Below, in pieces: positions 1 to 64,000 of a stretch of DNA of 64,000 bases. Position numbers and translations under genes: made by a program. Location: NCBI RefSeq assembly GCF_005877055.1, contig NZ_CP039424.1, positions 1,116,001 to 1,180,000 on the forward strand, read 5' to 3'. Each line of letters begins with the position of its first letter. The first letter of the stretch is position 1. Source of the stretch: Citricoccus sp. SGAir0253 (lineage in GTDB: Bacteria > Actinomycetota > Actinomycetes > Actinomycetales > Micrococcaceae). The notes below the pieces were generated by a model. That model ran no database searches and had not been told where the DNA came from. It saw only the letters and a program-made list of their open reading frames with translations.

Positions 1-812
1 CGGCCACGGGCTCCGTCATCCACGACTGGCGCAACGGCACCAGTGGTGATGTCCCGGGGCTGCGGGACCGCCAACTCCGCGACCAGGCGGGCTCGGTCCT
101 GCTGCCCCCGGCACAGAACCAGACCTTCATGATCGCCGGGGGCGGGTCGACCGACCGGGGAGGGGCGACGAACAGCGTCGACCTCATCAACCTGAACTCG
201 GCCAACCCCGCGTGGACTCCCGGACCGGCACTGCCGGGCCCGGAAGGACGGATGTACCTCAACCTCACCACGTTGCCCGACCGGACCGTCCTGGCGTCCA
301 ACGGCAGTACGGGACCGCGTGCGGGCAACGTGCTACGGGCGGCGACGTACAACCCGGCGACCAACGCCTGGACCACGGTGGCGGCGGATCCCGTGGGCCG
401 CAACTACCACTCGTCCTCGCTGGTCCTCATGGACGGCCGGGTCGCGGTCTTCGGCTCGAACCCGGCCGACGGGTCCTTCGAGATGCGCGTCTCGATCTAC
501 GAACCGGGCTACCTCTTCAAGGGCACCCGTCCCACGATCACGGCGGCTCCCGGCTCGACCGGCTACGGTGCGGGGTTCGACCTGGGCGTCACCGGGGACG
601 TGGTCAGCGCCTCACTCACGGCCGTCGGCTCGGCCACCCACCAGACGGACACCAACGCCCGCCTCGTGGACCTGCCCATCACCGGTACCGGCACGACGCG
701 TCGCGCGACGGTACCGTCCAATCCCGCACTGTTGCCGCCCGGGCCCTACATGCTCACGGTCCTCGACGCCAACGGTGTCCCCTCCGTCGCCAGGATGGTG
801 AATGTCCGATGA
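1..812 (+). CDS. Galactose/glyoxal oxidase-like kelch protein with C-terminal DUF1929 domain (5' truncated by window)
   Basis: The frame is open from the first bases of the window, so the N-terminus lies outside. The visible ~269 residues carry kelch-type strands, then an Ig-like DUF1929 domain starting near 'YEPGYLF'. Two copper-ligand motifs of the galactose oxidase family are visible: 'RNYHSSSL' (equivalent of Tyr495-His496) and 'SATHQTDTNARLVDL' (equivalent of His581). Copper radical oxidases of this family oxidise alcohols or aldehydes and release hydrogen peroxide, usually outside the cell. The radical-forming Tyr and Cys would lie upstream, so catalytic competence cannot be judged. The stop overlaps the next start by 4 bp (ATGA), which implies co-translation with the lipoprotein gene. 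Confidence 0.82.
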   Translation, partial: ATGSVIHDWRNGTSGDVPGLRDRQLRDQAGSVLLPPAQNQTFMIAGGGSTDRGGATNSVDLINLNSANPAWTPGPALPGPEGRMYLNLTTLPDRTVLASNGSTGPRAGNVLRAATYNPATNAWTTVAADPVGRNYHSSSLVLMDGRVAVFGSNPADGSFEMRVSIYEPGYLFKGTRPTITAAPGSTGYGAGFDLGVTGDVVSASLTAVGSATHQTDTNARLVDLPITGTGTTRRATVPSNPALLPPGPYMLTVLDANGVPSVARMVNVR

Positions 813-1330
813 GAGAACAGATCCTCGTGGTCGCCGCGGCTGGGCTGCTGCTGCTCGGCGGATGCGCCCTCGACCCGGCCTCGGGCGCGCCCGGCTCCGG
901 CGCGCCGCCGGTGGCGGCCCCCGACTCCCGTCCGGACTCACAGGTCGCCGACGCACACGTGCCGATCGCGGGCGTGGCCCCGGAGGCCCACGCCGCCAAC
1001 AGGCCCGGACCGCAACAGGCCCAGGGCATCAGGATGGTGCCGGACCGGGGGAGGGGCCTGGATGCCGACGACGTGTCGGACACGGCGCTGGCCGGCGGCT
1101 GCGTGCCCGGCTACGGCACGGACGGGGAATGCCTGCCCCCGGTTCCGCCCCGGCTCGCGGCCGAGCACGCGGGGCACCGGGGAATGGACGGACCCGAGAT
1201 GGCGATGTTCTACAACTGCGCGGACGTCCGGGCCCTGGTCCCGGACGGCCTCGTCACGGAGGACGACCCGCTCGGCCTCGACTCGAACCGGGACGGGATC
1301 GCCTGCGGGAAGGGAGATGACAGCAGGTAG
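809..1330 (+). CDS. Lipoprotein with Excalibur-like calcium-binding motif
   Basis: The start is the ATG of an ATGA overlap with the preceding oxidase gene; the frame also runs open upstream without meaning. The 173-residue protein begins with a lipoprotein signal ending in 'LLLLGGC' (Cys19), then a Pro/Ala-rich linker. The C-terminus reads 'FYNCADVRALVPDG...DSNRDGIACG', which matches the Excalibur pattern (Cys pair plus DxNxDGxxC calcium loop) found in secreted actinobacterial and firmicute proteins. Its role is unknown; the overlap suggests it is made together with the copper oxidase-like enzyme and anchored to the membrane face. Confidence 0.78.
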   Translation: MREQILVVAAAGLLLLGGCALDPASGAPGSGAPPVAAPDSRPDSQVADAHVPIAGVAPEAHAANRPGPQQAQGIRMVPDRGRGLDADDVSDTALAGGCVPGYGTDGECLPPVPPRLAAEHAGHRGMDGPEMAMFYNCADVRALVPDGLVTEDDPLGLDSNRDGIACGKGDDSR

Positions 1331-1372
1331 CCGGCAGGTGGGTCACGCGGAGGAGCGGCGGGAGGTCGGCAC

Positions 1373-3325
1373 ATGATCACCCGCCGCTCGTTCCTCGCCG
1401 CGGCCGTGCTTCCCGCGCTGGGGCTGGCCTCGGGCGCCGTCGACGGTGAGGAACCCCAGCGCTACACCGACGTTTCCCGGGAGCCGGTACCGGAGGGCTA
1501 TCCCCACGACCGGCCCCTGCCGACCCTCAGGAGTCCCGTCATGGCACCCCTTCCCCGGCGCGTGGTCGCCGGCTACTGGACCTACTGGGGATCCCCCACG
1601 CGGCTGAGGGACATCCCGGCCCAGTACAACACCGTCTTCCTCTTCCACGCGACACCCGTCGGAGGTGCGCCGGGCAGCACGGGGGCAGTGCAATGGAACA
1701 CGCCCGACGACGGGCGGGGGGCGGCGACCCATCTCCTGGCGGACCTCGCGGAGTTCCGCCGGACGCGCACGGCCATCCTCACCGTCGGGGGGGCCCGGGC
1801 GCACGTCGACCTCTCCACGCGCGCACGGGCCCAGGCCTTCCTGGACAGCGTGCTGCGGATCTACGGCGACCTCGGCGGCTTCGACGGCCTGGACTGGAAC
1901 ACCTACGAGGGCGACCAGCAGCCCAACACCGAGCAGATGATCTGGGTCTCCCGGGAGCTCAAGGCCCGCTTCGGACAGGACTTCGCCATCACCACCCCGC
2001 CGGCGCCCTGGCGCCAGGTCGACGTGGCGCACTGCCGGGCCATGGTGGAGGCAGGCGTCCTGGACATGGTCAGTCCGCAGTACTACGACGGTCCTGGACT
2101 GGCCACGGAGGCCCATATCGTCCGGTCCGTCACCGAGTGGGTGGCGCGCATGGGAGATGCCAGCCGCGTCGGAGTCGGTTTCGGCCTGGCGACGAGGCCC
2201 CAGTATTCATCCCGGGCGACGGTGCGGGCCGCCTGGGAGATCCTGGCAGGCCGCCATCCCGGGCTGAGGGGCGGATTCAACTGGAACCTGGCCACGGACG
2301 AGGGCATGGGCTGGCCCTTCGCCGAGCAGATCGCGCCACGGATGGTGATCGAGGCATCCTCGCCCCCGATCGTGCCGCCCCTCGTCCCCGTGCCGCTCCT
2401 CGCCCTCCGGTACGCCCCCCCGCAAGCGCCCAGCACGGACCCGGGGCCGTCGCCGGAGGGCGCGGCGACCACGGCGGCGGGAACGGGCACGCCACGGCTC
2501 CCGGACACCATCGTCGGCACCGAGTGGTCGGTCGCCACCGGCCCGCGGATCGCTGACGTGCCTCCCGAGTGCACCGTGGTGTGGATCGCGGCGGAGCACG
2601 CGGCCGGGGCCGGCGGTGACGACAAGGCCCCGGACGTCCGGGACCGGGCGGGGACTGCGCAGGCCCTGACGGCTGGGATCGCACTGCTGCGCCGCAGGGC
2701 CTCGCCACCCCGGATCGTCCTCACCGCCACCCTGGGCGCCGATGACGCACCCGAGCTCACCTCGGCGGGGAGCGCCGACGCCCTGGCCGCAGAGGCCGTC
2801 CGGACCGCTCGCGAGCTGCGGCTCGACGGCTTCTGCTGGGCCCTCGGCCACGCCCCCCGGTCCGTCGCCGCCTCCGTGGAGCGGGTCAGCCGGGCCATCG
2901 TCACCGAGATGCGCCGGACCGATCCGGGATTCTCGCTCACGGTGATCCCCCGGACGACGCCGGGAGCGGACCCGGGGCACGACGGCACCGCTCCGGTCCA
3001 CGCAGACGTGGTCCGACGCTGCCGGGACATCCTGGACGCCGTCCTGCCGCAGTACCCGGCCCAGGACGACCGGCTCCAGGACGCCCGTCACCTGCGAGCG
3101 GATGTCCAGGGCTGGCTCGACTGCGGATTGCGGCCCGACCAGGTGGGACTGCTGGTGGAGGCCCGGTGGGGACTGGTCGGGGCCGATGGCTCGCCGGTCG
3201 GGACGCCCGTCGTCCCCGAGCGGGCGTGGGCTGCGCTCACCGCGGAGTGGCCGGGCCTGCGTCACCCGGGCACCTGGTCGCCGGGCGGTCGCACGGCGGG
3301 TGGTCGCCCACGCCGTTCGGACTAG
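1373..3325 (+). CDS. Tat-exported GH18-like protein with two glycosidase-type barrels
   Basis: ATG follows GGGAGG 7 nt upstream. The 650-residue product starts with a twin-arginine signal ('TRRSFLAAAVLPALGLASG'). Residues ~60-320 look like a GH18/chitinase-type barrel ('VAGYWTYWGSP', 'TVFLFHA', 'YYDGPGLATE'). Residues ~375-640 look like a second barrel-like unit, joined by a Pro/Ala/Thr linker. The first unit has 'FDGLDWNTYE' at ~168-177 where chitinases have DGxDxDxE: the register is DGLDWNTY, so the acid Glu position holds Tyr, with a Glu one residue later. The second unit has 'LDGFCWALG' and no Glu. It may be a carbohydrate-binding pseudo-enzyme or an altered glycosidase. Part of the exported-protein group at the window start. 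Confidence 0.68.
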   Translation: MITRRSFLAAAVLPALGLASGAVDGEEPQRYTDVSREPVPEGYPHDRPLPTLRSPVMAPLPRRVVAGYWTYWGSPTRLRDIPAQYNTVFLFHATPVGGAPGSTGAVQWNTPDDGRGAATHLLADLAEFRRTRTAILTVGGARAHVDLSTRARAQAFLDSVLRIYGDLGGFDGLDWNTYEGDQQPNTEQMIWVSRELKARFGQDFAITTPPAPWRQVDVAHCRAMVEAGVLDMVSPQYYDGPGLATEAHIVRSVTEWVARMGDASRVGVGFGLATRPQYSSRATVRAAWEILAGRHPGLRGGFNWNLATDEGMGWPFAEQIAPRMVIEASSPPIVPPLVPVPLLALRYAPPQAPSTDPGPSPEGAATTAAGTGTPRLPDTIVGTEWSVATGPRIADVPPECTVVWIAAEHAAGAGGDDKAPDVRDRAGTAQALTAGIALLRRRASPPRIVLTATLGADDAPELTSAGSADALAAEAVRTARELRLDGFCWALGHAPRSVAASVERVSRAIVTEMRRTDPGFSLTVIPRTTPGADPGHDGTAPVHADVVRRCRDILDAVLPQYPAQDDRLQDARHLRADVQGWLDCGLRPDQVGLLVEARWGLVGADGSPVGTPVVPERAWAALTAEWPGLRHPGTWSPGGRTAGGRPRRSD

Positions 3326-3358
3326 ACGGGATCGGCACCGGTGCGCCGACCGAGAGGG

Positions 3359-4432
3359 TCAGCGCACGCGGATGCCGCTGCCGGCCACCGTCTCGCCGAT
3401 CACCGGGTAGCCCGGCACCTCGCCGACCACGAGCAACCCGCCGGAGGTCTGCGCGTCGGCCAGCAGCAGCAGGTCCTCCTCGGTGACGGACCCGTCCGCG
3501 GCCAGGTGCGGCCGGACCCAGTCGAGGTTGCGCCGCGTGCCGCCGGAGACGAAGCCGTCGCGCAGGGCCTCGGCCGCCCCCTCCACGAGGGGCACCGCGG
3601 TGTGGTCCACCACGGCGCCCACGCCGGAGGCGCGCACCATCTTGTACAGGTGGCCGAGCAGGCCGAAGCCGGTGACGTCGGTCGCCGCCCGCGCCCCCGC
3701 GGCCAGCGCCGCGGCGGCGGCGTCCCGGTTGAGGGCGGTCATCGAGGCCACGGCCGCGGGGAAGGACTCGCCGGTCTGCTTGTGCCGGTTGTTCAGCAGG
3801 CCCACCCCGATCGGCTTGGTCAGGGTGATCGGCAGGCCCGGCCGCGCGGCGTCGTTGCGCAGGAGCCGGTCCGGGTGCGCCACGCCGGTGACGGCCATCC
3901 CGTACTTCGGCTCCGGGTCGTCGATCGTGTGCCCGCCGATCACGGGGCAGCCGGCCTCCCCGGCCACGGCGAGCCCACCGCGCAGCATCTCGCTCATCAG
4001 CTCCATCGGCAGCACCCCGCGCGGCCAGCCGACCAGGTTGATCGCCACGACGGGCGTGCCGCCCATGGCGTAGACGTCCGAGAGGGCGTTCGCCGCGGCG
4101 ATCCGCCCGAAGTCGTAGGCGTCGTCCACCATCGGGGTGAAGAAGTCGGCCGTGGAGAGCACGGCGAGGTCCTCGCGCAGCAGCACGGCGGCGGCGTCGT
4201 CCCCGTCGTCGAGCCCCACGAGGACCTCCGGGGCCTGCTGGCCCACGAGCCCGCGCACGGCCTCCTCGAGCTCGCCCGGCGGGATCTTGCACGCGCACCC
4301 GCCCCCGTGCGCGTACCCGGTCAGCCGGACGGGGCCGGCCGCGGCGGGCGACTCGCCGCCCTGCGCGGCGGCCCTCCCGGCGGGGCCCGGGGCGGGGGGT
4401 GGGGCGGTGGCGGCGGTCGCGGTGGAGTCCAT
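3359..4432 (-). CDS. selD: Selenide, water dikinase (selenophosphate synthetase)
   Basis: SelD makes selenophosphate from selenide and ATP, the selenium donor for SelA. The 357-residue product carries the family signature 'YAHGGGCACKIPP' with Cys46 and Lys49, equivalent to E. coli Cys17 and Lys20. Cysteine, not selenocysteine, occupies the redox position. 'LREDLAVLSTADFFTPMVDDAYDFGRIAAANALSDVYAMGG' region motifs and 'SGGLLV' near the C-terminus are also typical. The first ~35 residues are Ala/Pro-rich, but the ATG is supported by a TAGGGT -10 box exactly 6 nt upstream, so the gene is probably leaderless. Divergent from tRNA-Sec/selA/selB, and convergent with the GH18-like gene 33 bp away. Confidence 0.96.
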   Translation of the reverse strand: MDSTATAATAPPPAPGPAGRAAAQGGESPAAAGPVRLTGYAHGGGCACKIPPGELEEAVRGLVGQQAPEVLVGLDDGDDAAAVLLREDLAVLSTADFFTPMVDDAYDFGRIAAANALSDVYAMGGTPVVAINLVGWPRGVLPMELMSEMLRGGLAVAGEAGCPVIGGHTIDDPEPKYGMAVTGVAHPDRLLRNDAARPGLPITLTKPIGVGLLNNRHKQTGESFPAAVASMTALNRDAAAAALAAGARAATDVTGFGLLGHLYKMVRASGVGAVVDHTAVPLVEGAAEALRDGFVSGGTRRNLDWVRPHLAADGSVTEEDLLLLADAQTSGGLLVVGEVPGYPVIGETVAGSGIRVR

Positions 4433-4438
4433 TCCGCC

Positions 4439-4444
4439 ACCCTA
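4439..4444 (-). promoter_or_regulatory. Leaderless -10 box of selD
   Basis: Minus-strand TAGGGT lies 6 nt before the selD ATG. A TCGAAA element (4/6 to TTGACA) sits 17 bp upstream of it at 4467-4462. The spacing puts the transcript start at or within 1-2 nt of the start codon. Confidence 0.6.
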
Positions 4445-4458
4445 GCCACGCCCGGTGG

Positions 4459-4464
4459 TAGTTT
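4459..4464 (+). promoter_or_regulatory. -10 box of the selC-selA-selB unit
   Basis: TAGTTT ends 7 nt before the first base of tRNA-Sec, so the predicted transcription start is about the tRNA 5' end. Only ~14 bp separates it from the opposite-facing selD -10 box. The -35 is weak (GCCACC). Confidence 0.5.
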
Positions 4465-4471
4465 CGACCAC

Positions 4472-4566
4472 GGAGGCGTCCGGGTCCTGGTGGGCCCCCC
4501 GGTCTTCAAAACCGGTGAGGCCGGGCATCCCGGCCTGGCGGGTTCGATTCCCGTCCGCCTCCGCCA
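4472..4566 (+). tRNA. selC: tRNA-Sec (anticodon TCA)
   Basis: This 95-nt gene folds as bacterial tRNA-Sec. The acceptor strand GGAGGCG (4472-4478) pairs with CGCCTCC (4556-4562). The long D stem has 6 bp, 4482-4487 with 4492-4497, and a 4-nt loop. The anticodon stem is 4499-4503 with 4511-4515; the loop is CTTCAAA with anticodon TCA at 4506-4508, which reads UGA. The extra arm has 8 perfect pairs (4518-4525 with 4529-4536). The T stem 4537-4542 with 4550-4555 contains one G-U pair, giving a 13-bp acceptor/T stack. Discriminator G4563 and CCA are encoded. It precedes selA by 51 bp. Confidence 0.97.
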
Positions 4567-4617
4567 ACGTCACCCGCCCGGCCGCACCGGCCGCGCGCCC
4601 GCCCGAGGAGGACCTTC

Positions 4618-6021
4618 GTGACCGAGCAGCACGGCGCGGAGGACCCCCGGCGCCGGATCCCGCGCACCGACGCGCTCCTGGCCCTGCCGGAGGTCCGCTC
4701 CGCGCGGGCCCGGCTCAGCGACGCCGTGCTCGCGGACCTCGCCCGCCGCGCCCAGGACCGCGCCCGGTCCGGGCGGATCGCCCCCGAGGACGTCGCGGCC
4801 GCGCTGGTGGCCGACGTCGCCGGTCGCGCGGCCACCAGCCTCCGCCCCGTGCTCAACGCCACGGGGGTCGTGGTGCACACCAACCTGGGCCGCGCCCCGC
4901 TCTCGCCGGCCGCCGTGGACGCTCTCGTGCGGGCGAGCGGCTACGTGGACGTGGAGATGGACCTGGACTTCGGGGTGCGCTCGCGCCGCGGGGCCGGGAC
5001 GGTCGCGGCCCTGCTGGCCGCGGTGCCCGAGGCCGAGGACGCCCTCGTGGTCAACAACGGCGCCGCCGCCCTCGTGCTCGCCACCACGGCCCTCGCCGCG
5101 GGGCGGGAGGTCGTCGTCAGCCGCGGGGAGTTCGTGGAGATCGGGGCCGGCTTCCGCCTGCCGGACCTCATCGCCTCCACGGGCGCCCGGCTGCGCGAGG
5201 TGGGCACCACGAACCGCACGCACCGCGCCGACTACGCCGACGCGATCGGCGCGGACACCGGCTGCCTGCTCAAGGTCCACCCCTCCAACTTCCGGGTGGA
5301 CGGCTTCACCGCCGCGGTGCCGGTCGCCGAACTGCACGCCCTGGCCACCGAGCGCGGGGTGCCCCTCGTGGTGGACGTCGGCTCCGGGCTGGCCCGCCAC
5401 GACCCGTCCCTGCCCACCGAGCCGGACCTGGCCGCCGCGCTCGCGGACGGGGCCGACGTCGTGATCGCCAGCGGGGACAAGCTCCTCGGCGGCCCGCAGG
5501 CGGGGCTGCTGCTGGGCCGCGCCGCGACGATCCGCGCCCTCGCGCGGCACCCGCTGGCCCGCGCCGTGCGCGCGGACAAGCTCACCCTCGCCGCCCTCGA
5601 GGCGACCCTGGCCGGCGGGCCCACCCCGGTCGAGCGCTCCCTGCACGCCGACCCGCGGCGGTTGCGGGAGCGGGCCGAGCGGCTGGCCGCCGCGGTGCGC
5701 GCCGCCGTCGCGGACGCCGGGGACGAACCCATGGGGAACGGGCCGGCCGGGGGCGTGTCCGTCGTGGCGCACGACGGCCGGGTCGGCGGCGGGGGCGCCC
5801 CCGGGGTGCCGCTGCCGGGCTGGGCCGTGCGCCTGCCCGCCGGCCTCGCCCCGCTGCTGCGGGCCGGGGACCCCGCGGTCGTGCCGCGCGTGCACGAGGG
5901 CGCGTGCCTCGTGGATCCGCGCTGCGTCCCCGAGGACGACGACGACCGGCTGGCCGCCGCGGTCGGCGCGGCCCTGCGGGCGCTGGCCGGCGGGACGCCG
6001 GGCGGCGGGGCGGGGGCCTGA
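4618..6021 (+). CDS. selA: L-seryl-tRNA(Sec) selenium transferase
   Basis: SelA is a PLP enzyme that converts Ser-tRNA(Sec) to Sec-tRNA(Sec) using selenophosphate. The GTG start follows GAGGAGGA. The 467-residue protein is of normal length. It shows 'NATGVVVHTNLGRAPLS' near residue 80, 'EFVEIGAGFRLPDL', and the PLP-lysine motif 'SGDKLLGGPQAG' with Lys288 (E. coli Lys295). Only 51 bp separates it from tRNA-Sec, so both are likely on one transcript. The selB start lies 1 nt after its stop codon. Confidence 0.96.
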   Translation: MTEQHGAEDPRRRIPRTDALLALPEVRSARARLSDAVLADLARRAQDRARSGRIAPEDVAAALVADVAGRAATSLRPVLNATGVVVHTNLGRAPLSPAAVDALVRASGYVDVEMDLDFGVRSRRGAGTVAALLAAVPEAEDALVVNNGAAALVLATTALAAGREVVVSRGEFVEIGAGFRLPDLIASTGARLREVGTTNRTHRADYADAIGADTGCLLKVHPSNFRVDGFTAAVPVAELHALATERGVPLVVDVGSGLARHDPSLPTEPDLAAALADGADVVIASGDKLLGGPQAGLLLGRAATIRALARHPLARAVRADKLTLAALEATLAGGPTPVERSLHADPRRLRERAERLAAAVRAAVADAGDEPMGNGPAGGVSVVAHDGRVGGGGAPGVPLPGWAVRLPAGLAPLLRAGDPAVVPRVHEGACLVDPRCVPEDDDDRLAAAVGAALRALAGGTPGGGAGA

Positions 6022-6022
6022 G

Positions 6023-7813
6023 GTGCACGTCGTCGCCACCGCCGGGCACGTGGACCACGGCAAGTCCACCCTCGTCCGCGCGCTGACCGGGATGGAGCCG
6101 GACCGCTGGGCGGAGGAGCGCCGCCGCGGCCTGACGATCGACCTCGGCTTCGCGTGGACGGCCCTGGACTCCGGGCGCGAGGTCGCCTTCGTGGACGTCC
6201 CCGGCCACGAGCGGTTCCTGTCCAACATGCTCGCCGGGCTCGGACCCGCCCCCGTGGTGTGCTTCGTGGTCGCCGCGGACGAGGGCTGGAAGCCGCAGTC
6301 CTCCGACCACCGGGACGCGGTGGCGGCCCTCGGCATCGAGCACGGCCTGGTGGTCCTCACGCGGGCCGACCTCGTGGAGGACCCGGACCGGATCGCCGCC
6401 GTGCTGGAGCGGACGCGGGCCGAGATCGCCGGCACGGGGCTGGCGGGCGCCCCGGCCGTCGTCGTGTCCGCGGCCACGGGCGCGGGGCTGGACGGGCTCC
6501 GGACCGCGCTGGACGGCGTGCTCGCCGCGGCGCCCGCGCCGCCGGCCGGCGGGCGGGTGCGGCTGTGGGTGGACCGGTCCTTCACCGTCCGGGGCGCCGG
6601 CGCGGTGGCCACCGGGACCCTCGCGGCGGGGACCCTCGCCGCGGGCGACCGGCTCGAGCTGCTCGGGGTTGCGGGCGCCGTGCCCGTGACCGTGCGCGCC
6701 CTGCACAGCCGCAACGCCCCGCACGAGGCCCTCGGGCCCGTCAACCGCGTGGCGGTCAACCTGCGCGGGGCGGACGCCGAGGCGGTGCACCGGGGCGACG
6801 CGCTGGTGACGCCGGGCGCATGGCCGCTGGCCGACGTCGTGGACGTGCGGCGCACGACCGGCACGGACCTCACCGAGGCGCCCGCGGGCCTGCTGCTGCA
6901 CGTGGGCACCGCGACCGTGCCGGTGCGCGTGCGGCCCTTCGACGCCGGCCACGCCCGGCTCACGCTGGACCGCCGGCTGCCGCTCGTGCCGGGGGACCGG
7001 CTCGTGCTGCGCGACCCCGGGGCGCGCACCGTGTTCGGCGGCGTCCGGGTGCTGGACGTGGACCCGCCCGCCCTGGTCCGGCGCGGGGACGGCACCCGCC
7101 GGGCCCGGTTGCTGGCGGGCATGCCCGACGGCGGCGACGCCCTCGGGGAGATCGCCCGCCGGGGCGCGGTGCGGGCAGCCGCCCTGGACCGGCTGGGGCT
7201 GACCGTGCCCGCGGGGGCCGTCGGCGTCCGCCGGCTGGGGGAGTGGTGGCTGCACGAGCCGGTCCTCGCCGGGTGGCGGGAGCGGCTGCGCACCGCCGTG
7301 GAGGACCTCGCGGCGCGCGACCCCCTGGCCGCCGGGCTCAGCCGGGGCGCCGCGCTGGACCTGCTCGCCGTCCCGGACCCGGCCCTGCTCGACGCCGTGG
7401 TCGCCGAGGCCGGCCTGGCCCAGGCGGCGGGCTTCGTCACGGTGCCGGGGCCGGCGCGGGGCCTGGGGCCGGCCGAGGCCGCGGTCGCCGCCCTGGAGCG
7501 GCGACTGGCGGCGGCGCCCTTCGCCGCGCCGGAGGGGGACGAGCTGGCGGCGCTGCGGCTCGGGTCCCGCGAGCTGGCGGCCGCCGAGCGGGTGGGGCGA
7601 CTGCTGCGCCTCGAGGGGTCGGTGGTGCTGCTGCCCACCGCCCCCGCGCTGGCCATGCGCGAGCTCGCCCGGCTGGCGCAGCCCTTCACCACGAGCCAGG
7701 CCCGGCAGGCGCTGGGCACCTCCCGCCGGGTGGCGATCCCCCTGCTGGAGCTGCTGGACGCCCGGGGGTGGACCCGGCGGATCGACGCCGGCCACCGCGA
7801 GGTGGTGCGCTGA
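6023..7813 (+). CDS. selB: Selenocysteine-specific translation elongation factor
   Basis: SelB is a GTPase that carries Sec-tRNA(Sec) to the ribosome at UGA codons marked by a SECIS hairpin. The GTG start is 1 nt after the selA stop. GTPase motifs are clear: G1 'GHVDHGKST', G2/G3 region 'RRRGLTIDLGFAW' and 'DVPGHERF', and a G4 variant 'LTRADL' (Thr-Arg in place of Asn-Lys, as is common in SelB). EF-Tu-like domains 2 and 3 follow, then winged-helix units that bind SECIS RNA. The C-terminus reads 'FTTSQARQALGTSRRVAIPLLELLDARGWTRRIDAGHREV', the last winged helix. At 596 residues it is near the family norm. Confidence 0.96.
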   Translation: MHVVATAGHVDHGKSTLVRALTGMEPDRWAEERRRGLTIDLGFAWTALDSGREVAFVDVPGHERFLSNMLAGLGPAPVVCFVVAADEGWKPQSSDHRDAVAALGIEHGLVVLTRADLVEDPDRIAAVLERTRAEIAGTGLAGAPAVVVSAATGAGLDGLRTALDGVLAAAPAPPAGGRVRLWVDRSFTVRGAGAVATGTLAAGTLAAGDRLELLGVAGAVPVTVRALHSRNAPHEALGPVNRVAVNLRGADAEAVHRGDALVTPGAWPLADVVDVRRTTGTDLTEAPAGLLLHVGTATVPVRVRPFDAGHARLTLDRRLPLVPGDRLVLRDPGARTVFGGVRVLDVDPPALVRRGDGTRRARLLAGMPDGGDALGEIARRGAVRAAALDRLGLTVPAGAVGVRRLGEWWLHEPVLAGWRERLRTAVEDLAARDPLAAGLSRGAALDLLAVPDPALLDAVVAEAGLAQAAGFVTVPGPARGLGPAEAAVAALERRLAAAPFAAPEGDELAALRLGSRELAAAERVGRLLRLEGSVVLLPTAPALAMRELARLAQPFTTSQARQALGTSRRVAIPLLELLDARGWTRRIDAGHREVVR

Positions 7814-7819
7814 GGCCGG

Positions 7820-8404
7820 TCAGAGGTCGCGGCGCATGACGAGCCGCGGCATCCGGCTCGCCACGGCGTCCGTGGTGCCGATGACGCGGAACCCGGCCCG
7901 CTCGAACATCGACCGGGTGCCGACGAAGGCCATGGTCAGGTCCATCCGGCCGGGCGGGTCCACGGGATAGGCCTCCACCGCGGGGGCGCCGCGGGAGGCG
8001 GCGTGCTCCACGGCCCCGGCGAGGAGCCGGTCCGTCACGCCCTGCCGCCGGTGGCCCGCCCGCACCACCACGCAGATGATGCTCCACACGGGCACGTCGT
8101 CGACCGGGCGGATGAGCTTCGAGGACCGCAGGCGCGGGATCTCGGCCCGGGGGCCGATGCTGCACCAGCCCACGGGCTCGCCGTCGCGGTAGGTGACGAC
8201 GCCGGGCGGGTGCTCCCGCGCGCACAGGGCGCGCATCGCCTGCTCGCGGCTGCCGCCCCCGAGCTCCTCGATCTCGCGCGGCGACAACCGGTGGGACAGG
8301 CACCAGCAGTGGGTGTCCCGGCGGCGGGGATTGATGACGTCGGCGAAGTCCTCGAAGCGGTCGGGGGTCACGGGACGGGTCTGCCAGTCCGGTTCCTCGG
8401 GCAT
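7820..8404 (-). CDS. GNAT family N-acetyltransferase
   Basis: The open frame extends upstream, but ATG 8404 is chosen because a TACCCT -10 box lies exactly 6 nt before it (8416-8411). The 194-residue product shows the acetyl-CoA pyrophosphate loop 'RAGHRRQGVTDRLLAGAVEHA' and an N-terminal 'RRDTHCWCLSHRL' segment found in one GNAT subgroup. The substrate is unknown. It converges on selB with 6 bp between the stops and looks monocistronic. Confidence 0.82.
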   Translation of the reverse strand: MPEEPDWQTRPVTPDRFEDFADVINPRRRDTHCWCLSHRLSPREIEELGGGSREQAMRALCAREHPPGVVTYRDGEPVGWCSIGPRAEIPRLRSSKLIRPVDDVPVWSIICVVVRAGHRRQGVTDRLLAGAVEHAASRGAPAVEAYPVDPPGRMDLTMAFVGTRSMFERAGFRVIGTTDAVASRMPRLVMRRDL

Positions 8405-8410
8405 GGCACG

Positions 8411-8416
8411 AGGGTA
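8411..8416 (-). promoter_or_regulatory. Leaderless -10 box of the GNAT gene
   Basis: Minus-strand TACCCT, 6 nt before ATG 8404. It fits the TAnnnT plus 6-8 nt pattern seen at many genes in this window and decides the start codon. Confidence 0.5.
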
Positions 8417-8484
8417 GGCGCCGCCGGGGGGTGCCGGAACGGTCCCCGGCCCTGCCCGCCCCGCCCGTCGGACCGGCAACCGGG

Positions 8485-9180
8485 TCAGTCCAGGGCCCGC
8501 ACCTCGGCGGAGCCGCCCAGTGACTCCAGGGCGGTGAGGGCCAGGGCCATCGCGGCGGCCTCGTCGGTGAACAGGTGCCCGTGCACCCGGGAGGCGGCCA
8601 GGCGCAGGGCGTCGGCGCGGTCCAGGCCGAACCAGTCCATGATCGTGTCCAGCCCGGACGGGCTCACCCGCCACACCTTGTCGGCGTCCTTGACGATCGC
8701 GTCCTCGATCGAGAGCGCCTCGCGGCGGCTGTCGTGGCCGTCGATGATCTCCACCACCCGCGCCGTGAGGCCGGGATCGTGGCCGAGCGCCCCGAGGATG
8801 CCCTCGGCGATCCGGGCGCCCTCGCGCTCGTGCGCCAGCACGAGGTCCGGCCGGCCGCCCCCGGGGGCGATCGCCTCGAGCACCTCGTCCCCGGGCACGC
8901 GGGACCAGCCCGTGTCGTGCAGCAGGATCGCCGGCAGCACCACCCGCGCCTCGGCCTCCGGGTGGGACTCGAGCAGCGCCGCGGCGATGCCGAAGGCGTA
9001 GAGGGAGTGGCGGTCGTTGCCGCGCACCCGCAGGTGCGGGGCGGCGAGCGCCCAGATCCGCCGCTGCCCCGGGTCGAGGGCGGGCAGTCCGCGCAGCCCG
9101 CCCGGGTGGGGCAGGTGGGCCGAGACGTCGCGCCCCAGCTGGTTGTCGGTGGCGTGCGTCTTCTGGCCCATGGGCGCCAT
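8485..9180 (-). CDS. HD-domain phosphohydrolase-like protein
   Basis: The ~231-residue protein has an HD metal-binding pattern: 'RHSLYAFGIAAALL', 'VVLPAILLHDTGWSRV' (His-Asp pair), and 'VVEIIDGHDSRREALSIEDAIVKDADKVWRVS' (later His/Asp). HD proteins hydrolyse phosphate esters, often of nucleotides; the substrate here is not predictable. The frame reaches back to a GTG at 9222, but no ribosome-binding site precedes that codon; ATG 9180 ('MAPMGQKTH') is preferred with moderate certainty. It lies ~60 bp after the VWA gene on the same strand and is probably the last gene of that unit. Confidence 0.78.
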   Translation of the reverse strand: MAPMGQKTHATDNQLGRDVSAHLPHPGGLRGLPALDPGQRRIWALAAPHLRVRGNDRHSLYAFGIAAALLESHPEAEARVVLPAILLHDTGWSRVPGDEVLEAIAPGGGRPDLVLAHEREGARIAEGILGALGHDPGLTARVVEIIDGHDSRREALSIEDAIVKDADKVWRVSPSGLDTIMDWFGLDRADALRLAASRVHGHLFTDEAAAMALALTALESLGGSAEVRALD

Positions 9181-9238
9181 GCTGGCCGGACCCGGCCGCC
9201 GTCGTCCAGCGTCTCCTCCCACTGGGTGGAAGGCCGGA

Positions 9239-11245
9239 TCAGTCCCGGTCCACGTCCCCGAAGGCGGAGGGGAACCGCGGGGCGCGGCGGCGCAGGAACT
9301 CGCCCACGACCGCGGCGCCCAGGTCCTCCGGGTCCGGGGCGACCACCCGGCCGCCCACGCGGCGGGCCATCGCGGCCAGGAACCGCTCCAGCCCCGGGTC
9401 GCCGCCGAGGCGGAAGAACGTGACCTCGGCCCCGAGCCGGCCCACCCGGTCCAGCTCGGCCACGGTGGCCCGCACGGTCTCCGGCTCCGGCGGGTAGGAG
9501 AACCAGGACTCCCCGTGGGGCATCAGGCGGGCGGTCGGCTCGCCGTCGGTGACCACGAGCAGGACCGGCTGGCGCGTGGGGTGCTGCCGGAAGAACCGGG
9601 TGGCCAGCATCAGCGCGTGGTGCAGGTTGGTGCCCTGCTCGCGCAGGGGCGGCAGCGCGGTGAGGTCCTCGATCCGCACCGCCTGGGCGTAGCGGCCGAA
9701 GGTCACCAGGTGCAGGGCGTCCCCGCGGAACCGGGTGGAGACCAGGTGGTGCAGCGCCAGCGCCGTGCGCTTCATCGGCACCCAGCGGCCCTCGGCGGCC
9801 ATGGAGAACGAGGTGTCCACGAGCAGCGCCACGGCCGCCTGCGTGCGCGCCTCGGTCTCCTGGACCTCCACGTCCTGGACCTCGAGGCGCAGGCCCGACG
9901 CCGGGTCCCCGCCCGCCGCGGCCGTGCGGCCGATCGCGTTGGTCACCGTGCGGGTGACGTCCCACGGCTCCACGTCCCCGAACTGCCAGGACCGGCTGGC
10001 CCCGGTGAGCTCCCCGGCGGCCCCGGCGTGCCGGGTGTCCCGCTGGCCCTGCCGGCCGGAGAGGCGGCCGGCCGCGTCCCGCAGCAGGGACTTCCCGAGC
10101 CGCCGCATGGCGCGGGGGGACAGGCGCAGGTCCCCGTCCGTCCCGCGCCGGAGCAGGCCGGAGTCGCGCAGCGCCCGCTCCAGCTGCGCCAGGGTGCGGG
10201 CGGAGGCGGCCGCGTCCTCGCCGAGCTGGCGGCCCAGCGCGTCGACGTCGAGGTCGGACAGGGTGGACCCCGCGTAGTCCTGGGCGAGCTGCTCGGCCAG
10301 CTCGTCCAGCTCGGCCAGGTCCTGCAGCACCCCCGTGCCGTCGCCCAGGCCGAGGCCCTGGTCGCCGCCGAAGTCCTCCGAGCCGGTCCAGTCCTCCCCG
10401 GGCCGCAGGCCCTGGAGGTTGGCGTCCAGGCGGGCGAGCTGGTCCATCAGCTCCGGCGAGCCGAAGGCCTGCGCGGACAGGGCCATCAGCTCCGCGCGCT
10501 GCTCGGGCGTCATCGACCGGAGCATCCGCTGGGCGGCGGCGGAGCGCTTGGCCAGGGCGTCGATCAGCTCGTCGATGTCCTGGGGGTCCTCCGGGAACTG
10601 GTCCCCGTGGCGGGCCATGAAGTCCCGGAAGTCCTCGGGGGTGTCCTCGCCGCGGGCGTGCTTGTCCAGCAGGTCGTTGAGGTCCCGCAGCATCTCGGCG
10701 ATCGCCGCCCGGTCCTCGTCCGTGGCATTCTGCAGGGCGTCCTTCATCCCGGCGAAGCGCTGGTCCAGCATCTCCCGGCCGAGCAGGTCCTTGATCTGCT
10801 CGTAGCGCTCGCGGGCGGTGCCGGACTGCCAGTCGTAGTCGGCGAGGTCCGTGACGGCGGCGGCCGTGGACGCCGGCAGGCCCTGCAGCCGCATCTCCCG
10901 GAAGGACCGGTCCGTGTCGTCCATCCGGATGTCCCGGGCCAGCTGCTTGCGCTCCTCGAGCACCGCCTCGTCCAGCAGCCGCCGCACCTCCTGGAGCGTG
11001 CCGTCCAGCCGGTGCCGGCCCAGCAGGTCGCGCCGGCGCTGCGCCACGCGGCCGGCCAGGTCGTCGAGGCCGGTCATGCTCCGCGAGCCCCGGCGCAGGT
11101 ACTCGCGCATCGCCCGCTCGGGGGAGTAGCCGGCCATGACATCCTCCGCCACGGCGTCCAGGGCCTCGGACAGGTCGACCGGCGGGGCGAGCGGGTCCGG
11201 GCCGCCGGCGTAGCGGCCGTAGCGCGATGACTTCCCGTGGCGCAT
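9239..11245 (-). CDS. VWA domain-containing protein (MoxR-partner / chelatase-D-like)
   Basis: ATG 11245 ('MRHGKSSRYGRYAGGPDPL') is chosen because AAGGAGG lies 6 nt upstream; 53 further codons of open frame are ignored. The 668-residue protein has a long helical, acidic N-terminal and middle part and a C-terminal von Willebrand A domain with a MIDAS motif 'LVDTSFSM' (DxSxS), 'GTNLHHALMLATRFF' and 'LVVTDGEPTARL'. Proteins of this kind work with MoxR/BchI-type AAA+ ATPases in metal insertion or complex assembly. The matching ATPase gene is 61 bp upstream on the same strand. The target is unknown. Confidence 0.85.
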   Translation of the reverse strand: MRHGKSSRYGRYAGGPDPLAPPVDLSEALDAVAEDVMAGYSPERAMREYLRRGSRSMTGLDDLAGRVAQRRRDLLGRHRLDGTLQEVRRLLDEAVLEERKQLARDIRMDDTDRSFREMRLQGLPASTAAAVTDLADYDWQSGTARERYEQIKDLLGREMLDQRFAGMKDALQNATDEDRAAIAEMLRDLNDLLDKHARGEDTPEDFRDFMARHGDQFPEDPQDIDELIDALAKRSAAAQRMLRSMTPEQRAELMALSAQAFGSPELMDQLARLDANLQGLRPGEDWTGSEDFGGDQGLGLGDGTGVLQDLAELDELAEQLAQDYAGSTLSDLDVDALGRQLGEDAAASARTLAQLERALRDSGLLRRGTDGDLRLSPRAMRRLGKSLLRDAAGRLSGRQGQRDTRHAGAAGELTGASRSWQFGDVEPWDVTRTVTNAIGRTAAAGGDPASGLRLEVQDVEVQETEARTQAAVALLVDTSFSMAAEGRWVPMKRTALALHHLVSTRFRGDALHLVTFGRYAQAVRIEDLTALPPLREQGTNLHHALMLATRFFRQHPTRQPVLLVVTDGEPTARLMPHGESWFSYPPEPETVRATVAELDRVGRLGAEVTFFRLGGDPGLERFLAAMARRVGGRVVAPDPEDLGAAVVGEFLRRRAPRFPSAFGDVDRD

Positions 11246-11306
11246 GGCGCCTCCTTCGGTGCCGACCTTCGGTGCCTCCCCGTGGTGACCGGTGCGGGGC
11301 CGGCGC

Positions 11307-12776
11307 TCAGCCGTAGACGGTCTGCCCGTCCGCGGTCTCCTTGGACAGTTCCCGGGCGAGGTACAGGCCCTCGAGGGCCAGCTCGATCGCCCCCGCCCGC
11401 TCACCCGCGCTCGGGACGCCGGCCGCGCCCGCCGCGGCGCCGCCGTCGGGACGGGCCGGGGAGCCGTTCACGCGGGCGGTGATCTCGTCGTACAGCCCGG
11501 GGTCCGGCAGCTCGGGCAGGTCGGCGAGGAACTCGGCGGCGGTGACGCGCTCGCCGGTCGTGATGGTCCGGTGCCCGTCGAAGGCGTCCACGAGCGGGCC
11601 GAGGTCCAGCCCGCCGAAGTGCTCGCGGACGGCCTGGGCCACGGCGGTGCGCAGCAGGTGCTCGAGGATCTCGGCCTCGCGGCCCTCCTCGCCGGACTCG
11701 AACTCGACCTTGCCGCCGAGCACGTCCACCGCCGCGTCGATGTCCACGAGCCGGGCCACCGCCTCGCCGGGCAGCCCCTCGCCGTCCGGGCCGGCGGCCG
11801 CCTCCCCGCGCACCGCCGCCCGGTGCCGGGCCGCGGCGGCGATCGTCTCCGCCCCGGCGATCGCGAACCGGGCCGAGACGCCGGAGGCCTGGTTGATCGC
11901 GGTCGAGGAGCGCAGGGCGCGGGTGAACCGGGCGAGGATCTCCAGCAGCACGTCCGGCACCTCGGCGGTCAGGTGCGCCTCCTGGCGGATCACCGCCACC
12001 TCGTCCGCCAGCTCCAGCGGGTAGTGGGTGCGGATCTCGGCCCCGAAGCGGTCCTTGAGGGGCGTGATGATCCGGCCGCGGTTGGTGTAGTCCTCCGGGT
12101 TCGCCGAGGCCACCACGAGCACGTCCAGGGGCAGCCGCAGCACGTAGCCGCGGACCTGGATGTCACGCTCCTCCATGACGTTCAGCAGGGCCACCTGGAT
12201 GCGCTCGGCGAGGTCGGGCAGCTCGTTGAGCGCCACGATCCCGCGGTTGGCCCGCGGGACGAGGCCGTAGTGGATCGTCTCCGGGTCGCCCAGCCGCCGC
12301 CCCTCGGCCACGCGCATGGGGTCCACGTCCCCGATCAGGTCCGCCACGGAGGTGTCCGGGGTGGAGAGCTTCTCCACGTAGCGCTCGGAGCGGTGCCGCC
12401 ACGCCACCGGCAGCTCGTCCCCGTCGATCGCCGCGCGGGCCACGGACGCCGCCGTGATCGGCGCGTAGGGGTGCTCGTTGAGCTCGGAGCCGGCGATCAC
12501 GGGGGACCACTCGTCCAGCAGCCCGGCCAGGGTGCGCAGCAGGCGCGTCTTGCCCTGCCCGCGCTCGCCGAGCAGCACCACGTCGTGGCCGGCGATGAGG
12601 GCCCGCTCGAGCTGGGGGATGACCGTGGAACCGAAGCCGTGCAGGCCCGGCCACGGATCCTCGCCGGCGGCCAGGGCCGCCAGGAGGTTCTCGCGGATCT
12701 CCTCGCGCAGGGACCGCATCCGGTGCCCGGAGGCCCGCAGCTCGGCCAGGGTGCTGATCTCGGGAGGCGTGCTCAC
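11307..12776 (-). CDS. AAA+ ATPase, MoxR / magnesium-chelatase subunit I-like
   Basis: Walker A 'LLGERGQGKTRLLRTL' and sensor/Walker B region 'GIVALNELPDLAERIQVALLNVMEERDIQVRGY' identify an AAA+ protein of the BchI/MoxR clade, 489 residues. GTG 12776 is preferred over GTG 12785 because a TAGCGT -10 box ends exactly 7 nt before 12776, which makes the gene leaderless. The upstream GTG lies inside that box and spacer. It pairs with the VWA protein next to it, as BchI pairs with BchD. It is divergent from the histidine phosphatase gene, which has its own leaderless box. Confidence 0.87.
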   Translation of the reverse strand: MSTPPEISTLAELRASGHRMRSLREEIRENLLAALAAGEDPWPGLHGFGSTVIPQLERALIAGHDVVLLGERGQGKTRLLRTLAGLLDEWSPVIAGSELNEHPYAPITAASVARAAIDGDELPVAWRHRSERYVEKLSTPDTSVADLIGDVDPMRVAEGRRLGDPETIHYGLVPRANRGIVALNELPDLAERIQVALLNVMEERDIQVRGYVLRLPLDVLVVASANPEDYTNRGRIITPLKDRFGAEIRTHYPLELADEVAVIRQEAHLTAEVPDVLLEILARFTRALRSSTAINQASGVSARFAIAGAETIAAAARHRAAVRGEAAAGPDGEGLPGEAVARLVDIDAAVDVLGGKVEFESGEEGREAEILEHLLRTAVAQAVREHFGGLDLGPLVDAFDGHRTITTGERVTAAEFLADLPELPDPGLYDEITARVNGSPARPDGGAAAGAAGVPSAGERAGAIELALEGLYLARELSKETADGQTVYG

Positions 12777-12783
12777 GTCCTCC

Positions 12784-12789
12784 ACGCTA
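12784..12789 (-). promoter_or_regulatory. Leaderless -10 box of the AAA+ gene
   Basis: Minus-strand TAGCGT with a 7-nt spacer (GGAGGAC) to GTG 12776. Confidence 0.5.
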
Positions 12790-12840
12790 GACCCGCGCGG
12801 GGACGCCGTCGAGGGGGTGTCCGGGCGGCGTGGCGCGGCC

Positions 12841-12846
12841 TAGGCT
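12841..12846 (+). promoter_or_regulatory. Leaderless -10 box of the histidine phosphatase gene
   Basis: TAGGCT, 7 nt before ATG 12854. It is ~51 bp from the opposite-facing AAA+ box. Confidence 0.55.
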
Positions 12847-12853
12847 GGCCCCG

Positions 12854-13558
12854 ATGAGCGCGACGAGCGAGGACTCCCCGGCGGGCCCGCGGCCCACCCT
12901 CGTGCTGCTGGTGCGGCACGGCCAGACCCCCACCACCGGCCAGGTGCTGCCCGGCCGGGCCCCCGGCCTGCACCTGTCCGAGCACGGCCGCGCCCAGGCC
13001 GAGCGGGTGGCCGGACGGCTGGCCGAGCTGCCGGTCACGGCCGTCTACGCCTCGCCGCTGGAGCGCACCGTGCAGACCGCGGGCCCGACGGCGGAGCGCA
13101 CCGGGGTGCCGGTCGTCACCGAGGAGGGGCTGCTGGAGGGCGACTTCGGGGCGTGGACCGGGGCGAACCTGGCCGAGCTGGCCCGGCTGCCGGAGTGGCG
13201 CACCGTGCAGCACGAGCCGGAGTCCTTCCGCTTCCCGGACGGGGAGAGCTTCGTGGAGATCCGGGACCGGATGGCCGCCACCCTGCGACGGCTGCGGGAG
13301 GCCCACCCCGGGGGCACGATCGTGTGCTTCTCCCACGCCGACCCCATCCGGGTGGCCGTCTCGGACGCCCTGGGCACCCCGCTCAACCGCTTCCAGCGCC
13401 TGAGCGTGGGGCCGTGCTCCGTCTCCGTGATCGCGTACCCGCCCGCCGCGGACGGCGCCGGGGGCGCCGGCGGCGCGGACGGCGCGGAGGAGCCGGACCC
13501 CGTGGTGCTGACCGTGAACTCGACGCAGGACTCGCTCGCCGAGCTGCGTCCCGCCTAG
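12854..13558 (+). CDS. Histidine phosphatase family protein (MSMEG_4193-type phosphomutase-like)
   Basis: The 234-residue protein has the phosphoglycerate-mutase fold markers 'LVRHGQTPTTGQVLPGR' (catalytic His in RHG), 'EEGLLEGDFGAWTG' (acid Glu) and 'IVCFSHADPIRVAVSDALGTPLNRFQRL' (second His). An insert of Gly/Ala/Asp repeats lies near the C-terminus. ATG 12854 is set by the leaderless -10 box; eight more codons of open frame upstream are ignored. The next gene is 9 bp downstream, the usual SCO1664-family neighbour. The substrate is unknown. Confidence 0.85.
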   Translation: MSATSEDSPAGPRPTLVLLVRHGQTPTTGQVLPGRAPGLHLSEHGRAQAERVAGRLAELPVTAVYASPLERTVQTAGPTAERTGVPVVTEEGLLEGDFGAWTGANLAELARLPEWRTVQHEPESFRFPDGESFVEIRDRMAATLRRLREAHPGGTIVCFSHADPIRVAVSDALGTPLNRFQRLSVGPCSVSVIAYPPAADGAGGAGGADGAEEPDPVVLTVNSTQDSLAELRPA

Positions 13559-13567
13559 GCCGCCGCG

Positions 13568-14473
13568 ATGCCCGCCGTGCCCGCCGACCTGCCGGACCCG
13601 ACCCCGCCGCCCGGCGACGACCCGGCCGCCGTCCTCGGGCTGCTGCTGCACGGTGACCTGGAGCTGCTGGGACGCATGGTCAACAGCAGCAACGAGACCT
13701 TCCTCGTCGAGCTCAGCCGCGGGCCGGAGCGGCACTGGGGGATCTACAAGCCCCGGCTCGGCGAGCGCCCCCTGCGCGACTTCCCGCCGGGGCTGCACCG
13801 CCGCGAGCGGGCCGCGTACCTGCTCAGCGAGGTCCTCGGCTGGGGCGTGGTCCCCCCGACGGTGATCCGCGAGGACGCCCCCTTCGGCGAGGGCTCCGTC
13901 CAGCTGTTCGTCGAGCACGACCCGGCGCGGCACTACTTCACCCTGGTCGGCGGAGCGCCGGAGGGCGTGCGGTGGGGGGCCGGCGTCGGGGTGCACGTCC
14001 CGGTGCCGGAGTCGGGACCGCCCGGCCGGGAGGCCGAGGACCGGCACGACGACGGCGCGGACGGCGCCGACGGCACCGAGGGGGAGGCGCCCGGCGGAGT
14101 CGCCGCCGTCCGCGGCATCCCGGCGCAGCTGCGCCGGCTGGCGCTGTTCGACCTCGTGGCCAACAACGCCGACCGCAAGGCCGGGCACGTGCTCGCCGGG
14201 ACGGACGGGCGGCTGTGGGGGATCGACCACGGGCTGTGCTTCGCCGCCGCGTTCAAGCTGCGGACCGTGATGTGGGACTTCGCCGGGGAGGAGATCGACG
14301 CCGGCTGGCTGGCCGGCCTCGCCCCGCTCGCCGACGAGGTCCCCGGGGAGCTGGCGGACCTGCTGCACTGGCGCGAGGCCGACGCCCTGCGGGGCCGGGT
14401 CCGGCAGCTGCTGTCCGTGCCGCGGTTCCCGCTGGACACGACCGGGATGCGCTTCCCCTGGCCGCTCGTCTGA
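13568..14473 (+). CDS. SCO1664 family protein (phosphatidylinositol-kinase-like fold)
   Basis: The 301-residue protein matches the actinobacterial SCO1664 family: 'LHGDLELLGRMVNSSNETFLVEL', 'GIYKPRLGERPLRDFPPG', 'ERAAYLLSEVLGWGVVPPTVIR' and 'LFDLVANNADRKAGHVL', with 'GIDHGLCF'. These resemble the lysine, HxxxN-like 'NNADRK' and 'DHG' elements of the PI3/4-kinase fold. An Asp/Gly-rich insert lies at ~155-175. It is 9 bp from the histidine phosphatase gene, its usual partner. In many actinobacteria a DUF3090 gene lies between the two; none is present here. Activity has not been established for the family, to my knowledge. Confidence 0.82.
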   Translation: MPAVPADLPDPTPPPGDDPAAVLGLLLHGDLELLGRMVNSSNETFLVELSRGPERHWGIYKPRLGERPLRDFPPGLHRRERAAYLLSEVLGWGVVPPTVIREDAPFGEGSVQLFVEHDPARHYFTLVGGAPEGVRWGAGVGVHVPVPESGPPGREAEDRHDDGADGADGTEGEAPGGVAAVRGIPAQLRRLALFDLVANNADRKAGHVLAGTDGRLWGIDHGLCFAAAFKLRTVMWDFAGEEIDAGWLAGLAPLADEVPGELADLLHWREADALRGRVRQLLSVPRFPLDTTGMRFPWPLV

Positions 14474-14479
14474 GCCCGC

Positions 14480-15361
14480 TCAGATCCTGACGTCCACCTC
14501 GGCGTCCTGGCGCAGCTGCTCCATGCGCTCCATGATCGCCTCGTTCTGCTTCTGGGAGGTGACCTGCTGCTCGAGCTGCGGCCTGGCCTCCTCGAAGGAG
14601 GGGGGCTCGGCGGAGGCGCTGGAGGAGCCCTGGCCCTCCTGGCCACCCTCCTGCCCGCCGCCCTGCCCGCCGCCCTGCTGCTGGGAGGCCACGGCCTGGT
14701 CGTAGAGGGCCTTCAGCTCCTCCTCGGTGGGCTCCGGGACGTCGAGCTCCTCGATCGAGGCGGTCATGAGCACCTGCTTGCGCGCGTCGGACCGCACCTG
14801 TTCCTCGGGGAAGCCCTGCTCCTCGTAGGCGGCGAGGAGCTCCTTCACGGATCCGAGCTGCTGGGCCTTGGCGGTCTCCTGGAGCAGCTTGTCCACGTCC
14901 TCGTCGGTGGCCTCGTGGCCGGAGGCCTCGGCGTCCTGCACGAGCAGCTCGCTGCCCACCATGGAGTCCACCGTCTGCTTCCTCAGCTGGTCCTGGTCGA
15001 TCTCCTGGCCGGACATCTGCGCCTGCAGGGCCATCTGCTGGAACTGGGACTCGTAGACGCCCTTGAAGTCGTCGCCGGAGATCTCCTCGCCGTTGACCGT
15101 GGCGACGACGTCCGGGATGCCCTCGAGGTCCGGTTCCGGCATCGCCGGGGCGCTGCCCTGGGCGCCGGAGGCGTCGCCGGACGGGGCGGCATCGCCCTGG
15201 GCCCGGGCGTCCGGGGCGGCGCCCTCCTGCGCGGCGCTCGCGCCGGCGTCGGCCGTGCTGGCGGTGGCGGGCTCGGACTCGGCGGCTCCCGAGGCGCCGC
15301 AGGCACTGAGTCCGAGGAGCGATCCGACCAGCGCGACGCTGGTGAGCAACTTCCGGGGCAT
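14480..15361 (-). CDS. SurA N-terminal domain lipoprotein (putative extracytoplasmic chaperone)
   Basis: A lipoprotein signal ends 'LLGLSAC' (Cys21). An Ala/Glu/Asp/Gly-rich linker (~20-85) is followed by a SurA-N/trigger-factor-like helical segment: 'VVATVNGEEISGDDFKGVYESQFQQMALQAQ', 'LLVQDAEASGHEATDEDVDKLL' and 'ARKQVLMTASIEELDVPEPTEEELKALYDQAV'. No parvulin catalytic domain is evident; the space where it would sit is a short Gly/Gln-rich spacer. It probably holds exported proteins during folding on the outer membrane face. GAAAGGA lies ~11 nt before the ATG. It is convergent with the SCO1664 gene (6 bp). Confidence 0.8.
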   Translation of the reverse strand: MPRKLLTSVALVGSLLGLSACGASGAAESEPATASTADAGASAAQEGAAPDARAQGDAAPSGDASGAQGSAPAMPEPDLEGIPDVVATVNGEEISGDDFKGVYESQFQQMALQAQMSGQEIDQDQLRKQTVDSMVGSELLVQDAEASGHEATDEDVDKLLQETAKAQQLGSVKELLAAYEEQGFPEEQVRSDARKQVLMTASIEELDVPEPTEEELKALYDQAVASQQQGGGQGGGQEGGQEGQGSSSASAEPPSFEEARPQLEQQVTSQKQNEAIMERMEQLRQDAEVDVRI

Positions 15362-15490
15362 GGGGTGACCGTCCTTTCTGGAGATGGCTCCCGCACGGTA
15401 GCAAGCGAGGCTGGGCGGCGCGGTCAGGTCCCGTTCAGGTGCCGCCCAGCCGCGCCGGCCGGAGGACGGGCGCTCCGGCCGGCAGGGGCC

Positions 15491-15922
15491 TCAGCGCTGG
15501 TACGGGTCGGTGATCTCGCGGAGCATCTCCAGCGCCTCGCGCAGCTGCGCCATGCGCCGCTCTCCGAGGTGGGCCCGCCACTCCTCCTCGATGCGCTGCT
15601 CCTCGGCGCGGGCCACCGGGAGCAGGGCGACCGCCCGCGGGGCCAGGCGGACCAGTCGGGCTCGCCCGTCGGAGGGGTCTGGGACCCGCTCGACGTAGCC
15701 GGCCGCCTCGAGCCGGTCCACGAGCGCGGTGGCGGTCTGCTTGGTGACCTGGGCCTGCTCGGCGAGGTCTCCGAGCCGGTTGCCGTCCGGCGCGATGCGG
15801 GCCACGAGGCGCGCCTGCGGCAGGCTCAACTCGTGGCCCGCCGCGCGCAGGGCGGCCATGATGCGGTTCTCCGCCGACCGCCCGGCGATGAACATCAGCA
15901 GTGCCGTGGGCAGTTCCCTCAT
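15491..15922 (-). CDS. MarR family transcriptional regulator
   Basis: The 143-residue protein has the MarR winged helix: 'LSLPQARLVARI', recognition segment '[46 protein letters not shown]' with the DxR wing, and a C-terminal dimer helix. MarR proteins usually repress themselves and a divergent gene, releasing DNA on binding a small ligand or on thiol oxidation. No Cys is present here, so oxidation sensing through Cys is unlikely. The divergent neighbour is a DsbA-fold nitroreductase-like gene, and an imperfect palindrome lies between them. Confidence 0.9.
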   Translation of the reverse strand: MRELPTALLMFIAGRSAENRIMAALRAAGHELSLPQARLVARIAPDGNRLGDLAEQAQVTKQTATALVDRLEAAGYVERVPDPSDGRARLVRLAPRAVALLPVARAEEQRIEEEWRAHLGERRMAQLREALEMLREITDPYQR

Positions 15923-15936
15923 CGGTCCCCCGTGGA

Positions 15937-15961
15937 TTTAGTCAGATGATCGAAGTAAAAT
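15937..15961. promoter_or_regulatory. Candidate MarR operator overlapping the -10 box of the nitroreductase gene
   Basis: An AT-rich island in very GC-rich DNA. Arms 15937-15947 and 15949-15959 (TTTAGTCAGAT and ATCGAAGTAAA) match at 8 of 11 symmetric positions, with the axis at 15948. A plus-strand TAAAAT box at 15956-15961 overlaps the right arm. It lies 15 bp from the marR start and 38 bp from the divergent start. Confidence 0.45.
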
Positions 15962-15999
15962 GATGGCACGAGCGTAGCAGGCGGACGAGGGTGATGATC

Positions 16000-16647
16000 A
16001 TGGACGGCGCGGTGCGGCGGGTGGACCTGTGGTTCGACCCGGTCTGCCCCTACTCCTGGACGGCCTCACGCTGGCTCGCGGAGGTCGCCTCCCGCGTGCC
16101 GCTGGACCTGGGGCTCCACGTCATGAGCCTGCTCATCGCGCACGAGGATCCGGAGGGGCCGGGTGGCGGGACCACGGAATCGGAGGAGTACCTCGAGGTC
16201 ATCCGGCGCTCGGCCGGGCCCTCCCGGGTGGCCGCCGCGGTCGTCGCGGAGTGTGGCGAGGCGGCCCTGCCGGCGTTCTACGAGGCCTTCGGCCGCGCCA
16301 TCTTCGACCGCCCCCGCTTCCCCCGCCCGGACGAGTACCGCTCCGCCGCGGTGACGGCCCTCGAACGGGCAGGCCTGCCGGCCGCCCTCGTGGCTGCCGG
16401 TGACGGCGGGGCATATGACGAGGCGCTCCGTGCCAGTCACGAGGCGGGCGTGCCGGCCGTCGGAGGTCGGACGGCCGGTACCCCGACGACCCATCTGGCG
16501 GGCACCGCGTTCTTCGGCCCGGTGCTGAACGCGATCCCGCGGGGTGAGTCGGCCGTCCGGCTCTTCGAGGGGCTCTGGGCGGTCGCGTCCGTCCCGGGGT
16601 TCCATGAGTTCAAGCGGGACCGCCTGGCCCCGCCGGTCTTCGACTGA
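16000..16647 (+). CDS. DsbA-fold mycothiol-linked nitroreductase, Rv2466c family
   Basis: The protein starts 'VDLWFDPVCPYSWTASRWLAEVA' with a CPYS thioredoxin-like active site, then 'LGLHVMSLLIAHEDPEG', the arrangement seen in M. tuberculosis Rv2466c, a mycothiol-dependent reductase. The inserted helical domain and cis-Pro region 'GTPTTHLAGTAFFGPVLNAIPRGE' follow. The length is ~215 residues. Starts at GTG 15991, ATG 15994 or ATG 16000 are possible; 16000 has the best spacing to GAGG at 15986-15989. Divergent from marR, which probably controls it. It implies a mycothiol-using host. Confidence 0.85.
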   Translation: MDGAVRRVDLWFDPVCPYSWTASRWLAEVASRVPLDLGLHVMSLLIAHEDPEGPGGGTTESEEYLEVIRRSAGPSRVAAAVVAECGEAALPAFYEAFGRAIFDRPRFPRPDEYRSAAVTALERAGLPAALVAAGDGGAYDEALRASHEAGVPAVGGRTAGTPTTHLAGTAFFGPVLNAIPRGESAVRLFEGLWAVASVPGFHEFKRDRLAPPVFD

Positions 16648-16719
16648 GGCGGCCGGCCGGAGGGGGGCGGGCGCCGGACCGGTGCGGAGGGGTTCCCGGC
16701 GTGGAGCGGCGCCGGGGGA

Positions 16720-16748
16720 TTGACGTGACGGGGGTCGCGACCTAACGT
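16720..16748 (+). promoter_or_regulatory. Sigma-70-type promoter of arsR-AHSA1
   Basis: TTGACG (16720-16725), a 17-bp spacer, then TAACGT (16743-16748). This is the best -35/-10 pair seen in the window. Confidence 0.7.
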
Positions 16749-16765
16749 ACAACCATCCGGTTGTA
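16748..16765. promoter_or_regulatory. Perfect palindromic operator for the ArsR-type regulator
   Basis: TACAACC-ATCC-GGTTGTA: 7-bp perfect arms with a 4-bp centre. It starts at the last base of the -10 box and covers the transcription start, so bound repressor would block initiation. It lies 32 bp before the regulator's GTG. Confidence 0.7.
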
Positions 16766-16797
16766 TAAGAAGCGACCGGCGGATGCCAGGAGCACCG

Positions 16798-17178
16798 GTG
16801 GACGGCATGGCCCAGTCCCTCAGCGAGGACGACGTGGACCGGATCTTCCGGGCCCTCGCCGATGCCACGCGCCGGGACATCGTCCGCCGGACCCTCACGG
16901 AGGAGATCACCGTCTCCGCCCTCGCCGCCGCCTACGACATGTCGTTCGCGGCCGTCCAGAAACACGTCTCCGTCCTCGAAGCGGCGGGACTCGTGCACAA
17001 GAACCCCCACGGCCGCGAACGCCTCGTCCGCGGCGACCCCGACACCCTGCGCAAGGCCCAGGCGCTGCTGGACCAGTACGAGCAGATCTGGCGCGGGCGG
17101 ATGGACCGCCTCGACGCCCTGCTGGCCGGGGACCCGGCCGGCGGACCGCCGCCCCCTCCGGCACCGGGCGCCCCCTGA
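16798..17178 (+). CDS. ArsR-family (metalloregulator-like) transcriptional repressor
   Basis: GTG 16798 follows CCAGGAGC at good spacing; an ATG at 16783 lies before that site. The ~126-residue protein has a winged helix typical of ArsR regulators paired with AHSA1/SRPBCC genes: 'RIFRALADATRRDIVRRTL', 'ITVSALAAAYDMSFAAVQKHVSVLEAAGLV' and 'HKNPHGRERLVRGDPDTLRKAQALLDQYEQIWRGRMDRLDALL'. No Cys metal site is visible, so the ligand is probably not a metal. The C-terminal tail is Pro-rich. Probably autoregulated through the palindrome at its own promoter, and co-transcribed with the next gene (44 bp). Confidence 0.88.
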   Translation: MDGMAQSLSEDDVDRIFRALADATRRDIVRRTLTEEITVSALAAAYDMSFAAVQKHVSVLEAAGLVHKNPHGRERLVRGDPDTLRKAQALLDQYEQIWRGRMDRLDALLAGDPAGGPPPPPAPGAP

Positions 17179-17222
17179 CGCCCCCCTCCGGGGACCTGCG
17201 CACCCACCCGAAAGGCCTCGCC

Positions 17223-18197
17223 ATGCCCGTCACCACCGTCACCAAGGACCCCGACGCCCTCACCATGACCATCGTGGCCGACTTCCCCGTCCCGGTGCGC
17301 CGGCTCTGGGACGCCTACGCCGACCCGCGCCAGCTGGAGCGGTTCTGGGGTCCGGTCGAGTGGCCGGCCACGTTCACGCGTCACGACCTGTTCCCCGGCG
17401 GGGAGTCCCACTACTACATGACCGGACCGGCCGGGGAGCGGTCCGGCGGGTACTTCGAGTTCCTCTCCGTGGACCCCGGGCGGTCCTTCGAGGTGCTGGA
17501 CGGCTTCCGGACGCCCGACGGCGCGCGGGACGCCGCGCAGCCGACCATGCGGATGGCCTTCACCTTCGAGGAGACCGCGTCCGGCTCCCGCGTGACCACC
17601 ACGACGCACTTCGACTCCGCCGAGGAGCTCGAGACGCTGCTGGGGATGGGCATGGAGGAGGGCACCCTGTCCGCCATGGGCCAGATGGACGAGGTCCTGG
17701 CGGACCTGCGGTCCTTCGCCTCCGGGCACGGGGTCCAGACCCAGCTCATCGGGGAGGACCGAGCGCGGATAACTCGTGTCGTCCGCGGCAGCAAGGACCG
17801 GGTCTGGCGCGCCCACCACGACCCGGAGCTGCTGCGCCGCTGGCAGCTCGGGCCCGACGGCTGGACCATGCCGGTGTGCGAGGTCGGCACGGCCGTGGGG
17901 GACACCTACCGGTTCGAGTGGGAACGGGAGGGCGGCGGGGACCGCTTCGGCTTCACCGGCGAGGTCCTGGAACTCGAGCCCCCGCACCGCGCCGTCACCA
18001 CCGAGACCATGATCGGGCAGGAGGGGGCGCCCGTGGTCAACGAGCTGACCCTCACCGAGGTCGAGGGCGGCACCCTGGTGACCGTGCTGATGACCTTCCC
18101 GGAGGGCCTGCGCGAGACGGTCCTGGGCACCGGCATGGCCGACGGCATGGAGGCCAGCTACGCGCGGCTCGAGACGGAGGTCCTCGCCACCGCCTAG
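17223..18197 (+). CDS. Tandem AHSA1/SRPBCC domain protein
   Basis: The 324-residue product contains two START-like AHSA1 domains: residues ~10-155 ('DFPVPVRRLWDAYADPRQLERFWGP', 'GGYFEFLSVDPGRSFEVLDGF', 'SRVTTTTHFDSAEELETLLGMGMEEG') and ~185-322 ('RVVRGSKDRVWRAHHDPELLRRWQLGPDGW', 'GFTGEVLELEPPHRAVTTETMIG', 'VTVLMTFPEGLRETVLGTGMADGMEASYARLE'). Single-domain versions are the norm; this looks like a fusion of two paralogues. Such proteins bind hydrophobic ligands in a deep cavity, but the function is unknown. ATG 17223 is used; the open frame extends ~150 codons upstream through arsR in another frame and is ignored. Confidence 0.85.
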   Translation: MPVTTVTKDPDALTMTIVADFPVPVRRLWDAYADPRQLERFWGPVEWPATFTRHDLFPGGESHYYMTGPAGERSGGYFEFLSVDPGRSFEVLDGFRTPDGARDAAQPTMRMAFTFEETASGSRVTTTTHFDSAEELETLLGMGMEEGTLSAMGQMDEVLADLRSFASGHGVQTQLIGEDRARITRVVRGSKDRVWRAHHDPELLRRWQLGPDGWTMPVCEVGTAVGDTYRFEWEREGGGDRFGFTGEVLELEPPHRAVTTETMIGQEGAPVVNELTLTEVEGGTLVTVLMTFPEGLRETVLGTGMADGMEASYARLETEVLATA

Positions 18198-18200
18198 GCT
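18195..18200 (+). promoter_or_regulatory. Leaderless -10 box of the alpha/beta hydrolase gene
   Basis: TAGGCT, 6 nt before GTG 18207. Its TAG is also the stop codon of the AHSA1 gene. Confidence 0.5.
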
Positions 18201-18206
18201 CGGGGG

Positions 18207-19010
18207 GTGGCCGAGATCCAGACCAGCACCCTGCACACCACCGAGATCGGGGACACCGGCGAGCCGGTCGTGTTCCTGCACGGCCTGTTCGGGCGGGGCA
18301 AGAACTTCACCCGCATCGCCAAGGACCTCGTCCCGGGGTACCGCAGCCTGCTGGTGGACCTGCCCAACCACGGGGAGTCCGACTGGACCGACACCGTGGA
18401 CTACCGCCAGATGGCCGACTCCGTGGCCGAGACCCTGCGCGGCGGCTTCGCCGCGCAGGGCCCGGTGGCCGTCGTCGGGCACTCCCTCGGCGGGAAGGTG
18501 GCCATGGTGCTGGCCCTGCGCCACCCCGAGCTGGTCTCCCGGCTCGTCGTGGTGGACATCGCCCCCACGCGGGCCGGGGGCGCGGAGGGCGAGTTCGCGC
18601 ACCTGCTGGACAGCCTGGCCGCCGTGGACCTCTCCACGGTCCGGCGCCGGCAGGACGCCGAGGACGCCCTGCGCGGGCCCATCCCGTGGGACACCACGCG
18701 GCTGTTCCTGCTGCAGAACCTGCGCGGCGGGGCGGACGGCTACTCCTGGGAGCCGAACCTCGAGCTGCTGCGGCGCAGCCTGGACGCCATCGGCGGGTTC
18801 CCGGACACCGGCGCCGCCGTCTACGAGGGCCCCGTGCTGTGGGTGGCCGGCGGGCGCTCGGACTACGTCCGGGACGAGTACGTGCCGATCATGCGCGAGC
18901 TGTTCCCGCGCACCCACCGCGTCACGATCCGGGAGGCCGGGCACTGGGTGCACTCCCAGGCGCCCGAGAAGTTCACCGCCGTGCTGCGCGGCTTCCTCGA
19001 GCACGGCTAG
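18207..19010 (+). CDS. Alpha/beta hydrolase (YbfF-like esterase)
   Basis: The 267-residue protein has 'VVFLHGLFGRGKNF' (oxyanion HG), nucleophile elbow 'VVGHSLGGKVAM' (Ser in GHSLG), and catalytic His near 'REAGHWVHSQAPEKF'. The Asp is probably in 'VLWVAGGRSDYV'. Short-chain esterases or thioesterases of the YbfF type have this length. The GTG start is fixed by the leaderless box. No pathway link to its neighbours is evident. Confidence 0.87.
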   Translation: MAEIQTSTLHTTEIGDTGEPVVFLHGLFGRGKNFTRIAKDLVPGYRSLLVDLPNHGESDWTDTVDYRQMADSVAETLRGGFAAQGPVAVVGHSLGGKVAMVLALRHPELVSRLVVVDIAPTRAGGAEGEFAHLLDSLAAVDLSTVRRRQDAEDALRGPIPWDTTRLFLLQNLRGGADGYSWEPNLELLRRSLDAIGGFPDTGAAVYEGPVLWVAGGRSDYVRDEYVPIMRELFPRTHRVTIREAGHWVHSQAPEKFTAVLRGFLEHG

Positions 19011-19116
19011 GACCGGGTGCCGGGACCGGGCGTCCGCGGACCCCGCCTATCGTGTCCGTGCCCCCGGCTACGGTGGAGGCGTCCCACAGGAAGAGCACCC
19101 ATCCGCCGAGGTCGTC

Positions 19117-19461
19117 ATGACCACCACCGTCCACACCCCGTCCGCCGGCCCCCGCGTGCCCGCCCCGCCGGCGGAGTTCACCAGCGGCGGGTCCACGTAC
19201 GACACGCTCGCCGCCGTCGCCACCCGCCTCGCGATCCTGGCCGTCGAGGACACCCTCAACGACCCGAGCGAGGAGCGCACCACGGAGCGCATCACGCTCG
19301 TGGAGCACCTCATGTGGTTCGCCAACGCGCACGGCTCCACCCGGCCCGCCGCCGCCGTCCGGCGGGCCATGGCCGGCATGCTCTCCGCCAACGGCCGGCC
19401 GGGCACGCCGGTCCTGTCCGTCCTGGAGGAGCTGCAGATCGCCATGGCCCACACCCAGTGA
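19117..19461 (+). CDS. Conserved-looking hypothetical protein, 114 aa
   Basis: ATG 19117 follows a purine-rich 'GAGGTCGTC' stretch. The protein has a Pro/Ala-rich first 25 residues and then a helical body: 'YDTLAAVATRLAILAVEDTLNDPSEERTTERITLVEHLMWFANAHG', and 'AAAVRRAMAGMLSANGRPGTPVLSVLEELQIAMAH'. There are no membrane segments, signal peptide or Cys. I do not recognise the family. GC-rich degenerate repeats follow its stop (19470-19540). Confidence 0.6.
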   Translation: MTTTVHTPSAGPRVPAPPAEFTSGGSTYDTLAAVATRLAILAVEDTLNDPSEERTTERITLVEHLMWFANAHGSTRPAAAVRRAMAGMLSANGRPGTPVLSVLEELQIAMAHTQ

Positions 19462-19591
19462 GGCCCGCGCCCGGCGAGGCCCGCACCCGGTGGGTCCGCC
19501 TCCGGCGGGTCCGCCTCCGGTGGGACCCGGACGCGGCCCGGGGGACGGAGCCCGCGGAATAGTCCGCCGGCCGGCCGTCGTTACGCCCGGC

Positions 19592-20521
19592 ATGCGAGCC
19601 ATCACCTTCGCCGCCTACGGCGACCCCTCCGTCCTCGAGCTCACCGACCGGCCCCGGCCGAAGGTCGGCCCCAGCCAGGTGCTGGTGCGGGTCACCCGGA
19701 CCTCCGTCAACCCGGTCGACTGGAAGATCGTCTCCGGCGGCCTCGACGCCCTGCTGGAGACCCACCTCCCGGCCGTCCCGGGATGGGACCTGGCCGGGGT
19801 GGTCGAGGAGGTCGGACCGGACACCCCCGAGTTCGCCCCCGGCGACCGGGTGGCCGCCTACGCGCGCAAGCCCGAGGTCGGCGGCGGCACGTACGCCGAG
19901 TACGCCATGGTGCCGGTCGAGTACCTCGCGCCCATCCCGGACGGCGTGGACGACGACGTCGCCGGGGCCCTGCCGCTGACCGGGCTGACCGCGCGGCGGT
20001 GCATCGACGCCCTGGCCCCGTCGGCGGGCGAGACCGTGCTGCTGCACGCCGCCTCCGGCGGCGTCGGGTACGTGGCCGCCCAGCTCGCCGCCGCCACGGG
20101 GGCGCGCGTGATCGGCACGACCTCGGAGGCGAACGCCGAGCGCCTGCGCGCGGCCGGCGTCGTCCCGGTCGCGTACGGGGAGGGCCTCGCCGAGCGGGTC
20201 GGGGACCTGGCGCCCGACGGCGTGGACGCGGTGGCGGACTTCTCCGGCGCCGAGGGGGTGCTCGGGACGACCCTCGCCGTGCTGCGCCCCGGCGGCCGGC
20301 ACGTGTCCATCGCGGACCCCGCCGTGCTGGAGCACGGCGGGCGCTGGATCTGGGTCCGCCCGGACGGGCCCGGGCTGGCGCACCTGCTGCGGCTCGTGGA
20401 CCGGGGCGAGCTGGCGGTGCACGTCGACCGGGTCCTGCCGCTGGCCGAGGCCGCCGAGGGCTTCCGGCTCAGCATGTCCGGGGAGGCCAACGGCAAGGTC
20501 GTGCTCGACGTCGAGCGCTGA
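19592..20521 (+). CDS. NADP-dependent zinc-less MDR oxidoreductase (quinone oxidoreductase-like)
   Basis: The 309-residue protein is a medium-chain reductase: 'MRAITFAAYGDPSVLELTDRP' start, 'VNPVDWKI', 'GWDLAGVVEEVGP', 'FAPGDRVAAYARKP', 'AGETVLLHAASGGVGYVAAQLAAATGARVIGT' (NADP-binding GxGGVG) and 'GRHVSIADPAVLEHGGRWIWVRPDGPGLAHLLRLVDRGEL'. No zinc-binding Cys cluster is present, as in quinone oxidoreductases. ATG 19592 is chosen from the family N-terminus; the frame extends 34 codons further upstream through a repeat-like GC tract. Confidence 0.88.
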   Translation: MRAITFAAYGDPSVLELTDRPRPKVGPSQVLVRVTRTSVNPVDWKIVSGGLDALLETHLPAVPGWDLAGVVEEVGPDTPEFAPGDRVAAYARKPEVGGGTYAEYAMVPVEYLAPIPDGVDDDVAGALPLTGLTARRCIDALAPSAGETVLLHAASGGVGYVAAQLAAATGARVIGTTSEANAERLRAAGVVPVAYGEGLAERVGDLAPDGVDAVADFSGAEGVLGTTLAVLRPGGRHVSIADPAVLEHGGRWIWVRPDGPGLAHLLRLVDRGELAVHVDRVLPLAEAAEGFRLSMSGEANGKVVLDVER

Positions 20522-20573
20522 CGCCCGGCGGATCGCCGGGCCCGGGCCGGTATCCGGTCGGGGGCCGGGACGT

Positions 20574-20579
20574 TAGCGT
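20574..20579 (+). promoter_or_regulatory. Leaderless -10 box of the SDR/DUF2867 gene
   Basis: TAGCGT, 6 nt before ATG 20586. Confidence 0.45.
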
Positions 20580-20585
20580 GGGGGC

Positions 20586-22268
20586 ATGAGCGAGCACCCT
20601 GCCGACCAGCCCCCCGCCCCCGACGGCCCGGCGGGCCGGGCCCGTCCCGCCTCGCCCCTGGGCCTGTCCCTGCCCGACGGCGCCGGCCGCCGCGTCCTCG
20701 TCACGGGGGCCACCGGCTACGTCGGCGGCCGGCTGGTGCCGGAACTGCTGGCCGCCGGCTTCACCGTGCGGGCCACGGCCCGGCACGTGGAGGACCTGTC
20801 CTCGCGCGACTGGTACGACGACGTCGAGCGCGCCGAGGCGGACCTGCAGGACCCCGACGAGGTCCGGGCCGCCATGCGGGACGTGCACACCGTCCTGTAC
20901 CTCGTGCACTCCATGGGCTCGGGGGAGGACTTCGTGGAGCGGGAGCGATCGATCGCCGAGACGGTGGCCGCGGCGGCCGCCGAGGAGGGCGTGGAGCAGG
21001 TCGTGTTCCTCGGCGGCCTCCACCCGGACAAGCCCCTCGAGGAGCTCTCCGAGCACATGCGCTCGCGCGAGCAGGTCGCCCGCGTCCTGCTCGCCGGCCC
21101 CGTGCCGGCGCTCGTGTTCGAGGCGGGCATCATCATCGGCTCCGGCTCCGTGTCCTTCGAGATGATCCGTCACCTCGCGGAGCGGCTGCCCCTCATGCCG
21201 GGACCGAGGTGGCTCGACAACCGGGTCGAGCCCATCGCGATCCGGGACGTCCTGTACTACCTGGCCCACGCGAGCGCGCTGGCCGAGCCGGTCAACCGGG
21301 CCTTCGACATCGGCTGCGGCCGGGCCCAGCCGTTCAAGGAGATGCTCAGCGACTACGCCGAGGTGGCAGGGCTCTCCCAGCGCCGGATCATCACCACCCC
21401 GCTGCCCGCGCAGCGGCTCTCCGGCTTCTGGATCAGCATGGTCACGCCCATCCCGCGCGGCATCGCCATGCCGCTGGCCGCCTCAATGGCCGAGGACGCG
21501 GTGACCGAGGAGCACGACATCACCGCCCTCGTCCCGGACCCGCCGGGCGGGCTGACCTCGTACCGCGAGGCGTGCCGCCGGGCGATCGCCCGGCAGTTCT
21601 CCGGGACCCTCGAGTCCACGTGGGACGACGACGTCCTGGCCGCCCGGGACCCGGCGGACCCGCTGCCCTCGGACCCCGAGTGGGCCGGGCACACCGTCTT
21701 CACGGACGTCCGCCAGCGCGACGGCGACGCCTCCCCGGAGGCGGTGTGGCGTGCCATCGAGTCGATCGGCGGCACCACCGGCTGGTACTCGACGCCGGCG
21801 CTGTGGCGGATCCGCGGCGTCATGGACCAGGCCCTCGGCGGCTACGGCATGGCCCGCGGCCGGCGGGATCCCGGCCGGCTCCGCGTCAACGACCACGTGG
21901 ACTGGTGGCGCGTGGAGTCGATCGACCCCGGCCGGCTGCTGACCCTGCGCGCGGAGATGCGCACCGGCGGCCGGGCGTGGCTTCAGCTGGGCGTCTCCCC
22001 CCGGGAGGGCGGCGGCTCGTGCTACCGCCAGCGGGCGGTGTTCATCCCCCAGGGCATCCTGGGCCGGATGTACTGGCGGGCGATCCTGCCGTTCCACGCG
22101 CTCGTGTTCCCCGAGATGGCCCGCAACATCCTGGCCGCCGCCGAGCGGCTCGAGTCCGGCGCCGCGGGCACCGGCGCCTCCCCGGATGCCTCCCCGGCCG
22201 GCACGACCGGGGAGGCGTCCCCGGCGGAGGGGGTGGCCCCCGCCGCGGGGGAGGGCGCCGGCCGCTGA
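20586..22268 (+). CDS. SDR family NAD(P)-binding protein with C-terminal DUF2867 domain
   Basis: The 560-residue two-domain protein has an N-terminal atypical SDR/NAD(P)H-binding fold, 'RVLVTGATGYVGGRLVPELLAAGFTVRATARHVEDL' (GxxGxxG), with 'YLVHSMGSGEDFVERERSIAETVAAAAAEEGVEQVVFLGGLHP'. From ~residue 375 it has a DUF2867 SRPBCC-like domain ('VFTDVRQRDGDASPEAVWRAIESIGGTTGWYSTPALWRIRG', 'YRQRAVFIPQGILGRMYWRAILPFHALVFPEMARNIL'). This pairing is found across actinobacteria, but its substrate is unknown. The C-terminal ~40 residues are Ala/Gly/Pro-rich. Confidence 0.86.
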   Translation: MSEHPADQPPAPDGPAGRARPASPLGLSLPDGAGRRVLVTGATGYVGGRLVPELLAAGFTVRATARHVEDLSSRDWYDDVERAEADLQDPDEVRAAMRDVHTVLYLVHSMGSGEDFVERERSIAETVAAAAAEEGVEQVVFLGGLHPDKPLEELSEHMRSREQVARVLLAGPVPALVFEAGIIIGSGSVSFEMIRHLAERLPLMPGPRWLDNRVEPIAIRDVLYYLAHASALAEPVNRAFDIGCGRAQPFKEMLSDYAEVAGLSQRRIITTPLPAQRLSGFWISMVTPIPRGIAMPLAASMAEDAVTEEHDITALVPDPPGGLTSYREACRRAIARQFSGTLESTWDDDVLAARDPADPLPSDPEWAGHTVFTDVRQRDGDASPEAVWRAIESIGGTTGWYSTPALWRIRGVMDQALGGYGMARGRRDPGRLRVNDHVDWWRVESIDPGRLLTLRAEMRTGGRAWLQLGVSPREGGGSCYRQRAVFIPQGILGRMYWRAILPFHALVFPEMARNILAAAERLESGAAGTGASPDASPAGTTGEASPAEGVAPAAGEGAGR

Positions 22269-22301
22269 GGACGGCCGGGCCGGTCGAGGGGCCGCCGGCC
22301 G

Positions 22302-22337
22302 GGCGGTCGGCCAGGCGGTCGGCTAGGCGGTCGGCTC
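22302..22337. repeat. Three tandem 12-bp units at the end of the patatin gene
   Basis: Units 22302-22313, 22314-22325 and 22326-22337 (GGCGGTCGGC followed by CA, TA or TC). The second unit contains the stop codon of the minus-strand patatin gene and the third encodes its last residues. Confidence 0.75.
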
Positions 22338-23228
22338 GGGGCGCGGCGGCGGGGTGCCGGCCCCGGTGAGGCGGCCCGCGGCCGGCCCGGCGGCCGCCAG
22401 CCGGTCGAGCTCGGCGGCCGTGGCCTCGTAGGCGAGGTCCGCCCGCTCGACCGTGTGCTCGAGGGACATCAGCGACTTCAGGCCGCGCCGGGCCCGCAGG
22501 GGCCCTCCGGTGGGCAGCACGTGCACCGAGACCCCCGGCGGGACGTGCTCCAGGGCGTGCGTGAAGCTGTGCCGGCGGGAGATGTCCACGGAGACCCGCA
22601 GGTTGTCCACCATGGACCTCGGCGCGGCCAGCTCCCGGTTCAGCTGGCCGGCCTGGAGCACGTAGATCCGGGTGGCGCCCCGGCGCACCGCCTGGCCCAG
22701 CGGCACGGAGGCGACCAGGCCGCCGTCGAGGTAGTGCTCGCCGTCGATCTCCGCCGCGGGCAGCAGCCCGGGCAGGGTGGAGGAGGCGACGACGGCGGGC
22801 ACGAGCGGGCCGGAGTCGAACGCCTTCTCCGCGGCGCGCTCGATCGAGGTGGCCACCGTCACGAACGGCAGGGCCAGGTCCTCGATGCGGGCGTCGTCCG
22901 GGAAGTGCATCGTAATGAGGTCCACGAGCGGACGGTCCGAGAGGGTGTGGGTCCGGCCGCGGACCACGCGGCCGAGCTGGCTGAGCCACGACTGCCCGAA
23001 GACCGCGCGGGCCTCGTCCGTCAGCCACATGCCGAGGATCTCCTCGGCCACGTCCCGGTGGGGGTTGCGGGCCACCACGGCCCCGTTGATGGCGCCCACG
23101 GAGGTGCCCACGATCAGGTCCGGCGTGATGCCGCGCTCGTACAGGGCCCGCAACTGTCCCACGTGCACGGCGCCGCGGACCCCGCCGCCGGCGAGGACGA
23201 ACGCCGTCACCGGTGCTGTGCTCTCCAC
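22323..23228 (-). CDS. Patatin-like phospholipase family protein (RssA/YchK-type)
   Basis: The 301-residue protein has the patatin oxyanion loop 'AFVLAGGGVRGAVHVGQL', nucleophile elbow 'IVGTSVGAINGAV' (GxSxG) and catalytic Asp in 'YLDGGLVASVP'. The start could be ATG 23237 or GTG 23228; GTG 23228 is preferred because a TACGAT -10 box ends 7 nt before it. It probably hydrolyses membrane lipid esters in the cytoplasm, as no signal peptide is seen. A second, different patatin lies 3 kb downstream. Confidence 0.87.
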   Translation of the reverse strand: MESTAPVTAFVLAGGGVRGAVHVGQLRALYERGITPDLIVGTSVGAINGAVVARNPHRDVAEEILGMWLTDEARAVFGQSWLSQLGRVVRGRTHTLSDRPLVDLITMHFPDDARIEDLALPFVTVATSIERAAEKAFDSGPLVPAVVASSTLPGLLPAAEIDGEHYLDGGLVASVPLGQAVRRGATRIYVLQAGQLNRELAAPRSMVDNLRVSVDISRRHSFTHALEHVPPGVSVHVLPTGGPLRARRGLKSLMSLEHTVERADLAYEATAAELDRLAAAGPAAGRLTGAGTPPPRPEPTA

Positions 23229-23235
23229 GCGCCCC

Positions 23236-23241
23236 ATCGTA
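23236..23241 (-). promoter_or_regulatory. Leaderless -10 box of the first patatin gene
   Basis: Minus-strand TACGAT with a 7-nt spacer to GTG 23228. The alternative ATG 23237 lies inside the box. Confidence 0.45.
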
Positions 23242-23424
23242 GTCGGGCCCCGGGAGCCCGCGGCAGTGTTGCGGGCGGCCCCGTGCAGGTCAGCCGTGGG
23301 CGAGCCGGGTGCGCAGGATCGGAGATGCGGCCGGACCCGGGGCGCGGCAGGGTGGAGGCATCCCATCGCATGATCCCGACACCACCCCGCGTGCGCAGTA
23401 CGCGAGACCCCGAGGAGGACCACC

Positions 23425-23847
23425 ATGGGCACGAGCCTGGCCACCTACATCACCCTGCCCGGCACCACCGCCGAGGCCTTCGAGCACTGGCGGGACGTGT
23501 TCGGCGGCGAGCTGGACATCACCCGCTACGGGGACATGCCGCCGATGGAGGGGATGCCGTTCACCCCGGATCCCCGGTCGGTGGCCCACGTGACGCTGCG
23601 CCTGCCCGGCGGCGAGCTCGCCGGCGGTGACGTCATGGACGGGAAGGACTACCCGGTCCGGGACACCGCCTACTCGCTGCTGTACACCCTGGAGTCGCCG
23701 GAGGAGGCCGAGGCGGTCGTCCGGCGCCTCGTGGACGCCGGCGGGACGGAGGCGATGCCCTTCGGGAGGGCACCGTGGGGCGGCTGGTACGGGCAGGTCT
23801 TCGACCGGTTCGGCGTGATGTGGGCGCTCAGCGTGGACGGGGACTGA
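23425..23847 (+). CDS. VOC superfamily protein (PhnB/glyoxalase-like)
   Basis: The 140-residue protein 'LATYITLPGTTAEAFEHWRDVFGGELDITRYGDMP' and 'GGELAGGDVMDGKDYPVRDTAYSLLYTLESPEEAEAVVRRLVDAGGTEAMPFGRAPWGGWYGQVFDRFGVMWALS' matches PhnB-type VOC proteins: a pair of beta-alpha-beta-beta-beta units and the terminal 'DRFGVMWALS' strand. The metal ligands are degenerate compared with glyoxalase I. GAGGAGGACC lies just upstream of ATG. The substrate is unknown. Confidence 0.87.
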   Translation: MGTSLATYITLPGTTAEAFEHWRDVFGGELDITRYGDMPPMEGMPFTPDPRSVAHVTLRLPGGELAGGDVMDGKDYPVRDTAYSLLYTLESPEEAEAVVRRLVDAGGTEAMPFGRAPWGGWYGQVFDRFGVMWALSVDGD

Positions 23848-23877
23848 CCCCCGCCGGCCCCGTCCGTCCCGGTCGCG

Positions 23878-23934
23878 CCGGGTCGGACGGCGGGCGGCCC
23901 CGGCTCAGGCCGGGTCGCCGCCCGTCCGACCCGG
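23878..23934. terminator. Inverted repeat between convergent VOC and DUF808 genes
   Basis: Arm 23878-23898 pairs with 23917-23934: 13 bp, a 3-nt bulge, then 5 bp. The structure spans the DUF808 stop codon. No T-run follows on either strand. Probably a shared terminator. Confidence 0.5.
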
Positions 23935-25020
23935 CCCGCGGTCCGTCCGGCCCTCCTCGCGAGGGTCCGCCACGGGGCCGGGACCGGGCCCCGCGGCGCT
24001 GCCCGCCCCCCTCGGGGCGTCGTGGTGACCGGCCAGGGCGGCGCGGACGTCGCCCTCCTCGTGCGCACCGTCCCGCGAGGACCGCCCCAGCGGCAGGACC
24101 TTCAGCAGGGGATGCACGACCAGCATGACGACCAGGCCCCAGGCCAGGCCGAGGACGGCGGAGCAGGCGGTGTTCACGAGCCAGCCCAGGAGTCCGCCGA
24201 CGCCCGGCACGGCCGCCGCGGGCTCCTCGAGCAGGTGGACCAGGTCGTAGGGGGCGTGCCAGCCCAGGTCGTAGGCGCCCTGGAGCATGATGTGACCGCC
24301 GACCCAGAGCATGGCCACAGTGCCGATGATGGTGATGGCACCGAGCACGGCGGGCATGCCCCTGACGAGCAGGGCGCCGAGCCGCTGGCTGCGGGCGGAG
24401 TCCTTCGTGGTGAGGTGCAGGCCGATGTCGTCCATCTTGACGATGAGCCCCACCGCGCCGTAGACGAGCACCGTGATGAGCACGGCCACGACCACGAGGA
24501 TCAGGGCCCGGACCCACAGGGACTGGTCCGCCACCTCGTTCATGGAGATCACCATGATCTCGCAGGACAGGATGAAGTCGGTCGTGATGGCGCCCTTGAT
24601 GACCTTGTCCTCGGCGCCCGGGCCCCGCTCGACGGCCGGCGCCTCCTCCTCCGGCTCGTGGTGCCCGCGCACCTTGTGCCAGATCTTCTCGGCGCCCTCG
24701 TAGCAGAGGTAGGTGCCGCCGAGCATGAGGATGTACGGGATGAGCCAGGGGACGAAGGCGCTGATGAGCAGCAGGGCCGGCAGGATGACCAGCAGCTTGT
24801 TGCGCAGCGAGCCCCAGAAGATCCTCTTGATCATCGGCAGCTCGCGGGAGGGGTCCGCGTCGGAGACGTACTGGGGCGTCACGGCGGCGTCGTCGATGAC
24901 CACGCCGGCCGCCTTGGCGCCGGCCTTGGTGGCGCCGGCGGCGATGTCGTCCACCGAGGCGGCCGCGATCCGGGCCAGGGCGGCGACGTCGTCCAGCAGG
25001 GCGACCAGGCCCCCGCTCAC
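23905..25020 (-). CDS. DUF808 family inner-membrane protein (YedI-like)
   Basis: The 371-residue protein starts 'SGGLVALLDDVAALARIAAASVDDIAAGATKAGAKAAGVVIDDAAVTPQYV', the DUF808 signature. It has several membrane helices ('LLVILPALLLISAFVPWLIPYILMLGG', 'ALILVVVAVLITVLVYGAVGLIV', 'MPAVLGAITIIGTVAMLWVGGHIML', 'ACSAVLGLAWGLVVMLVVHPLLKVLPL'). The function is unknown across the family. The final ~60 residues are charged and Gly/Pro-rich, unlike the conserved core. The start is GTG. Confidence 0.88.
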   Translation of the reverse strand: MSGGLVALLDDVAALARIAAASVDDIAAGATKAGAKAAGVVIDDAAVTPQYVSDADPSRELPMIKRIFWGSLRNKLLVILPALLLISAFVPWLIPYILMLGGTYLCYEGAEKIWHKVRGHHEPEEEAPAVERGPGAEDKVIKGAITTDFILSCEIMVISMNEVADQSLWVRALILVVVAVLITVLVYGAVGLIVKMDDIGLHLTTKDSARSQRLGALLVRGMPAVLGAITIIGTVAMLWVGGHIMLQGAYDLGWHAPYDLVHLLEEPAAAVPGVGGLLGWLVNTACSAVLGLAWGLVVMLVVHPLLKVLPLGRSSRDGAHEEGDVRAALAGHHDAPRGAGSAAGPGPGPVADPREEGRTDRGPGRTGGDPA

Positions 25021-25147
25021 CGGGGGCCCCCGTCCGCCGGGACGGTGCGGGCCGGGGTCAGGGGATGGTGGTGCTCTCGCGGCGTCGGCATGGTCCGAGC
25101 ATACGACGACGCCGGCCCGGCCGCGGGGACCGGGGCGACGGCCTTGC

Positions 25148-25153
25148 TAGACT
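25148..25153 (+). promoter_or_regulatory. -10 box of the PACE exporter gene, giving a ~155-nt leader
   Basis: TAGACT has no start codon within 10 nt, unlike the leaderless genes nearby, so the PACE transcript probably begins near 25160 with a long GC-rich 5' UTR. The leader carries two copies of a CCACGGAGGACC-like element (near 25182 and 25300); the second supplies the ribosome-binding site. Confidence 0.35.
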
Positions 25154-25316
25154 GGGCCCACGGCGCCGTCGAGGCCGTCCCCACCACGGAGGACCGGGAA
25201 CCCACCCGGGGCCCCGCCGCGGATCGCAGGACGGGACCCCGGCGCCGAGCATCCGACTCCATGGACGCGAAACCGGCCGAGGACTTCCCATGGAACCGAC
25301 CACGGAGGACCCCGCC

Positions 25317-25904
25317 ATGCACCCCGACGCGCGCCCCGAGACCGGCGCCCCCACCGGCTCCGCCCTGCCCGCTGCCCCCGTGGCCCCGGGCGGCCGACCC
25401 GCCCCCGACGACGGCCCCGCCGCCGTGTCCCCGGACGTCCCGGTGGCCCCCGGCGGCCGGCCGGCGCTCGTGGGCCGGCGCGTCTTCCCCTCGCCGGTGC
25501 ACCGCCGCGTGGTCTACGCCGTCGTCTTCGAGGCCCTGGCCATCGGCTTCACGACCGTGATCCTGGCGGCCCTGGGCAACCCGGCGGGGTCCAGCGCCGT
25601 CGTCGGGGTGGTCTCCTCGGTGGTGGCCCTGCTGTGGAACATGCTGTTCAACACCCTGTTCGAGTGGTGGGAGCGCCGCTCCGGGCACACCGGACGGCCG
25701 CTGTGGATGCGGCTGCTGCACACCGTGCTGTTCGAGGCCGGCCTCGTGGTGGTCCTGGTCCCCGCGGTGGCGCTGATCCTGCAGGTCACCCTGTGGGAGG
25801 CCTTCCTGTACGAGGCCGCCCTGATCGTCTTCTTCCTGCTCTACAACGCCGTCTACGCCTGGGTCTTCGACCGCGTGTTCGGCCTGCCCGACTCCGCGCG
25901 GTAG
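25317..25904 (+). CDS. PACE family multidrug efflux transporter
   Basis: ATG 25317 is chosen because GGAGGAC lies 8 nt upstream. After a ~50-residue Pro/Ala-rich cytoplasmic tail, the protein has the PACE layout of two repeated two-helix units: 'SPVHRRVVYAVVFEALAIGFTTVILAAL' with 'LWNMLFNTLFEWWERRSG', then 'PLWMRLLHTVLFEAGLVVVLVPAVALIL' with 'AFLYEAALIVFFLLYNAVYAWVFDRVFGLP'. The Glu in the first helix and the RxxH / NxxFExW signatures are present. PACE proteins export biocides or polyamines with protons. The N-terminal extension is unusual. Confidence 0.85.
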   Translation: MHPDARPETGAPTGSALPAAPVAPGGRPAPDDGPAAVSPDVPVAPGGRPALVGRRVFPSPVHRRVVYAVVFEALAIGFTTVILAALGNPAGSSAVVGVVSSVVALLWNMLFNTLFEWWERRSGHTGRPLWMRLLHTVLFEAGLVVVLVPAVALILQVTLWEAFLYEAALIVFFLLYNAVYAWVFDRVFGLPDSAR

Positions 25905-25921
25905 CCGGCGGGTCCGGCGCC

Positions 25922-26833
25922 TCAGGGGGTGGGGCGCGGCGCGGGCACCGGCAGCCCCAGGAAGTCCCGGATGGCGGGCAGCTCGCGGCGCGCCTGGTCC
26001 AGCCCCGCCTCGTGCGCGGCCCGGAGCCGGGCCACGTTGCGCTCGCCGTTGGAGACCGGCATGCGCTCCGGGACGAACAGGTACGCCCGGCCCTGCCGCT
26101 CCAGCTCGAACAGCCGCTCGCGCGTCTCGTTGTAGCGGCGCCACCGGGTCACGAGGGCCTCGGCGATCGCCGGGTGGCGCCGGAAGTAGCGCTGGTAGAA
26201 CCCCGGGAAGCGCTGGGGTGCCTTCACGTAGCCGCGATCCCGGGTGAGCACGGCGAGGAAGCGGTCGTGGCCGGCGTCCTCGGCCACGGACAGCGGGATG
26301 CCGCCGTCCGGCCCGAGGGCCCCGTCCACGTAGGTGCGGCCGTCCAGGCGCACGGGGGGCATGAGCACCGGCATGGTGGACGAGGCGCGCACGCGCACCA
26401 TGAGGTCGTGGATCTCCGGGGTGTCCTCCTTGCCCCACCACACCGCCTCGCCCGACTCGGCGTCGAAGGCCCCGATGCGGACGGTGGCCGGGTTGGCGCG
26501 GTAGGCGTCCCAGTCGTAGGGCAGGGCCTGGTCCGGCAGTCCCGTCTCCTCGTAGATGTACCTGGCGTTGAACAGGCCGTCCCCGCGCAGGAAGGTCCGC
26601 CAGTCGCCGAACCGCGGGTCCGCGGCGAAGTCCACGAAGGAGTGCCGGGCGCGCCAGGCGTCCCGGGCCAGGTAGTTGGCCGTGTTGGAGGAGCCGGCCG
26701 AGATGCCGGCCACGAAGTCCACGTGGATCCCGGCCTCCAGGAGGGCCACGACCATCGCCGAGGTGTACGAGGCCCGCATGCCCCCGCCCTCGAAGAGCAG
26801 GGCCGTCGAGGTCACGTTGCTGCGCAGGTCCAC
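25922..26833 (-). CDS. Patatin-like phospholipase (YjjU/DUF6363-type)
   Basis: The 303-residue protein has 'ALLFEGGGMRASYTSAMVVALLEAGIHVDFVAGISAGSSNTANYLARD' with nucleophile Ser in GISAG, and the catalytic Asp in 'YVDGALGPDGGIPL'. The C-terminal part ('GFYQRYFRRHPAIAEALVTRWRRYNETRERLFELERQGRAYLFVPERMPVSNGERN') fits the YjjU group. GTG 26833 is supported by a TAGGCT -10 box 6 nt upstream. Divergent from tpx, only 59 bp away, and both promoters look leaderless. Confidence 0.88.
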   Translation of the reverse strand: MDLRSNVTSTALLFEGGGMRASYTSAMVVALLEAGIHVDFVAGISAGSSNTANYLARDAWRARHSFVDFAADPRFGDWRTFLRGDGLFNARYIYEETGLPDQALPYDWDAYRANPATVRIGAFDAESGEAVWWGKEDTPEIHDLMVRVRASSTMPVLMPPVRLDGRTYVDGALGPDGGIPLSVAEDAGHDRFLAVLTRDRGYVKAPQRFPGFYQRYFRRHPAIAEALVTRWRRYNETRERLFELERQGRAYLFVPERMPVSNGERNVARLRAAHEAGLDQARRELPAIRDFLGLPVPAPRPTP

Positions 26834-26839
26834 CCGGAC

Positions 26840-26845
26840 AGCCTA
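26840..26845 (-). promoter_or_regulatory. Leaderless -10 box of the second patatin gene
   Basis: Minus-strand TAGGCT, 6 nt before GTG 26833. Confidence 0.55.
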
Positions 26846-26879
26846 GGCCCTCGCCGCCCCGCGTGCCGGGGCGATGGGA

Positions 26880-26885
26880 TAGTTT
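26880..26885 (+). promoter_or_regulatory. Leaderless -10 box of tpx
   Basis: TAGTTT, 7 nt before ATG 26893. Confidence 0.5.
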
Positions 26886-26892
26886 GGAGCGC

Positions 26893-27393
26893 ATGGCAAC
26901 CACCGCATTCAAGTCCCATCCCGTCAGCACCGTGGGCGAGCTCCCCGCCGTCGGCTCCGCCGCCCCGGCCTTCGAGCTCACCGGCGCCGACCTGTCCCCG
27001 GTCACCCTGGACGCGCTCGCGGGCCGTACCGTGATCCTCAACGTCTTCCCCTCCCTGGACACCGGCGTCTGCGCCGCGTCCGTGCGCCGCTTCAACGAGC
27101 TGGCCGCCGGCCTGGAGGACACCACCGTGGTCGCCGTGTCCGCCGACCTGCCGTTCGCCGCCGGCCGGTTCTGCGCCGCCGAGGGGATCGACAACGTCGT
27201 CACCGGCTCCGTCTTCCGCTCGTCCTTCGGCCACGACTACGGGGTGACCCAGGCGGACGGCCCCATGGCCGGGCTGCTGGCGCGCGCCGTCGTCGTGATC
27301 GATCCCCGCGGCACCGTCGTCCACACCGAGGTGGTCCCGGAGATCACCACCGAGCCGGACTACGACGCCGCGCTCGCCGCGGCCCGCGCCTGA
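26893..27393 (+). CDS. tpx: Thiol peroxidase (atypical 2-Cys peroxiredoxin)
   Basis: The 166-residue protein is full length for Tpx. The peroxidatic Cys60 is in 'FPSLDTGVCAASVRRFN' and the resolving Cys94 in 'DLPFAAGRFCAAEGI'; both match E. coli Cys61 and Cys95. Tpx reduces alkyl hydroperoxides using thioredoxin. ATG 26893 is set by the leaderless box; the frame runs ten codons further upstream. The next gene begins 12 bp downstream and may be co-transcribed. Confidence 0.95.
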   Translation: MATTAFKSHPVSTVGELPAVGSAAPAFELTGADLSPVTLDALAGRTVILNVFPSLDTGVCAASVRRFNELAAGLEDTTVVAVSADLPFAAGRFCAAEGIDNVVTGSVFRSSFGHDYGVTQADGPMAGLLARAVVVIDPRGTVVHTEVVPEITTEPDYDAALAAARA

Positions 27394-27404
27394 CCGGCGG
27401 CACG

Positions 27405-28871
27405 GTGAACGGGTCCCGAGATCCCCGGGACCCCGGGCGCGAGGCGGCCGGGGTCCCGCCCTACCCGGTCCGGCCGCCCGCCGTCGGTCCCGACGGCGGC
27501 GCGCCCGGCCCCGGGCCGGCGGACTCCGGACCCCCCGGGGCGCCCGACCCGCACGCCCCATGGCCCCACGGCTCCCGCCCGCGGGGCCCCTGGCCCCCGG
27601 CTCCCGGTCCCCACGGTCCGGGTCCCCAGGGCCCGGGCCACCGGGGTTCCTGGCCCGCCGAGCCCTGGCCCCCCGCCCCGTGGGCGGGCGGCCCGGGCCG
27701 CATCCCGGACGGCTGGCCGCCCCGCCGGCGGCACCGTGGGGCGGTGCAGCGGATGATCGCGGTGGTGGGCGTCCTGGCCGGCGTGGTGCTCGCCACCGGC
27801 GTCGGGATGCTCACGTTCCAGGAGATCCGGGACATCGTCGCGGCCCAGGAGGAGGCGCCACCGCTGCCGTCCACGGACGGCGTCCCGCTGGACGAGTCGC
27901 TGCGGCGCGCCCACGGGGGCATCCGCGTGGACTGGGCCGCCGGGCCCGCCCCCGACGAGTCCGGCCTGGACCGCGGCCGCGAGGTGACGGACGCGCCCGG
28001 CGTGCTGATGGTCGAGACGCTGCTCATGGACGGCCGCGGCACGGGCACCGGGATCGTGCTCTCGGCGGACGGGCTGGCGATCACCAACTACCACGTGGTG
28101 GAGGACTCCTCCGAGGTCACGGTGACCATCGCGGACACGGGGGAGTCCCACACCGCCACCGTCCTCGGCCGCGACGCCCGGCACGACGTGGCCGTGCTGC
28201 GGATCGACGACGCCCGGGACCTGGAGACCGTCTCGATCGACACGTCCGTGCCCGCCCTGGGCGAGCCGTCCGCGGCGGTCGGCAACGGCCGGGGCCAGGG
28301 CTACCTCACGGCGGTGACCGGCGAGGTCACCGCCCTGGGAGAGTCCATCGTCGCCTCCTCCGGCGTCCCGGACGACTACGCGCGGCTGACCGGGCTCATC
28401 GAGACGAGCGCCGACGTGGTGCCCGGCTACTCCGGCGGCCCCCTCGTGGACGAGGACGGCCAGGTGGTGGGCATCACCACCGCGGCCTCCCAGGGCGAGG
28501 ACACCGAGTCGGTGGACGGCTACGCGATCCCGGTGGCCACCGCCCTGGACGTCGTCGCCCAGGTGCTCTCCGGGGAGGAGACGGACACCGTGAGCATCGG
28601 GGTGGACGGGGCGCTGGGGGTCGTCGTCGCCACCGAGGAGGGCGCCGCCGTCGTGAAGGAGGTGTCCCCGGACTCCTCCGCCGAGCGCCTCGGCCTGCGC
28701 GCCGGGGACACCGTGCGCGCGATCGACGGCCGGGCGGTCTCCTCGGCCGCCGAGCTCTCCGACCTCGTCAACGACCGCAACGTGGGGGACGTGGTCTCCG
28801 TGGACTGGACCACCGAGGACGGCCGGGAGCGCTCCGGCGAGGTCGCGCTCCAGGAGGCCGTGGTCAACTGA
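27405..28871 (+). CDS. HtrA/DegP-like S1C serine protease with membrane anchor and PDZ domain
   Basis: The 488-residue protein has a ~110-residue Pro/Gly-rich cytoplasmic N-terminus, one membrane helix (~118-140, 'MIAVVGVLAGVVLATGVGML'), then a trypsin-like domain. The triad is His230 ('TNYHVVED'), Asp261 ('RHDVAVLRID') and Ser343 in 'PGYSGGPLVDEDGQVVGITTAA'. Tyr replaces the usual Asn before the serine (GNSGGP in DegP). A PDZ domain follows ('AAVVKEVSPDSSAERLGLRAGDTVRAIDGRAVSSAAELSDLV'). It probably degrades or senses misfolded proteins outside the membrane. The last codons form a degenerate copy of the adjacent 16-bp repeat. Confidence 0.9.
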   Translation: MNGSRDPRDPGREAAGVPPYPVRPPAVGPDGGAPGPGPADSGPPGAPDPHAPWPHGSRPRGPWPPAPGPHGPGPQGPGHRGSWPAEPWPPAPWAGGPGRIPDGWPPRRRHRGAVQRMIAVVGVLAGVVLATGVGMLTFQEIRDIVAAQEEAPPLPSTDGVPLDESLRRAHGGIRVDWAAGPAPDESGLDRGREVTDAPGVLMVETLLMDGRGTGTGIVLSADGLAITNYHVVEDSSEVTVTIADTGESHTATVLGRDARHDVAVLRIDDARDLETVSIDTSVPALGEPSAAVGNGRGQGYLTAVTGEVTALGESIVASSGVPDDYARLTGLIETSADVVPGYSGGPLVDEDGQVVGITTAASQGEDTESVDGYAIPVATALDVVAQVLSGEETDTVSIGVDGALGVVVATEEGAAVVKEVSPDSSAERLGLRAGDTVRAIDGRAVSSAAELSDLVNDRNVGDVVSVDWTTEDGRERSGEVALQEAVVN

Positions 28872-28935
28872 GGCCGTGGTCACCTGGGGCCGTGGTCACC
28901 TGGGGCCGTGGTCACCTGGGGCCGTGGTCACCTGG
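28856..28935. repeat. 16-bp tandem repeat array spanning two convergent gene ends
   Basis: Four perfect copies of GGCCGTGGTCACCTGG (28872-28887, 28888-28903, 28904-28919, 28920-28935), preceded by a 14/16 copy that encodes the last codons and stop of the HtrA-like gene. The stop codon of the opposing MFS gene (28912-28914) is inside the third copy, so its last eight or so residues are encoded by repeats. The unit length is not a multiple of three, so copy-number change would alter the MFS C-terminus. Confidence 0.95.
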
Positions 28936-30321
28936 GGCCGGGGCGGTCGGCGCGGCCCGCCCCGGGCCTCCGGCCGAGAGCTCGTCGTCCACGACGACGC
29001 GGCCGGACACCCGCAGTCCGGCGGCGGTCATCACCACGGCCGAGCACGCCAGCAGCACGAGGACGGGCGTCCAGTCGTCCAGCGCCGCGTACAGCAGCCC
29101 GACGGCCAGCGGGCCGAGGGCGGCCAGGACGTAGCCGAACGGCTGGACGAACCCGGACAGCCGCGCCGTGACGTGCGGGTCCCGGCTGCGGGCCGGGATG
29201 AGCGAGATGGCGGTGGGGAAGGCGAAGCCGCCCACGCCGAGCAGGACCGACCACAGCCACGCCCCGCCCACGGGGGCCAGCAGCAGGCCCGTGTAGCCGG
29301 CCGCGGTGAGCACGCCGAAGGCCACCATCCAGGGCGCCAGCGTCCGCGAGCGGTCGATCACCGTGGGCATCACGAGCCCGCCGAGCACGCCCATGGCCGC
29401 GATCACCGCCGTCAGCGTGCCGGCCAGGGCGGCGTCGAGCCCGGCATCCCGGTAGACCTGGGGCATCCAGCCGAACTGCACGTAGGCGTTCATGGCCTGC
29501 ACCCCGAACAGCACCATCAGGGCCACGGCGGAGGGCGAGGACACCAGGCTGCGGTCCGGGTGCTCGCGCGCCGGCGCCGCGGGGAAGTCGTGGCCGGTGC
29601 GGGCGGCGATGACCAGCCACAGCACGAGGGGGACGACGGCCAGCACGCCCCAGGCCCCGAGGGAGTGGCGCCAGCCCTCGCCCGGCAGGCCGAGCACGTG
29701 CGCGGCCCCGGCCAGCGGAGCCGCCAGGCCGGCGCCGGCCGAGCCGCCCACGGTGAGGAACATGCCGTACAGCGTCATCAGGGCCACCGTGTGCCGGCCG
29801 CCGTGGCGCTTGACCCAGGCCGGGACCAGCACGTTGCCCACGGCCATCCCGGCCAGGGCCACCGCGGTCAGCGGCACGAACACCCAGACCGATCCGGACA
29901 CCGGGCGCAGCAGCAGTCCGGCGACCACGAGCGCGAGGCCCAGCGCGATGCTCAGCGACAGGCCGGCGAACCGGCCCACCCGGACGGCGACCAGTCCCAC
30001 GACGCCGAACAGCAGTCCCGGCAGCGCGGTGAGCACCCCGGCCGTGCCGCCGCCGATCCCGAGCGCGGCGGAGACCTCGGCCAGCACGGGCCCCAGGGAC
30101 GTCGCCCCGGGCCGCAGGTTGCCCGCGACGAACAGCACCCCGAGGACCGCCAGGGCCACGCCCACCGTGCCGGGCCGGACCCGGGGGACCCGGGCGCCGG
30201 GGGCGGTGGGGACGGGCGCCGGCGGCGCGGCGGCCTCCGGGCCGGGGGTCGACGGGACCGGGGCCTCCGCGGCCGCCGAGGGGCCCGGGGCGCGCGCGCC
30301 GTCGTCGGGATCACGGGTCAT
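28912..30321 (-). CDS. MFS transporter, CynX/NimT-like
   Basis: The 469-residue protein has ~12 membrane helices and a Pro/Ala-rich cytoplasmic N-terminus (~45 residues). Features of the cyanate/nitroimidazole MFS group are visible: 'VAGNLRPGATSLGPVLAEVSAALGI', 'GVLTALPGLLFGVVGL', 'VGNVLVPAWVKRHGG' and 'LFGVQAMNAYVQFGWMPQVYRDAGL'. The substrate is not predictable. It is convergent with the HtrA-like protease, and the stop lies inside the 16-bp repeat array. A TAGAAC box 6 nt before the ATG suggests another leaderless start. Confidence 0.88.
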   Translation of the reverse strand: MTRDPDDGARAPGPSAAAEAPVPSTPGPEAAAPPAPVPTAPGARVPRVRPGTVGVALAVLGVLFVAGNLRPGATSLGPVLAEVSAALGIGGGTAGVLTALPGLLFGVVGLVAVRVGRFAGLSLSIALGLALVVAGLLLRPVSGSVWVFVPLTAVALAGMAVGNVLVPAWVKRHGGRHTVALMTLYGMFLTVGGSAGAGLAAPLAGAAHVLGLPGEGWRHSLGAWGVLAVVPLVLWLVIAARTGHDFPAAPAREHPDRSLVSSPSAVALMVLFGVQAMNAYVQFGWMPQVYRDAGLDAALAGTLTAVIAAMGVLGGLVMPTVIDRSRTLAPWMVAFGVLTAAGYTGLLLAPVGGAWLWSVLLGVGGFAFPTAISLIPARSRDPHVTARLSGFVQPFGYVLAALGPLAVGLLYAALDDWTPVLVLLACSAVVMTAAGLRVSGRVVVDDELSAGGPGRAAPTAPAPGDHGPR

Positions 30322-30446
30322 GACCCAGTTCTACACCGTCGCGTGGACCACCCGCCCGGCCCTCACCGGCAGCCCGGCCTGCTGGCCCCGGCCCGCCGAC
30401 CCTGGCCCGCCGCCGCCGCGGAAGGGACACGGGGAGCGGGGACCGC

Positions 30447-31256
30447 TCAGGCCGAGGCGAAGAGGAGCAGGGACACGGCCATGACGGCCATGCCCGCCAC
30501 GAGGCCGTACATGGCCAGGTGGTGCCGACCGTACTCGCGGGCGGTGGGCAACAGCTCGTCGAGGGAGATGAACACCATGATCCCGGCCACGGCGGCGAAG
30601 GTGACTCCCAGCGTGAAGTCGTTCATGAACGGCATCAGCAGGGCGAAGCCGATGAGCGCCCCGGCCGGCTCCGACAGCCCCGAGACGAACGACCAGCGCA
30701 CCGCCTTGCGCCGGGAGCCGGTCGCCTCCCGGATCGGCACGGCCACCGCGACGCCCTCGGGGATGTTGTGCAGGGCGATCGCCAGCGCGACCGGAAGGGC
30801 CACCTGCAGGTCGGTGAGCCCGGCCACGAAGGTCGCGAAGCCCTCGGGGAAGTTGTGGATGCCGATGGCCAGGGCCGTCACGGTCCCGGTCTTGAGCATC
30901 TTGCGCCGACGCATCTCCATCCCGGCGTCCGGGTGCAGCACGGCGCCGGGCTCGTGGGGGTTGATGGGCTCGGGGACGAGGCGGTCGATCAGGCCGATCA
31001 CCAGAATCCCCGCGAAGAACGCCGCCCCCGCCGCCCAGGCCCCCGGGACCTCACCGGCGGCGCCCGTGAGCGCCGCGAGGGCCTTCGGCATGATCTCCAT
31101 GAAGGAGACGTAGAGCATGACGCCGGCCGAGAACCCGAGGGAGACGGAGAGGAACGGCCCGCTCGCGCGGCGCGGGACCACGGAGGCCAGCCCGCCGATC
31201 CCCGTGCACAGGCCGGCGAGCGCCGTCAGTCCCAGCGCCAGCCAGAAGTTCTCCAC
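30447..31256 (-). CDS. zupT: ZIP family metal (zinc) transporter, ZupT-like
   Basis: The 269-residue protein has eight helices and both ZIP metal motifs: 'LAIGIHNFPEGFATF' and 'LAIALHNIPEGVAVA'. It also shows 'SFMEIMPKAL' and the C-terminal 'FISLDELLPTAREYGRHHLAMYGLVAGM'. ZupT imports Zn and other divalent metals. GTG 31256 ('VENFWLALGLTALAGL') gives the family-typical length; a weak AAGGGCGG precedes it. The frame is open far upstream without coding meaning. No zinc-regulator site was recognised. Confidence 0.9.
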   Translation of the reverse strand: MENFWLALGLTALAGLCTGIGGLASVVPRRASGPFLSVSLGFSAGVMLYVSFMEIMPKALAALTGAAGEVPGAWAAGAAFFAGILVIGLIDRLVPEPINPHEPGAVLHPDAGMEMRRRKMLKTGTVTALAIGIHNFPEGFATFVAGLTDLQVALPVALAIALHNIPEGVAVAVPIREATGSRRKAVRWSFVSGLSEPAGALIGFALLMPFMNDFTLGVTFAAVAGIMVFISLDELLPTAREYGRHHLAMYGLVAGMAVMAVSLLLFASA

Positions 31257-31349
31257 GGCAGCCGCCCTTCGTGTCGTGGTCGTCGAGCCAGGTCCGGCTC
31301 CCGGAGCCGGTCGTTCCCCCGAGTGTAGGGACGCCGGGACGGGCGTCAG

Positions 31350-31355
31350 TACGCT
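31350..31355 (+). promoter_or_regulatory. Leaderless -10 box of the serine hydrolase gene
   Basis: TACGCT, 6 nt before ATG 31362. Confidence 0.5.
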
Positions 31356-31361
31356 GGTGCC

Positions 31362-32462
31362 ATGATGACGCCGTCCGGGCCCCGTGGCGGGCCTGCGGGC
31401 GGGTCCCCGGACGGGAACCCCGGCGGCGGCTGGAGACGGGTCCTGGAGCTGGCCGGCTCGCGGGGGGCGAGCGTGCAGGTGGCCGTGCTGCACGGCGGGA
31501 TCCCCGTGCTGGACGGGACGGTCCGGTGCCGGCCGGACGCCCTGGGCTGGCTGTTCTCCGCGTCCAAGCCCTTCACCGCACTGCTCGTCCACCGCCTCGC
31601 CCGCCGGGGGGTCCTGGGCCTCGACGACCGGGTGGCCGACCTCTGGCCGGCCTTCGGCACCGGCGGCGGTGGCTCCAAGGCGCGCACCACGGTCCGCGAC
31701 GTGCTGACCCACCGCACCGCGGTCCCCACGGCCGGGCCCTATCCCGCGGCGGTGCTGGCGATGCACCGGCTCGAGGAGTCCGTCGAGCGGGTGGCCGCGG
31801 GGCGGCGCCGGGCGCGCCGGTACGGGCGCGCCTCGGCCTACCAGCCGCTGGACTTCGGCTTCATCCTGGCGGAGGTCGCGCGGCGGGCCACGGGCCGGCA
31901 GTGGACCGAGCTGCTGCGCGAACTCGTGCTGGCCCCGGCGGGGCTGGCGGACGTCCACCCGGGGGTGCCGGACGCCGAGCTGCGCCGCGCGCTGCCGATC
32001 GACGCCTCGGCGGCCGCGCTGCCGGGCGGGCCCATCGTGGCCGCCGTGCTCAACCGCCGCGCCGTGCGCCAGGCGGTGATCCCGGCGGCCGGGATCTCGA
32101 CGACGGCCCGCCAGCTCGCCCTGTTCTACCACCACCTGCTCACCGCCCCCGAGCGCCCGGCGCTGTGCGCCCCCAGCTCGGACGGCGCCCGGGACGCGTG
32201 GACGCGGCTGCCCACCCGGTGGGGGACCGGGGTGCAGCTCGGGGGCACGGGGCGCTGGTGCCCCCTGGGGGAGTCGAGCACCGTCCGCTCCTTCGGCCAC
32301 AACGGCTCGGACGTGTGCCTCGGCTGGGCGGACCCGGACCTGGACCTGGCCGTGGGGATCGTGACGGACCGCGCGAGCGGGCACCCGGCGGACAAGCGGC
32401 TGCTCGTGCGGGTCTCGGACGCCATCCGGACGTGTGCCGTGGACCACGTTCCCCGTTGCTAG
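31362..32462 (+). CDS. Serine hydrolase, class C beta-lactamase/esterase-like
   Basis: The 366-residue protein shows the SxxK motif in 'GWLFSASKPFTALLVHRLARRGVLGLDDRVADLWPAFG' and 'ARTTVRDVLTHRTAVPT'. The Tyr motif region 'GRASAYQPLDFGFILAEVARRATG' follows, and a KTG-like 'FGHNGSDVCLGWADPDLDLAVGIVTD' ends the fold. There is no signal peptide, so it is more likely an esterase or peptidase in the cytoplasm than a beta-lactamase. The stop TAG overlaps the -10 box of the Mrp operon (TAG of TAGGCT). Confidence 0.85.
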   Translation: MMTPSGPRGGPAGGSPDGNPGGGWRRVLELAGSRGASVQVAVLHGGIPVLDGTVRCRPDALGWLFSASKPFTALLVHRLARRGVLGLDDRVADLWPAFGTGGGGSKARTTVRDVLTHRTAVPTAGPYPAAVLAMHRLEESVERVAAGRRRARRYGRASAYQPLDFGFILAEVARRATGRQWTELLRELVLAPAGLADVHPGVPDAELRRALPIDASAAALPGGPIVAAVLNRRAVRQAVIPAAGISTTARQLALFYHHLLTAPERPALCAPSSDGARDAWTRLPTRWGTGVQLGGTGRWCPLGESSTVRSFGHNGSDVCLGWADPDLDLAVGIVTDRASGHPADKRLLVRVSDAIRTCAVDHVPRC

Positions 32463-32465
32463 GCT
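32460..32465 (+). promoter_or_regulatory. Leaderless -10 box of the Mrp operon
   Basis: TAGGCT, 7 nt before ATG 32473; it begins with the stop codon of the serine hydrolase gene. Confidence 0.55.
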
Positions 32466-32472
32466 GGCGGCC

Positions 32473-35400
32473 ATGTCCCTCGCCCTGGCGCTCGCGGTGC
32501 TCGCCGTCGGGCTCGTGGCCACGCCGCCGGCCTGCCGCCGGTGGGGTCGCGGCGCGGGGTGGCCGCTCGCCGCCGTCTACGTGGCGGCCGCCCTGGCCTA
32601 CCTTCCGGCGCTCGCCGCGGGCACGGGCGGGGCGTCGCCCGACCCCGGCTCCCCGGCGGCGTGGTCCGTCCAGTGGGTGCCGGTGCCCGGACTGGACGGC
32701 GGCATCGACCTCGCCTTCGCCGCCGACCCGCTGGGCAGCCTGTTCACGCTCATCGCCCTGCTCATCGGCGCCGTCGTGCTCGCCTACTCCACCCGGTACC
32801 TGGAGCGGGACCAGCACCCGAGCCACTACCTGGGCTTCTACCTCGGCATGGCGATGTTCACCCTCTCCATGGTCGGGCTCGTCACGGCCGACGACCTGGC
32901 GGTGCTGTTCCTGTGCTGGGAACTCACCTCGCTCGCGTCCTTCCTGCTCATCGCCCGCTCCGGCCCGTCCGCGGCCGCCCCGTCCATGCGCACCCTGCTG
33001 GTGACCTTCCTCGGCGGCCTCGCCCTGCTCGTCGCGGTGGTCCTGGCGGCCGTGCGCGCCGGCACCACGGACCTCGGCGAGGTGCTGGCCTCACCGGTCT
33101 GGCGCGAGGACCCGGCGCTTACCACGACGGTGGGCGTGCTCGTCGCGCTGGCGGCGATGACGAAGTCCGCGCAGTTCCCCTTCCACTCCTGGCTGCCGGA
33201 CGCCATGGCCGCGGCCACCCCGGTCTCGGCCTACCTGCACGCCGCCGCCGTGGTGAAGGCCGGCATCTTCCTGCTGCTGCGCTTCTCCCCGCTGTTCCAC
33301 CAGGACCTGGCCTGGTCGGTCCTGCTCGTCACCGCCGGTCTCGTCACGAGCGTCATCGGCGGCTGGCGCGCCCTGCAGCAGCACGACCTCAAGCGGCTCA
33401 TGGCCTACTCCACGGTCAGCCAGCTCGGGCTGGTCGTCGCGGCCATCGGCACGGGCTCGGCGGCCGGGCTGGCCGCGGCCGTGCTCCACACCATCGTCCA
33501 CGCGCTGTTCAAGTCCGGCCTGTTCATGGTCGTCGGCGTCGTGGACCACGCCGCGGGGACCCGGGACCTGCACCGGCTGCCGGTGCTGTACCGCGCCCTG
33601 CCCGTGACGTTCGCCGTGACGGTGCTCGGCGCCGGCGCCATGGCCGGCATCCCCCCGCTGCTGGGGTTCGTCTCGAAGGAGTCCGTCCTCACCGCCCTCG
33701 CCGAGTGGGCCGTGCACTGGCCCGGGGACGACGGCGGCGCGGGCGTCCCGGCCACGGCCGGCAGCCTGCCCGGCTGGGCCGGGCCCGTGGCGCTGGCGGT
33801 CGCGGCCGTGGGCTCCGTGCTGACCTTCGCCTACTGCGCCAAGCTCGTGGTGGGCGGCTTCCTCGACCCCGGGCGCCACCGCGGGCGGGACGAGCCCGCG
33901 GACCGGGACGTCCACGGCCCCGGGGCGGTGCTCGTGACCTCGGCGGCCCTGCCGATCCTCGCCTCGGTCGCCGCCCTGGCCGTGCTGCCGCTGCTGGACG
34001 GCGCGGTCGGCGCGGTGGCCACCACGGCCCTGTCCGGCGGCGTTGCCCGGCCGCACTTCGTCCTGTGGCACGGGATCACGCCCGAACTGCTGACCACCCT
34101 GGCGGTGTTCGCGCTCGGGCTGGTGACCGTCGCGGTCCGCCACCGCCTGTGGCCCGCCCTCGAGCGGGCGCTGCTGCCCGTCGGCGGGTCCTCGCTGCTC
34201 GAGGCGGGCACCCGCGCCCTCGCCCTCGCCGGCGTGCTCACGGCCCGGCTCACCGCGCGGGACGCCGCGGCCTCCCACGCCGGGGCCATGATGGCCGCCC
34301 TGGCCGTCGTCGTGGTCCCCGGCGTGCTGCTGCTGCACGCCGGCGGGGCCCTCCCGCCGCTGCAGCCGGGACTGGACCGGCCCGTGGACGTGGTCCTGCT
34401 CGTGCTGGTCGTCGTCGCCGTGCTCGGCGTGGCCCTGTCCCGGTCCCGGCTGGGCGCCACCGTGGCGCTGTCCGCCGTCGGGATCCTGGTGACCGTCCAG
34501 ATCGTCTCCCTGGGCGCCCCGGACGTGGCACTGACCCAGCTGCTCGTGGAGTCGCTGACGATCATCGTCATCATGCTCGTGCTGCAGCGGCTGCCGCGCG
34601 CCTTCGGCCGCGTGCGGGCCCGGCGCGCGCTCCCGGCGGCGGTCGTCGCCCTGTCCGCGGGGCTCGCCACCGGGCTGGCCACGTGGGGACTGACGAGCCG
34701 GCGGGAGAAGTCGGCGGTCGGCACCTACCTGCTCGAGAACGGCCAGGAGATCACCGGCGGCTTCAACATCGTGAACGTCATCCTCGTGGAGTTCCGCGCC
34801 CTGGACACCCTCGGCGAGCTGTCCGTGCTGGGCATGACCGGCGTGGCGATCGCGGCGGTCCTGTCCACCGTGCGCAACCGCTTCATGGACCCCGCGTCCG
34901 TCCCCGCGGTGGCGGCAGGGGACGAGGACGGCTCGGACGGGCCGGGCCCGGCCCTGGGCAGCGCGGCCGCGCGCCGGGCCGTGCTCGGCTCCTGGGGCAA
35001 CACGAGCCAGCTGCAGCTGATGCTGCGGTTCCTGCTCCCGGTCCTGGCCGTGGTCTCCGCGGTGCTGTTCCTGCGCGGGCACAACGCCCCGGGCGGCGGC
35101 TTCATCGCCGCCCTCGTGGGCTCCGCCATCGTGGGGCTGCTGTACCTGTCCACCTCCCGCGACCGGCAGATCGGCCCGCCGCGCGCCCCGCTGTACCTCA
35201 TCGGCGGAGGGGTGGTCGTGGCCGTGGGCACGGGGCTGTGGAACATGGCGTTCACCGGCACCTACATGGAGCCGCAGCACGGGTACCTGCTGGGCCAGAA
35301 GGTGACCACGTCCATGGTGTTCGACGCCGGGGTCTACCTGGCCGTGATCGGCCTGATCATGCTCGCGTTCAACGTGCTCGGGACCGCCCGCGCCGTCCAG

Positions 35401-35652
35401 GAGTCCCCCGGCGGGGAGGGCACGCGCGAGCGCGTGGACGAGGCGGTGCTCGGCGAGCTCTCCGGGCCCTGGGAGCCGTCCGCGGACCGACCCACGGACC
35501 GACCCACGGACCGACCCACGGACCGACCCACGGACAACCCCGTCGACGCCATGCTGGCCGCCGGCGGCCGCCCGCCCCGCGGGCAGCGTCCGGTGCGCCC
35601 CGGCAGCCGCCACATCGCCGACGGGTCCCGGCCCGGGGAATGGGGGCGCTGA
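32473..35652 (+). CDS. mrpA: Na+/H+ antiporter subunit A (MrpA with fused MrpB-like C-terminus)
   Basis: The 1059-residue protein is the large subunit of a multi-subunit cation/proton antiporter related to complex I NuoL. The N-terminal proton-channel part has 'YLGFYLGMAMFTLSMVGLVTADDLAVLFLCWELTSLASFLLI' and 'MTKSAQFPFHSWLPDAMAAATPVSAYLHAAAVVKAGIFLLLRF'. It is followed by DUF4040-type and MrpB/MnhB-like segments ('LLRFLLPVLAVVSAVLFLRGHNAPGGGFIAALVGSAIVGLLYLS'). Subunit B is therefore fused, as in many actinobacteria. The C-terminal tail contains four Arg-Pro-Thr-Asp repeats. ATG 32473 is set by the leaderless box. Confidence 0.93.
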   Translation: MSLALALAVLAVGLVATPPACRRWGRGAGWPLAAVYVAAALAYLPALAAGTGGASPDPGSPAAWSVQWVPVPGLDGGIDLAFAADPLGSLFTLIALLIGAVVLAYSTRYLERDQHPSHYLGFYLGMAMFTLSMVGLVTADDLAVLFLCWELTSLASFLLIARSGPSAAAPSMRTLLVTFLGGLALLVAVVLAAVRAGTTDLGEVLASPVWREDPALTTTVGVLVALAAMTKSAQFPFHSWLPDAMAAATPVSAYLHAAAVVKAGIFLLLRFSPLFHQDLAWSVLLVTAGLVTSVIGGWRALQQHDLKRLMAYSTVSQLGLVVAAIGTGSAAGLAAAVLHTIVHALFKSGLFMVVGVVDHAAGTRDLHRLPVLYRALPVTFAVTVLGAGAMAGIPPLLGFVSKESVLTALAEWAVHWPGDDGGAGVPATAGSLPGWAGPVALAVAAVGSVLTFAYCAKLVVGGFLDPGRHRGRDEPADRDVHGPGAVLVTSAALPILASVAALAVLPLLDGAVGAVATTALSGGVARPHFVLWHGITPELLTTLAVFALGLVTVAVRHRLWPALERALLPVGGSSLLEAGTRALALAGVLTARLTARDAAASHAGAMMAALAVVVVPGVLLLHAGGALPPLQPGLDRPVDVVLLVLVVVAVLGVALSRSRLGATVALSAVGILVTVQIVSLGAPDVALTQLLVESLTIIVIMLVLQRLPRAFGRVRARRALPAAVVALSAGLATGLATWGLTSRREKSAVGTYLLENGQEITGGFNIVNVILVEFRALDTLGELSVLGMTGVAIAAVLSTVRNRFMDPASVPAVAAGDEDGSDGPGPALGSAAARRAVLGSWGNTSQLQLMLRFLLPVLAVVSAVLFLRGHNAPGGGFIAALVGSAIVGLLYLSTSRDRQIGPPRAPLYLIGGGVVVAVGTGLWNMAFTGTYMEPQHGYLLGQKVTTSMVFDAGVYLAVIGLIMLAFNVLGTARAVQESPGGEGTRERVDEAVLGELSGPWEPSADRPTDRPTDRPTDRPTDNPVDAMLAAGGRPPRGQRPVRPGSRHIADGSRPGEWGR
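35485..35532 (+). repeat. Four perfect 12-bp in-frame repeats in the mrpA tail
   Basis: GACCGACCCACG occurs four times without change (35485-35496, 35497-35508, 35509-35520, 35521-35532). It encodes a repeating Asp-Arg-Pro-Thr tetrapeptide in the cytoplasmic C-terminal tail. The length is a multiple of three, so copy-number slips keep the frame. Confidence 0.95.
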
Positions 35653-35653
35653 C

Positions 35654-35986
35654 GTGTTCGTCCTGGCCGTGACCGTCGGAGTGCTCACCGCCGCGGGGGT
35701 GTGGCTGTTGCTGCAGCGCTCCATGGTGCGCTCCATCTTCGGGCTCACCCTCGTCTCCCACGCCGCGAACCTGCTGCTGCTCGCCACCGGGGTCCCGGGC
35801 TGGCGCGCGGAGCCGCTCATGGACGTGTCCACCGCGGCCGAGGCGGCGGACCCGCTGCCCCAGGCCTTCGTGCTCACGGCCATCGTCATCTCCATGGCCA
35901 CGGGCATCCTCATGCTGGCCCTGGCCGTGGTCGGCCGGGACGACGACCAGGAGCGCCCGCCGGACACGGGGGAGGAGCACGCATGA
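35654..35986 (+). CDS. mrpC: Na+/H+ antiporter subunit C
   Basis: The 110-residue protein has three helices and NuoK-like sequence ('LQRSMVRSIFGLTLVSHAANLLLL', 'DPLPQAFVLTAIVISMATGILMLALAVVGR'). The GTG start is 1 nt after the mrpA stop, and its stop overlaps the mrpD start by 4 bp. Confidence 0.93.
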   Translation: MFVLAVTVGVLTAAGVWLLLQRSMVRSIFGLTLVSHAANLLLLATGVPGWRAEPLMDVSTAAEAADPLPQAFVLTAIVISMATGILMLALAVVGRDDDQERPPDTGEEHA

Positions 35987-37593
35987 CCGCCCTGGAGCCC
36001 GCGTCCTGGCTGCCGATGTTCGTGGCCGTCCCGCTGCTGCTGGCCGGGGTGTCCGTGGTCCTGCGGCGCCGCTCCGTGGACCGGGTCCTCATGGTGGCCG
36101 TCCCCGTCCTGGCCCTGGCCGGCGCGGTCGCACTGCTCGCCCACCACCGCCGGGTCCCGGTCCTCGCGGACGCGATCGGCGACTACGAGGGCGGCATCGC
36201 GATCCCCTTCGTCTCGGACACCCTGACGGCCCTCATGCTCGCCACCACGGCCCTCGCGACGGCGGCCGCCTGCTGGTTCCTCACCGCCACGGGCGAGGAC
36301 CGGCTGCGCTTCGTGCCCGCCCTCGCGCTCATGCTGATGGCCGGGGTCAACGGCGCCCTGCTGACGGGGGACCTGTTCAATCTCTTCGTGTTCGTGGAGG
36401 TGATGCTGCTGCCGTCCTACGCCCTGCTCGCCGTCACCGGCACGTGGCGGCGCCTCGGGGTCGGCCGGATGTTCGTCATCGTCAGCCTCGTCACCAGCGC
36501 GATCCTGCTCATGGGCGTCGGGCTGGTCTACGGCGCGGCCGGGACCGTCAACCTGGCCGTGCTGGCCGGCCGGGCCGGCGAGGACCCGCAGGTGGCCCTG
36601 GCCGTCTCCGTGGTGCTGCTCGCCCTGGGCATCAAGGCCGGCGTCGTGCCCGTGCACGGGTGGATGCCGCGCGCCTACGCCGGGACCTCGGCGGGCGTGA
36701 TGGCCCTGTTCTCCGGGCTGCACACCAAGGTCTCGCTGTACGCCCTGTTCCGGGTCTACTTCACCGTCTTCGCCCCGGGCGCGACGCCGGCCGGCGGCGG
36801 GTCCGGTCCGGCGTCCGGGTCCGCGGTGACCGGTCCCGGGACGGCGGCCACCGTGGCCGGGGTGATCGCCGTCGTCGTGCTCGCCACCATGGTGGTCGGC
36901 GCCCTCGGCTCCCTCGGGGAGCGCCGGCTGCGCGGGGTGCTCGCCTTCCAGATGGTCGCCGGCGTGGGGCACATCCTCATCGGCGCCGCCGTCGCCTCCC
37001 CGGCCGCCGTGGCGGCGGCCCTGTTCTACCTCGTCCACCACGTCGTCACCATGGCGTCCCTGCTGACCACGGCCGGCGCCGTGGAGCACACCTACGGCAC
37101 CGGCGTGCTCGGGCGGATCTCCGGGCTGCTGCACCGGGACCGGCTGGCCGCCGTGCTCGTGGCGCTCGGGCTGTTGTCCCTCGCCGGCTTCCCGCCCACC
37201 TCCGGCCTGTGGGGCAAGCTCGGGCTCGGCCTGGCGGTGGCCGGGGCGGACGGCGCGGTGCCCGGCGGCGGCCGGCTGGTGCCCCTGTTCCTGGCCGGCA
37301 TCGTGGTGTCCTCGGTCATCACCCTGGTCGCGCTGCAGCGGCTGTGGGGGTCCAGCTTCGCCGGGCCGCCGCTCGCCGTCCACCGCCCCGTCCGGGCCGA
37401 CGGGACCCGCGGGCCGGAGCAGCCCGTCGGCGAGGCGCCGCGCATCCGCGGGGCCCTGCTGGCCCCCGGGGCCGCCATGATGGCGGTGTCCGTGGCCCTG
37501 TTCGTGTTCGCCGGGGTGCTCATGCCGGTCGTGGAGACGGCCGCCGCGGGCCTGTTCGACACCCGGCCCTACGTGGAGGCGGTGCTGCCGTGA
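35983..37593 (+). CDS. mrpD: Na+/H+ antiporter subunit D
   Basis: A 536-residue NuoN/M-like proton-channel subunit with ~14 helices: 'GDLFNLFVFVEVMLLPSYALLAVTGTW', 'GIKAGVVPVHGWMPRAYAGTSAGVMALFSGLHTKVSLYALFRVYF' and 'LLSLAGFPPTSGLWGKLGLGLAV'. The conserved Glu and Lys of the proton path are visible in the first two. ATGA overlap with mrpC. The open frame extends upstream through mrpC but is not used. Confidence 0.95.
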   Translation: MTALEPASWLPMFVAVPLLLAGVSVVLRRRSVDRVLMVAVPVLALAGAVALLAHHRRVPVLADAIGDYEGGIAIPFVSDTLTALMLATTALATAAACWFLTATGEDRLRFVPALALMLMAGVNGALLTGDLFNLFVFVEVMLLPSYALLAVTGTWRRLGVGRMFVIVSLVTSAILLMGVGLVYGAAGTVNLAVLAGRAGEDPQVALAVSVVLLALGIKAGVVPVHGWMPRAYAGTSAGVMALFSGLHTKVSLYALFRVYFTVFAPGATPAGGGSGPASGSAVTGPGTAATVAGVIAVVVLATMVVGALGSLGERRLRGVLAFQMVAGVGHILIGAAVASPAAVAAALFYLVHHVVTMASLLTTAGAVEHTYGTGVLGRISGLLHRDRLAAVLVALGLLSLAGFPPTSGLWGKLGLGLAVAGADGAVPGGGRLVPLFLAGIVVSSVITLVALQRLWGSSFAGPPLAVHRPVRADGTRGPEQPVGEAPRIRGALLAPGAAMMAVSVALFVFAGVLMPVVETAAAGLFDTRPYVEAVLP

Positions 37594-37976
37594 CGGACAC
37601 CCGAGAGACCCGCTGGCGCTTCAGCGCCTGGCAGATGCTGCGCTACGTGGCCTGGCTGGTGGGCCAGGTGCTCGCCGGCTCGCTCGCCGTCGCGCGGCGC
37701 GCCCTGGCCCCGGGGCCGTTCGCCGAGCCGTCCATCGTGGCCTTCCCGCTGCGCTGCGCGACCGACCTCGAGGTGACCTGGATGGCCTCGTCCATCACCA
37801 TCACCCCGGGCACCCTCGTGGTGGGCACCGCGCACGGCACCGACACCGAGCCCGTCACCGTGTTCGTCCACTCCGTCTTCGAGGCGGACCGCGCCTCCGT
37901 GCACGCCGGGCTGCGCGAGATGGAGGACCGGCTGCTGCGGATGACGCGCGGGCCCCGCTGGGAGGAGGCGGCATGA
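37590..37976 (+). CDS. mrpE: Na+/H+ antiporter subunit E
   Basis: The 128-residue protein has the MrpE pattern 'WLVGQVLAGSLAVARRALAP...PSIVAFPLRCATDLEVTWMASSITITPGTLVV', 'VFVHSVFEAD' and 'LREMEDRLLRMTRG'. The GTG start overlaps the mrpD stop (GTGA). Confidence 0.93.
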   Translation: MTDTRETRWRFSAWQMLRYVAWLVGQVLAGSLAVARRALAPGPFAEPSIVAFPLRCATDLEVTWMASSITITPGTLVVGTAHGTDTEPVTVFVHSVFEADRASVHAGLREMEDRLLRMTRGPRWEEAA

Positions 37977-38251
37977 GCCTGGCCACGCCCTACGACGTCG
38001 TGCTGTCCGTGGCCCTCGGCGTCCTGGCCCTCGCGATCCTGCTCGGCCTGTACCGGATCTTCACCGCGCGGTCCGCGGCGGAACGCGCCGTGGTGGGCGA
38101 CCTCGTGTACTTCGCCGGCATCGGCATCCTCATGATCGTGGGCATCCAGGCGGGCTCCGCGGTCGTCCAGGACGCCGCCATGCTCGCCGGGTTCGTCGGC
38201 ATCCTGGCCACGATCGCGCTGGCCCGCATCCTCACGAGGGGGGAACGCTGA
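37973..38251 (+). CDS. mrpF: Na+/H+ antiporter subunit F
   Basis: The 92-residue protein has three helices ('VVLSVALGVLALAILLGLYRIFTARSAAERAVVGDLVYFAGIGILMIVGIQAG', 'DAAMLAGFVGILATIALARILTRG'). ATGA overlap with mrpE; its stop overlaps the mrpG start by one base. Confidence 0.93.
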   Translation: MSLATPYDVVLSVALGVLALAILLGLYRIFTARSAAERAVVGDLVYFAGIGILMIVGIQAGSAVVQDAAMLAGFVGILATIALARILTRGER

Positions 38252-38616
38252 TGGAACCGTACGAGCTGGCTGCCGCGGTCCTGGTCCTGTGCGGGGTGGT
38301 GCTGGTGCTGCTCTCGTCCGTGGCCATGGTGCGCTCGCGGGACGCCCTGCAGATGATGAACGTGTTCTCCCCGGCCACCGGGATGGGCCTGCCCCTCGTC
38401 ACGATCGGCGTCCTGGTACACCTGACCGGGCGCGACGGCTTCGCGTGGTGGACGCTGCTCGTCGGCCTCGTCACCGTGGCCTCGCTCGTGGTGGTCTCCT
38501 CGCTGGCGTCCAACACGCTGGCCCGCGCCGTCTACCAGTCCGGGGCGCCGATCGACCCGCGGACCCATCCCCAGGAGCTCGCCGATCCGATAGGTTCGGC
38601 ACCACGGGACCGCTGA
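38251..38616 (+). CDS. mrpG: Na+/H+ antiporter subunit G
   Basis: The 121-residue protein has three helices and the MrpG signature 'RSRDALQMMNVFSPATGMGLPLVTIGVLVHL'. TGATG overlap with mrpF. It completes the A-C-D-E-F-G operon, which exports Na+ (or K+, Li+) and supports pH and salt tolerance. Confidence 0.92.
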   Translation: MEPYELAAAVLVLCGVVLVLLSSVAMVRSRDALQMMNVFSPATGMGLPLVTIGVLVHLTGRDGFAWWTLLVGLVTVASLVVVSSLASNTLARAVYQSGAPIDPRTHPQELADPIGSAPRDR

Positions 38617-38702
38617 CGGGCCCGGCCGCGCCCCCTGGTCCGCGGCCGGCCCGCCCCGGTCCGGAAGGATGCCCACGGGAGCGCCGACGGACGGGAGCAG
38701 AC

Positions 38703-40220
38703 ATGACCACGCAGCACGAGGCCGGAGCCGGGGACACCCCGCCGCCCGGCGCCGGGGGCGCGGAGGGGCGGCGCGCCGTCGTCGTGGGCTCCGGGCCCAA
38801 CGGGCTCACCGCCGCCGCGTTCCTCGCGCGGGCCGGCTGGTCGGTCGACGTCTACGAGCGCAACGCCGCGCCCGGCGGCGCCGCCGCCTCCGCCCCGGTG
38901 CTCGGCCCGGGCACGATCGTGGACCTCGGGGCGGCGGGGCACCCCTTCGGCATCGCCAGCCCCGCGTTCCGGGAACTGGACCTCGCCGCCCACGGCCTGG
39001 AGTGGGCGCACCCCGAGGTCCCCATGGCGCACCCGCTCGAGGGGCGCCCGGCCGCGGTCCTGCACCGGTCCCTCGAGGCCACGGCCGCGGACCTCGGCCG
39101 TGACGGCGGGGCGTGGACCCGCCTGCACGCGCCGATCGTGGACCGCGTGGACGAGCACCTGGAGAACATCCTCGGGCCCTCCCTGCTGCGGCTCCCGCGG
39201 CACCCGCTGGCCCTGGCCCGCTTCGGGGTGCGGGCCGCGTGGCCCGCCGGCGCCCTCGGCCGGGCCCTGTTCCGGGACGAGGCGGCACGGTCCCTGTTCG
39301 CCAGCTCCTCGATCCACGCCATCCTGCCGCCCTCGCACCTGCTCACCTCCGCGTTCGGGCTCGTCTTCGGCGCCCTCGGCATGACCCGCGGGTGGCCCGT
39401 GGCCCGAGGCGGCACCGGGGCGATCACCGCCGCCCTGGTCTCCGTGCTCGAGGCGCACGGCGGACGGGTCCACGTGGGCCACGAGGTGCGTGACCTGCGC
39501 GAGGTGGGCGTGGCCGAGGCCGTGGTCCTGGACCTCACCCCGCGCCAGGTGCTCGCGCTGCAGGGTACCGGGCTGGGCGGCCGCTACGCCGCCCAGCTGC
39601 GGCGCTGGCGGTACGGCACGGGGGTGTCCAAGGTCGACTACCTGCTGGACGGACCCATCCCCTGGACGGACGCCCGGGTGGCCGGGGCCGGCACCGTGCA
39701 CGTCACCGGGACGCTCGCGGAGCTGGAGCACGCCGAGCGGGAGGCCGCGGCCGGGCGGATGCCGGACCGCCCGTTCGTCATGGTGTGCCAGCAGCAGGCC
39801 GCGGATCCCTCCCGCGCCACTGGTCCGGCGGAGGGCCGGACGGTCGTGTGGGCCTACGCCCACGTACCGGGCGGCTACGACGCCCCGGTCGAGCACCTCG
39901 TCGCCGACCAGGTGGAGCGCTTCGCGCCCGGCTTCCGGGACCGGATCGTGGACCGCGTGGCCACCACGCCCTCGGCGCTGGAGGCGTGGGACCCCAACCT
40001 CGTGGGCGGGGACGTGGCCGGGGGGTCCATGGGCGGGCTGCAGCAGGTGCTGCGGCCCGCGGCCGTGGCGAGCCCCCACCGCACCGGCACGCCCGGGCTG
40101 TACCTGGCCTCCTCCTCCACGCCGCCCGGCGGCGGGGTGCACGGCATGGCGGGGCTGCACGCGGCCCGGGCCGTGCTGGCCGACGCCGCCCGGCGCGACG
40201 CGCGGCGCCGGCGGGGCTGA
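38703..40220 (+). CDS. FAD-dependent oxidoreductase, phytoene-desaturase-like (NAD(P)/FAD family)
   Basis: The 505-residue protein has an N-terminal Rossmann motif 'RRAVVVGSGPNGLTAAAFLARAGWSVDVYERNAAPGGAAAS' and a C-terminal FAD motif 'GLYLASSSTPPGGGVHGMAGLHAARAVLAD', as in phytoene desaturase/carotenoid isomerase-like and RetSat-like proteins. No carotenoid gene is adjacent, so the substrate is uncertain. ATG 38703 gives the standard ~20-residue lead before the Rossmann strand; it lies 86 bp after mrpG. Confidence 0.87.
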   Translation: MTTQHEAGAGDTPPPGAGGAEGRRAVVVGSGPNGLTAAAFLARAGWSVDVYERNAAPGGAAASAPVLGPGTIVDLGAAGHPFGIASPAFRELDLAAHGLEWAHPEVPMAHPLEGRPAAVLHRSLEATAADLGRDGGAWTRLHAPIVDRVDEHLENILGPSLLRLPRHPLALARFGVRAAWPAGALGRALFRDEAARSLFASSSIHAILPPSHLLTSAFGLVFGALGMTRGWPVARGGTGAITAALVSVLEAHGGRVHVGHEVRDLREVGVAEAVVLDLTPRQVLALQGTGLGGRYAAQLRRWRYGTGVSKVDYLLDGPIPWTDARVAGAGTVHVTGTLAELEHAEREAAAGRMPDRPFVMVCQQQAADPSRATGPAEGRTVVWAYAHVPGGYDAPVEHLVADQVERFAPGFRDRIVDRVATTPSALEAWDPNLVGGDVAGGSMGGLQQVLRPAAVASPHRTGTPGLYLASSSTPPGGGVHGMAGLHAARAVLADAARRDARRRRG

Positions 40221-40576
40221 CCCCGACCCCCTCCCAGGGGCCCGTCGACCCCGGAATTCCACGATGGTGACGGAGGACACGCCCTTCTGGGAGGCCGGAA
40301 ACACCCTGGACACCCGACTGTCGCGGCCCGGAAACACGGGCATCCCCGCAAGCCAGCGCTAAGTTACGGATGGGTAACGATTGGCCCGCGGCCACTTGTT
40401 CAATGGTGCCTTCGGATAGTCCGGCGCTATCCTCGACCACACCTTGTGGTGCTGCTCACACCCGCGGGAGCGCCGTGAATGCGGTTTCCCCGGGCGGCCC
40501 GGCCCCGCCCGTCCCCACGACGGGCCCGGACCGTGGGCGGTCCACGCCTCGCACCCGTTGAAATGGAGACGCTTTG
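40221..40576 (+). promoter_or_regulatory. 356-bp non-coding region upstream of the oligopeptide transporter operon
   Basis: There is no credible gene here. It holds a palindrome GTTAC-GGATGG-GTAAC (40363-40378), a TATCCT -10 box (40428-40433) with no good -35, and TGGAGAC as ribosome-binding site at 40564-40570. The local AT content is above the window average. The predicted 5' UTR of oppA is ~135 nt. Confidence 0.5.
40363..40378. promoter_or_regulatory. Palindromic operator candidate upstream of oppA
   Basis: Perfect 5-bp arms GTTAC/GTAAC with a 6-bp centre, 50 bp before the -10 box, a position that would suit an activator or a GntR/LacI-class regulator. No regulator gene is adjacent. Confidence 0.4.
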
Positions 40577-42418
40577 ATGAGGTACACAAAGCTTTCTGCC
40601 GCTGCCGCCCTCCTGGCCGGTTCGGCGCTCGTCCTGTCCGCCTGCGCGCCCGGGGGACCGGCGCAGGACGACGGCGGCTCGTCCCCGGCAGGGTCGGGTT
40701 CCGCCAGTGGCGGCGAGATGGTCACCGGCGAGTCCGGCGAGAAGCTGAGCGTCGAGCCGGCCGACACCGGCCTCGCCGACCTGGGCGACGTCCAGACCGA
40801 GGACGGCTCGGTCTCCTACTCGGTGGGCGAGGACGAGTTCCTGTCCTACAACAGCCTCACGCCGGAGACCTACTCCACCTACAACTCCGCCGTGACCGAG
40901 CGCCTGATGCAGGGCTTCACCTACTTCGGCACGGACGGGAAGATCTACCCCAACAAGGAGCTCGGCTCCTATGAGAAGGTCTCGGACGACCCGCTGACGG
41001 TGAAGTACACCATCAACGAGGAGGCCACCTGGTCCGACGGGACCCCAGTCACCGCCGCGGACTTCATCTTCCAGTGGGGATGGTCCAACCCGCGCATCGT
41101 CGGAGAGGACGGCGAGACCCCGCTGTTCAACTCGATCTCCCAGACGTTGGGCGAGTACGTCACCGAGGCGCCCGAGGCCGAGGCGGGGGACAAGGAGTTC
41201 ACGCTCGTCTACGACCGCCCGTACGCGGACTGGGAGATCCTGCTCTACCCGCCGTTGCCCGCGCACGTGGTCGCCGAGCAGTCGGACATGTCCGTCGAGG
41301 AGCTCGTCGACGCGGTGAAGAAGGAGGACTCCGCGGCGCTCAAGGATGCCGCCGAGTTCTTCAACACCGGCTGGAACGCCTCGCCGGGTGAGGTCCCGGA
41401 CGAGTCCATCGCCCCCTCCATGAGCCAGTACAAGCTCAAGAGCTGGGAACCGGGCCAGTCCATCACGCTCGAGGCCAACGACCAGTACTGGGGCACGCCC
41501 GCGGCCACCCGGGAACTGGTCATCCGGTTCGCCGCGGCGGACACCCACGTGCAGGCGCTGCAGAACGGTGACCTGGACGTCATCGAGCCCCAGGCGACGG
41601 TGGACACGCTCGAACAGCTCGAGGGGCTCGGCGACCAGGTCGTCATCCAGAAGGGCGCTGAGCTGACCTGGGAGCACCTGGACTTCAACTTCCGTGACTC
41701 CTCGATCTTCGCGGACAGCAAGGAGCTCCGGGAGGCCTTCGCCCTGTGCGTGCCGCGGCAGGAGATCGTGGACAACCTCATCAAGCCCCTGGACCCCGAG
41801 GCCCAGGTGATGAACGCCCGCGAGGTCTTCCCGTTCCAGGAGAACTACCAGGAGGTCGTGGACTCGGCCTATGACGGCCGCTACGACGAGGTGGACCTCG
41901 AGAAGGCGAAGCAGCTCGTCGAGGAGTCCGGCAAGGACAACCTGACGGTGCGCATCGGCTACTCGGCCCCCAACCCGCGCCGCACGGACACCGTCGCCAT
42001 GATCAAGTCGTCCTGTGACCAGGCCGGCTTCACCGTCGAGGACGTGGGCTCCGCGGACTTCTTCGACAAGGCGCTGCCCAACGGTGACTACGAGGTGGCA
42101 TTGTTCGCCTGGGCCGGCTCGGGCCAGATCGCCTCGGGCCAGGAGATCTATTCCTCGAAGGGCACCCAGAACTACGGCGAGTTCGCCAGCGAGGAGGTGG
42201 ACCAGGCCTGGGACACCCTGGCCAGTTCGCTGGACCCGGAGGTGCACGCGGAACAGGTGAAGGTCATCGAGAAGGCCCTGTGGGATGAGCTCTTCGGCAT
42301 CCCGCTCTACGCCCACCCGGGCATCGTGGCCCACTCGGCGGACGTCGCGAACGTCCGCAAGACCGCGGCCCAGAGCGGTGCCGTGTGGAACGCGGAGCAG
42401 TGGATGCGGACCGAGTGA
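40577..42418 (+). CDS. oppA: Peptide/oligopeptide ABC transporter substrate-binding lipoprotein (family 5)
   Basis: The 613-residue SBP has a lipoprotein signal ending 'ALVLSAC' (Cys23), then a Gly/Ser/Asp linker and a family-5 solute-binding fold: 'NSLTPETYSTYNSAVTERLMQGFTYFGTDGKIYPNKELGSYEKVSDDPLTVKYTINEEATWSDGTPVTAADF' and 'LREAFALCVPRQEIVDNLIKPLDPEAQVMNAREVFPFQENYQ'. ATG 40577 is preferred to the TTG just before it. It is unusually rich in Asp/Glu for an exported protein of this class. First gene of the opp operon; a strong hairpin separates it from oppB. Confidence 0.93.
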   Translation: MRYTKLSAAAALLAGSALVLSACAPGGPAQDDGGSSPAGSGSASGGEMVTGESGEKLSVEPADTGLADLGDVQTEDGSVSYSVGEDEFLSYNSLTPETYSTYNSAVTERLMQGFTYFGTDGKIYPNKELGSYEKVSDDPLTVKYTINEEATWSDGTPVTAADFIFQWGWSNPRIVGEDGETPLFNSISQTLGEYVTEAPEAEAGDKEFTLVYDRPYADWEILLYPPLPAHVVAEQSDMSVEELVDAVKKEDSAALKDAAEFFNTGWNASPGEVPDESIAPSMSQYKLKSWEPGQSITLEANDQYWGTPAATRELVIRFAAADTHVQALQNGDLDVIEPQATVDTLEQLEGLGDQVVIQKGAELTWEHLDFNFRDSSIFADSKELREAFALCVPRQEIVDNLIKPLDPEAQVMNAREVFPFQENYQEVVDSAYDGRYDEVDLEKAKQLVEESGKDNLTVRIGYSAPNPRRTDTVAMIKSSCDQAGFTVEDVGSADFFDKALPNGDYEVALFAWAGSGQIASGQEIYSSKGTQNYGEFASEEVDQAWDTLASSLDPEVHAEQVKVIEKALWDELFGIPLYAHPGIVAHSADVANVRKTAAQSGAVWNAEQWMRTE

Positions 42419-42453
42419 CGGGCTGAGACGCCCGGCTGGACCCGAGGGGTCCC

Positions 42454-42496
42454 ATCGCCGAGGCCCGGCCGCCCTGGTGGCCGGGCCTCGGCCGAT
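42454..42496 (+). terminator. Intra-operon hairpin between oppA and oppB
   Basis: CGAGGCCCGGCC (42459-42470) pairs perfectly with GGCCGGGCCTCG (42479-42490) around an 8-nt loop. Two more pairs extend it to 42457/42492 and, with a one-base bulge, three more to 42454/42496. No T-run follows. It probably stabilises the oppA message or attenuates transcription into oppB. Confidence 0.65.
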
Positions 42497-42549
42497 GCGG
42501 GCCCCGTCCCCGCCCCTCCCATCTCCCGGTACGGAAGGCACCACCCGCA

Positions 42550-44067
42550 GTGCTGACATTCATCCTCCGACGTCTCGGCAGCTCCCTCCTCGTGCTCTTC
42601 GGCGCCTCGGTGCTGCTGTACGTCCTCGTCGTCAACTCCGGCGACCCCCTCGCGGACCTCCGTGAGTCCAACGCGGACAACCGCGAGTTCCTGATGGAGC
42701 AGAGGATCCGCTTCATGGACCTCGACCAGCCGTGGTACCAGCGGTACTGGACCTGGCTCACCGGCGTGGGGCGCTGCGTCATCGGCCAGTGCGACCTGGG
42801 CACGAACCGCTCGGGCCAGCAGGTCACGGACCTGCTGGCGCTGGCCGCCAGTTCCACGCTCCGGCTCGTCGTGCTCGCCACGGTGATCGCCATGCTGCTC
42901 GGCGTGGCCATCGGCATCCTCACCGCCATCCGCCAGTACTCGGGCATGGACTACGCCGTCACGTTCCTGACCTTCCTCTTCTTCTCCCTGCCGGTGTTCT
43001 GGGCGGCCGTGCTGCTCAAGGAGTACCTGGCCATCGGCTTCAACGACTGGATCGCCGATCCGGGGTTCTCGTGGCCCGCCGTCCTCCTGGCGGCCGCGGT
43101 CCTGGGCGTCGCCCTGCAGGCGGCGCTCGCGGGATCGGCCCGACGGCGACTGCTCACCTTCGCGGGGACCTTCGCCTTCGTGTGCGCGGTCGTCCCGTAC
43201 CTGGACTGGCTCGACTTCGCCCGGTACCCGCAGCTCGGGCCGGTCGCGATCACGCTCGTCGGCGCCGCCGCCGCGGTGGGCGCCACGGCGCTGCTGGCGG
43301 GCCTGCGGAACCGGCGCGTCCTCTACGCCGGACTCATCACGGTGGCGCTGGGGCTGGCGGCCTACTACGCCACCTACGCCCTGCTGTGGGAGCCCACGTG
43401 GTGGATCCTGGTGGGCCTGCTGGTCGTGGCCCTGGCCCTGGCCGTCGGCGTCGGGCGGCTCGTGGGCGGGTACTCCAAGGGCCCCGCGGCCCTGGTCGCC
43501 TCCGTCACCGCGCTCGTGATGGGCGGGCTCATGGTCGTCGAGCAGCTGTTCCGCAGCTGGCCCGGCTTCCTCGAGGCCAAGGGCCGGCCGATCTCCACGA
43601 TCGGCTCGCAGACGCCCAACTTCACGGGCACGTTCTGGGAGGACTTCCTGGACAAGGGCGCGCAGCTGCTGCTGCCCACCATCCTGCTGACGCTGATCTC
43701 CCTCGCCACGTACTCCCGGTACACGCGGGCCTCGATGCTGGAGATCAAGCAGCAGGACTACATCCGCACCGCCCGGGCCAAGGGCCTGGGGGAGCGGCAG
43801 GTCATCCTCAAGCACGCCTTCCGCAACTCCCTCATCCCGCTGACCACGATCATGGCGTTCGACTTCGCGGCCCTCATCGGCGGCGCCGTCATCACCGAGA
43901 CCGTCTTCGGCTGGAAGGGGATGGGCGAGCTGTTCCGCACCGGCCTGAACCAGGTGGACCCGGGCCCCGTGATGGCGTTCTTCCTGGTGACCGGCACCGC
44001 GGCGGTGCTGTTCAACCTCCTGGCGGACATCCTGTACGCCGTCCTCGACCCCCGGATCCGGGTGTGA
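42550..44067 (+). CDS. oppB: Peptide ABC transporter permease OppB with internal membrane insertion
   Basis: The GTG start follows GGAAGG. OppB/DppB proteins are usually ~310-340 residues; this one is 505. The N-terminal helix 'LTFILRRLGSSLLVLFGASVLLYVLVVNSGDPL', the early permease helices and the C-terminal EAA region ('QQDYIRTARAKGLGERQVILKHAFRNSLIPLTTIMAFDFAALIGGAVITETVF') are normal. Residues ~174-345 are extra and hold about four to five added membrane helices with basic loops. The frame is unbroken, so this is not a frameshift product. Confidence 0.92.
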   Translation: MLTFILRRLGSSLLVLFGASVLLYVLVVNSGDPLADLRESNADNREFLMEQRIRFMDLDQPWYQRYWTWLTGVGRCVIGQCDLGTNRSGQQVTDLLALAASSTLRLVVLATVIAMLLGVAIGILTAIRQYSGMDYAVTFLTFLFFSLPVFWAAVLLKEYLAIGFNDWIADPGFSWPAVLLAAAVLGVALQAALAGSARRRLLTFAGTFAFVCAVVPYLDWLDFARYPQLGPVAITLVGAAAAVGATALLAGLRNRRVLYAGLITVALGLAAYYATYALLWEPTWWILVGLLVVALALAVGVGRLVGGYSKGPAALVASVTALVMGGLMVVEQLFRSWPGFLEAKGRPISTIGSQTPNFTGTFWEDFLDKGAQLLLPTILLTLISLATYSRYTRASMLEIKQQDYIRTARAKGLGERQVILKHAFRNSLIPLTTIMAFDFAALIGGAVITETVFGWKGMGELFRTGLNQVDPGPVMAFFLVTGTAAVLFNLLADILYAVLDPRIRV

Positions 44068-44072
44068 GCGGC

Positions 44073-45308
44073 ATGAGCAACGAGATCGAGATTCGCGCGA
44101 TGGACCAGACCACCACCACCGGCACCCCCGGCGCCCCCACCGCGGACCCGCCCGGCCCCGTGCCGCCGTCGGTCGACCTCGCCAACCTGGCCGAGGTCGA
44201 GGACGCGAGGCTGCGGGCCAAGACCGGGAAGTCCTACAGCCAGGGGCAGATGGTCCTGCGGCGGTTCCGCAACCACAAGGCGGCCATGGTCTCCCTGGTC
44301 TTCCTAGTGCTGATCTTCGTCCTCGCCTTCAGCTCCATCGGCTTCGCGGGCATCCCCGGCTGGTGGGACAAGGACTACACGCGCGCCGGACAGGTCGTCG
44401 AGGGCGGCGTGCCCACCCTGTCGGTGCTGCCGCAGTGGCTCGGGGGCGAGGGGGTGCGCTGGGGGGAGAACCCCTTCGGGCAGGACTCCACCGGCAAGGA
44501 CTACTTCGCCCTGGTGATGCGCGGGACCCAGCAGTCCCTCATCATCGCCCTCGTCGTCGGGCTGGTGTCCACCGCGGTCGGCTCGGTGGTCGGGGCGGTG
44601 GCTGGGTACTTCCGGGGCTGGCTCGACGCCGTGCTGATGCGCCTGACGGACCTGATCATCGTCATCCCGCTGCTCGTGCTGGCCGCCGTGCTCGGCCGGA
44701 TGTCCAGCGGCCTGGGCGGCGGCATCCTGCCCCTGGCTCTCGTGCTGGGACTGGTCACGTGGACCTCGCTCGCCCGCCTCGTGCGCGGGGAGGTCCTCTC
44801 GCTGCGGGAGAAGGAGTTCGTCGCGGCGGCCGTGGCCATGGGGGCGCGCCCGGGCCGCGTCATCGGCCGGCACCTGCTGCCCAACACCATCGGGGTGATC
44901 GTGGTCAACGCCACCTTCGCCATCGCCACGGCCATCCTGCTGGAGACCTCCCTGTCCTTCCTCGGGTTCGGCGTCCAGGCGCCCGACTCGTCCCTGGGCT
45001 TGCTGATCAGCCAGTACCAGAACGCGTTCACCACCCGTCCCTGGCTGTTCTGGTGGCCCGGCATGCTGATCCTGGCGATCGCCCTGTCCGTGAACTTCCT
45101 CGGGGACGGGCTGCGGGACGCCTTCGACCCCCGCCAGGGCGCCCGCGCCGCGCGTCGGCGGCGGCTCTTCGGGACGTTCGGCATCTCCGGGCGCGAGAAG
45201 GCGCTCGACCAGACCGCCGTGGATGGCCCGGTGGGGGGCGGCAGGGACGTCCCTGCCCAGCCGGGCAATGCCTCCGGCCTCGGGGACCTCCCAGGCGGCG
45301 GGAACTAG
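44073..45308 (+). CDS. oppC: Peptide ABC transporter permease OppC
   Basis: The 411-residue protein has a ~60-residue N-terminal cytoplasmic segment, the OppC N-domain ('GQMVLRRFRNHKAAMVSLVFLVLIFVLAF'), the permease core ('GTQQSLIIALVVGLVSTAVGSVVGAVAGYFRGWLDAVLMRLTDLIIVIPLLVLAAVLG') and the EAA loop 'LREKEFVAAAVAMGARPGRVIGRHLLPNTIGVIVVN'. Start ATG 44073 is 5 bp after oppB; ATG 44100 is possible. The C-terminal ~50 residues are hydrophilic. Confidence 0.92.
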   Translation: MSNEIEIRAMDQTTTTGTPGAPTADPPGPVPPSVDLANLAEVEDARLRAKTGKSYSQGQMVLRRFRNHKAAMVSLVFLVLIFVLAFSSIGFAGIPGWWDKDYTRAGQVVEGGVPTLSVLPQWLGGEGVRWGENPFGQDSTGKDYFALVMRGTQQSLIIALVVGLVSTAVGSVVGAVAGYFRGWLDAVLMRLTDLIIVIPLLVLAAVLGRMSSGLGGGILPLALVLGLVTWTSLARLVRGEVLSLREKEFVAAAVAMGARPGRVIGRHLLPNTIGVIVVNATFAIATAILLETSLSFLGFGVQAPDSSLGLLISQYQNAFTTRPWLFWWPGMLILAIALSVNFLGDGLRDAFDPRQGARAARRRRLFGTFGISGREKALDQTAVDGPVGGGRDVPAQPGNASGLGDLPGGGN

Positions 45309-45323
45309 GCGGGAGTGAGGACC

Positions 45324-47231
45324 ATGGGAATCTTCGGACGCGGGAAGTACGAGAACCGCGACGCCGGACGGACCGGCGCGCACGCCGCGGACGCCGCGGA
45401 CGCCGGGGGCGTGGCGGTCCCGGGCGACGGGCCGGTCGGGGCGGAGGCGACGGGCGCCGGGGCCGGGACCCGGCGCGGCCGCCTGGGCCGACGGCCGGCG
45501 TCGGGCTCCTCGCCCGCGACCGGCGCACCAGGCGTGGTGCACCGCCATCCCGACCGGGACGGCCGGCCCATCCTGTCCTTCCAGGACGTCTCGGTGACCT
45601 TCGGCACCGAGTTCGGGGACGTCGAGGCGGTCAAGGGCGTGAGCTTCGACATCCGCCCGGGCGAGGTCGTGGCGCTCGTGGGGGAGTCGGGGTCCGGCAA
45701 GTCCGTCACCTCCGCCACCGCGATGGGCCTGCTGCCGGCCAACGCCGTCGTCTCCGGCACCGTGACCCTCGGGGACCGGGAGGTCACCGCCCTGGACGAC
45801 GCGGGGCTGCGCCGGATCCGCGGGCGGCACGCCGCCATGGTCTTCCAGGAGCCGATGACCGCGCTGAACCCCGTGCTCACCGTGGGGGACCAGCTGACCG
45901 AGGCGCTGAACCTGCACGGCATCGCCTTCGGCACGGAGGCCGAGCGCCGCGCGGCGGAACTGCTGGAGATGGTGGGCATCGCCGACGCCCGGGCGCGCCT
46001 GAAGCAGTACCCGCACCAGTTCTCCGGCGGCCAGCGCCAGCGCATCGTCATCGCCATGGCGATCAGCTGCTCGCCCGAGGTGATCATCGCCGACGAGCCG
46101 ACCACGGCGCTCGACGTCACGGTCCAGGCCGAGATCCTCGAGCTGCTGCGCTCGCTCAAGGACCGGCTCAACACCGGCATCCTGCTCATCACCCACAACA
46201 TGGGCGTGGTGGCGGACATGGCCGACCGCGTGTGTGTCATGCTGCGCGGCGAGCTCGTGGAGTCCGGCGAGGTCCACCAGGTCATGCAGGACCCGCAGCA
46301 CCCCTACACGCAGCGGCTGCTCGCCTCGGTGCCCCGGCTCGGGGCCGAGCTCGAGGTGGCCGAGCCGGAGCAGGTGGCGGCGGACCGGCCGACGGCCGAC
46401 CACGCGATCGAGGCCCGCGGGCTGTGCATCGAGTACGAGCACCGCCGGCGGAAGAACCGCGTGGTCCACGACGTGGACTTCACCGTGTCCCCGGGGGAGA
46501 TCCTCGGGCTCGTGGGGGAGTCCGGCTCGGGCAAGTCCACCATCGCACGCGCGGTGCTCGGCCTGCTGCCCGTCGCGGAGGGGACCCTGCGCATCCGGGG
46601 CGAGGACCTGTCCCGGATGGCGTCCGGGGACCAGCGCCGGCTGCGGCGGAGCATCGGCGTGGTCTTCCAGGACCCCGCCGCCTCCCTGGACCCGCGCTTC
46701 CCGATCGGGGACGTCATCACCGAGCCCATGGTCATCCACCGGGTCGGCAACCGCCGGACGCAGCTGGAGCGGGCCTACGAGCTGCTGGACGCCGTGCGGC
46801 TGCCGCGGTCCGTGGTCAACCGCTACCCGCACGAGCTCTCCGGCGGCCAGCGCCAGCGCGTCTCGATCGCCCGGGCGCTCACCCTGGACCCCGAGGTGCT
46901 GATCGCGGACGAGCCCACCTCCGCGCTCGACGTGTCCGTGCAGGCCGCGGTCCTGGACATGTTCGCCGAGCTGCAGTCGCGGTACGAGTTCGCCTGCCTC
47001 TTCGTCTCCCACGACCTGGCCGTGGTGGACATGCTGGCGCACCGGGTGCTCGTGCTCAAGGACGGCCGCGAGGTGGAGCAGGGGCCCACCGCCGAGGTCC
47101 TGCACCACCCGGCGCAGGACTACACCCGGCGGCTGCTCGCCGCGGCCCCGGTCCCGGACCCGGACGAGCAGCTGGCCAAGCGCACGGACCGGCGCCGCCT
47201 GCTGGAGTCCCTCGGCGAACGGCCCTACTGA
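45324..47231 (+). CDS. oppDF: Fused dual-ATPase ABC transporter subunit (OppD-OppF)
   Basis: The 635-residue protein has two complete ABC cassettes. Cassette 1: Walker A 'GESGSGKSVTSATA', Q-loop 'FQEPMTALNP', signature 'FSGGQRQRI', Walker B 'VIIADEPTTALDV', 'ITHNMG'. Cassette 2: 'GESGSGKSTIARAVLG', 'FQDPAASLDPRF', 'LSGGQRQRVSIARAL', '[13 protein letters not shown]', 'VSHDLAVV'. It couples ATP hydrolysis to peptide import for the same operon. The first ~75 residues are a low-complexity tail. ATG 45324 follows GTGAGG; a GTG at 45315 is the alternative. Confidence 0.93.
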   Translation: MGIFGRGKYENRDAGRTGAHAADAADAGGVAVPGDGPVGAEATGAGAGTRRGRLGRRPASGSSPATGAPGVVHRHPDRDGRPILSFQDVSVTFGTEFGDVEAVKGVSFDIRPGEVVALVGESGSGKSVTSATAMGLLPANAVVSGTVTLGDREVTALDDAGLRRIRGRHAAMVFQEPMTALNPVLTVGDQLTEALNLHGIAFGTEAERRAAELLEMVGIADARARLKQYPHQFSGGQRQRIVIAMAISCSPEVIIADEPTTALDVTVQAEILELLRSLKDRLNTGILLITHNMGVVADMADRVCVMLRGELVESGEVHQVMQDPQHPYTQRLLASVPRLGAELEVAEPEQVAADRPTADHAIEARGLCIEYEHRRRKNRVVHDVDFTVSPGEILGLVGESGSGKSTIARAVLGLLPVAEGTLRIRGEDLSRMASGDQRRLRRSIGVVFQDPAASLDPRFPIGDVITEPMVIHRVGNRRTQLERAYELLDAVRLPRSVVNRYPHELSGGQRQRVSIARALTLDPEVLIADEPTSALDVSVQAAVLDMFAELQSRYEFACLFVSHDLAVVDMLAHRVLVLKDGREVEQGPTAEVLHHPAQDYTRRLLAAAPVPDPDEQLAKRTDRRRLLESLGERPY

Positions 47232-47373
47232 GCCGCGGAGGGACCCGGTCCCTCGCCGTCCGGACGCCGCCCGTGCCGGTTCCCGTCCCGGTTCTGGTCC
47301 CGGTTCCCGCCGACGCCGGGCGGCGGCGACGGTGGGTGCCGGGGCCGTGGCGGCAGTGGTTGGCCGTGTCCCG

Positions 47374-47379
47374 TACAAT
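47374..47379 (+). promoter_or_regulatory. -10 box upstream of typA
   Basis: TACAAT with no good -35, in the 279-bp gap after oppDF. It gives a ~125-nt 5' UTR. A short degenerate CCGGTTCCCGTC-type repeat lies at ~47276-47310. Confidence 0.4.
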
Positions 47380-47510
47380 CGAACGGGGCCACTGACGACC
47401 CCGCCACGGCACGACCGTGGGCGGCGCCGTGGCGACCTCGGCCGTGACCGGGCCGCTCGTGGCGTGATCGTCCGCCCCAGCACCGCCCCCGCGAACGAAC
47501 AGGTCCTCAT

Positions 47511-49418
47511 ATGACTGAAACCCTCACCCAGCGCTCCGATCTCCGCAACGTCGCCATCGTGGCCCACGTCGACCACGGCAAGACCACCCTGGTGGACGCG
47601 ATGCTGCGCCAGGCCGGCGCCTTCTCGAGCCACGGTGAGGTGGAGGACCGGGTCATGGACTCCGGCGAGCTGGAGCGCGAGAAGGGCATCACCATCCTCG
47701 CCAAGAACACCACGGTGTTCTACTCGGGCCCCTCCGCCCAGGGCCAGACCGTCACCTTCAACGTCATCGACACCCCCGGCCACGCCGACTTCGGCGGCGA
47801 GGTGGAGCGCGGGCTGTCCATGGTGGACGGCGTCGTGCTGCTCGTGGACGCCTCCGAGGGCCCGCTGCCGCAGACCCGCTTCGTGCTGCGCAAGGCCCTG
47901 GCCGCGAAGCTGCCGGTCATCCTGGTGGTCAACAAGACCGACCGCCCGGACGCGCGCATCGACGGCGTGGTCTCCGACTCCATGGACCTGCTCCTGGGCC
48001 TGGCCTCGGACCTGGCCGAGGAGGTCGAGGACCTCGACCTGGACTCGGTGCTGAACCTGCCCATCGTCTACGCCTCCGGCAAGGCCGGCCGTGCCTCCCT
48101 CGAGCAGCCCGCCGACGGCGAGCTGCCGGACAGCGAGGACCTCGAGCCGCTGTTCGCCACGATCATGGAGCACATCCCGGCCCCGGGGTACACCGAGGGC
48201 GAGGTCCTGCAGGCCCACGTCACCAACCTGGACGCCTCCCCGTTCCTGGGCCGCCTGGCGCTGCTGCGCATCTTCAACGGCACCCTCCAGAAGGGCCAGC
48301 AGGTGGCCTGGGCCCGCCAGGACGGGACCCTGAAGACCGTGAAGATCACCGAGCTGCTCGGCACCAAGGGCCTGTCCCGCGAGCCGATCGAGTCCGCGGG
48401 CCCCGGCGAGATCGTGGCCGTGGCCGGCATCGAGGACATCATGATCGGCGAGACCCTCACCGACCTGGAGGACCCGAAGCCGCTGCCGCTGATCACCGTG
48501 GACGACCCGGCGATCTCCATGACGATCGGCATCAACACCTCCCCGCTCGCCGGCCGCGTCAAGAACGCCAAGGTCACCGCCCGCCAGGTCAAGGACCGCC
48601 TCGACGCCGAGCTGGTCGGCAACGTCTCCCTGCGCGTCCTGCCCACCGAGCGCCCGGACGCGTGGGAGGTCCAGGGCCGCGGCGAGCTGGCCCTGGCCAT
48701 CCTCGTGGAGCAGATGCGCCGCGAGGGCTTCGAGCTGACCGTGGGCAAGCCGCAGGTGGTCACCCGGACCATCGACGGCAAGGTCCACGAGCCGATGGAG
48801 CTGATGACCATCGACACCCCCGAGGAGTTCATGGGGCCCATCACCCAGCTCATGGCCGCCCGCAAGGGGCGCATGACGGAGATGTCCAACCACGGCACCG
48901 GGTGGATCCGGATGGAGTTCAACGTCCCGGCCCGTGGCCTGATCGGCTTCCGCACCCAGTTCCTCACGGACACCCGCGGCGCCGGCATCGCCTCGTCCAT
49001 CGCCAACGGCTACGAGCCGTGGGCCGGCCCGATCGAGTACCGCTCCAACGGCTCGCTCATCGCCGACCGCGCCGGGACCGCCACCCCGTTCGCCATGATC
49101 AACCTGCAGGAGCGCGGCACCTTCTTCATCCAGCCCGGCGCCGAGGTGTACGAGGGCATGATCGTGGGCGAGAACTCGCGCGCCGACGACATGGACGTGA
49201 ACATCACCAAGGAGAAGAAGCTCACCAACATGCGCGCCGCCTCCTCGGACTCCTTCGAGGGGCTCACCCCGCCGAAGAAGCTCACCCTCGAGGAGTCCCT
49301 CGAGTTCGCCCGCGAGGACGAGTGCGTGGAGATCACCCCCGAGGACATCCGCATCCGCAAGGTGATCCTGGACGCCAACGAGCGGAACAAGGCCAACCGC
49401 GCCCGTGCCCGCGCCTGA
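47511..49418 (+). CDS. typA: Ribosome-associated translational GTPase TypA/BipA
   Basis: The 635-residue protein is a standard BipA: G1 '[20 protein letters not shown]', G2 '[12 protein letters not shown]', G3 '[21 protein letters not shown]' and G4 '[12 protein letters not shown]', followed by domains 2-3, the EF-G-like domain V and the BipA C-terminal domain ('[52 protein letters not shown]'). BipA acts in ribosome assembly and stress translation. Its last 14 bp overlap the next gene. Confidence 0.97.
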
Positions 49419-49890
49419 GGCGCCCCGGCGCGCCACCCCGACGCCGGCCGGTCCCGGACCGGCCGGTGTCGGCCCCCGCGCCCGGCGGCGCTGGGTGACG
49501 GTGCTGGCCTCCCTGGGCCTCGGCGCCGCCGCCGGTGTGCTCGGGACGCTGCTGCACGCCCACTTCCTCCGGCTGGGCGAGGCGGTGCTGCCGTGGGGCG
49601 CGGTGCTGGCCCTGCTGCTGGTGGCCGCGGTGCAGCTGTGGTGGACCCTGGACTCCGCGGTGCCGTGGACCGGGGGAGTGACGGCGGTGGGCGCCTTCAC
49701 CGCAGCACTGGCCCTCGGGGCGTGGCCCGGCGCGGACGTGTTCGCGGTCGGGCTGACCGAGTACACGCTGCGCGTGGTCCCCGGGCCGGCGATCGCCGGG
49801 GCCGTGTGGCTGTGGGGCCTCCCCGTCGTGGCGGTCCTCACCATGCTCGTGGCCCAGCCGTTCCTCCGCGGCCCCGCGGCGCGGGACTAG
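49405..49890 (+). CDS. Hypothetical four-helix membrane protein after typA
   Basis: The GTG start overlaps the typA end by 14 bp. The 161-residue protein has a Pro/Ala-rich N-terminus and four helices ('WVTVLASLGLGAAAGVLGTLLHA', 'LPWGAVLALLLVAAVQLWW', 'GGVTAVGAFTAALALGAW', 'IAGAVWLWGLPVVAVLTMLVAQPFL'). No catalytic motif is seen. The tight overlap suggests co-translation with typA. I do not recognise the family. Confidence 0.78.
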   Translation: MPAPEAPRRATPTPAGPGPAGVGPRARRRWVTVLASLGLGAAAGVLGTLLHAHFLRLGEAVLPWGAVLALLLVAAVQLWWTLDSAVPWTGGVTAVGAFTAALALGAWPGADVFAVGLTEYTLRVVPGPAIAGAVWLWGLPVVAVLTMLVAQPFLRGPAARD

Positions 49891-49893
49891 ACT
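49888..49893 (+). promoter_or_regulatory. Leaderless -10 box before the fdxA micro-ORF
   Basis: TAGACT, 5 nt before GTG 49899. It overlaps the stop codon of the membrane-protein gene (TAG 49888-49890). Confidence 0.45.
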
Positions 49894-49898
49894 GGCCC

Positions 49899-49976
49899 GT
49901 GAATCCCCGCCCCGGCGTGCCGCGCGCTCCGGGGGACGACCCGACGAACCGCTGGAAGGTGGACGGTCTGAAGTGA
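49899..49976 (+). CDS. Leaderless 25-residue micro-ORF overlapping the fdxA start
   Basis: GTG 49899 follows a -10 box at 5 nt. It encodes a short Pro/Asp/Arg peptide ending in Lys-Val-Asp-Gly-Leu-Lys. The stop TGA (49974-49976) overlaps the fdxA GTG (49973-49975). The purine-rich GGAAGGTGGA that should serve as the fdxA ribosome-binding site is inside it. It is probably a coupling or regulatory ORF rather than a functional protein. Confidence 0.4.
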   Translation: MNPRPGVPRAPGDDPTNRWKVDGLK

Positions 49977-50305
49977 CGTACGTCATCGCCCTGCCGTGTG
50001 TGGACCTCAAGGACAAGGCCTGCATCGAGGAATGCCCGGTCGACTGCATCTACGAGGGGGAGCGCTCCCTCTACATCCACCCGGACGAGTGCGTCGACTG
50101 CGGCGCCTGCGAGCCCGTGTGCCCCGTGGAGGCCATCTACTACGAGGACGACGTCCCGGAGGAGTGGTCGGAGTACTACAAGGCGAACGTCGAGTTCTTC
50201 GACGACCTGGGCTCCCCGGGCGGCGCCGCGAAGATGGGCCTGATCACCAAGGACCACCCGATCATCGCCGCCCTGCCGCCGCAGCCCACGCCGGCCGGCC
50301 TGTAG
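49973..50305 (+). CDS. fdxA: 7Fe ferredoxin (3Fe-4S / 4Fe-4S), FdxA-type
   Basis: The 110-residue protein carries the 7Fe pattern: Cys9, Cys17, Cys21 and Cys25 in 'CVDLKDKACIEECPVDC', then Cys40, Cys43, Cys46 and Cys50 in 'CVDCGACEPVC'. It is a low-potential electron carrier in the cytoplasm. GTG start. The stop shares one base with the dapC start (TAGTG). The pairing fdxA-dapC is conserved in actinobacteria. Confidence 0.96.
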   Translation: MTYVIALPCVDLKDKACIEECPVDCIYEGERSLYIHPDECVDCGACEPVCPVEAIYYEDDVPEEWSEYYKANVEFFDDLGSPGGAAKMGLITKDHPIIAALPPQPTPAGL

Positions 50306-51486
50306 TGCTCACGCTCCCCGAGTACCCCTGGGAGTCCCTGGCCCCCTACCGCCGCACGGCCCAGGCCCACCCCGGGGGGATCTGCGACCTGTCCATCGGC
50401 ACCCCCGTGGACGACACCCCCGAGCTGATCCAGCGTGCCCTGGCCGATGCGGCCAACGCCCACGGCTATCCCACGACGCACGGCACCCCGGCCCTGCGCG
50501 AGGCCATCGCCGGCTGGTTCGGCCGCCGCCGCGGCGTGCCCGGGCTGGACCCGCAGGCCGTGATCCCCACGGTGGGCTCCAAGGAGTTCATCGCCTGGCT
50601 GCCGCTGCTGCTCGGGATCGGCCCCGGGGACGTGGTGGTGCGGCCCACGGTGGCCTACCCGACGTACGACATCGGCGCCCTGCTCGTGGGCGCCGAGGCC
50701 GTGGCCGCGGACTCCCTCGACGAGCTCGACGCGGCCACCCGCGCCCGCGTGCGCCTGGTCTGGACCAACTCCCCGGGCAATCCCACCGGGCGGGTGGCCC
50801 CGGCCGCCGAGCTGCGCGCCGTCGTCGACCAGGCCCGCGCGCTGGGCGCCGTGGTCGCCGGGGACGAGTGCTACGCCGAGCTCGGCTGGGAGCAGTGGGA
50901 CCACCCCGGCTCCGGCACCCCCTGCATCCTGGCCCCCGAGGTCTCCGGCGGGGACCACACCGGGCTGCTGAGCGTGTACTCGCTGTCCAAGCAGTCCAAC
51001 CTCGCCGGCTACCGCGCCGCTTTCGCCGCGGGCGACCCGGCGATCGTGGCCAACCTCGTGAACTCCCGCAAGCACGCCGGGATGATCGTCCCCGCCCCCG
51101 TGCAGGCCGCCATGACGGTGGCCCTGCAGGACGACGCCCACGTGGCGGCGCAGAAGGACCGCTACCGGGCGCGGCGCGCCCTGCTCAAGGACGCCCTGGC
51201 GGCCGCCGGGCTCGTGGTGGACCACTCCGAGGCCGGGCTGTACCTGTGGACGCGGGACGGGGACCGCGACGGCGCCCGGGACGGCTCGCCGGCGGGCCCC
51301 GGGACCCCTCCGGCTCCCACCCCGGAGGACAGCTGGGCGCTCGTCGGCCGGCTGGCCGAGCAGGGCATCCTCGCCGGTCCGGGCACCTTCTACGGCGCGG
51401 CCGGGAACGGCTACGCACGCGTGGCGATCACCGCCACGGATGAGGCCGTGGCCCGCGCCGCGGAGCGCCTGCACGCCCTGCGCTGA
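50305..51486 (+). CDS. dapC: Succinyldiaminopimelate transaminase
   Basis: The 393-residue protein is a fold-type I aminotransferase converting N-succinyl-2-amino-6-ketopimelate to N-succinyl-LL-DAP. Visible: 'CDLSIGTPVDDTPELIQRALADAANAHGYPTTHGTPALREAIAGWFGRR', 'VWTNSPGNPTGRV', 'VVAGDECYAELGW', the PLP-lysine region 'SVYSLSKQSNLAGYRAAF' and 'GPGTFYGAAGNGYARVAIT'. A Gly/Asp/Pro insert lies at ~320-340. The GTG start overlaps the fdxA stop by one base. The dapD and dapE genes lie 2.5-4.5 kb downstream. Confidence 0.95.
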   Translation: MLTLPEYPWESLAPYRRTAQAHPGGICDLSIGTPVDDTPELIQRALADAANAHGYPTTHGTPALREAIAGWFGRRRGVPGLDPQAVIPTVGSKEFIAWLPLLLGIGPGDVVVRPTVAYPTYDIGALLVGAEAVAADSLDELDAATRARVRLVWTNSPGNPTGRVAPAAELRAVVDQARALGAVVAGDECYAELGWEQWDHPGSGTPCILAPEVSGGDHTGLLSVYSLSKQSNLAGYRAAFAAGDPAIVANLVNSRKHAGMIVPAPVQAAMTVALQDDAHVAAQKDRYRARRALLKDALAAAGLVVDHSEAGLYLWTRDGDRDGARDGSPAGPGTPPAPTPEDSWALVGRLAEQGILAGPGTFYGAAGNGYARVAITATDEAVARAAERLHALR

Positions 51487-51532
51487 GGCCTTCGTCACGG
51501 TCGGCGATTCCGTGCTGGTGCCCGGCACTTGG

Positions 51533-51538
51533 TAGCGT
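51533..51538 (+). promoter_or_regulatory. -10 box of gltA
   Basis: TAGCGT, giving a ~90-nt leader before gltA. A GTG 5 nt downstream opens a 14-codon frame that stops at 51585-51587, at the start of the first leader repeat. Confidence 0.4.
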
Positions 51539-51582
51539 TGACGTGGATTGGGCTCCGCGACCCCACTGTCGGCGCGGCGGCC

Positions 51583-51625
51583 CGTAGACAGACCACCTGG
51601 TCCGCAGACAGACCACCTCATGAGG
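51583..51625 (+). repeat. Direct repeat plus Shine-Dalgarno palindrome in the gltA leader
   Basis: Two 16-bp copies (51583-51598 and 51603-51618) differ at one base and start 20 bp apart; their core is AGACAGACCACCT. The second copy runs into CCTCATGAGG (51616-51625), a perfect palindrome that includes part of the gltA ribosome-binding site GAGGGAG. Confidence 0.8.
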
Positions 51626-51633
51626 GAGTACCC

Positions 51634-52917
51634 ATGACCGACAACACTTCAGCCGCGCTGTCCGTCGACGGCACGAGCGTCGACCTGGCCCGCGAACGGG
51701 CGACCGCGGGCAACGACGGGCTGAACATCGGACCCCTGCTGAAGAACACCGGTCTGGTCACGTACGACCCCGGCTTCATGAACACCGCGAACACCAAGTC
51801 CGCCATCACCTTCATCGACGGCGACGAGGGCGTGCTGCGCTACCGCGGCTACCCGATCGAGCAGCTGGCCGAGAAGTCCTCGTTCCTCGAGGTCGCCTAC
51901 CTGCTGATCTACGGCGAGCTGCCGACCTCCGACCAGCTCGGCGCGTGGGACGAGAACATCCGCCGCCACACCATGCTGCACGAGGACCTCAAGGGCTTCT
52001 TCTCCGGCTTCCCGCGGGACGCGCACCCGATGCCGGTGCTGTCCTCGGCCGTGTCCGCGCTGTCCACGTTCTATCCCGACTCCCTGGACCCCTTCGACGA
52101 GGAGCAGGTCCACATCTCGACCATCCGCCTCATGGCGAAGCTGCCGGTCATCGCGTCGTACGCGTTCAAGAAGTCCATGGGCCAGCCCATGCTCTACCCG
52201 GACAACTCCCTGAACCTGGTGGAGAACTTCCTGCGCCAGTGCTTCGGCGTCCCGGCCGAGCCGTACGAGCTGGACCCGGACATGGTCAAGGCCCTGGACC
52301 TGCTGCTGATGCTGCACGCCGACCACGAGCAGAACTGCTCCACCTCGACCGTGCGCCTCGTGGGCTCCTCCCAGGCCAACATGTTCGCCTCCGTCTCCGC
52401 CGGCATCAACGCCCTCTACGGCCCGCTGCACGGCGGGGCCAACGAGGCCGTGCTGAACATGCTGCGCCGCATCCAGGCCGAGGGCATCAGCCCCGAGGAC
52501 TTCATGGAGAAGGTGAAGAACAAGGAGGCCGGCGTCAAGCTGATGGGCTTCGGGCACCGGGTCTACAAGAACTACGACCCGCGCGCGAAGATCATCAAGA
52601 AGACCGCGGAGGAGATCCTCGGCAAGCTCGGCGGCAACGACGAGCTGCTGGAGATCGCCCAGCGCCTCGAGGAGAAGGCCCTCGCGGACGACTACTTCGT
52701 GGAGCGCCGCCTGTATCCGAACGTCGACTTCTACACCGGCGTGATCTACAAGGCGATGGGCTTCCCGGAGAAGATGTTCACCGTGCTGTTCGCCCTGGGC
52801 CGCCTGCCCGGCTGGATCGCCCAGTGGCGCGAGCTGATGGAGGACAAGTCCACCAAGATCGGCCGTCCGCGCCAGGTGTACACCGGCTACGACCTGCGGG
52901 ACTACCCGGGCGCCTGA
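51634..52917 (+). CDS. gltA: Citrate synthase (type II)
   Basis: The 427-residue protein condenses oxaloacetate and acetyl-CoA. Typical motifs are seen: 'TFIDGDEGVLRYRGYPIEQLAEKSSFLEVAYLLIYGELP', 'LHADHEQNCSTSTVRLVGSSQANMFASVSAGINALYGPLHGGANEAVLNML' (substrate His), 'GVKLMGFGHRVYKNYDPRA' (catalytic His) and 'NVDFYTGVIYKAMGFP' (catalytic Asp). ATG 51634 follows GAGGGAG. It interrupts the dapC-dapD-dapE neighbourhood. The leader carries repeats that could sequester the ribosome-binding site. Confidence 0.97.
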   Translation: MTDNTSAALSVDGTSVDLARERATAGNDGLNIGPLLKNTGLVTYDPGFMNTANTKSAITFIDGDEGVLRYRGYPIEQLAEKSSFLEVAYLLIYGELPTSDQLGAWDENIRRHTMLHEDLKGFFSGFPRDAHPMPVLSSAVSALSTFYPDSLDPFDEEQVHISTIRLMAKLPVIASYAFKKSMGQPMLYPDNSLNLVENFLRQCFGVPAEPYELDPDMVKALDLLLMLHADHEQNCSTSTVRLVGSSQANMFASVSAGINALYGPLHGGANEAVLNMLRRIQAEGISPEDFMEKVKNKEAGVKLMGFGHRVYKNYDPRAKIIKKTAEEILGKLGGNDELLEIAQRLEEKALADDYFVERRLYPNVDFYTGVIYKAMGFPEKMFTVLFALGRLPGWIAQWRELMEDKSTKIGRPRQVYTGYDLRDYPGA

Positions 52918-52954
52918 GCCCCGGCCCGGACACCCCGGCGCCCCCCACCACGCG

Positions 52955-53023
52955 ACTGGCGGTCGATTCCGCCCCGGTTCCGGCCCCTTTCGGGGCCATT
53001 CCGGGGCGGAATCGACCGCCAGT
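52955..53023. terminator. 23-bp perfect palindromic hairpin after gltA
   Basis: Arm 52955-52977 (ACTGGCGGTCGATTCCGCCC plus CGG) pairs without mismatch with 53001-53023. Inside it a second helix GGCCCC/GGGGCC (52982-52987 with 52992-52997) closes a TTTC loop. It lies between convergent gltA and the lysozyme-like gene, so it can terminate both. Its length and perfection also suit a repeated extragenic palindrome. Confidence 0.85.
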
Positions 53024-53063
53024 TCGCGTCTCCGGGGACAGGGGGGCGGCGTCCCGCGGCGGC

Positions 53064-53918
53064 TCAGCCGGCGAGGGTGATCGTCACGGCGCCGTCGGTG
53101 CCCGTGGCGGGCGCCCAGCCGTGGTCGGCCCGCACCCAGCCCTGGCCGCCGAAGGACGCGGCCGTGACCCCGAACCGGTCGGCGTGGGCCACGGCCCACT
53201 GCACGAGCGCCCAGCCGCGCGTCCCGGTGGCGGGGATCGTCACGGTGCGCCCGTCGCGGGAGACGGACGGCTCCACGGCGGACAGCTGGTCCTCCAGCGC
53301 CGCCACGAGGGCCTCGGCGTCCCCCGGGGCGTCCGGGGCCTTCAGCACGCAGTTCAGGGCGGCGGGGGAGTGGCCGGTCAGGGCGGAGGCGTAGGCCCGG
53401 CCCTCCGGCTCGTGGTCGGCATAGGCATCGGGGTAGGCCGAGCGCTGCACCGCCTGGGCGGCCACCGTGATGTCGACCTGCTCGAAGTCCGGCACCAGCC
53501 GCTCGAGCTCCTGGTAGAACCGGTTCGCCGCGTAGACGGGGTCCATCACCTGCTCCTCGGAGCCCCAGCCCTGCGTGGGGCGCTGCTGGAACAGGCCCCG
53601 GGAGTCGGGACCCGCCTCGTCCCCGTAGTCGATGTTGCGCAGCTTGGACTCCTGCACCGCGGTGGCGATGCCGATCGAGGCCGCGCGCGCGGGCAGGCCC
53701 CGGTCCAGGGACACGGCGGCGATCAGGGCGGCGTTGGCGGCCTGGTCGGGGGCCAGGTCGAACGAGTCCGGGCCCACCACGGCGGTGCACCGCTCGCGGA
53801 CCAGGATCTCCGAGCCGTCGATGAACCGGGACGCCGCCCAGAACCCCCCGGCCACCAGGAGGGCGCAGACGAGCAGCACGCCCAGGGCCCGGCGACGCCG
53901 GCGCGTGCGCGGCGTCAC
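53064..53918 (-). CDS. Membrane-anchored lysozyme-like (transglycosylase-fold) protein
   Basis: The 284-residue protein starts with a basic run and one membrane helix ('ALGVLLVCALLVAGGFWAASRF'), so it faces outside. Residues ~60-160 show the goose-lysozyme/SLT-like pattern 'ARAASIGIATAVQESKLRNIDYGDEAGPDSRGLFQQRPTQGWG', with the likely catalytic Glu in QESKL and the SxGLFQQ element. The C-terminal ~90 residues form a separate domain ('GWALVQWAVAHADRFGVTAASFGGQGWVR'). It lies 15 bp after dapD on the same strand, linking wall-precursor synthesis and wall editing. GTG start. Confidence 0.8.
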   Translation of the reverse strand: MTPRTRRRRRALGVLLVCALLVAGGFWAASRFIDGSEILVRERCTAVVGPDSFDLAPDQAANAALIAAVSLDRGLPARAASIGIATAVQESKLRNIDYGDEAGPDSRGLFQQRPTQGWGSEEQVMDPVYAANRFYQELERLVPDFEQVDITVAAQAVQRSAYPDAYADHEPEGRAYASALTGHSPAALNCVLKAPDAPGDAEALVAALEDQLSAVEPSVSRDGRTVTIPATGTRGWALVQWAVAHADRFGVTAASFGGQGWVRADHGWAPATGTDGAVTITLAG

Positions 53919-53933
53919 CGGGTCACCGGTGCG

Positions 53934-54938
53934 TCAGTTGGCGTGCAGGGCATCATTGAGCGCCACGGTCTGGCCCGCGCGGGGCAGCGCCTGGACCTGG
54001 CCCGTGGAGGAGTCCCGCCGGAACAGCAGGTTCGGCACGCCGGACAGGTCCAGGGCCTTGACCTCGGACTGCGCCCCCGAGTCCTGGCGGACGGTGACGC
54101 GCGTGCCGGCGGTGACGTACAGGCCCGCCTCCACCACGCAGTCGTCGCCCACGGAGATGCCCACGCCGGAGTTGGCGCCGAGCAGCACCCGCTCGCCGAT
54201 GACGATGCGCTGCGTGCCGCCGCCGGACAGGGTGCCCATGATCGAGGCACCGCCGCCCACGTCCGAGCCGTCGCCCACGACCACGCCCGCGGAGATGCGG
54301 CCCTCGACCATCGAGGCGCCCAGGGTGCCGGCGTTGAAGTTGACGAAGCCCTCGTGCATCACCGTGGTCCCCTCGGCCAGGTGGGCGCCGAGGCGCACGC
54401 GGTCCGCGTCGCCGATGCGCACCCCGGAGGGCACCACGTAGTCGGTCATCCGCGGGAACTTGTCCACGCCGTAGACGGCCAGCGGGCCGCGGGCGCGCAG
54501 CCTCAGGCGCGTGGTCTCGAAGCCGGCCACGGCGCAGGGGCCGGCGCTGGTCCACACCACGTTCGCCAGCTTCCCGAAGATGCCGTCCAGGTTCATCGAG
54601 TTCGGCTTGGCCAGCCGGTGGGAGAGCAGGTGCAGGCGCAGCCACGCGTCGAGGGCGTCCTTCGGGGCGGCGTCCAGGTCGGCCTCGACCGTCACGACCA
54701 GCTGGGTGGTCCCGCGGTCGGCGTCCTCCGCGGCGACGGCGGCCAGCGCCTCGGCGAGGGACTCGTCCAGGGCGGAGGCCGCACCCAGGGCCGGGGCCGG
54801 GAACCAGGCGTCGAGGACGGTGCCGTCCGCGGCGAGGGTGGCCAGGCCCAGGCCGGCGGCGGTGCGCGCGGCGGCCTCCTGGCCGGCGGGGCGGTCGGTG
54901 GGCAGGGCGGAACCGGGCTGGGAGGGGGTGGAAGTCAT
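53934..54938 (-). CDS. dapD: 2,3,4,5-tetrahydropyridine-2,6-dicarboxylate N-succinyltransferase, actinobacterial type
   Basis: The 334-residue protein has an N-terminal alpha/beta domain and a left-handed beta-helix ('[112 protein letters not shown]'). It uses succinyl-CoA to succinylate tetrahydrodipicolinate. ATG 54938 ('MTSTPSQPG') is supported by a TAGGAT box 7 nt upstream; the long open frame beyond it belongs to the opposite strand. Divergent from dapE by only 18 bp. Confidence 0.95.
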
Positions 54939-54944
54939 GGGGAA

Positions 54945-54951
54945 TATCCTA
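54945..54951. promoter_or_regulatory. Interlocked divergent -10 boxes of dapD and dapE
   Basis: Plus strand TATCCT (54945-54950) is 6 nt before the dapE ATG. Minus strand TAGGAT (54951-54946) is 7 nt before the dapD ATG. The two boxes share five base pairs, so both promoters cannot be open at once. Confidence 0.65.
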
Positions 54952-54956
54952 CTGGC

Positions 54957-56147
54957 ATGGACTCCGCGCTCCCCGTCACCACCACGCCCGCCCTGCCCCC
55001 GCTCGAGGCCGACGTCGCCGTGCTGACGGCGGCCCTGCTGGACGTGCACTCCGTGTCCGACGCGGAGACCCCGTTGGCCGACGCCGTGGAGGCGGCCCTG
55101 CGCGCGCTGCCCCGGCTGCGGGTGGACCGGTTCGGGGACACCGTGGTCGCGCGCACGGAGCTCGGGCTGGACTCGCGGGTGGCGCTGGCCGGGCACCTCG
55201 ACACCGTCCCGCTGCCGACCACCCCCGGGGCGCGCGGGACGGTGCCCTCGCGCTGGGAGCCGGCGGCCGGCGTCGGCACCGTGGGCGCTGTCCCACAGGA
55301 CGCGGACGTGCTGTACGGGCGCGGGGCCACGGACATGAAGGGCGGCGTGGCCGTCCAGCTGGCGCTGGCCGGCCTGCTGGGGCGCGACGGCGGCCCGGTC
55401 CCCGTGCGCGACGTCACCTGGGTCCTCTACGACCACGAGGAGGTGGAGTCGGAGAAGTCGGGCCTGGGCCGGGTGGCCCGGCAGGCCCCCGGACTGCTGC
55501 GGGAGGCCGACTTCGCCGTGCTGCTCGAGCCCACCGACGGCGTGGTGGAGGGCGGCTGCAACGGCACGAGCCGGTACCTCGTCACCGTGCCCGGCGTGGC
55601 CGCGCACTCGGGGCGCGCCTGGCGGGGGGTCAACGCCATCCACGCGGCCGCCCCCGTGCTCGCCGCCCTCGCCGCCTACCGGCCGGCCACGGTGACCGTG
55701 GAGGGGCTGGACTACCGCGAGGGCCTGAACGCCGTGCGCATCCACGGGGGGACCGCCGGCAACGTCATCCCGGACGCCTGCGCCGTGGAGGTCAACTACC
55801 GCTTCGCACCGGACAAGACGCTGGAGCAGGCCCATGCCCACGTGTACGGGGTCCTCGGCGCCGCGGGCATCCCGGCGGAGCAGGTCCGGGTGACCGACGC
55901 CTCGCCGGCGGCCCGCCCCGGGCTGGACCACCCGGCCGCCGCGGCGTTCGTCGCCGCCGTGGGCGGCGAGCCGATGCCCAAGTACGGCTGGACCGACGTC
56001 GCCCGGTTCTCCGAGCTGGGCGTGCCCGCCGTGAACTTCGGGCCCGGGGACGCGCTGCTGGCCCACACGGACGACGAGCACGTCACCGCGGGCGCCGTCC
56101 GCCGCTGCCTCGCGGCGCTCACGCGCTGGCTCGCGCCCGGCGCCTGA
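54957..56147 (+). CDS. dapE: Succinyl-diaminopimelate desuccinylase
   Basis: The 396-residue M20 metallopeptidase removes succinate from N-succinyl-LL-DAP. Metal and catalytic motifs are visible: '[13 protein letters not shown]' (His, Asp), '[21 protein letters not shown]' (bridging Asp), '[17 protein letters not shown]' (Glu pair), '[26 protein letters not shown]' (dimer His) and '[18 protein letters not shown]' (last His). ATG 54957 is set by its -10 box at 6 nt. Confidence 0.96.
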
Positions 56148-56162
56148 GCCCCCGGCCCTCCG

Positions 56163-57050
56163 CTACTTGACGGTCAGGGCCGGGCCCATGGTCGTGGAGG
56201 TCACCGGCGCCGTGTCGCCCCCGGTGCGGGACGACAGCCGGCCGGCGAGCCGGGAGGCCAGCCAGGTGAGGATGAAGTTGATGACGATGAAGATCAGCGC
56301 GGCGATCACGAGCGTCTGCAGGATGTTGGAGTAGCCCGAGCCCAGCTGGCGCGAGTACTGCAGCAGCTCGTAGAACCCGATCAGGTAGCCCAGCGCCGAG
56401 TCCTTGATGATGACCACGAACTGGCTCAGCAGGGACGGCAGCATGGCCGTGAGCGCCTGCGGGACCTCGACCAGGCGCAGGGACTGGTTGGGGGTCATCC
56501 CCACGGCGGCCGCCGCCTCCCGCTGGCCCTTCGGCAGGGACCGCACGCCGGAGCGCACGAGCTCCGCGATCACCGCCCCGTTGTAGACGGTCAGGCCCAC
56601 GATCACGCCGTAGTAGGCCGCGTCCGTGGAGTCGATGAGCCCGGCCGGGGCCACGATCCGGGAGAAGAAGAAGTACAGGAAGAACATCATCACCAGCACG
56701 GGCACGGCGCGGAAGAACTCCACGACCACGCTCGCGGCCACCCGGATGAACGCGACCGGCGCGAGCCGGAGGAACCCGAACACGAGGCCGAACACGAGCG
56801 CGGTGATGACCGCGATGCCCGAGGACTGCAGGGTGAACTGCAGTCCCGGCAGGTAGTAGTTGGACCACGCGTTGGCGTTGAGCGCGTTGGCCCACTTGGC
56901 GGGGGCGAGCTGGTCCTGGCGGTCCAGCTGCATCAGCACGAGCACCACGAGCACCAGCACGGCGGCCAGCGCCACGGCGTTGGAGATGAGGATGTTCCGC
57001 CGGGCCCGCGGACCCGGGGCGTCGAAGAGGACGGTCGACTGCTGCTTCAT
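56163..57050 (-). CDS. gluD: Amino acid (glutamate-type) ABC transporter permease, GluD-like
   Basis: The 295-residue HisM-type permease has 'NANAWSNYYLPGLQFTLQSSGIAVITALVFGLVFGFLRL', 'VVVEFFRAVPVLVMMFFLYFFF' and the EAA loop 'LVRSGVRSLPKGQREAAAAVGMTPNQSLRLVEVPQALTAMLPSLLSQFVVIIKDSALGYLIG'. ATG 57050 overlaps the gluC stop by 4 bp. Last gene of the operon. Glutamate specificity is inferred from operon layout and SBP similarity; glutamine or another polar amino acid is possible. Confidence 0.9.
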   Translation of the reverse strand: MKQQSTVLFDAPGPRARRNILISNAVALAAVLVLVVLVLMQLDRQDQLAPAKWANALNANAWSNYYLPGLQFTLQSSGIAVITALVFGLVFGFLRLAPVAFIRVAASVVVEFFRAVPVLVMMFFLYFFFSRIVAPAGLIDSTDAAYYGVIVGLTVYNGAVIAELVRSGVRSLPKGQREAAAAVGMTPNQSLRLVEVPQALTAMLPSLLSQFVVIIKDSALGYLIGFYELLQYSRQLGSGYSNILQTLVIAALIFIVINFILTWLASRLAGRLSSRTGGDTAPVTSTTMGPALTVK

Positions 57051-57721
57051 CGGGCCACCGCCAGCTTGTCGGAGAGCCAGGTCGTCAGCAGGCCCATGGG
57101 GATCACGATCACGCAGAACCCGATCGCGATGGTCAGGAAGATGTAGATCATCAGGTCGGGGTTGAACTCGATCATCGTCTTCATCAGCCCCGAGGCCTCG
57201 GCCACCGAGGCGGCCGCGGCCACGGTCGTGTTCTTGGTCAGGGCGATCAGCGTGTTGCCCAGCGGGGTGATCGCCCCGCGCAGCGCCTGCGGCAGCACGA
57301 CCATGCGGGCCGCGGGCAGGAAGCTGAGCCCGATGGCGCGGGCCGCCTCGGCCTGGCCCTGGGGCACGGTGTTGACGCCGGAGCGGATCGCCTCGCACAC
57401 GAACGCCGCGTGGTAGATCGACAGCGCGATCACGGCGTAGGTGAAGAAGTTCAGGTTGAAGTCCCGGGAGAACTCGATCTTCAGCTGCCCCCACACGGCG
57501 AGCACGCCGAGCACCATGATGATCGTCAGCGGGGTGTTGCGCACCACGTTGACGTAGGAGGTGCCGATCGCCCGCAGGGAGCCCACGGGGGAGATGCGGA
57601 ACACCGCGAGGAGCGTGCCGAGGACGAAGGAGCCGATCGCCGCGAGCACGGTCAGCCGGACGTTCATCCAGAAGGCGCCGAGGATGTCGTACTCGGCCAG
57701 GAGTTGAAGAAAACCGTTCAT
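57047..57721 (-). CDS. gluC: Amino acid (glutamate-type) ABC transporter permease, GluC-like
   Basis: The 224-residue permease has 'LLAEYDILGAFWMNVRLTVLAAIGSFVLGTLLAVFRISPV', 'YVNVVRNTPLTIIMVLGVLAVWGQL' and the EAA loop 'AIRSGVNTVPQGQAEAARAIGLSFLPAARMVVLPQALRGAITPLGNTLIALTKNTTVA'. It lies 88 bp after the binding-protein gene; the gap holds a strong hairpin. Confidence 0.92.
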   Translation of the reverse strand: MNGFLQLLAEYDILGAFWMNVRLTVLAAIGSFVLGTLLAVFRISPVGSLRAIGTSYVNVVRNTPLTIIMVLGVLAVWGQLKIEFSRDFNLNFFTYAVIALSIYHAAFVCEAIRSGVNTVPQGQAEAARAIGLSFLPAARMVVLPQALRGAITPLGNTLIALTKNTTVAAAASVAEASGLMKTMIEFNPDLMIYIFLTIAIGFCVIVIPMGLLTTWLSDKLAVAR

Positions 57722-57747
57722 GAGCTTCCCGGGTCGTGGGGGTTCTC

Positions 57748-57787
57748 GACGGCGGCGGCCGGGCGCGGGGCCCGGACCGCCGCCGTC
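57748..57787 (-). terminator. Intra-operon hairpin between gluB and gluC
   Basis: Arms 57748-57758 and 57777-57787 pair over 11 bp; after a one-base bulge five further pairs (57759-57763 with 57771-57775) close a 7-nt loop. No T-run. Position and probable role match the hairpin between oppA and oppB: higher SBP than permease expression. Confidence 0.65.
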
Positions 57788-57809
57788 TCACTGCTCGGCG
57801 GGGCGCCGG

Positions 57810-58688
57810 TCAGTCGTCGCAGGACTCCATCTCGACGTCCTCGTTGCGCTCCTGGTCCGGCTCGTACCCGGTGCCCTCGGTCGCGGAGGCCAGGGCCTCC
57901 TCCCAGGCGCCCTCCTCCTTCATCTTCTCGATCGCGTCGTTGACGTCCTCGCACACGTCGGTCGAGCCCTTGGGCAGGCCCACGCCGTAGCGCTCCTCGG
58001 TGAAGGGGTTGCCGACCACCTTGAACTTCCCGGAGTTCTCCTGGGTGGCCGCCAGGCCGGCGAGGATGATGTCGTCCGTGGTGACGGCGTCCACCTGGCC
58101 GGACTCGAGGTAGGTCGTGCACTCGGCGTACCCGCCCTGCTCCACCAGGTTGACGCCCTGGGCGTACTCGTCCTTGATCTTCTGGGCGGAGGTGGAGCCG
58201 GTGACGGAGCACAGGTTCTTGCCGTCGAGGTCCTCCGGGCCCTTGATGCCGTTCTCCTCCTGGCGCACCAGCAGGTCCTGGCCGGCCACGAAGTAGGGGC
58301 CGGCGAAGTCCACGCGCTGCTTGCGCTCGTCGGTGATGGAGTAGGTCGCGAAGATCATGTCCACCTCGCCGCCCTCCAGGGCGTTCTCGCGGTTCGCCGA
58401 GGGGGTCTGGACCCACTCGATCTGGTCCTCGGAGTAGCCGAGCTCGCCCGCGACGTACTTGGCGACGTCCACGTCGAAGCCGGTGGGCTCGCCGGAGCCC
58501 TCGCGGAAGCCGAGGCCGGGCTGGTCGAACTTGATGCCGATGCGGACGGAGTCCCCGCCGCCGCCCGCGGTCTCGCTGGCGCCGCCCTCACCGCCGCCGC
58601 CGTTCTCCGAGGAGGACGGGGAGCAGGCGGACAGGGCCAGGGCGGCCGAGGCGGCCAGGGCGGCGATGGACAGGTACTTGGTGCGCAT
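57810..58688 (-). CDS. gluB: Glutamate-type ABC transporter substrate-binding lipoprotein, GluB-like
   Basis: The 292-residue SBP (family 3) has a lipoprotein signal ending 'ALALSAC' (Cys22), a Ser/Glu/Gly linker, then 'VRIGIKFDQPGLGFREGSGEPTGFDVDVAKYVAGELGY', 'EGGEVDMIFATYSITDERKQRVDFAGPYFVAGQDLLVR' and 'CSVTGSTSAQKIKDEY'. These are typical of actinobacterial GluB. The Cys pair near 'AECTTYLESGQVDAVTTDD' and 'STDVCEDVND' may form disulfides. Confidence 0.93.
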   Translation of the reverse strand: MRTKYLSIAALAASAALALSACSPSSSENGGGGEGGASETAGGGGDSVRIGIKFDQPGLGFREGSGEPTGFDVDVAKYVAGELGYSEDQIEWVQTPSANRENALEGGEVDMIFATYSITDERKQRVDFAGPYFVAGQDLLVRQEENGIKGPEDLDGKNLCSVTGSTSAQKIKDEYAQGVNLVEQGGYAECTTYLESGQVDAVTTDDIILAGLAATQENSGKFKVVGNPFTEERYGVGLPKGSTDVCEDVNDAIEKMKEEGAWEEALASATEGTGYEPDQERNEDVEMESCDD

Positions 58689-58779
58689 GGTTCCTCCAGT
58701 GACGGTGCGGGATGGGTGCGGTTCGGGGCCCGGTCCGGGTCCGGCCGGGATCCTCCGGGCCGGCGACGTGCCGGGCGGG

Positions 58780-59574
58780 TCAGTGGGTCAGGATCTTCCC
58801 CAGGAAGTCCTTGGCGCGGGGGTGCTGGGGACGGGTGAAGAACGTCTCGGGGTCGGTGTCCTCCAGGACGGCGCCGCCGTCCATGAAGATCACCCGGTCG
58901 CCGGCCTTGCGGGCGAAGCCCATCTCGTGGGTGACCACGACCATGGTCATGCCCTCGCGGGCGAGCTGCACCATGACGTCGAGCACCTCCTGGACCATCT
59001 CGGGGTCCAGGGCCGAGGTGGGCTCGTCGAAGAGGAGCACCTTGGGCCTCATGGCCAGGGCCCGGGCGATCGCCACGCGCTGCTGCTGGCCGCCGGAGAG
59101 CTGGGCCGGCATCTTCTTCGCCTGCTGGGCCACGCCCACCCGCTCCAGCAGTTCCATGGCCTCCTTCTCGGCCTGGGCCTTCTTCAGTCCCTTGACCTTG
59201 ATCGGCCCCAGGGTGACGTTCTCGAGGATCGACTTGTGGGCGAAGAGGTTGAAGGACTGGAAGACCATCCCGACGTCGGCCCGCAGCCGGGCGAGCGCCT
59301 TGCCCTCCGCGGGCAGCGGCTTGCCGTCGATGCGGATCGTGCCGCCCTCGTCGATCGTCTCGAGGCGGTTGATCGTGCGGCACAGCGTGGACTTGCCCGA
59401 TCCCGAGGGACCCAGGACGATCGCCACCTGCCGCTCGGGGATGGTGAGGTTGATGTCCTTGAGCGCCTGGAAGGAGCCGAAGTGCTTGTTGACGTCCTCC
59501 AGTTCGACCAGGACCCGCGTGCCGGTGGTGCCGGCCGCGGGGGGGTCCGCTGGGCCGGATGTGCTCTGCGTCAT
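58780..59574 (-). CDS. gluA: Glutamate-type ABC transporter ATP-binding protein, GluA-like
   Basis: The 264-residue ATPase has Walker A '[16 protein letters not shown]', Q-loop '[17 protein letters not shown]', signature '[15 protein letters not shown]', Walker B '[15 protein letters not shown]' and the H-loop '[10 protein letters not shown]'. ATG 59574 is chosen because the TATAGT -10 box lies 9 nt upstream, downstream of an earlier in-frame start at 59598. First gene of the gluA-B-C-D operon. Confidence 0.94.
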
Positions 59575-59583
59575 GCCGAAGAG

Positions 59584-59611
59584 ACTATAGGACCGCATCC
59601 GTCCACGTCAC
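59584..59611 (-). promoter_or_regulatory. Promoter of the gluABCD operon
   Basis: Minus strand: GTGACG (59611-59606, 4/6 to TTGACA), 16-bp spacer, TATAGT (59589-59584), 9 nt before the gluA ATG. Confidence 0.6.
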
Positions 59612-59751
59612 CAGAGGGCGGCGGACCGCCCACCCTTTACCCGATCGTTGCGTCCCTGAAGCACCTCGTCCGAGGGAACGGGGCGGACCGGCGCCCGCGG
59701 GCGCGCCCCGGCCGGGGCGGCCCGCACCGGCCGCCCGCACCGGGGCCGCAC

Positions 59752-59757
59752 TAGGGT
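59752..59757 (+). promoter_or_regulatory. Leaderless -10 box of the LOG-family gene
   Basis: TAGGGT, 6 nt before ATG 59764. Confidence 0.5.
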
Positions 59758-59763
59758 GGTGCC

Positions 59764-60738
59764 ATGCCACAGGACAGCACCGACGGGACCGACCGGCACG
59801 GCATCCGCCGGGGACCCCAGACGATCCGGGGGACCCGCGCGCGCATCCCCACCTTCGACCAGTTGCTGCTGGACTCCCGGCCGCGCCTGGCCGACCTCGC
59901 CGAGCCGCGGCACGTGGACTTCACCTCCACGGACCCGTGGCGGGTCATGCGGATCCAGGGCGAGTTCGTCGAGGGCTTCGGCTCGCTGGCCGGCCTGGGG
60001 CCGGCCATCTCGGTCTTCGGGTCCGCCCGGGTCCGCCCGGGCGAGCCCGGCTACGAGCAGGCCCGCGAGGTCGGCCGGCTGCTCGCCCGGGCCGGCTTCG
60101 ACGTCATCACGGGGGGCGGGCCCGGGGCCATGGAAGCGGCGAACCGCGGCGCCAAGGAGGGCGGCGGGCACTCGGTCGGGCTCGGGATCGAGCTGCCGCA
60201 CGAGCAGGGCATGAACGAGTGGGTGGACCTCGGGATCGACTTCCGCTACTTCTTCGTCCGCAAGGTGATGTTCCTGAAGTACTCCCAGGGCTTCGTGGTG
60301 GTGCCCGGCGGCATGGGCACCCTGGACGAGCTGTTCGAGGCGCTGACCCTGGTGCAGACCGGGAAGGTCACCGCCTTCCCGGTGGTGCTGCTCGGCCGGG
60401 AGTTCTGGGCCCCCCTCGTGGACTGGGTGCGGCAGACGCTGGCGGCGCGGGGGATGGTCGACGCCGGCGACGTGGAGCTGCTCCAGCTCGCCGACACCCC
60501 CGAGGAGGCCGTGGACCTCGTGCTGCACACGGTGCCGGTGGACCGGTGGCCCGACCGCCACCGCGCCGACGCGGCCCGCCGGCGTCCGGCGGACGAGTTG
60601 CTCTCCGGCGCCCCTCCGGCCGAGCGGCCGGCGGACCCGCTCGCCGACCCGCCCGGGCCCGGGGACCCGCCGGCCGACCCGCGCCGCACCGACCGGCGCC
60701 GGTCCGACCGCGGCGAGGCGGCGGGGGACCCGCAGTGA
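59764..60738 (+). CDS. LOG family protein (TIGR00730 Rossmann-fold nucleotide-binding)
   Basis: The 324-residue protein has 'ISVFGSARVRPGEPGYEQAREVGRLLARAGFDVITGGGPGAMEAANRGAKEGGGHSVGLGIELPHEQGMNEW' and 'FVVVPGGMGTLDELFEALTLVQTGKV', with the two LOG motifs GGGPGxMxA and PGGxGTxxE. Such proteins hydrolyse nucleoside 5'-monophosphates to release the base (cytokinin riboside phosphate in plants). The final ~70 residues are Pro/Asp/Arg-rich and not conserved. Its stop overlaps the next start (GTGA). Confidence 0.92.
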   Translation: MPQDSTDGTDRHGIRRGPQTIRGTRARIPTFDQLLLDSRPRLADLAEPRHVDFTSTDPWRVMRIQGEFVEGFGSLAGLGPAISVFGSARVRPGEPGYEQAREVGRLLARAGFDVITGGGPGAMEAANRGAKEGGGHSVGLGIELPHEQGMNEWVDLGIDFRYFFVRKVMFLKYSQGFVVVPGGMGTLDELFEALTLVQTGKVTAFPVVLLGREFWAPLVDWVRQTLAARGMVDAGDVELLQLADTPEEAVDLVLHTVPVDRWPDRHRADAARRRPADELLSGAPPAERPADPLADPPGPGDPPADPRRTDRRRSDRGEAAGDPQ

Positions 60739-61100
60739 GCGTGTTCGTGGTGCTGGTCCTGGTGGCGGCCGTCGTCGTGGTGGGCCTGGCCGCGCTCGCG
60801 CTGGCCGGCCGCACCGGTTTCGCGGCGCCGCTCGCCGAGCCGCTGCCCACCCTCCCGCCCGTGCTGCTGCCCGCGGAGCCGGGCCCCGCCGACGTGGCGG
60901 CCGTGCGCTTCTCGCCGGGCCTGCGCGGCTACCGGATGGACCAGGTGGACGAGGTCCTGGAGTGCCTGGCGGCCGCGCTCGCCGCCCGGGACGCGGAGAT
61001 CGAGCGGCTGCGCGGGCGGGAGGACGGCGCGGTCCCGCGGCCCGCTGACCCGGGCGGTCGTGGCGGTGTGATTAGCGGCACCGCCGGGAATCCGGAATAA
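60735..61100 (+). CDS. DivIVA domain-containing membrane protein
   Basis: The 121-residue protein has one N-terminal helix ('VFVVLVLVAAVVVVGLAALALA'), a Pro-rich linker and a DivIVA-type segment 'VRFSPGLRGYRMDQVDEVLECLAAALAARDAEIERLRG', which resembles the membrane-binding start and first coiled coil of DivIVA/Wag31. The GTG start overlaps the LOG gene by 4 bp. It probably localises with polar or septal DivIVA; the role is not known. Confidence 0.83.
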   Translation: MSVFVVLVLVAAVVVVGLAALALAGRTGFAAPLAEPLPTLPPVLLPAEPGPADVAAVRFSPGLRGYRMDQVDEVLECLAAALAARDAEIERLRGREDGAVPRPADPGGRGGVISGTAGNPE

Positions 61101-61203
61101 TGAGGATGTCAAGCGCCCAGCGACCGGCGCTGGCCTGGCGTCGGCCGCCGGAACATCCGCGGCCCCGCTGTGACAGGGGAACCGCAGTGAGAAGGGAACA
61201 CAG

Positions 61204-61374
61204 ATGGCAGCCATGAAGCCTCGTACCGGGGATGGTCCCATGGAAGTGACCAAGGAGGGACGGAGCCTGATCATGCGCGTGCCGATCGACGGCGGCGGTC
61301 GCCTGGTCCTCGAGCTCAACAACGAGGAGGCCAACTCGCTGAAGGAGTGCCTCGTCGGGGTCACCGAGGGCTGA
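61204..61374 (+). CDS. DUF3117 family small protein
   Basis: The 56-residue protein starts 'MAAMKPRTGDGPMEVTKEGR' and continues 'LIMRVPIDGGGRLVLELNNEEANSLKECLVGVTEG', the complete DUF3117 sequence pattern, which is highly conserved in actinobacteria and of unknown function. GAAGGGAA precedes the ATG. A 20-bp hairpin follows. Too small for most ORF cut-offs, but its conservation makes it secure. Confidence 0.93.
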   Translation: MAAMKPRTGDGPMEVTKEGRSLIMRVPIDGGGRLVLELNNEEANSLKECLVGVTEG

Positions 61375-61403
61375 TGCCCCGCCCGGCCGCCTCGGCCGGG
61401 CTC

Positions 61404-61457
61404 CACGACGGGACCCCCGGACCATCGCCTCGCGGCGGGTCCGGGGGTCCCGTCGTG
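61404..61457. terminator. 20-bp perfect hairpin between convergent DUF3117 and O-methyltransferase genes
   Basis: Arm 61404-61423 pairs perfectly with 61438-61457 around a 14-nt loop. No T-run. It can terminate both converging transcripts. Confidence 0.85.
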
Positions 61458-61545
61458 TCCGGGGTGGTCCGTCCGGCCGCGGTTCGCGCCCGGGACCGGC
61501 GGCCGTCGCCGCTCCCCAGCGCAAGGGGCCGGGAGGGGCCGGCGC

Positions 61546-62196
61546 TCAGCGGCGCACGGCGATGAGGACGCCGGTGCCGGTGGGCACGAGGGCGGAGAAC
61601 CACTCGTGCTCGTCCCGCAGCAGCTTCCCGGCCTCGCGGGCGGCGACGGTGGAGGCCTCGCGCACCGCCGGCCGGGGCACCCGGTCCTGGTCCAGGGCGT
61701 CGTTGACCACGAGCAGCCCGCCCGGCCGCAGCAGCCGCGCGGCCTGCTCCACGTGGAAGACGAGCGAGGCCTTGTCCGCGTCCAGGAACACGAGGTCGTA
61801 CGAGCGGCTGGTCAGCCGCGGCACCACCGTCCGGGCCCGGCCCGTGATCATCCGGGTGCGGTTGGCGGGGAAGCCGCCGTCGGCGAAGGCCTCGCGGGCC
61901 GCCCGCAGCGCCTCGGCGTCCGGGTCGATGGTGGTGAGCATGGCGGACCGGGACAGCCCGCGCATGAGGGCCAGCCCGGAGACGCCCGCGCCCGTGCCGA
62001 TCTCCACGAGCGTGGCGGGGGAGCGGGTCGCCGCCAGGACCGTCAGCAGGGCCGCGGTGCCCTCGCTCACGGGGGTGATGCCCAGGTCGGCGGAGCGCTC
62101 GCGGGCCCGCAGCATGACCTCGTCCTCGTCCGGACGCGACTCGGCGAATGCCCAGCTGGCATGCTTGTCGGTCTGGTGGGGGCTCAGGGCCTTCAT
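61546..62196 (-). CDS. O-methyltransferase (class I SAM-dependent, COMT-like)
   Basis: The 216-residue protein has 'ADLGITPVSEGTAALLTVLAATRSPATLVEIGTGAGVSGLALMRGL' (SAM motif I E-G-T-G-A-G), 'MLTTIDPDAEALRAAREAFADGGF', 'YDLVFLDADKASLVFHVEQAARLLRPGGLLVVNDALDQDRV'. The metal-binding Asp/Asn are in the latter two. In other actinobacteria this gene commonly lies divergent from an ECF sigma E gene; here the sigma gene is absent and an anti-sigma-like gene comes next. Confidence 0.93.
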   Translation of the reverse strand: MKALSPHQTDKHASWAFAESRPDEDEVMLRARERSADLGITPVSEGTAALLTVLAATRSPATLVEIGTGAGVSGLALMRGLSRSAMLTTIDPDAEALRAAREAFADGGFPANRTRMITGRARTVVPRLTSRSYDLVFLDADKASLVFHVEQAARLLRPGGLLVVNDALDQDRVPRPAVREASTVAAREAGKLLRDEHEWFSALVPTGTGVLIAVRR

Positions 62197-62447
62197 GGTG
62201 CGGGCTCGATTCTCTCGGGACGGAGGCGGTCCGGGCCGGCGGGGACTCCGCGCGGGTGGCGAACCGGTGTCCCAGTCTACGGCGAGCCCGGTGGGTGTTC
62301 AGGCGCCTCCCAGAAAGGGCGGGCAGACTGGGCCGGTGACGGAAAGGAGTCGACGGCAGTGTGCCTGACCGACTGCACCACACCCCTCATGAAGCCCCCC
62401 TGCACCCCGGCCCCCGGAATCCCCGCCGGAGGGAAGGACACCGTCTG

Positions 62448-63722
62448 ATGGCGGTGTTCCATCCGCGCGCGCGTCTCGACTCCTATGTCGAGGGCGCCCT
62501 GGCCCCCGGCTCCCACCAGCGCGTGAGGGCGCACCTCGCCGACTGCGCGGACTGCCGCCGGGAGGTGGAGCAGCGTCGGCGCATCCTGCGGGCCGCCTCC
62601 TCCCTCGGGTCCACGGCGTGGGCGCGCTCCACCGCGGCCCGGCCGTCGGCGTACCCCGGCCGCCCGACGGGTCCCGCGGAACCGCCGCTGCTCGAGCGCC
62701 GGGAGGGGATCGCGGGCTGGAAGGTGGTCCTCGGGCTCGGCGCCGCGGGGCTCCTCGCCTCGGGTGCCCTGGCCGGAGCCTGGGTCGCCGGCGACCCGGA
62801 CGCCTCCCCGCCGGAACACCTCCTGCCCCTCGCCGGTGCCCCCGCCTCCGACGAGGGCGGGGACGCCCGCGTGTCGGCCCCCGGGTCCCCGAGGTCGACC
62901 GACGGCGCCGCCACCGACGGCGCCGCGACCGGCGGGCCGGCGGCCGGGACGGGCACCCCGGACGCGGCCGTGCTGGCGCCCGCCGGTGCCGGGCTCCCCG
63001 CCGTGGCCGCCCCGTCCCCGGCGACATCGACCGCGTCCCCGGACGCCGCGTCCGTCCCGGCGGTGCCCGGTGGCGAGGGCGGGTTCACCCGGGCCGGCGC
63101 CGTGGACCTGACGCCGGCCATGGTCACCGAACTGCGGCAGGCGGGGTGGAACGTGCCCACCCTCCACGGGCTCGGACTGCGGGGGGAGACCACCGGGTGG
63201 CAGCACGGGGAGGGTGCCGCCGAGGTGGTCATGACCCTGTCCGGGGACGCCCACTCCCTCGAGCTGCACGAGTGCCGCTCCCTGCGGGACGGGGCGGCGC
63301 CGCCGTCGTGCCCCGTGGACTGGACCGCGGCGCCCGCCGCGGGGGGCTCGTCCGGTGCCGCGGGCCCCGCGGCCGCCGCCCGGGAGGCCGGTGCCGCGGC
63401 CTCGGCGCTCGCGAGCGTGGTCGCGGAGCCCCTGGCCGACGTCGGCGGTCGGCCCGTGGAGCTGCCGGTGGGCGTGGAGATGACCGTCCGGGAACGGGCG
63501 GACGGCTCGTGGACGGCAGCCATGACGACGGACGAGGCGTCCTACGCGGTGGACTCGGACCTGCCCGTGGAGAGCGCGTCCCGCGTGATGTCCATGGTGG
63601 TCATCTCGGAGCGCTCCCGGGTGCTCGGGGGGACCGCCCCGGACTCGGCCGCCGAGCGGCTCGCCCGGGGGTTCGACCGGCTGTTGCCGTGGTCCGGGGT
63701 GACCCTGGTCGCACCGCGGTGA
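62448..63722 (+). CDS. zf-HC2 anti-sigma-factor-like membrane protein with large outer domain
   Basis: ATG 62448 follows GGAGGGAAGGA. The 424-residue protein begins 'MAVFHPRARLDSYVEGALAP', with the zinc-binding pattern His29-x3-Cys33-x2-Cys36 ('HLADCADC') of ZAS-type anti-sigma factors. One membrane helix lies at ~93-115. Then comes a ~100-residue Ala/Pro/Asp/Gly linker and a ~200-residue outer domain ('MVTELRQAGWNVPTLHGLGLRGETTGW', 'VVMTLSGDAHSLELHECRSL', 'MVVISERSRVLGG'). Typical RseA/CseE proteins are much shorter. No sigma factor gene is present beside it. tatB follows 55 bp downstream. Confidence 0.82.
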   Translation: MAVFHPRARLDSYVEGALAPGSHQRVRAHLADCADCRREVEQRRRILRAASSLGSTAWARSTAARPSAYPGRPTGPAEPPLLERREGIAGWKVVLGLGAAGLLASGALAGAWVAGDPDASPPEHLLPLAGAPASDEGGDARVSAPGSPRSTDGAATDGAATGGPAAGTGTPDAAVLAPAGAGLPAVAAPSPATSTASPDAASVPAVPGGEGGFTRAGAVDLTPAMVTELRQAGWNVPTLHGLGLRGETTGWQHGEGAAEVVMTLSGDAHSLELHECRSLRDGAAPPSCPVDWTAAPAAGGSSGAAGPAAAAREAGAAASALASVVAEPLADVGGRPVELPVGVEMTVRERADGSWTAAMTTDEASYAVDSDLPVESASRVMSMVVISERSRVLGGTAPDSAAERLARGFDRLLPWSGVTLVAPR

Positions 63723-63763
63723 CGGCCGCACGTCGTGCCCGCGGCGGGCACGGGGCGCTCCGG

Positions 63764-63769
63764 TAGGCT
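63764..63769 (+). promoter_or_regulatory. Leaderless -10 box of tatB
   Basis: TAGGCT, 8 nt before GTG 63778, so tatB has its own promoter in addition to any readthrough. Confidence 0.5.
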
Positions 63770-63777
63770 GGGGTCCC

Positions 63778-64000
63778 GTGACCTTCGGAATCAACGGTGC
63801 AGAGCTCATCATCCTGGTGGTGCTCGCCGTCCTGGTGCTCGGCCCCGAGAAGCTGCCGGAGTACACCCGCAAGCTCACCGAGTGGATCCGGAACCTGCGG
63901 GCCATGGCCGAGGGGGCCAAGTCCCAGTTCAAGGAGGAGACCGGGACCGACTTCGACGAGATCAACTGGCGGCGCTACGATCCCCGGCAGTACGACCCGC
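63778..64000 (+). CDS. tatB: Sec-independent (Tat) translocase subunit TatB (3' truncated by window)
   Basis: The first ~74 residues are visible: an N-terminal helix 'GINGAELIILVVLAVLVLGPEKLPEY' with the Gly-Pro hinge, then an amphipathic helix 'YTRKLTEWIRNLRAMAEGAKSQFKEETGTDFDEINWRRYDPRQY'. TatB helps dock twin-arginine substrates; this window contains at least one (the GH18-like protein). The D-F-x-x-I-N-W-R-x-Y-D-P segment is typical of actinobacterial TatB rather than TatA. Confidence 0.92.
   Translation, partial: MTFGINGAELIILVVLAVLVLGPEKLPEYTRKLTEWIRNLRAMAEGAKSQFKEETGTDFDEINWRRYDPRQYDP

Follow-up and report, generated by a model that had tools for sequence, protein, structure and literature searches.

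The window, a stretch of 64,000 nucleotides from the 3.56 Mb genome (3 contigs) of Citricoccus sp. SGAir0253, ends in a locus where an O-methyltransferase gene and tatB enclose the gene of an anti-sigma-like membrane protein (Table 1). In relatives, a sigE gene also lies in this interval, and the methyltransferase-tatB span is about 1.6-2.2 kb where both SigE and the anti-sigma are present; it is about 1.0-1.6 kb here and in the SigE-less relatives that keep the anti-sigma gene. The same arrangement recurs in all 7 genomes of the genus and in all 19 clade members that have the zinc domain, which rules out an assembly artefact. The full tatB open reading frame corresponds to positions 5778-6518 of locus L009. 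Upstream of the anti-sigma gene, a short frame preceded by a ribosome-binding-like stretch was seen by eye in 7 out of 7 genomes of the genus; its stop codon shares letters with the ATG start codon of that gene (TGATG), and translational coupling of the two is possible.

Table 1. Features of the SigE-less locus. Positions are those of the window, residues those of the 424-residue protein.
Feature	Position	Strand	Remarks
O-methyltransferase	61546-62196	-	Methyltransf_3, E 1.6e-16; divergent; forms the conserved left side of the SigE locus
Interval occupied by sigE in relatives	62197-62447		251 bp; no sigma gene or remnant
AAGGAG, ribosome-binding-like	62344-62349		by eye; ahead of the possible upstream ORF
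Possible upstream ORF (GTG...TGA)	62359-62448	+	29 codons; by eye, seven genomes of the genus aligned
Orphan anti-sigma-like membrane protein gene	62448-63722	+	424 aa; orthologs of relatives likewise between methyltransferase and tatB
H5	62460-62462	+	probable fourth zinc ligand
Zinc anti-sigma domain	62466-62633	+	helices 7-14, 20-32, 34-62
E15	62490-62492	+	in the zinc anti-sigma domain
H29	62532-62534	+	zinc motif residue
C33	62544-62546	+	zinc motif residue
C36	62553-62555	+	zinc motif residue
Transmembrane helix, residues 90-114	62715-62789	+	helix in the AlphaFold2 model; preceded by a conserved GIAGWK motif; hydropathy and motif also in relatives
Outer domain, residues about 213-417	63084-63698	+	predicted fold RseB/MucB C-terminal-domain-like
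tatB start, conserved right flank	63778-64000, continuing past window end	+	TatA_B_E, E 4.2e-6

A SigE profile, built from eight SigE proteins of relatives, was run against 120 genomes of the family (Micrococcaceae), whose genera are coded g1 (Citricoccus, the genus of the window) to g32. A match of at least 270 bits was obtained in 78 genomes, and it adjoins the methyltransferase gene in those of the 78 whose match was placed. In the other 42 genomes the best match reaches at most about 138 bits, so that the split is clean. Absence is all-or-none by genus, the 42 genomes being all the listed members of 10 of the 32 genera (g1, 7 genomes; g2, 1; g3, 6; g5, 5; g11, 4; g12, 5; g13, 3; g14, 5; g16, 1; g21, 5). 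In the genome of the window, the top match (129.7 bits) is the SigR gene, which is adjoined by an RsrA-like gene. Two other fates of sigE were ruled out. No SigE-level match, as expected of a relocated gene, was found elsewhere in this genome or in the other 41 SigE-less ones, and a decayed gene in the gap is excluded by the search of the profile against the six frames of 62097-62547, where the best score was 0.1 bits, on the wrong strand. SigE has been lost from the genome, not moved. The original prediction, made from the letters of the window, had placed the missing gene correctly between kept flanks, and its reference order with sigE agrees both with the 78 genomes and with the sigE-rseA-htrA-tatB order of M. 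tuberculosis (PMC10027907). Its claim of a missing sigma gene proved stronger than stated, since the absence is genome-wide, and the sigE of the same lineage elsewhere that would have spoken against it was not found in this genome.

The sole Pfam match of the protein is zf-HC2 (residues 7-37, E 5.5e-8), and the predicted zinc motif H29, C33, C36 is indeed present. The AlphaFold2 model has block pLDDT values of 94-96 across residues 11-50, the best Foldseek match of the zinc domain is RslA (3hug_F, prob 0.98), and profile matches in the PDB are RslA, RsiW and ChrR. The three-helix bundle with HxxxCxxC that marks class I (zinc) anti-sigma factors is therefore recovered by Pfam, by AF2 (helices 7-62) and by Foldseek. 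Among the 19 proteins that keep this domain without SigE, hereafter orphans, HxxxCxxC is invariant, and 18 have a histidine exactly 24 residues ahead of it, near the place of the fourth ligand in RslA, whose zinc ligands served for the comparison (PMC2877774). At position H-14, all 19 orphans have E, and the 43 SigE-partnered proteins have D (22), E (2) or other residues (19), the consensus of SigE-bearing genera having been made without g9. A second mark of the class is an acidic (or hydrophobic) helix-1 residue in contact with sigma4; the acidic residue is present in 19 out of 19 orphans, its equivalence to RseA D11 being judged by eye from the position of the motif.

There are signs in the sequences that the orphan gene is under purifying selection. 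dN/dS was estimated on 41 within-genus pairs over 56-codon regions, of which few are unsaturated, the more diverged pairs being near saturation. For the less saturated pairs among G102, G034 and G082, values for the anti-sigma domain were about 0.13, 0.16 and 0.25, and those for the outer domain about 0.17-0.22, with linkers mostly higher; two other pairs gave 0.13 (G119/G060) and 0.19 (G014/G090) for the anti-sigma domain. The closest pairs within g1 span about 0.13-0.25 for this domain. At equal methyltransferase divergence, mean similarity of the anti-sigma domain was higher in orphan than in SigE-partnered proteins (0.32/0.27, 0.40/0.28 and 0.41/0.32), from pairs that are not phylogenetically independent. 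The frame is open in 18 of the 19 orphans, and those of g14 are more diverged. In the remaining one (L065, genome G016) the outer domain runs on in another frame, by a frameshift or a draft error, and this locus was excluded from alignments A2 and A3.

Two linkers, at about residues 63-89 and 121-210, have block pLDDT values under 60, and it is mainly because of them that the window copy is long. The outer domain (block pLDDT about 87-97 over residues 221-290 and 331-390 in the AlphaFold model) is present at 84 of 116 loci of the family: the original prediction of an unusually large protein with a ~200-residue outer domain holds for the length of this copy, but the outer domain itself is normal for the family. 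In an alignment of 83 proteins, no Pfam family besides zf-HC2 matched more than 2 members. With the window model, RseB/MucB structures occupy the first five rows of a second-look alignment (Z 8.1-8.9 over 93-98 residues; for 2p4b 217-316, Z 8.9, rmsd 2.6, 97 aligned), and Foldseek ranks 4tmd first and RseB second. With a SigE-bearing homolog, RseB/MucB take the top six Foldseek rows (prob 0.97-1.00), and in the second alignment a Thermotoga protein stands slightly above them (8.7 v 8.3). As Z values of 8-9 are near the level that the tool calls common, and other folds come within about 1 Z for the window model, this resemblance is only a lead. The alignment covers about residues 217-316 of RseB, the C-terminal domain, through which RseB binds the anti-sigma factor outside the membrane (PMC7400510). 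The LolA-like, lipid-binding N-terminal domain of RseB/MucB was not found in the model, where a low-confidence linker precedes about residue 213. A candidate description, resting on predicted folds, would be an RseA-like protein with a fused RseB-C-like domain.

We then compared the loci of the 116 family genomes with a methyltransferase match (G002, G081, G101 and G118, all g3, have none), scoring each for sigE, zinc motif and outer domain; L079, L085 and L091, derived from places away from the methyltransferase locus, were excluded beforehand. With SigE present, 43 loci have zinc motif, transmembrane helix and outer domain, 8 have transmembrane helix and outer domain without the zinc motif, 6 have a shorter ORF without outer domain (4 in g6, plus G078 and G026), and 19 have an empty interval. 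Without SigE, 19 are in the state of the window, with zinc motif, transmembrane helix and outer domain, 14 keep transmembrane helix and outer domain only (g5, g11, g12), and 5 have nothing left (g13, g3); 2 loci fall at a contig end. Leaving out these two, the outer domain is kept at 33 of 38 SigE-less and 51 of 76 SigE-bearing loci. A mirror image was observed in g19 (L150, L152, L157, L158), g23 (L111, L168-L171) and g24 (L116, L118, L125, L126, L141): SigE is kept by the methyltransferase, with no anti-sigma gene before tatB, in 14 out of 14 genomes. The methyltransferase match of G100:C8:237563-238201 contains one in-frame TGA.

The tree used RpoB and RpoC (2459 columns) from 37 ingroup genomes of all 32 genera and 3 outgroups. 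It groups g1, g2, g14, g16 and g21 (support 100), then adds g12 (support 100); the sister of this six-genus clade is g10 + g11 (support 94 for the joint clade). Elsewhere, g3 and g5 are grouped (100) next to g15 (95), and g13 goes with g8 (63). This implies about four losses of SigE, assuming no regain; one fewer would need a regain in g10. The zinc anti-sigma domain outlived SigE only in the clade of the window, where 19 out of 19 genomes of the five related genera g1, g2, g14, g16 and g21 have it, as the comparison of synteny across Micrococcaceae suggested along with the original prediction establishes. These data show that the common ancestor of the six-genus clade lost sigE by deletion, with no copy moved elsewhere, and that five genera kept the whole anti-sigma protein. 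The orphan observation is confirmed as real, genome-wide and clade-wide.

In zinc anti-sigma domains, helix 1 has been assigned to sigma4 and helix 4 to sigma2 by coevolution (PMC7406223). We found the helix-4 motif in 29 of the 43 SigE-partnered proteins with a zinc motif, against 2.1 expected from shuffling, and in none of the 19 orphans, against 0.2 expected. Likewise, AlphaFold predicts a separate helix at 59-73 in the SigE-bearing homolog of G053, and none in the window protein. That retention of helix 4 tracks the presence of SigE was ruled out as a strict rule by SigE-bearing genera poor in the motif, namely g10 (0/3), g17 (0/3), g20 (0/4) and most of g22 (1/5 with motif). Loss of the motif therefore predates the loss of SigE or is independent of it. 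Of the marks of class I, a separate sigma2-contacting helix 4 is missing from the orphan sequences and from the model, and so is a cognate ECF sigma factor, no SigE being in the genome. The protein is a descendant of the class I (zinc) anti-sigma family, and we do not file it as a functioning member.

Retention under selection after the deletion of SigE suggests that the protein found another job. As to possible partners, the 19 orphan genomes were scanned for sigma region 2 and zf-HC2. SigR has an adjacent zf-HC2 gene in 19 out of 19, and in G108 (99% complete) and G110 (100%) sigma region 2 occurs in two proteins only, the primary sigma and SigR, which is very few for genomes of 2.7-2.9 Mb. 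The reading that we tentatively place first, at somewhat less than an even chance, is that the window gene descends directly from the SigE anti-sigma gene of the methyltransferase-sigE-antisigma-tatB locus, and that its protein is alive and repurposed as a membrane-tethered, sigma4-docking protein. The cytoplasmic zinc domain would still dock through the acidic face of helix 1, which holds sigma region 4 in known anti-sigma factors, and the outer RseB-C-like domain would still read or cap something in the cell envelope. Since no helix 4 able to block sigma region 2 is recognisable, the full sigma-sequestering trap has probably been lost. We infer docking on sigma4 without blocking of sigma2, and with it the partner and mechanism that the protein would have acquired after SigE. 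The likeliest targets would be SigR or the primary sigma, the two sigma factors common to all 19 genomes; with SigR, the protein might act as a second, membrane-linked controller beside RsrA. Counted against this reading are the loss of the zinc motif in g12 (5/5), inside the clade, as expected if it is dispensable, the helix-4 loss that is not specific to SigE loss, and the outer-domain frameshift of G016.

An unlikely but serious alternative is that the link to sigma is dead: the outer domain would have an envelope job of its own, such as the binding of peptides or lipids or assistance to the adjacent Tat system, with the zinc domain kept only as a structural or docking module unrelated to sigma. 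This fits the survival of transmembrane helix and outer domain in all 14 genomes of g5 (5/5), g11 (4/4) and g12, where both SigE and the zinc motif are gone, the retention of the outer domain at most SigE-less loci, and its predicted RseB-C-like fold; but it leaves unexplained the invariant helix-1 glutamate and zinc motif in five genera, even though the case of g12 marks the domain as one that a lineage can give up. We find it rather improbable that the orphan, once SigE was gone, became a membrane-bound controller acting on the primary sigma or on RNA polymerase, which would dock on sigma4 without a sigma2-blocking helix and be coupled to the envelope through the RseB-like domain.

The original prediction offered either control of a sigma factor encoded elsewhere or a new role. 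Control of an orphan ECF sigma factor in each genome is now unlikely as a general answer, SigR having its zf-HC2 neighbour throughout and no sigma of the SigE lineage being present in the rest of the genome. As G108 and G110 are limited to the primary sigma and a zf-HC2-paired SigR, an unpaired ECF cannot be the general partner. The search for an orphan ECF did yield one candidate in the genome of the window: the ECFs L004 and L006 each lie beside an anti-sigma-like gene, but none was seen in the 1.2 kb read downstream of the ECF L005. With this half of the alternative weakened, the new role is the better supported one. At L008 (G000:C1:1237153-1240371), a weak match to sigma region 2 lies in a long open frame; a hydrophobic stretch and, by eye, an RskA-like-looking C-terminus come after it, so that the product is perhaps a fused sigma/anti-sigma.

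Direct action of the zinc domain on RNA polymerase would need no SigE. Such action has been reported in vitro for RseA/Rv1222 of M. tuberculosis, where the protein is described as binding RNAP and inhibiting transcription whatever the sigma (PMC6418294), but it is disputed in vivo. According to the same source, however, its in vivo effects pass only through SigE, and RNAP/DNA binding maps to its C-terminal region, a part with no evident counterpart in the window protein; we give this possibility little credence. Least probable of all is a relic in slow decay, with g12 as the end state, for the loss of the zinc motif in g5, g11 and g12, the frameshift of G016 and the divergence of g14 would fit it, but dN/dS is low, nearly all frames are open, and HxxxCxxC has stayed invariant after divergence into five genera.

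An anti-sigma factor is regarded as tied to its sigma. The present family offers a natural experiment, in which a sigma/anti-sigma pair was parted at least three or four times with different parts surviving, and which suggests an advantage in keeping the outer domain even when SigE is absent. What is new is that an anti-sigma domain has persisted under selection once its sigma was gone, while parts around it were lost as modules. The two-sigma genomes could make the target of the orphan domain findable by elimination. We found no earlier report of this orphan anti-sigma among the open-access listings examined, and the term "orphan anti-sigma" does not occur in the main text of PMC6180224.

Among known systems, RseA (Rv1222) of M. 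tuberculosis shares the locus order and the HxxxCxxC zinc anti-sigma domain, but the window locus has no SigE, no htrA in between and no helix-4 motif, and its protein has a membrane helix and a 200-residue outer domain. A divergent methyltransferase gene stands beside the M. tuberculosis sigE locus as well. RslA of M. tuberculosis (PDB 3HUG) is the best structural and sequence match, a likeness that concerns the zinc domain; unlike the window protein it has helix H4 and a cognate SigL, and it binds sigma4 more tightly than sigma2 (PMC2877774). RseB/MucB, of the envelope stress response in E. coli and Pseudomonas, have a C-terminal domain that the predicted outer-domain fold may resemble, whereas the outer domain of the window protein is fused to the anti-sigma in one chain, lacks the lipid-binding N-terminal domain and has 8-15% identity. 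The anti-sigma remnants of g5, g11 and g12 sit in the same methyltransferase-tatB place with transmembrane helix, outer domain and no SigE and, unlike the window protein, have lost the zinc motif.
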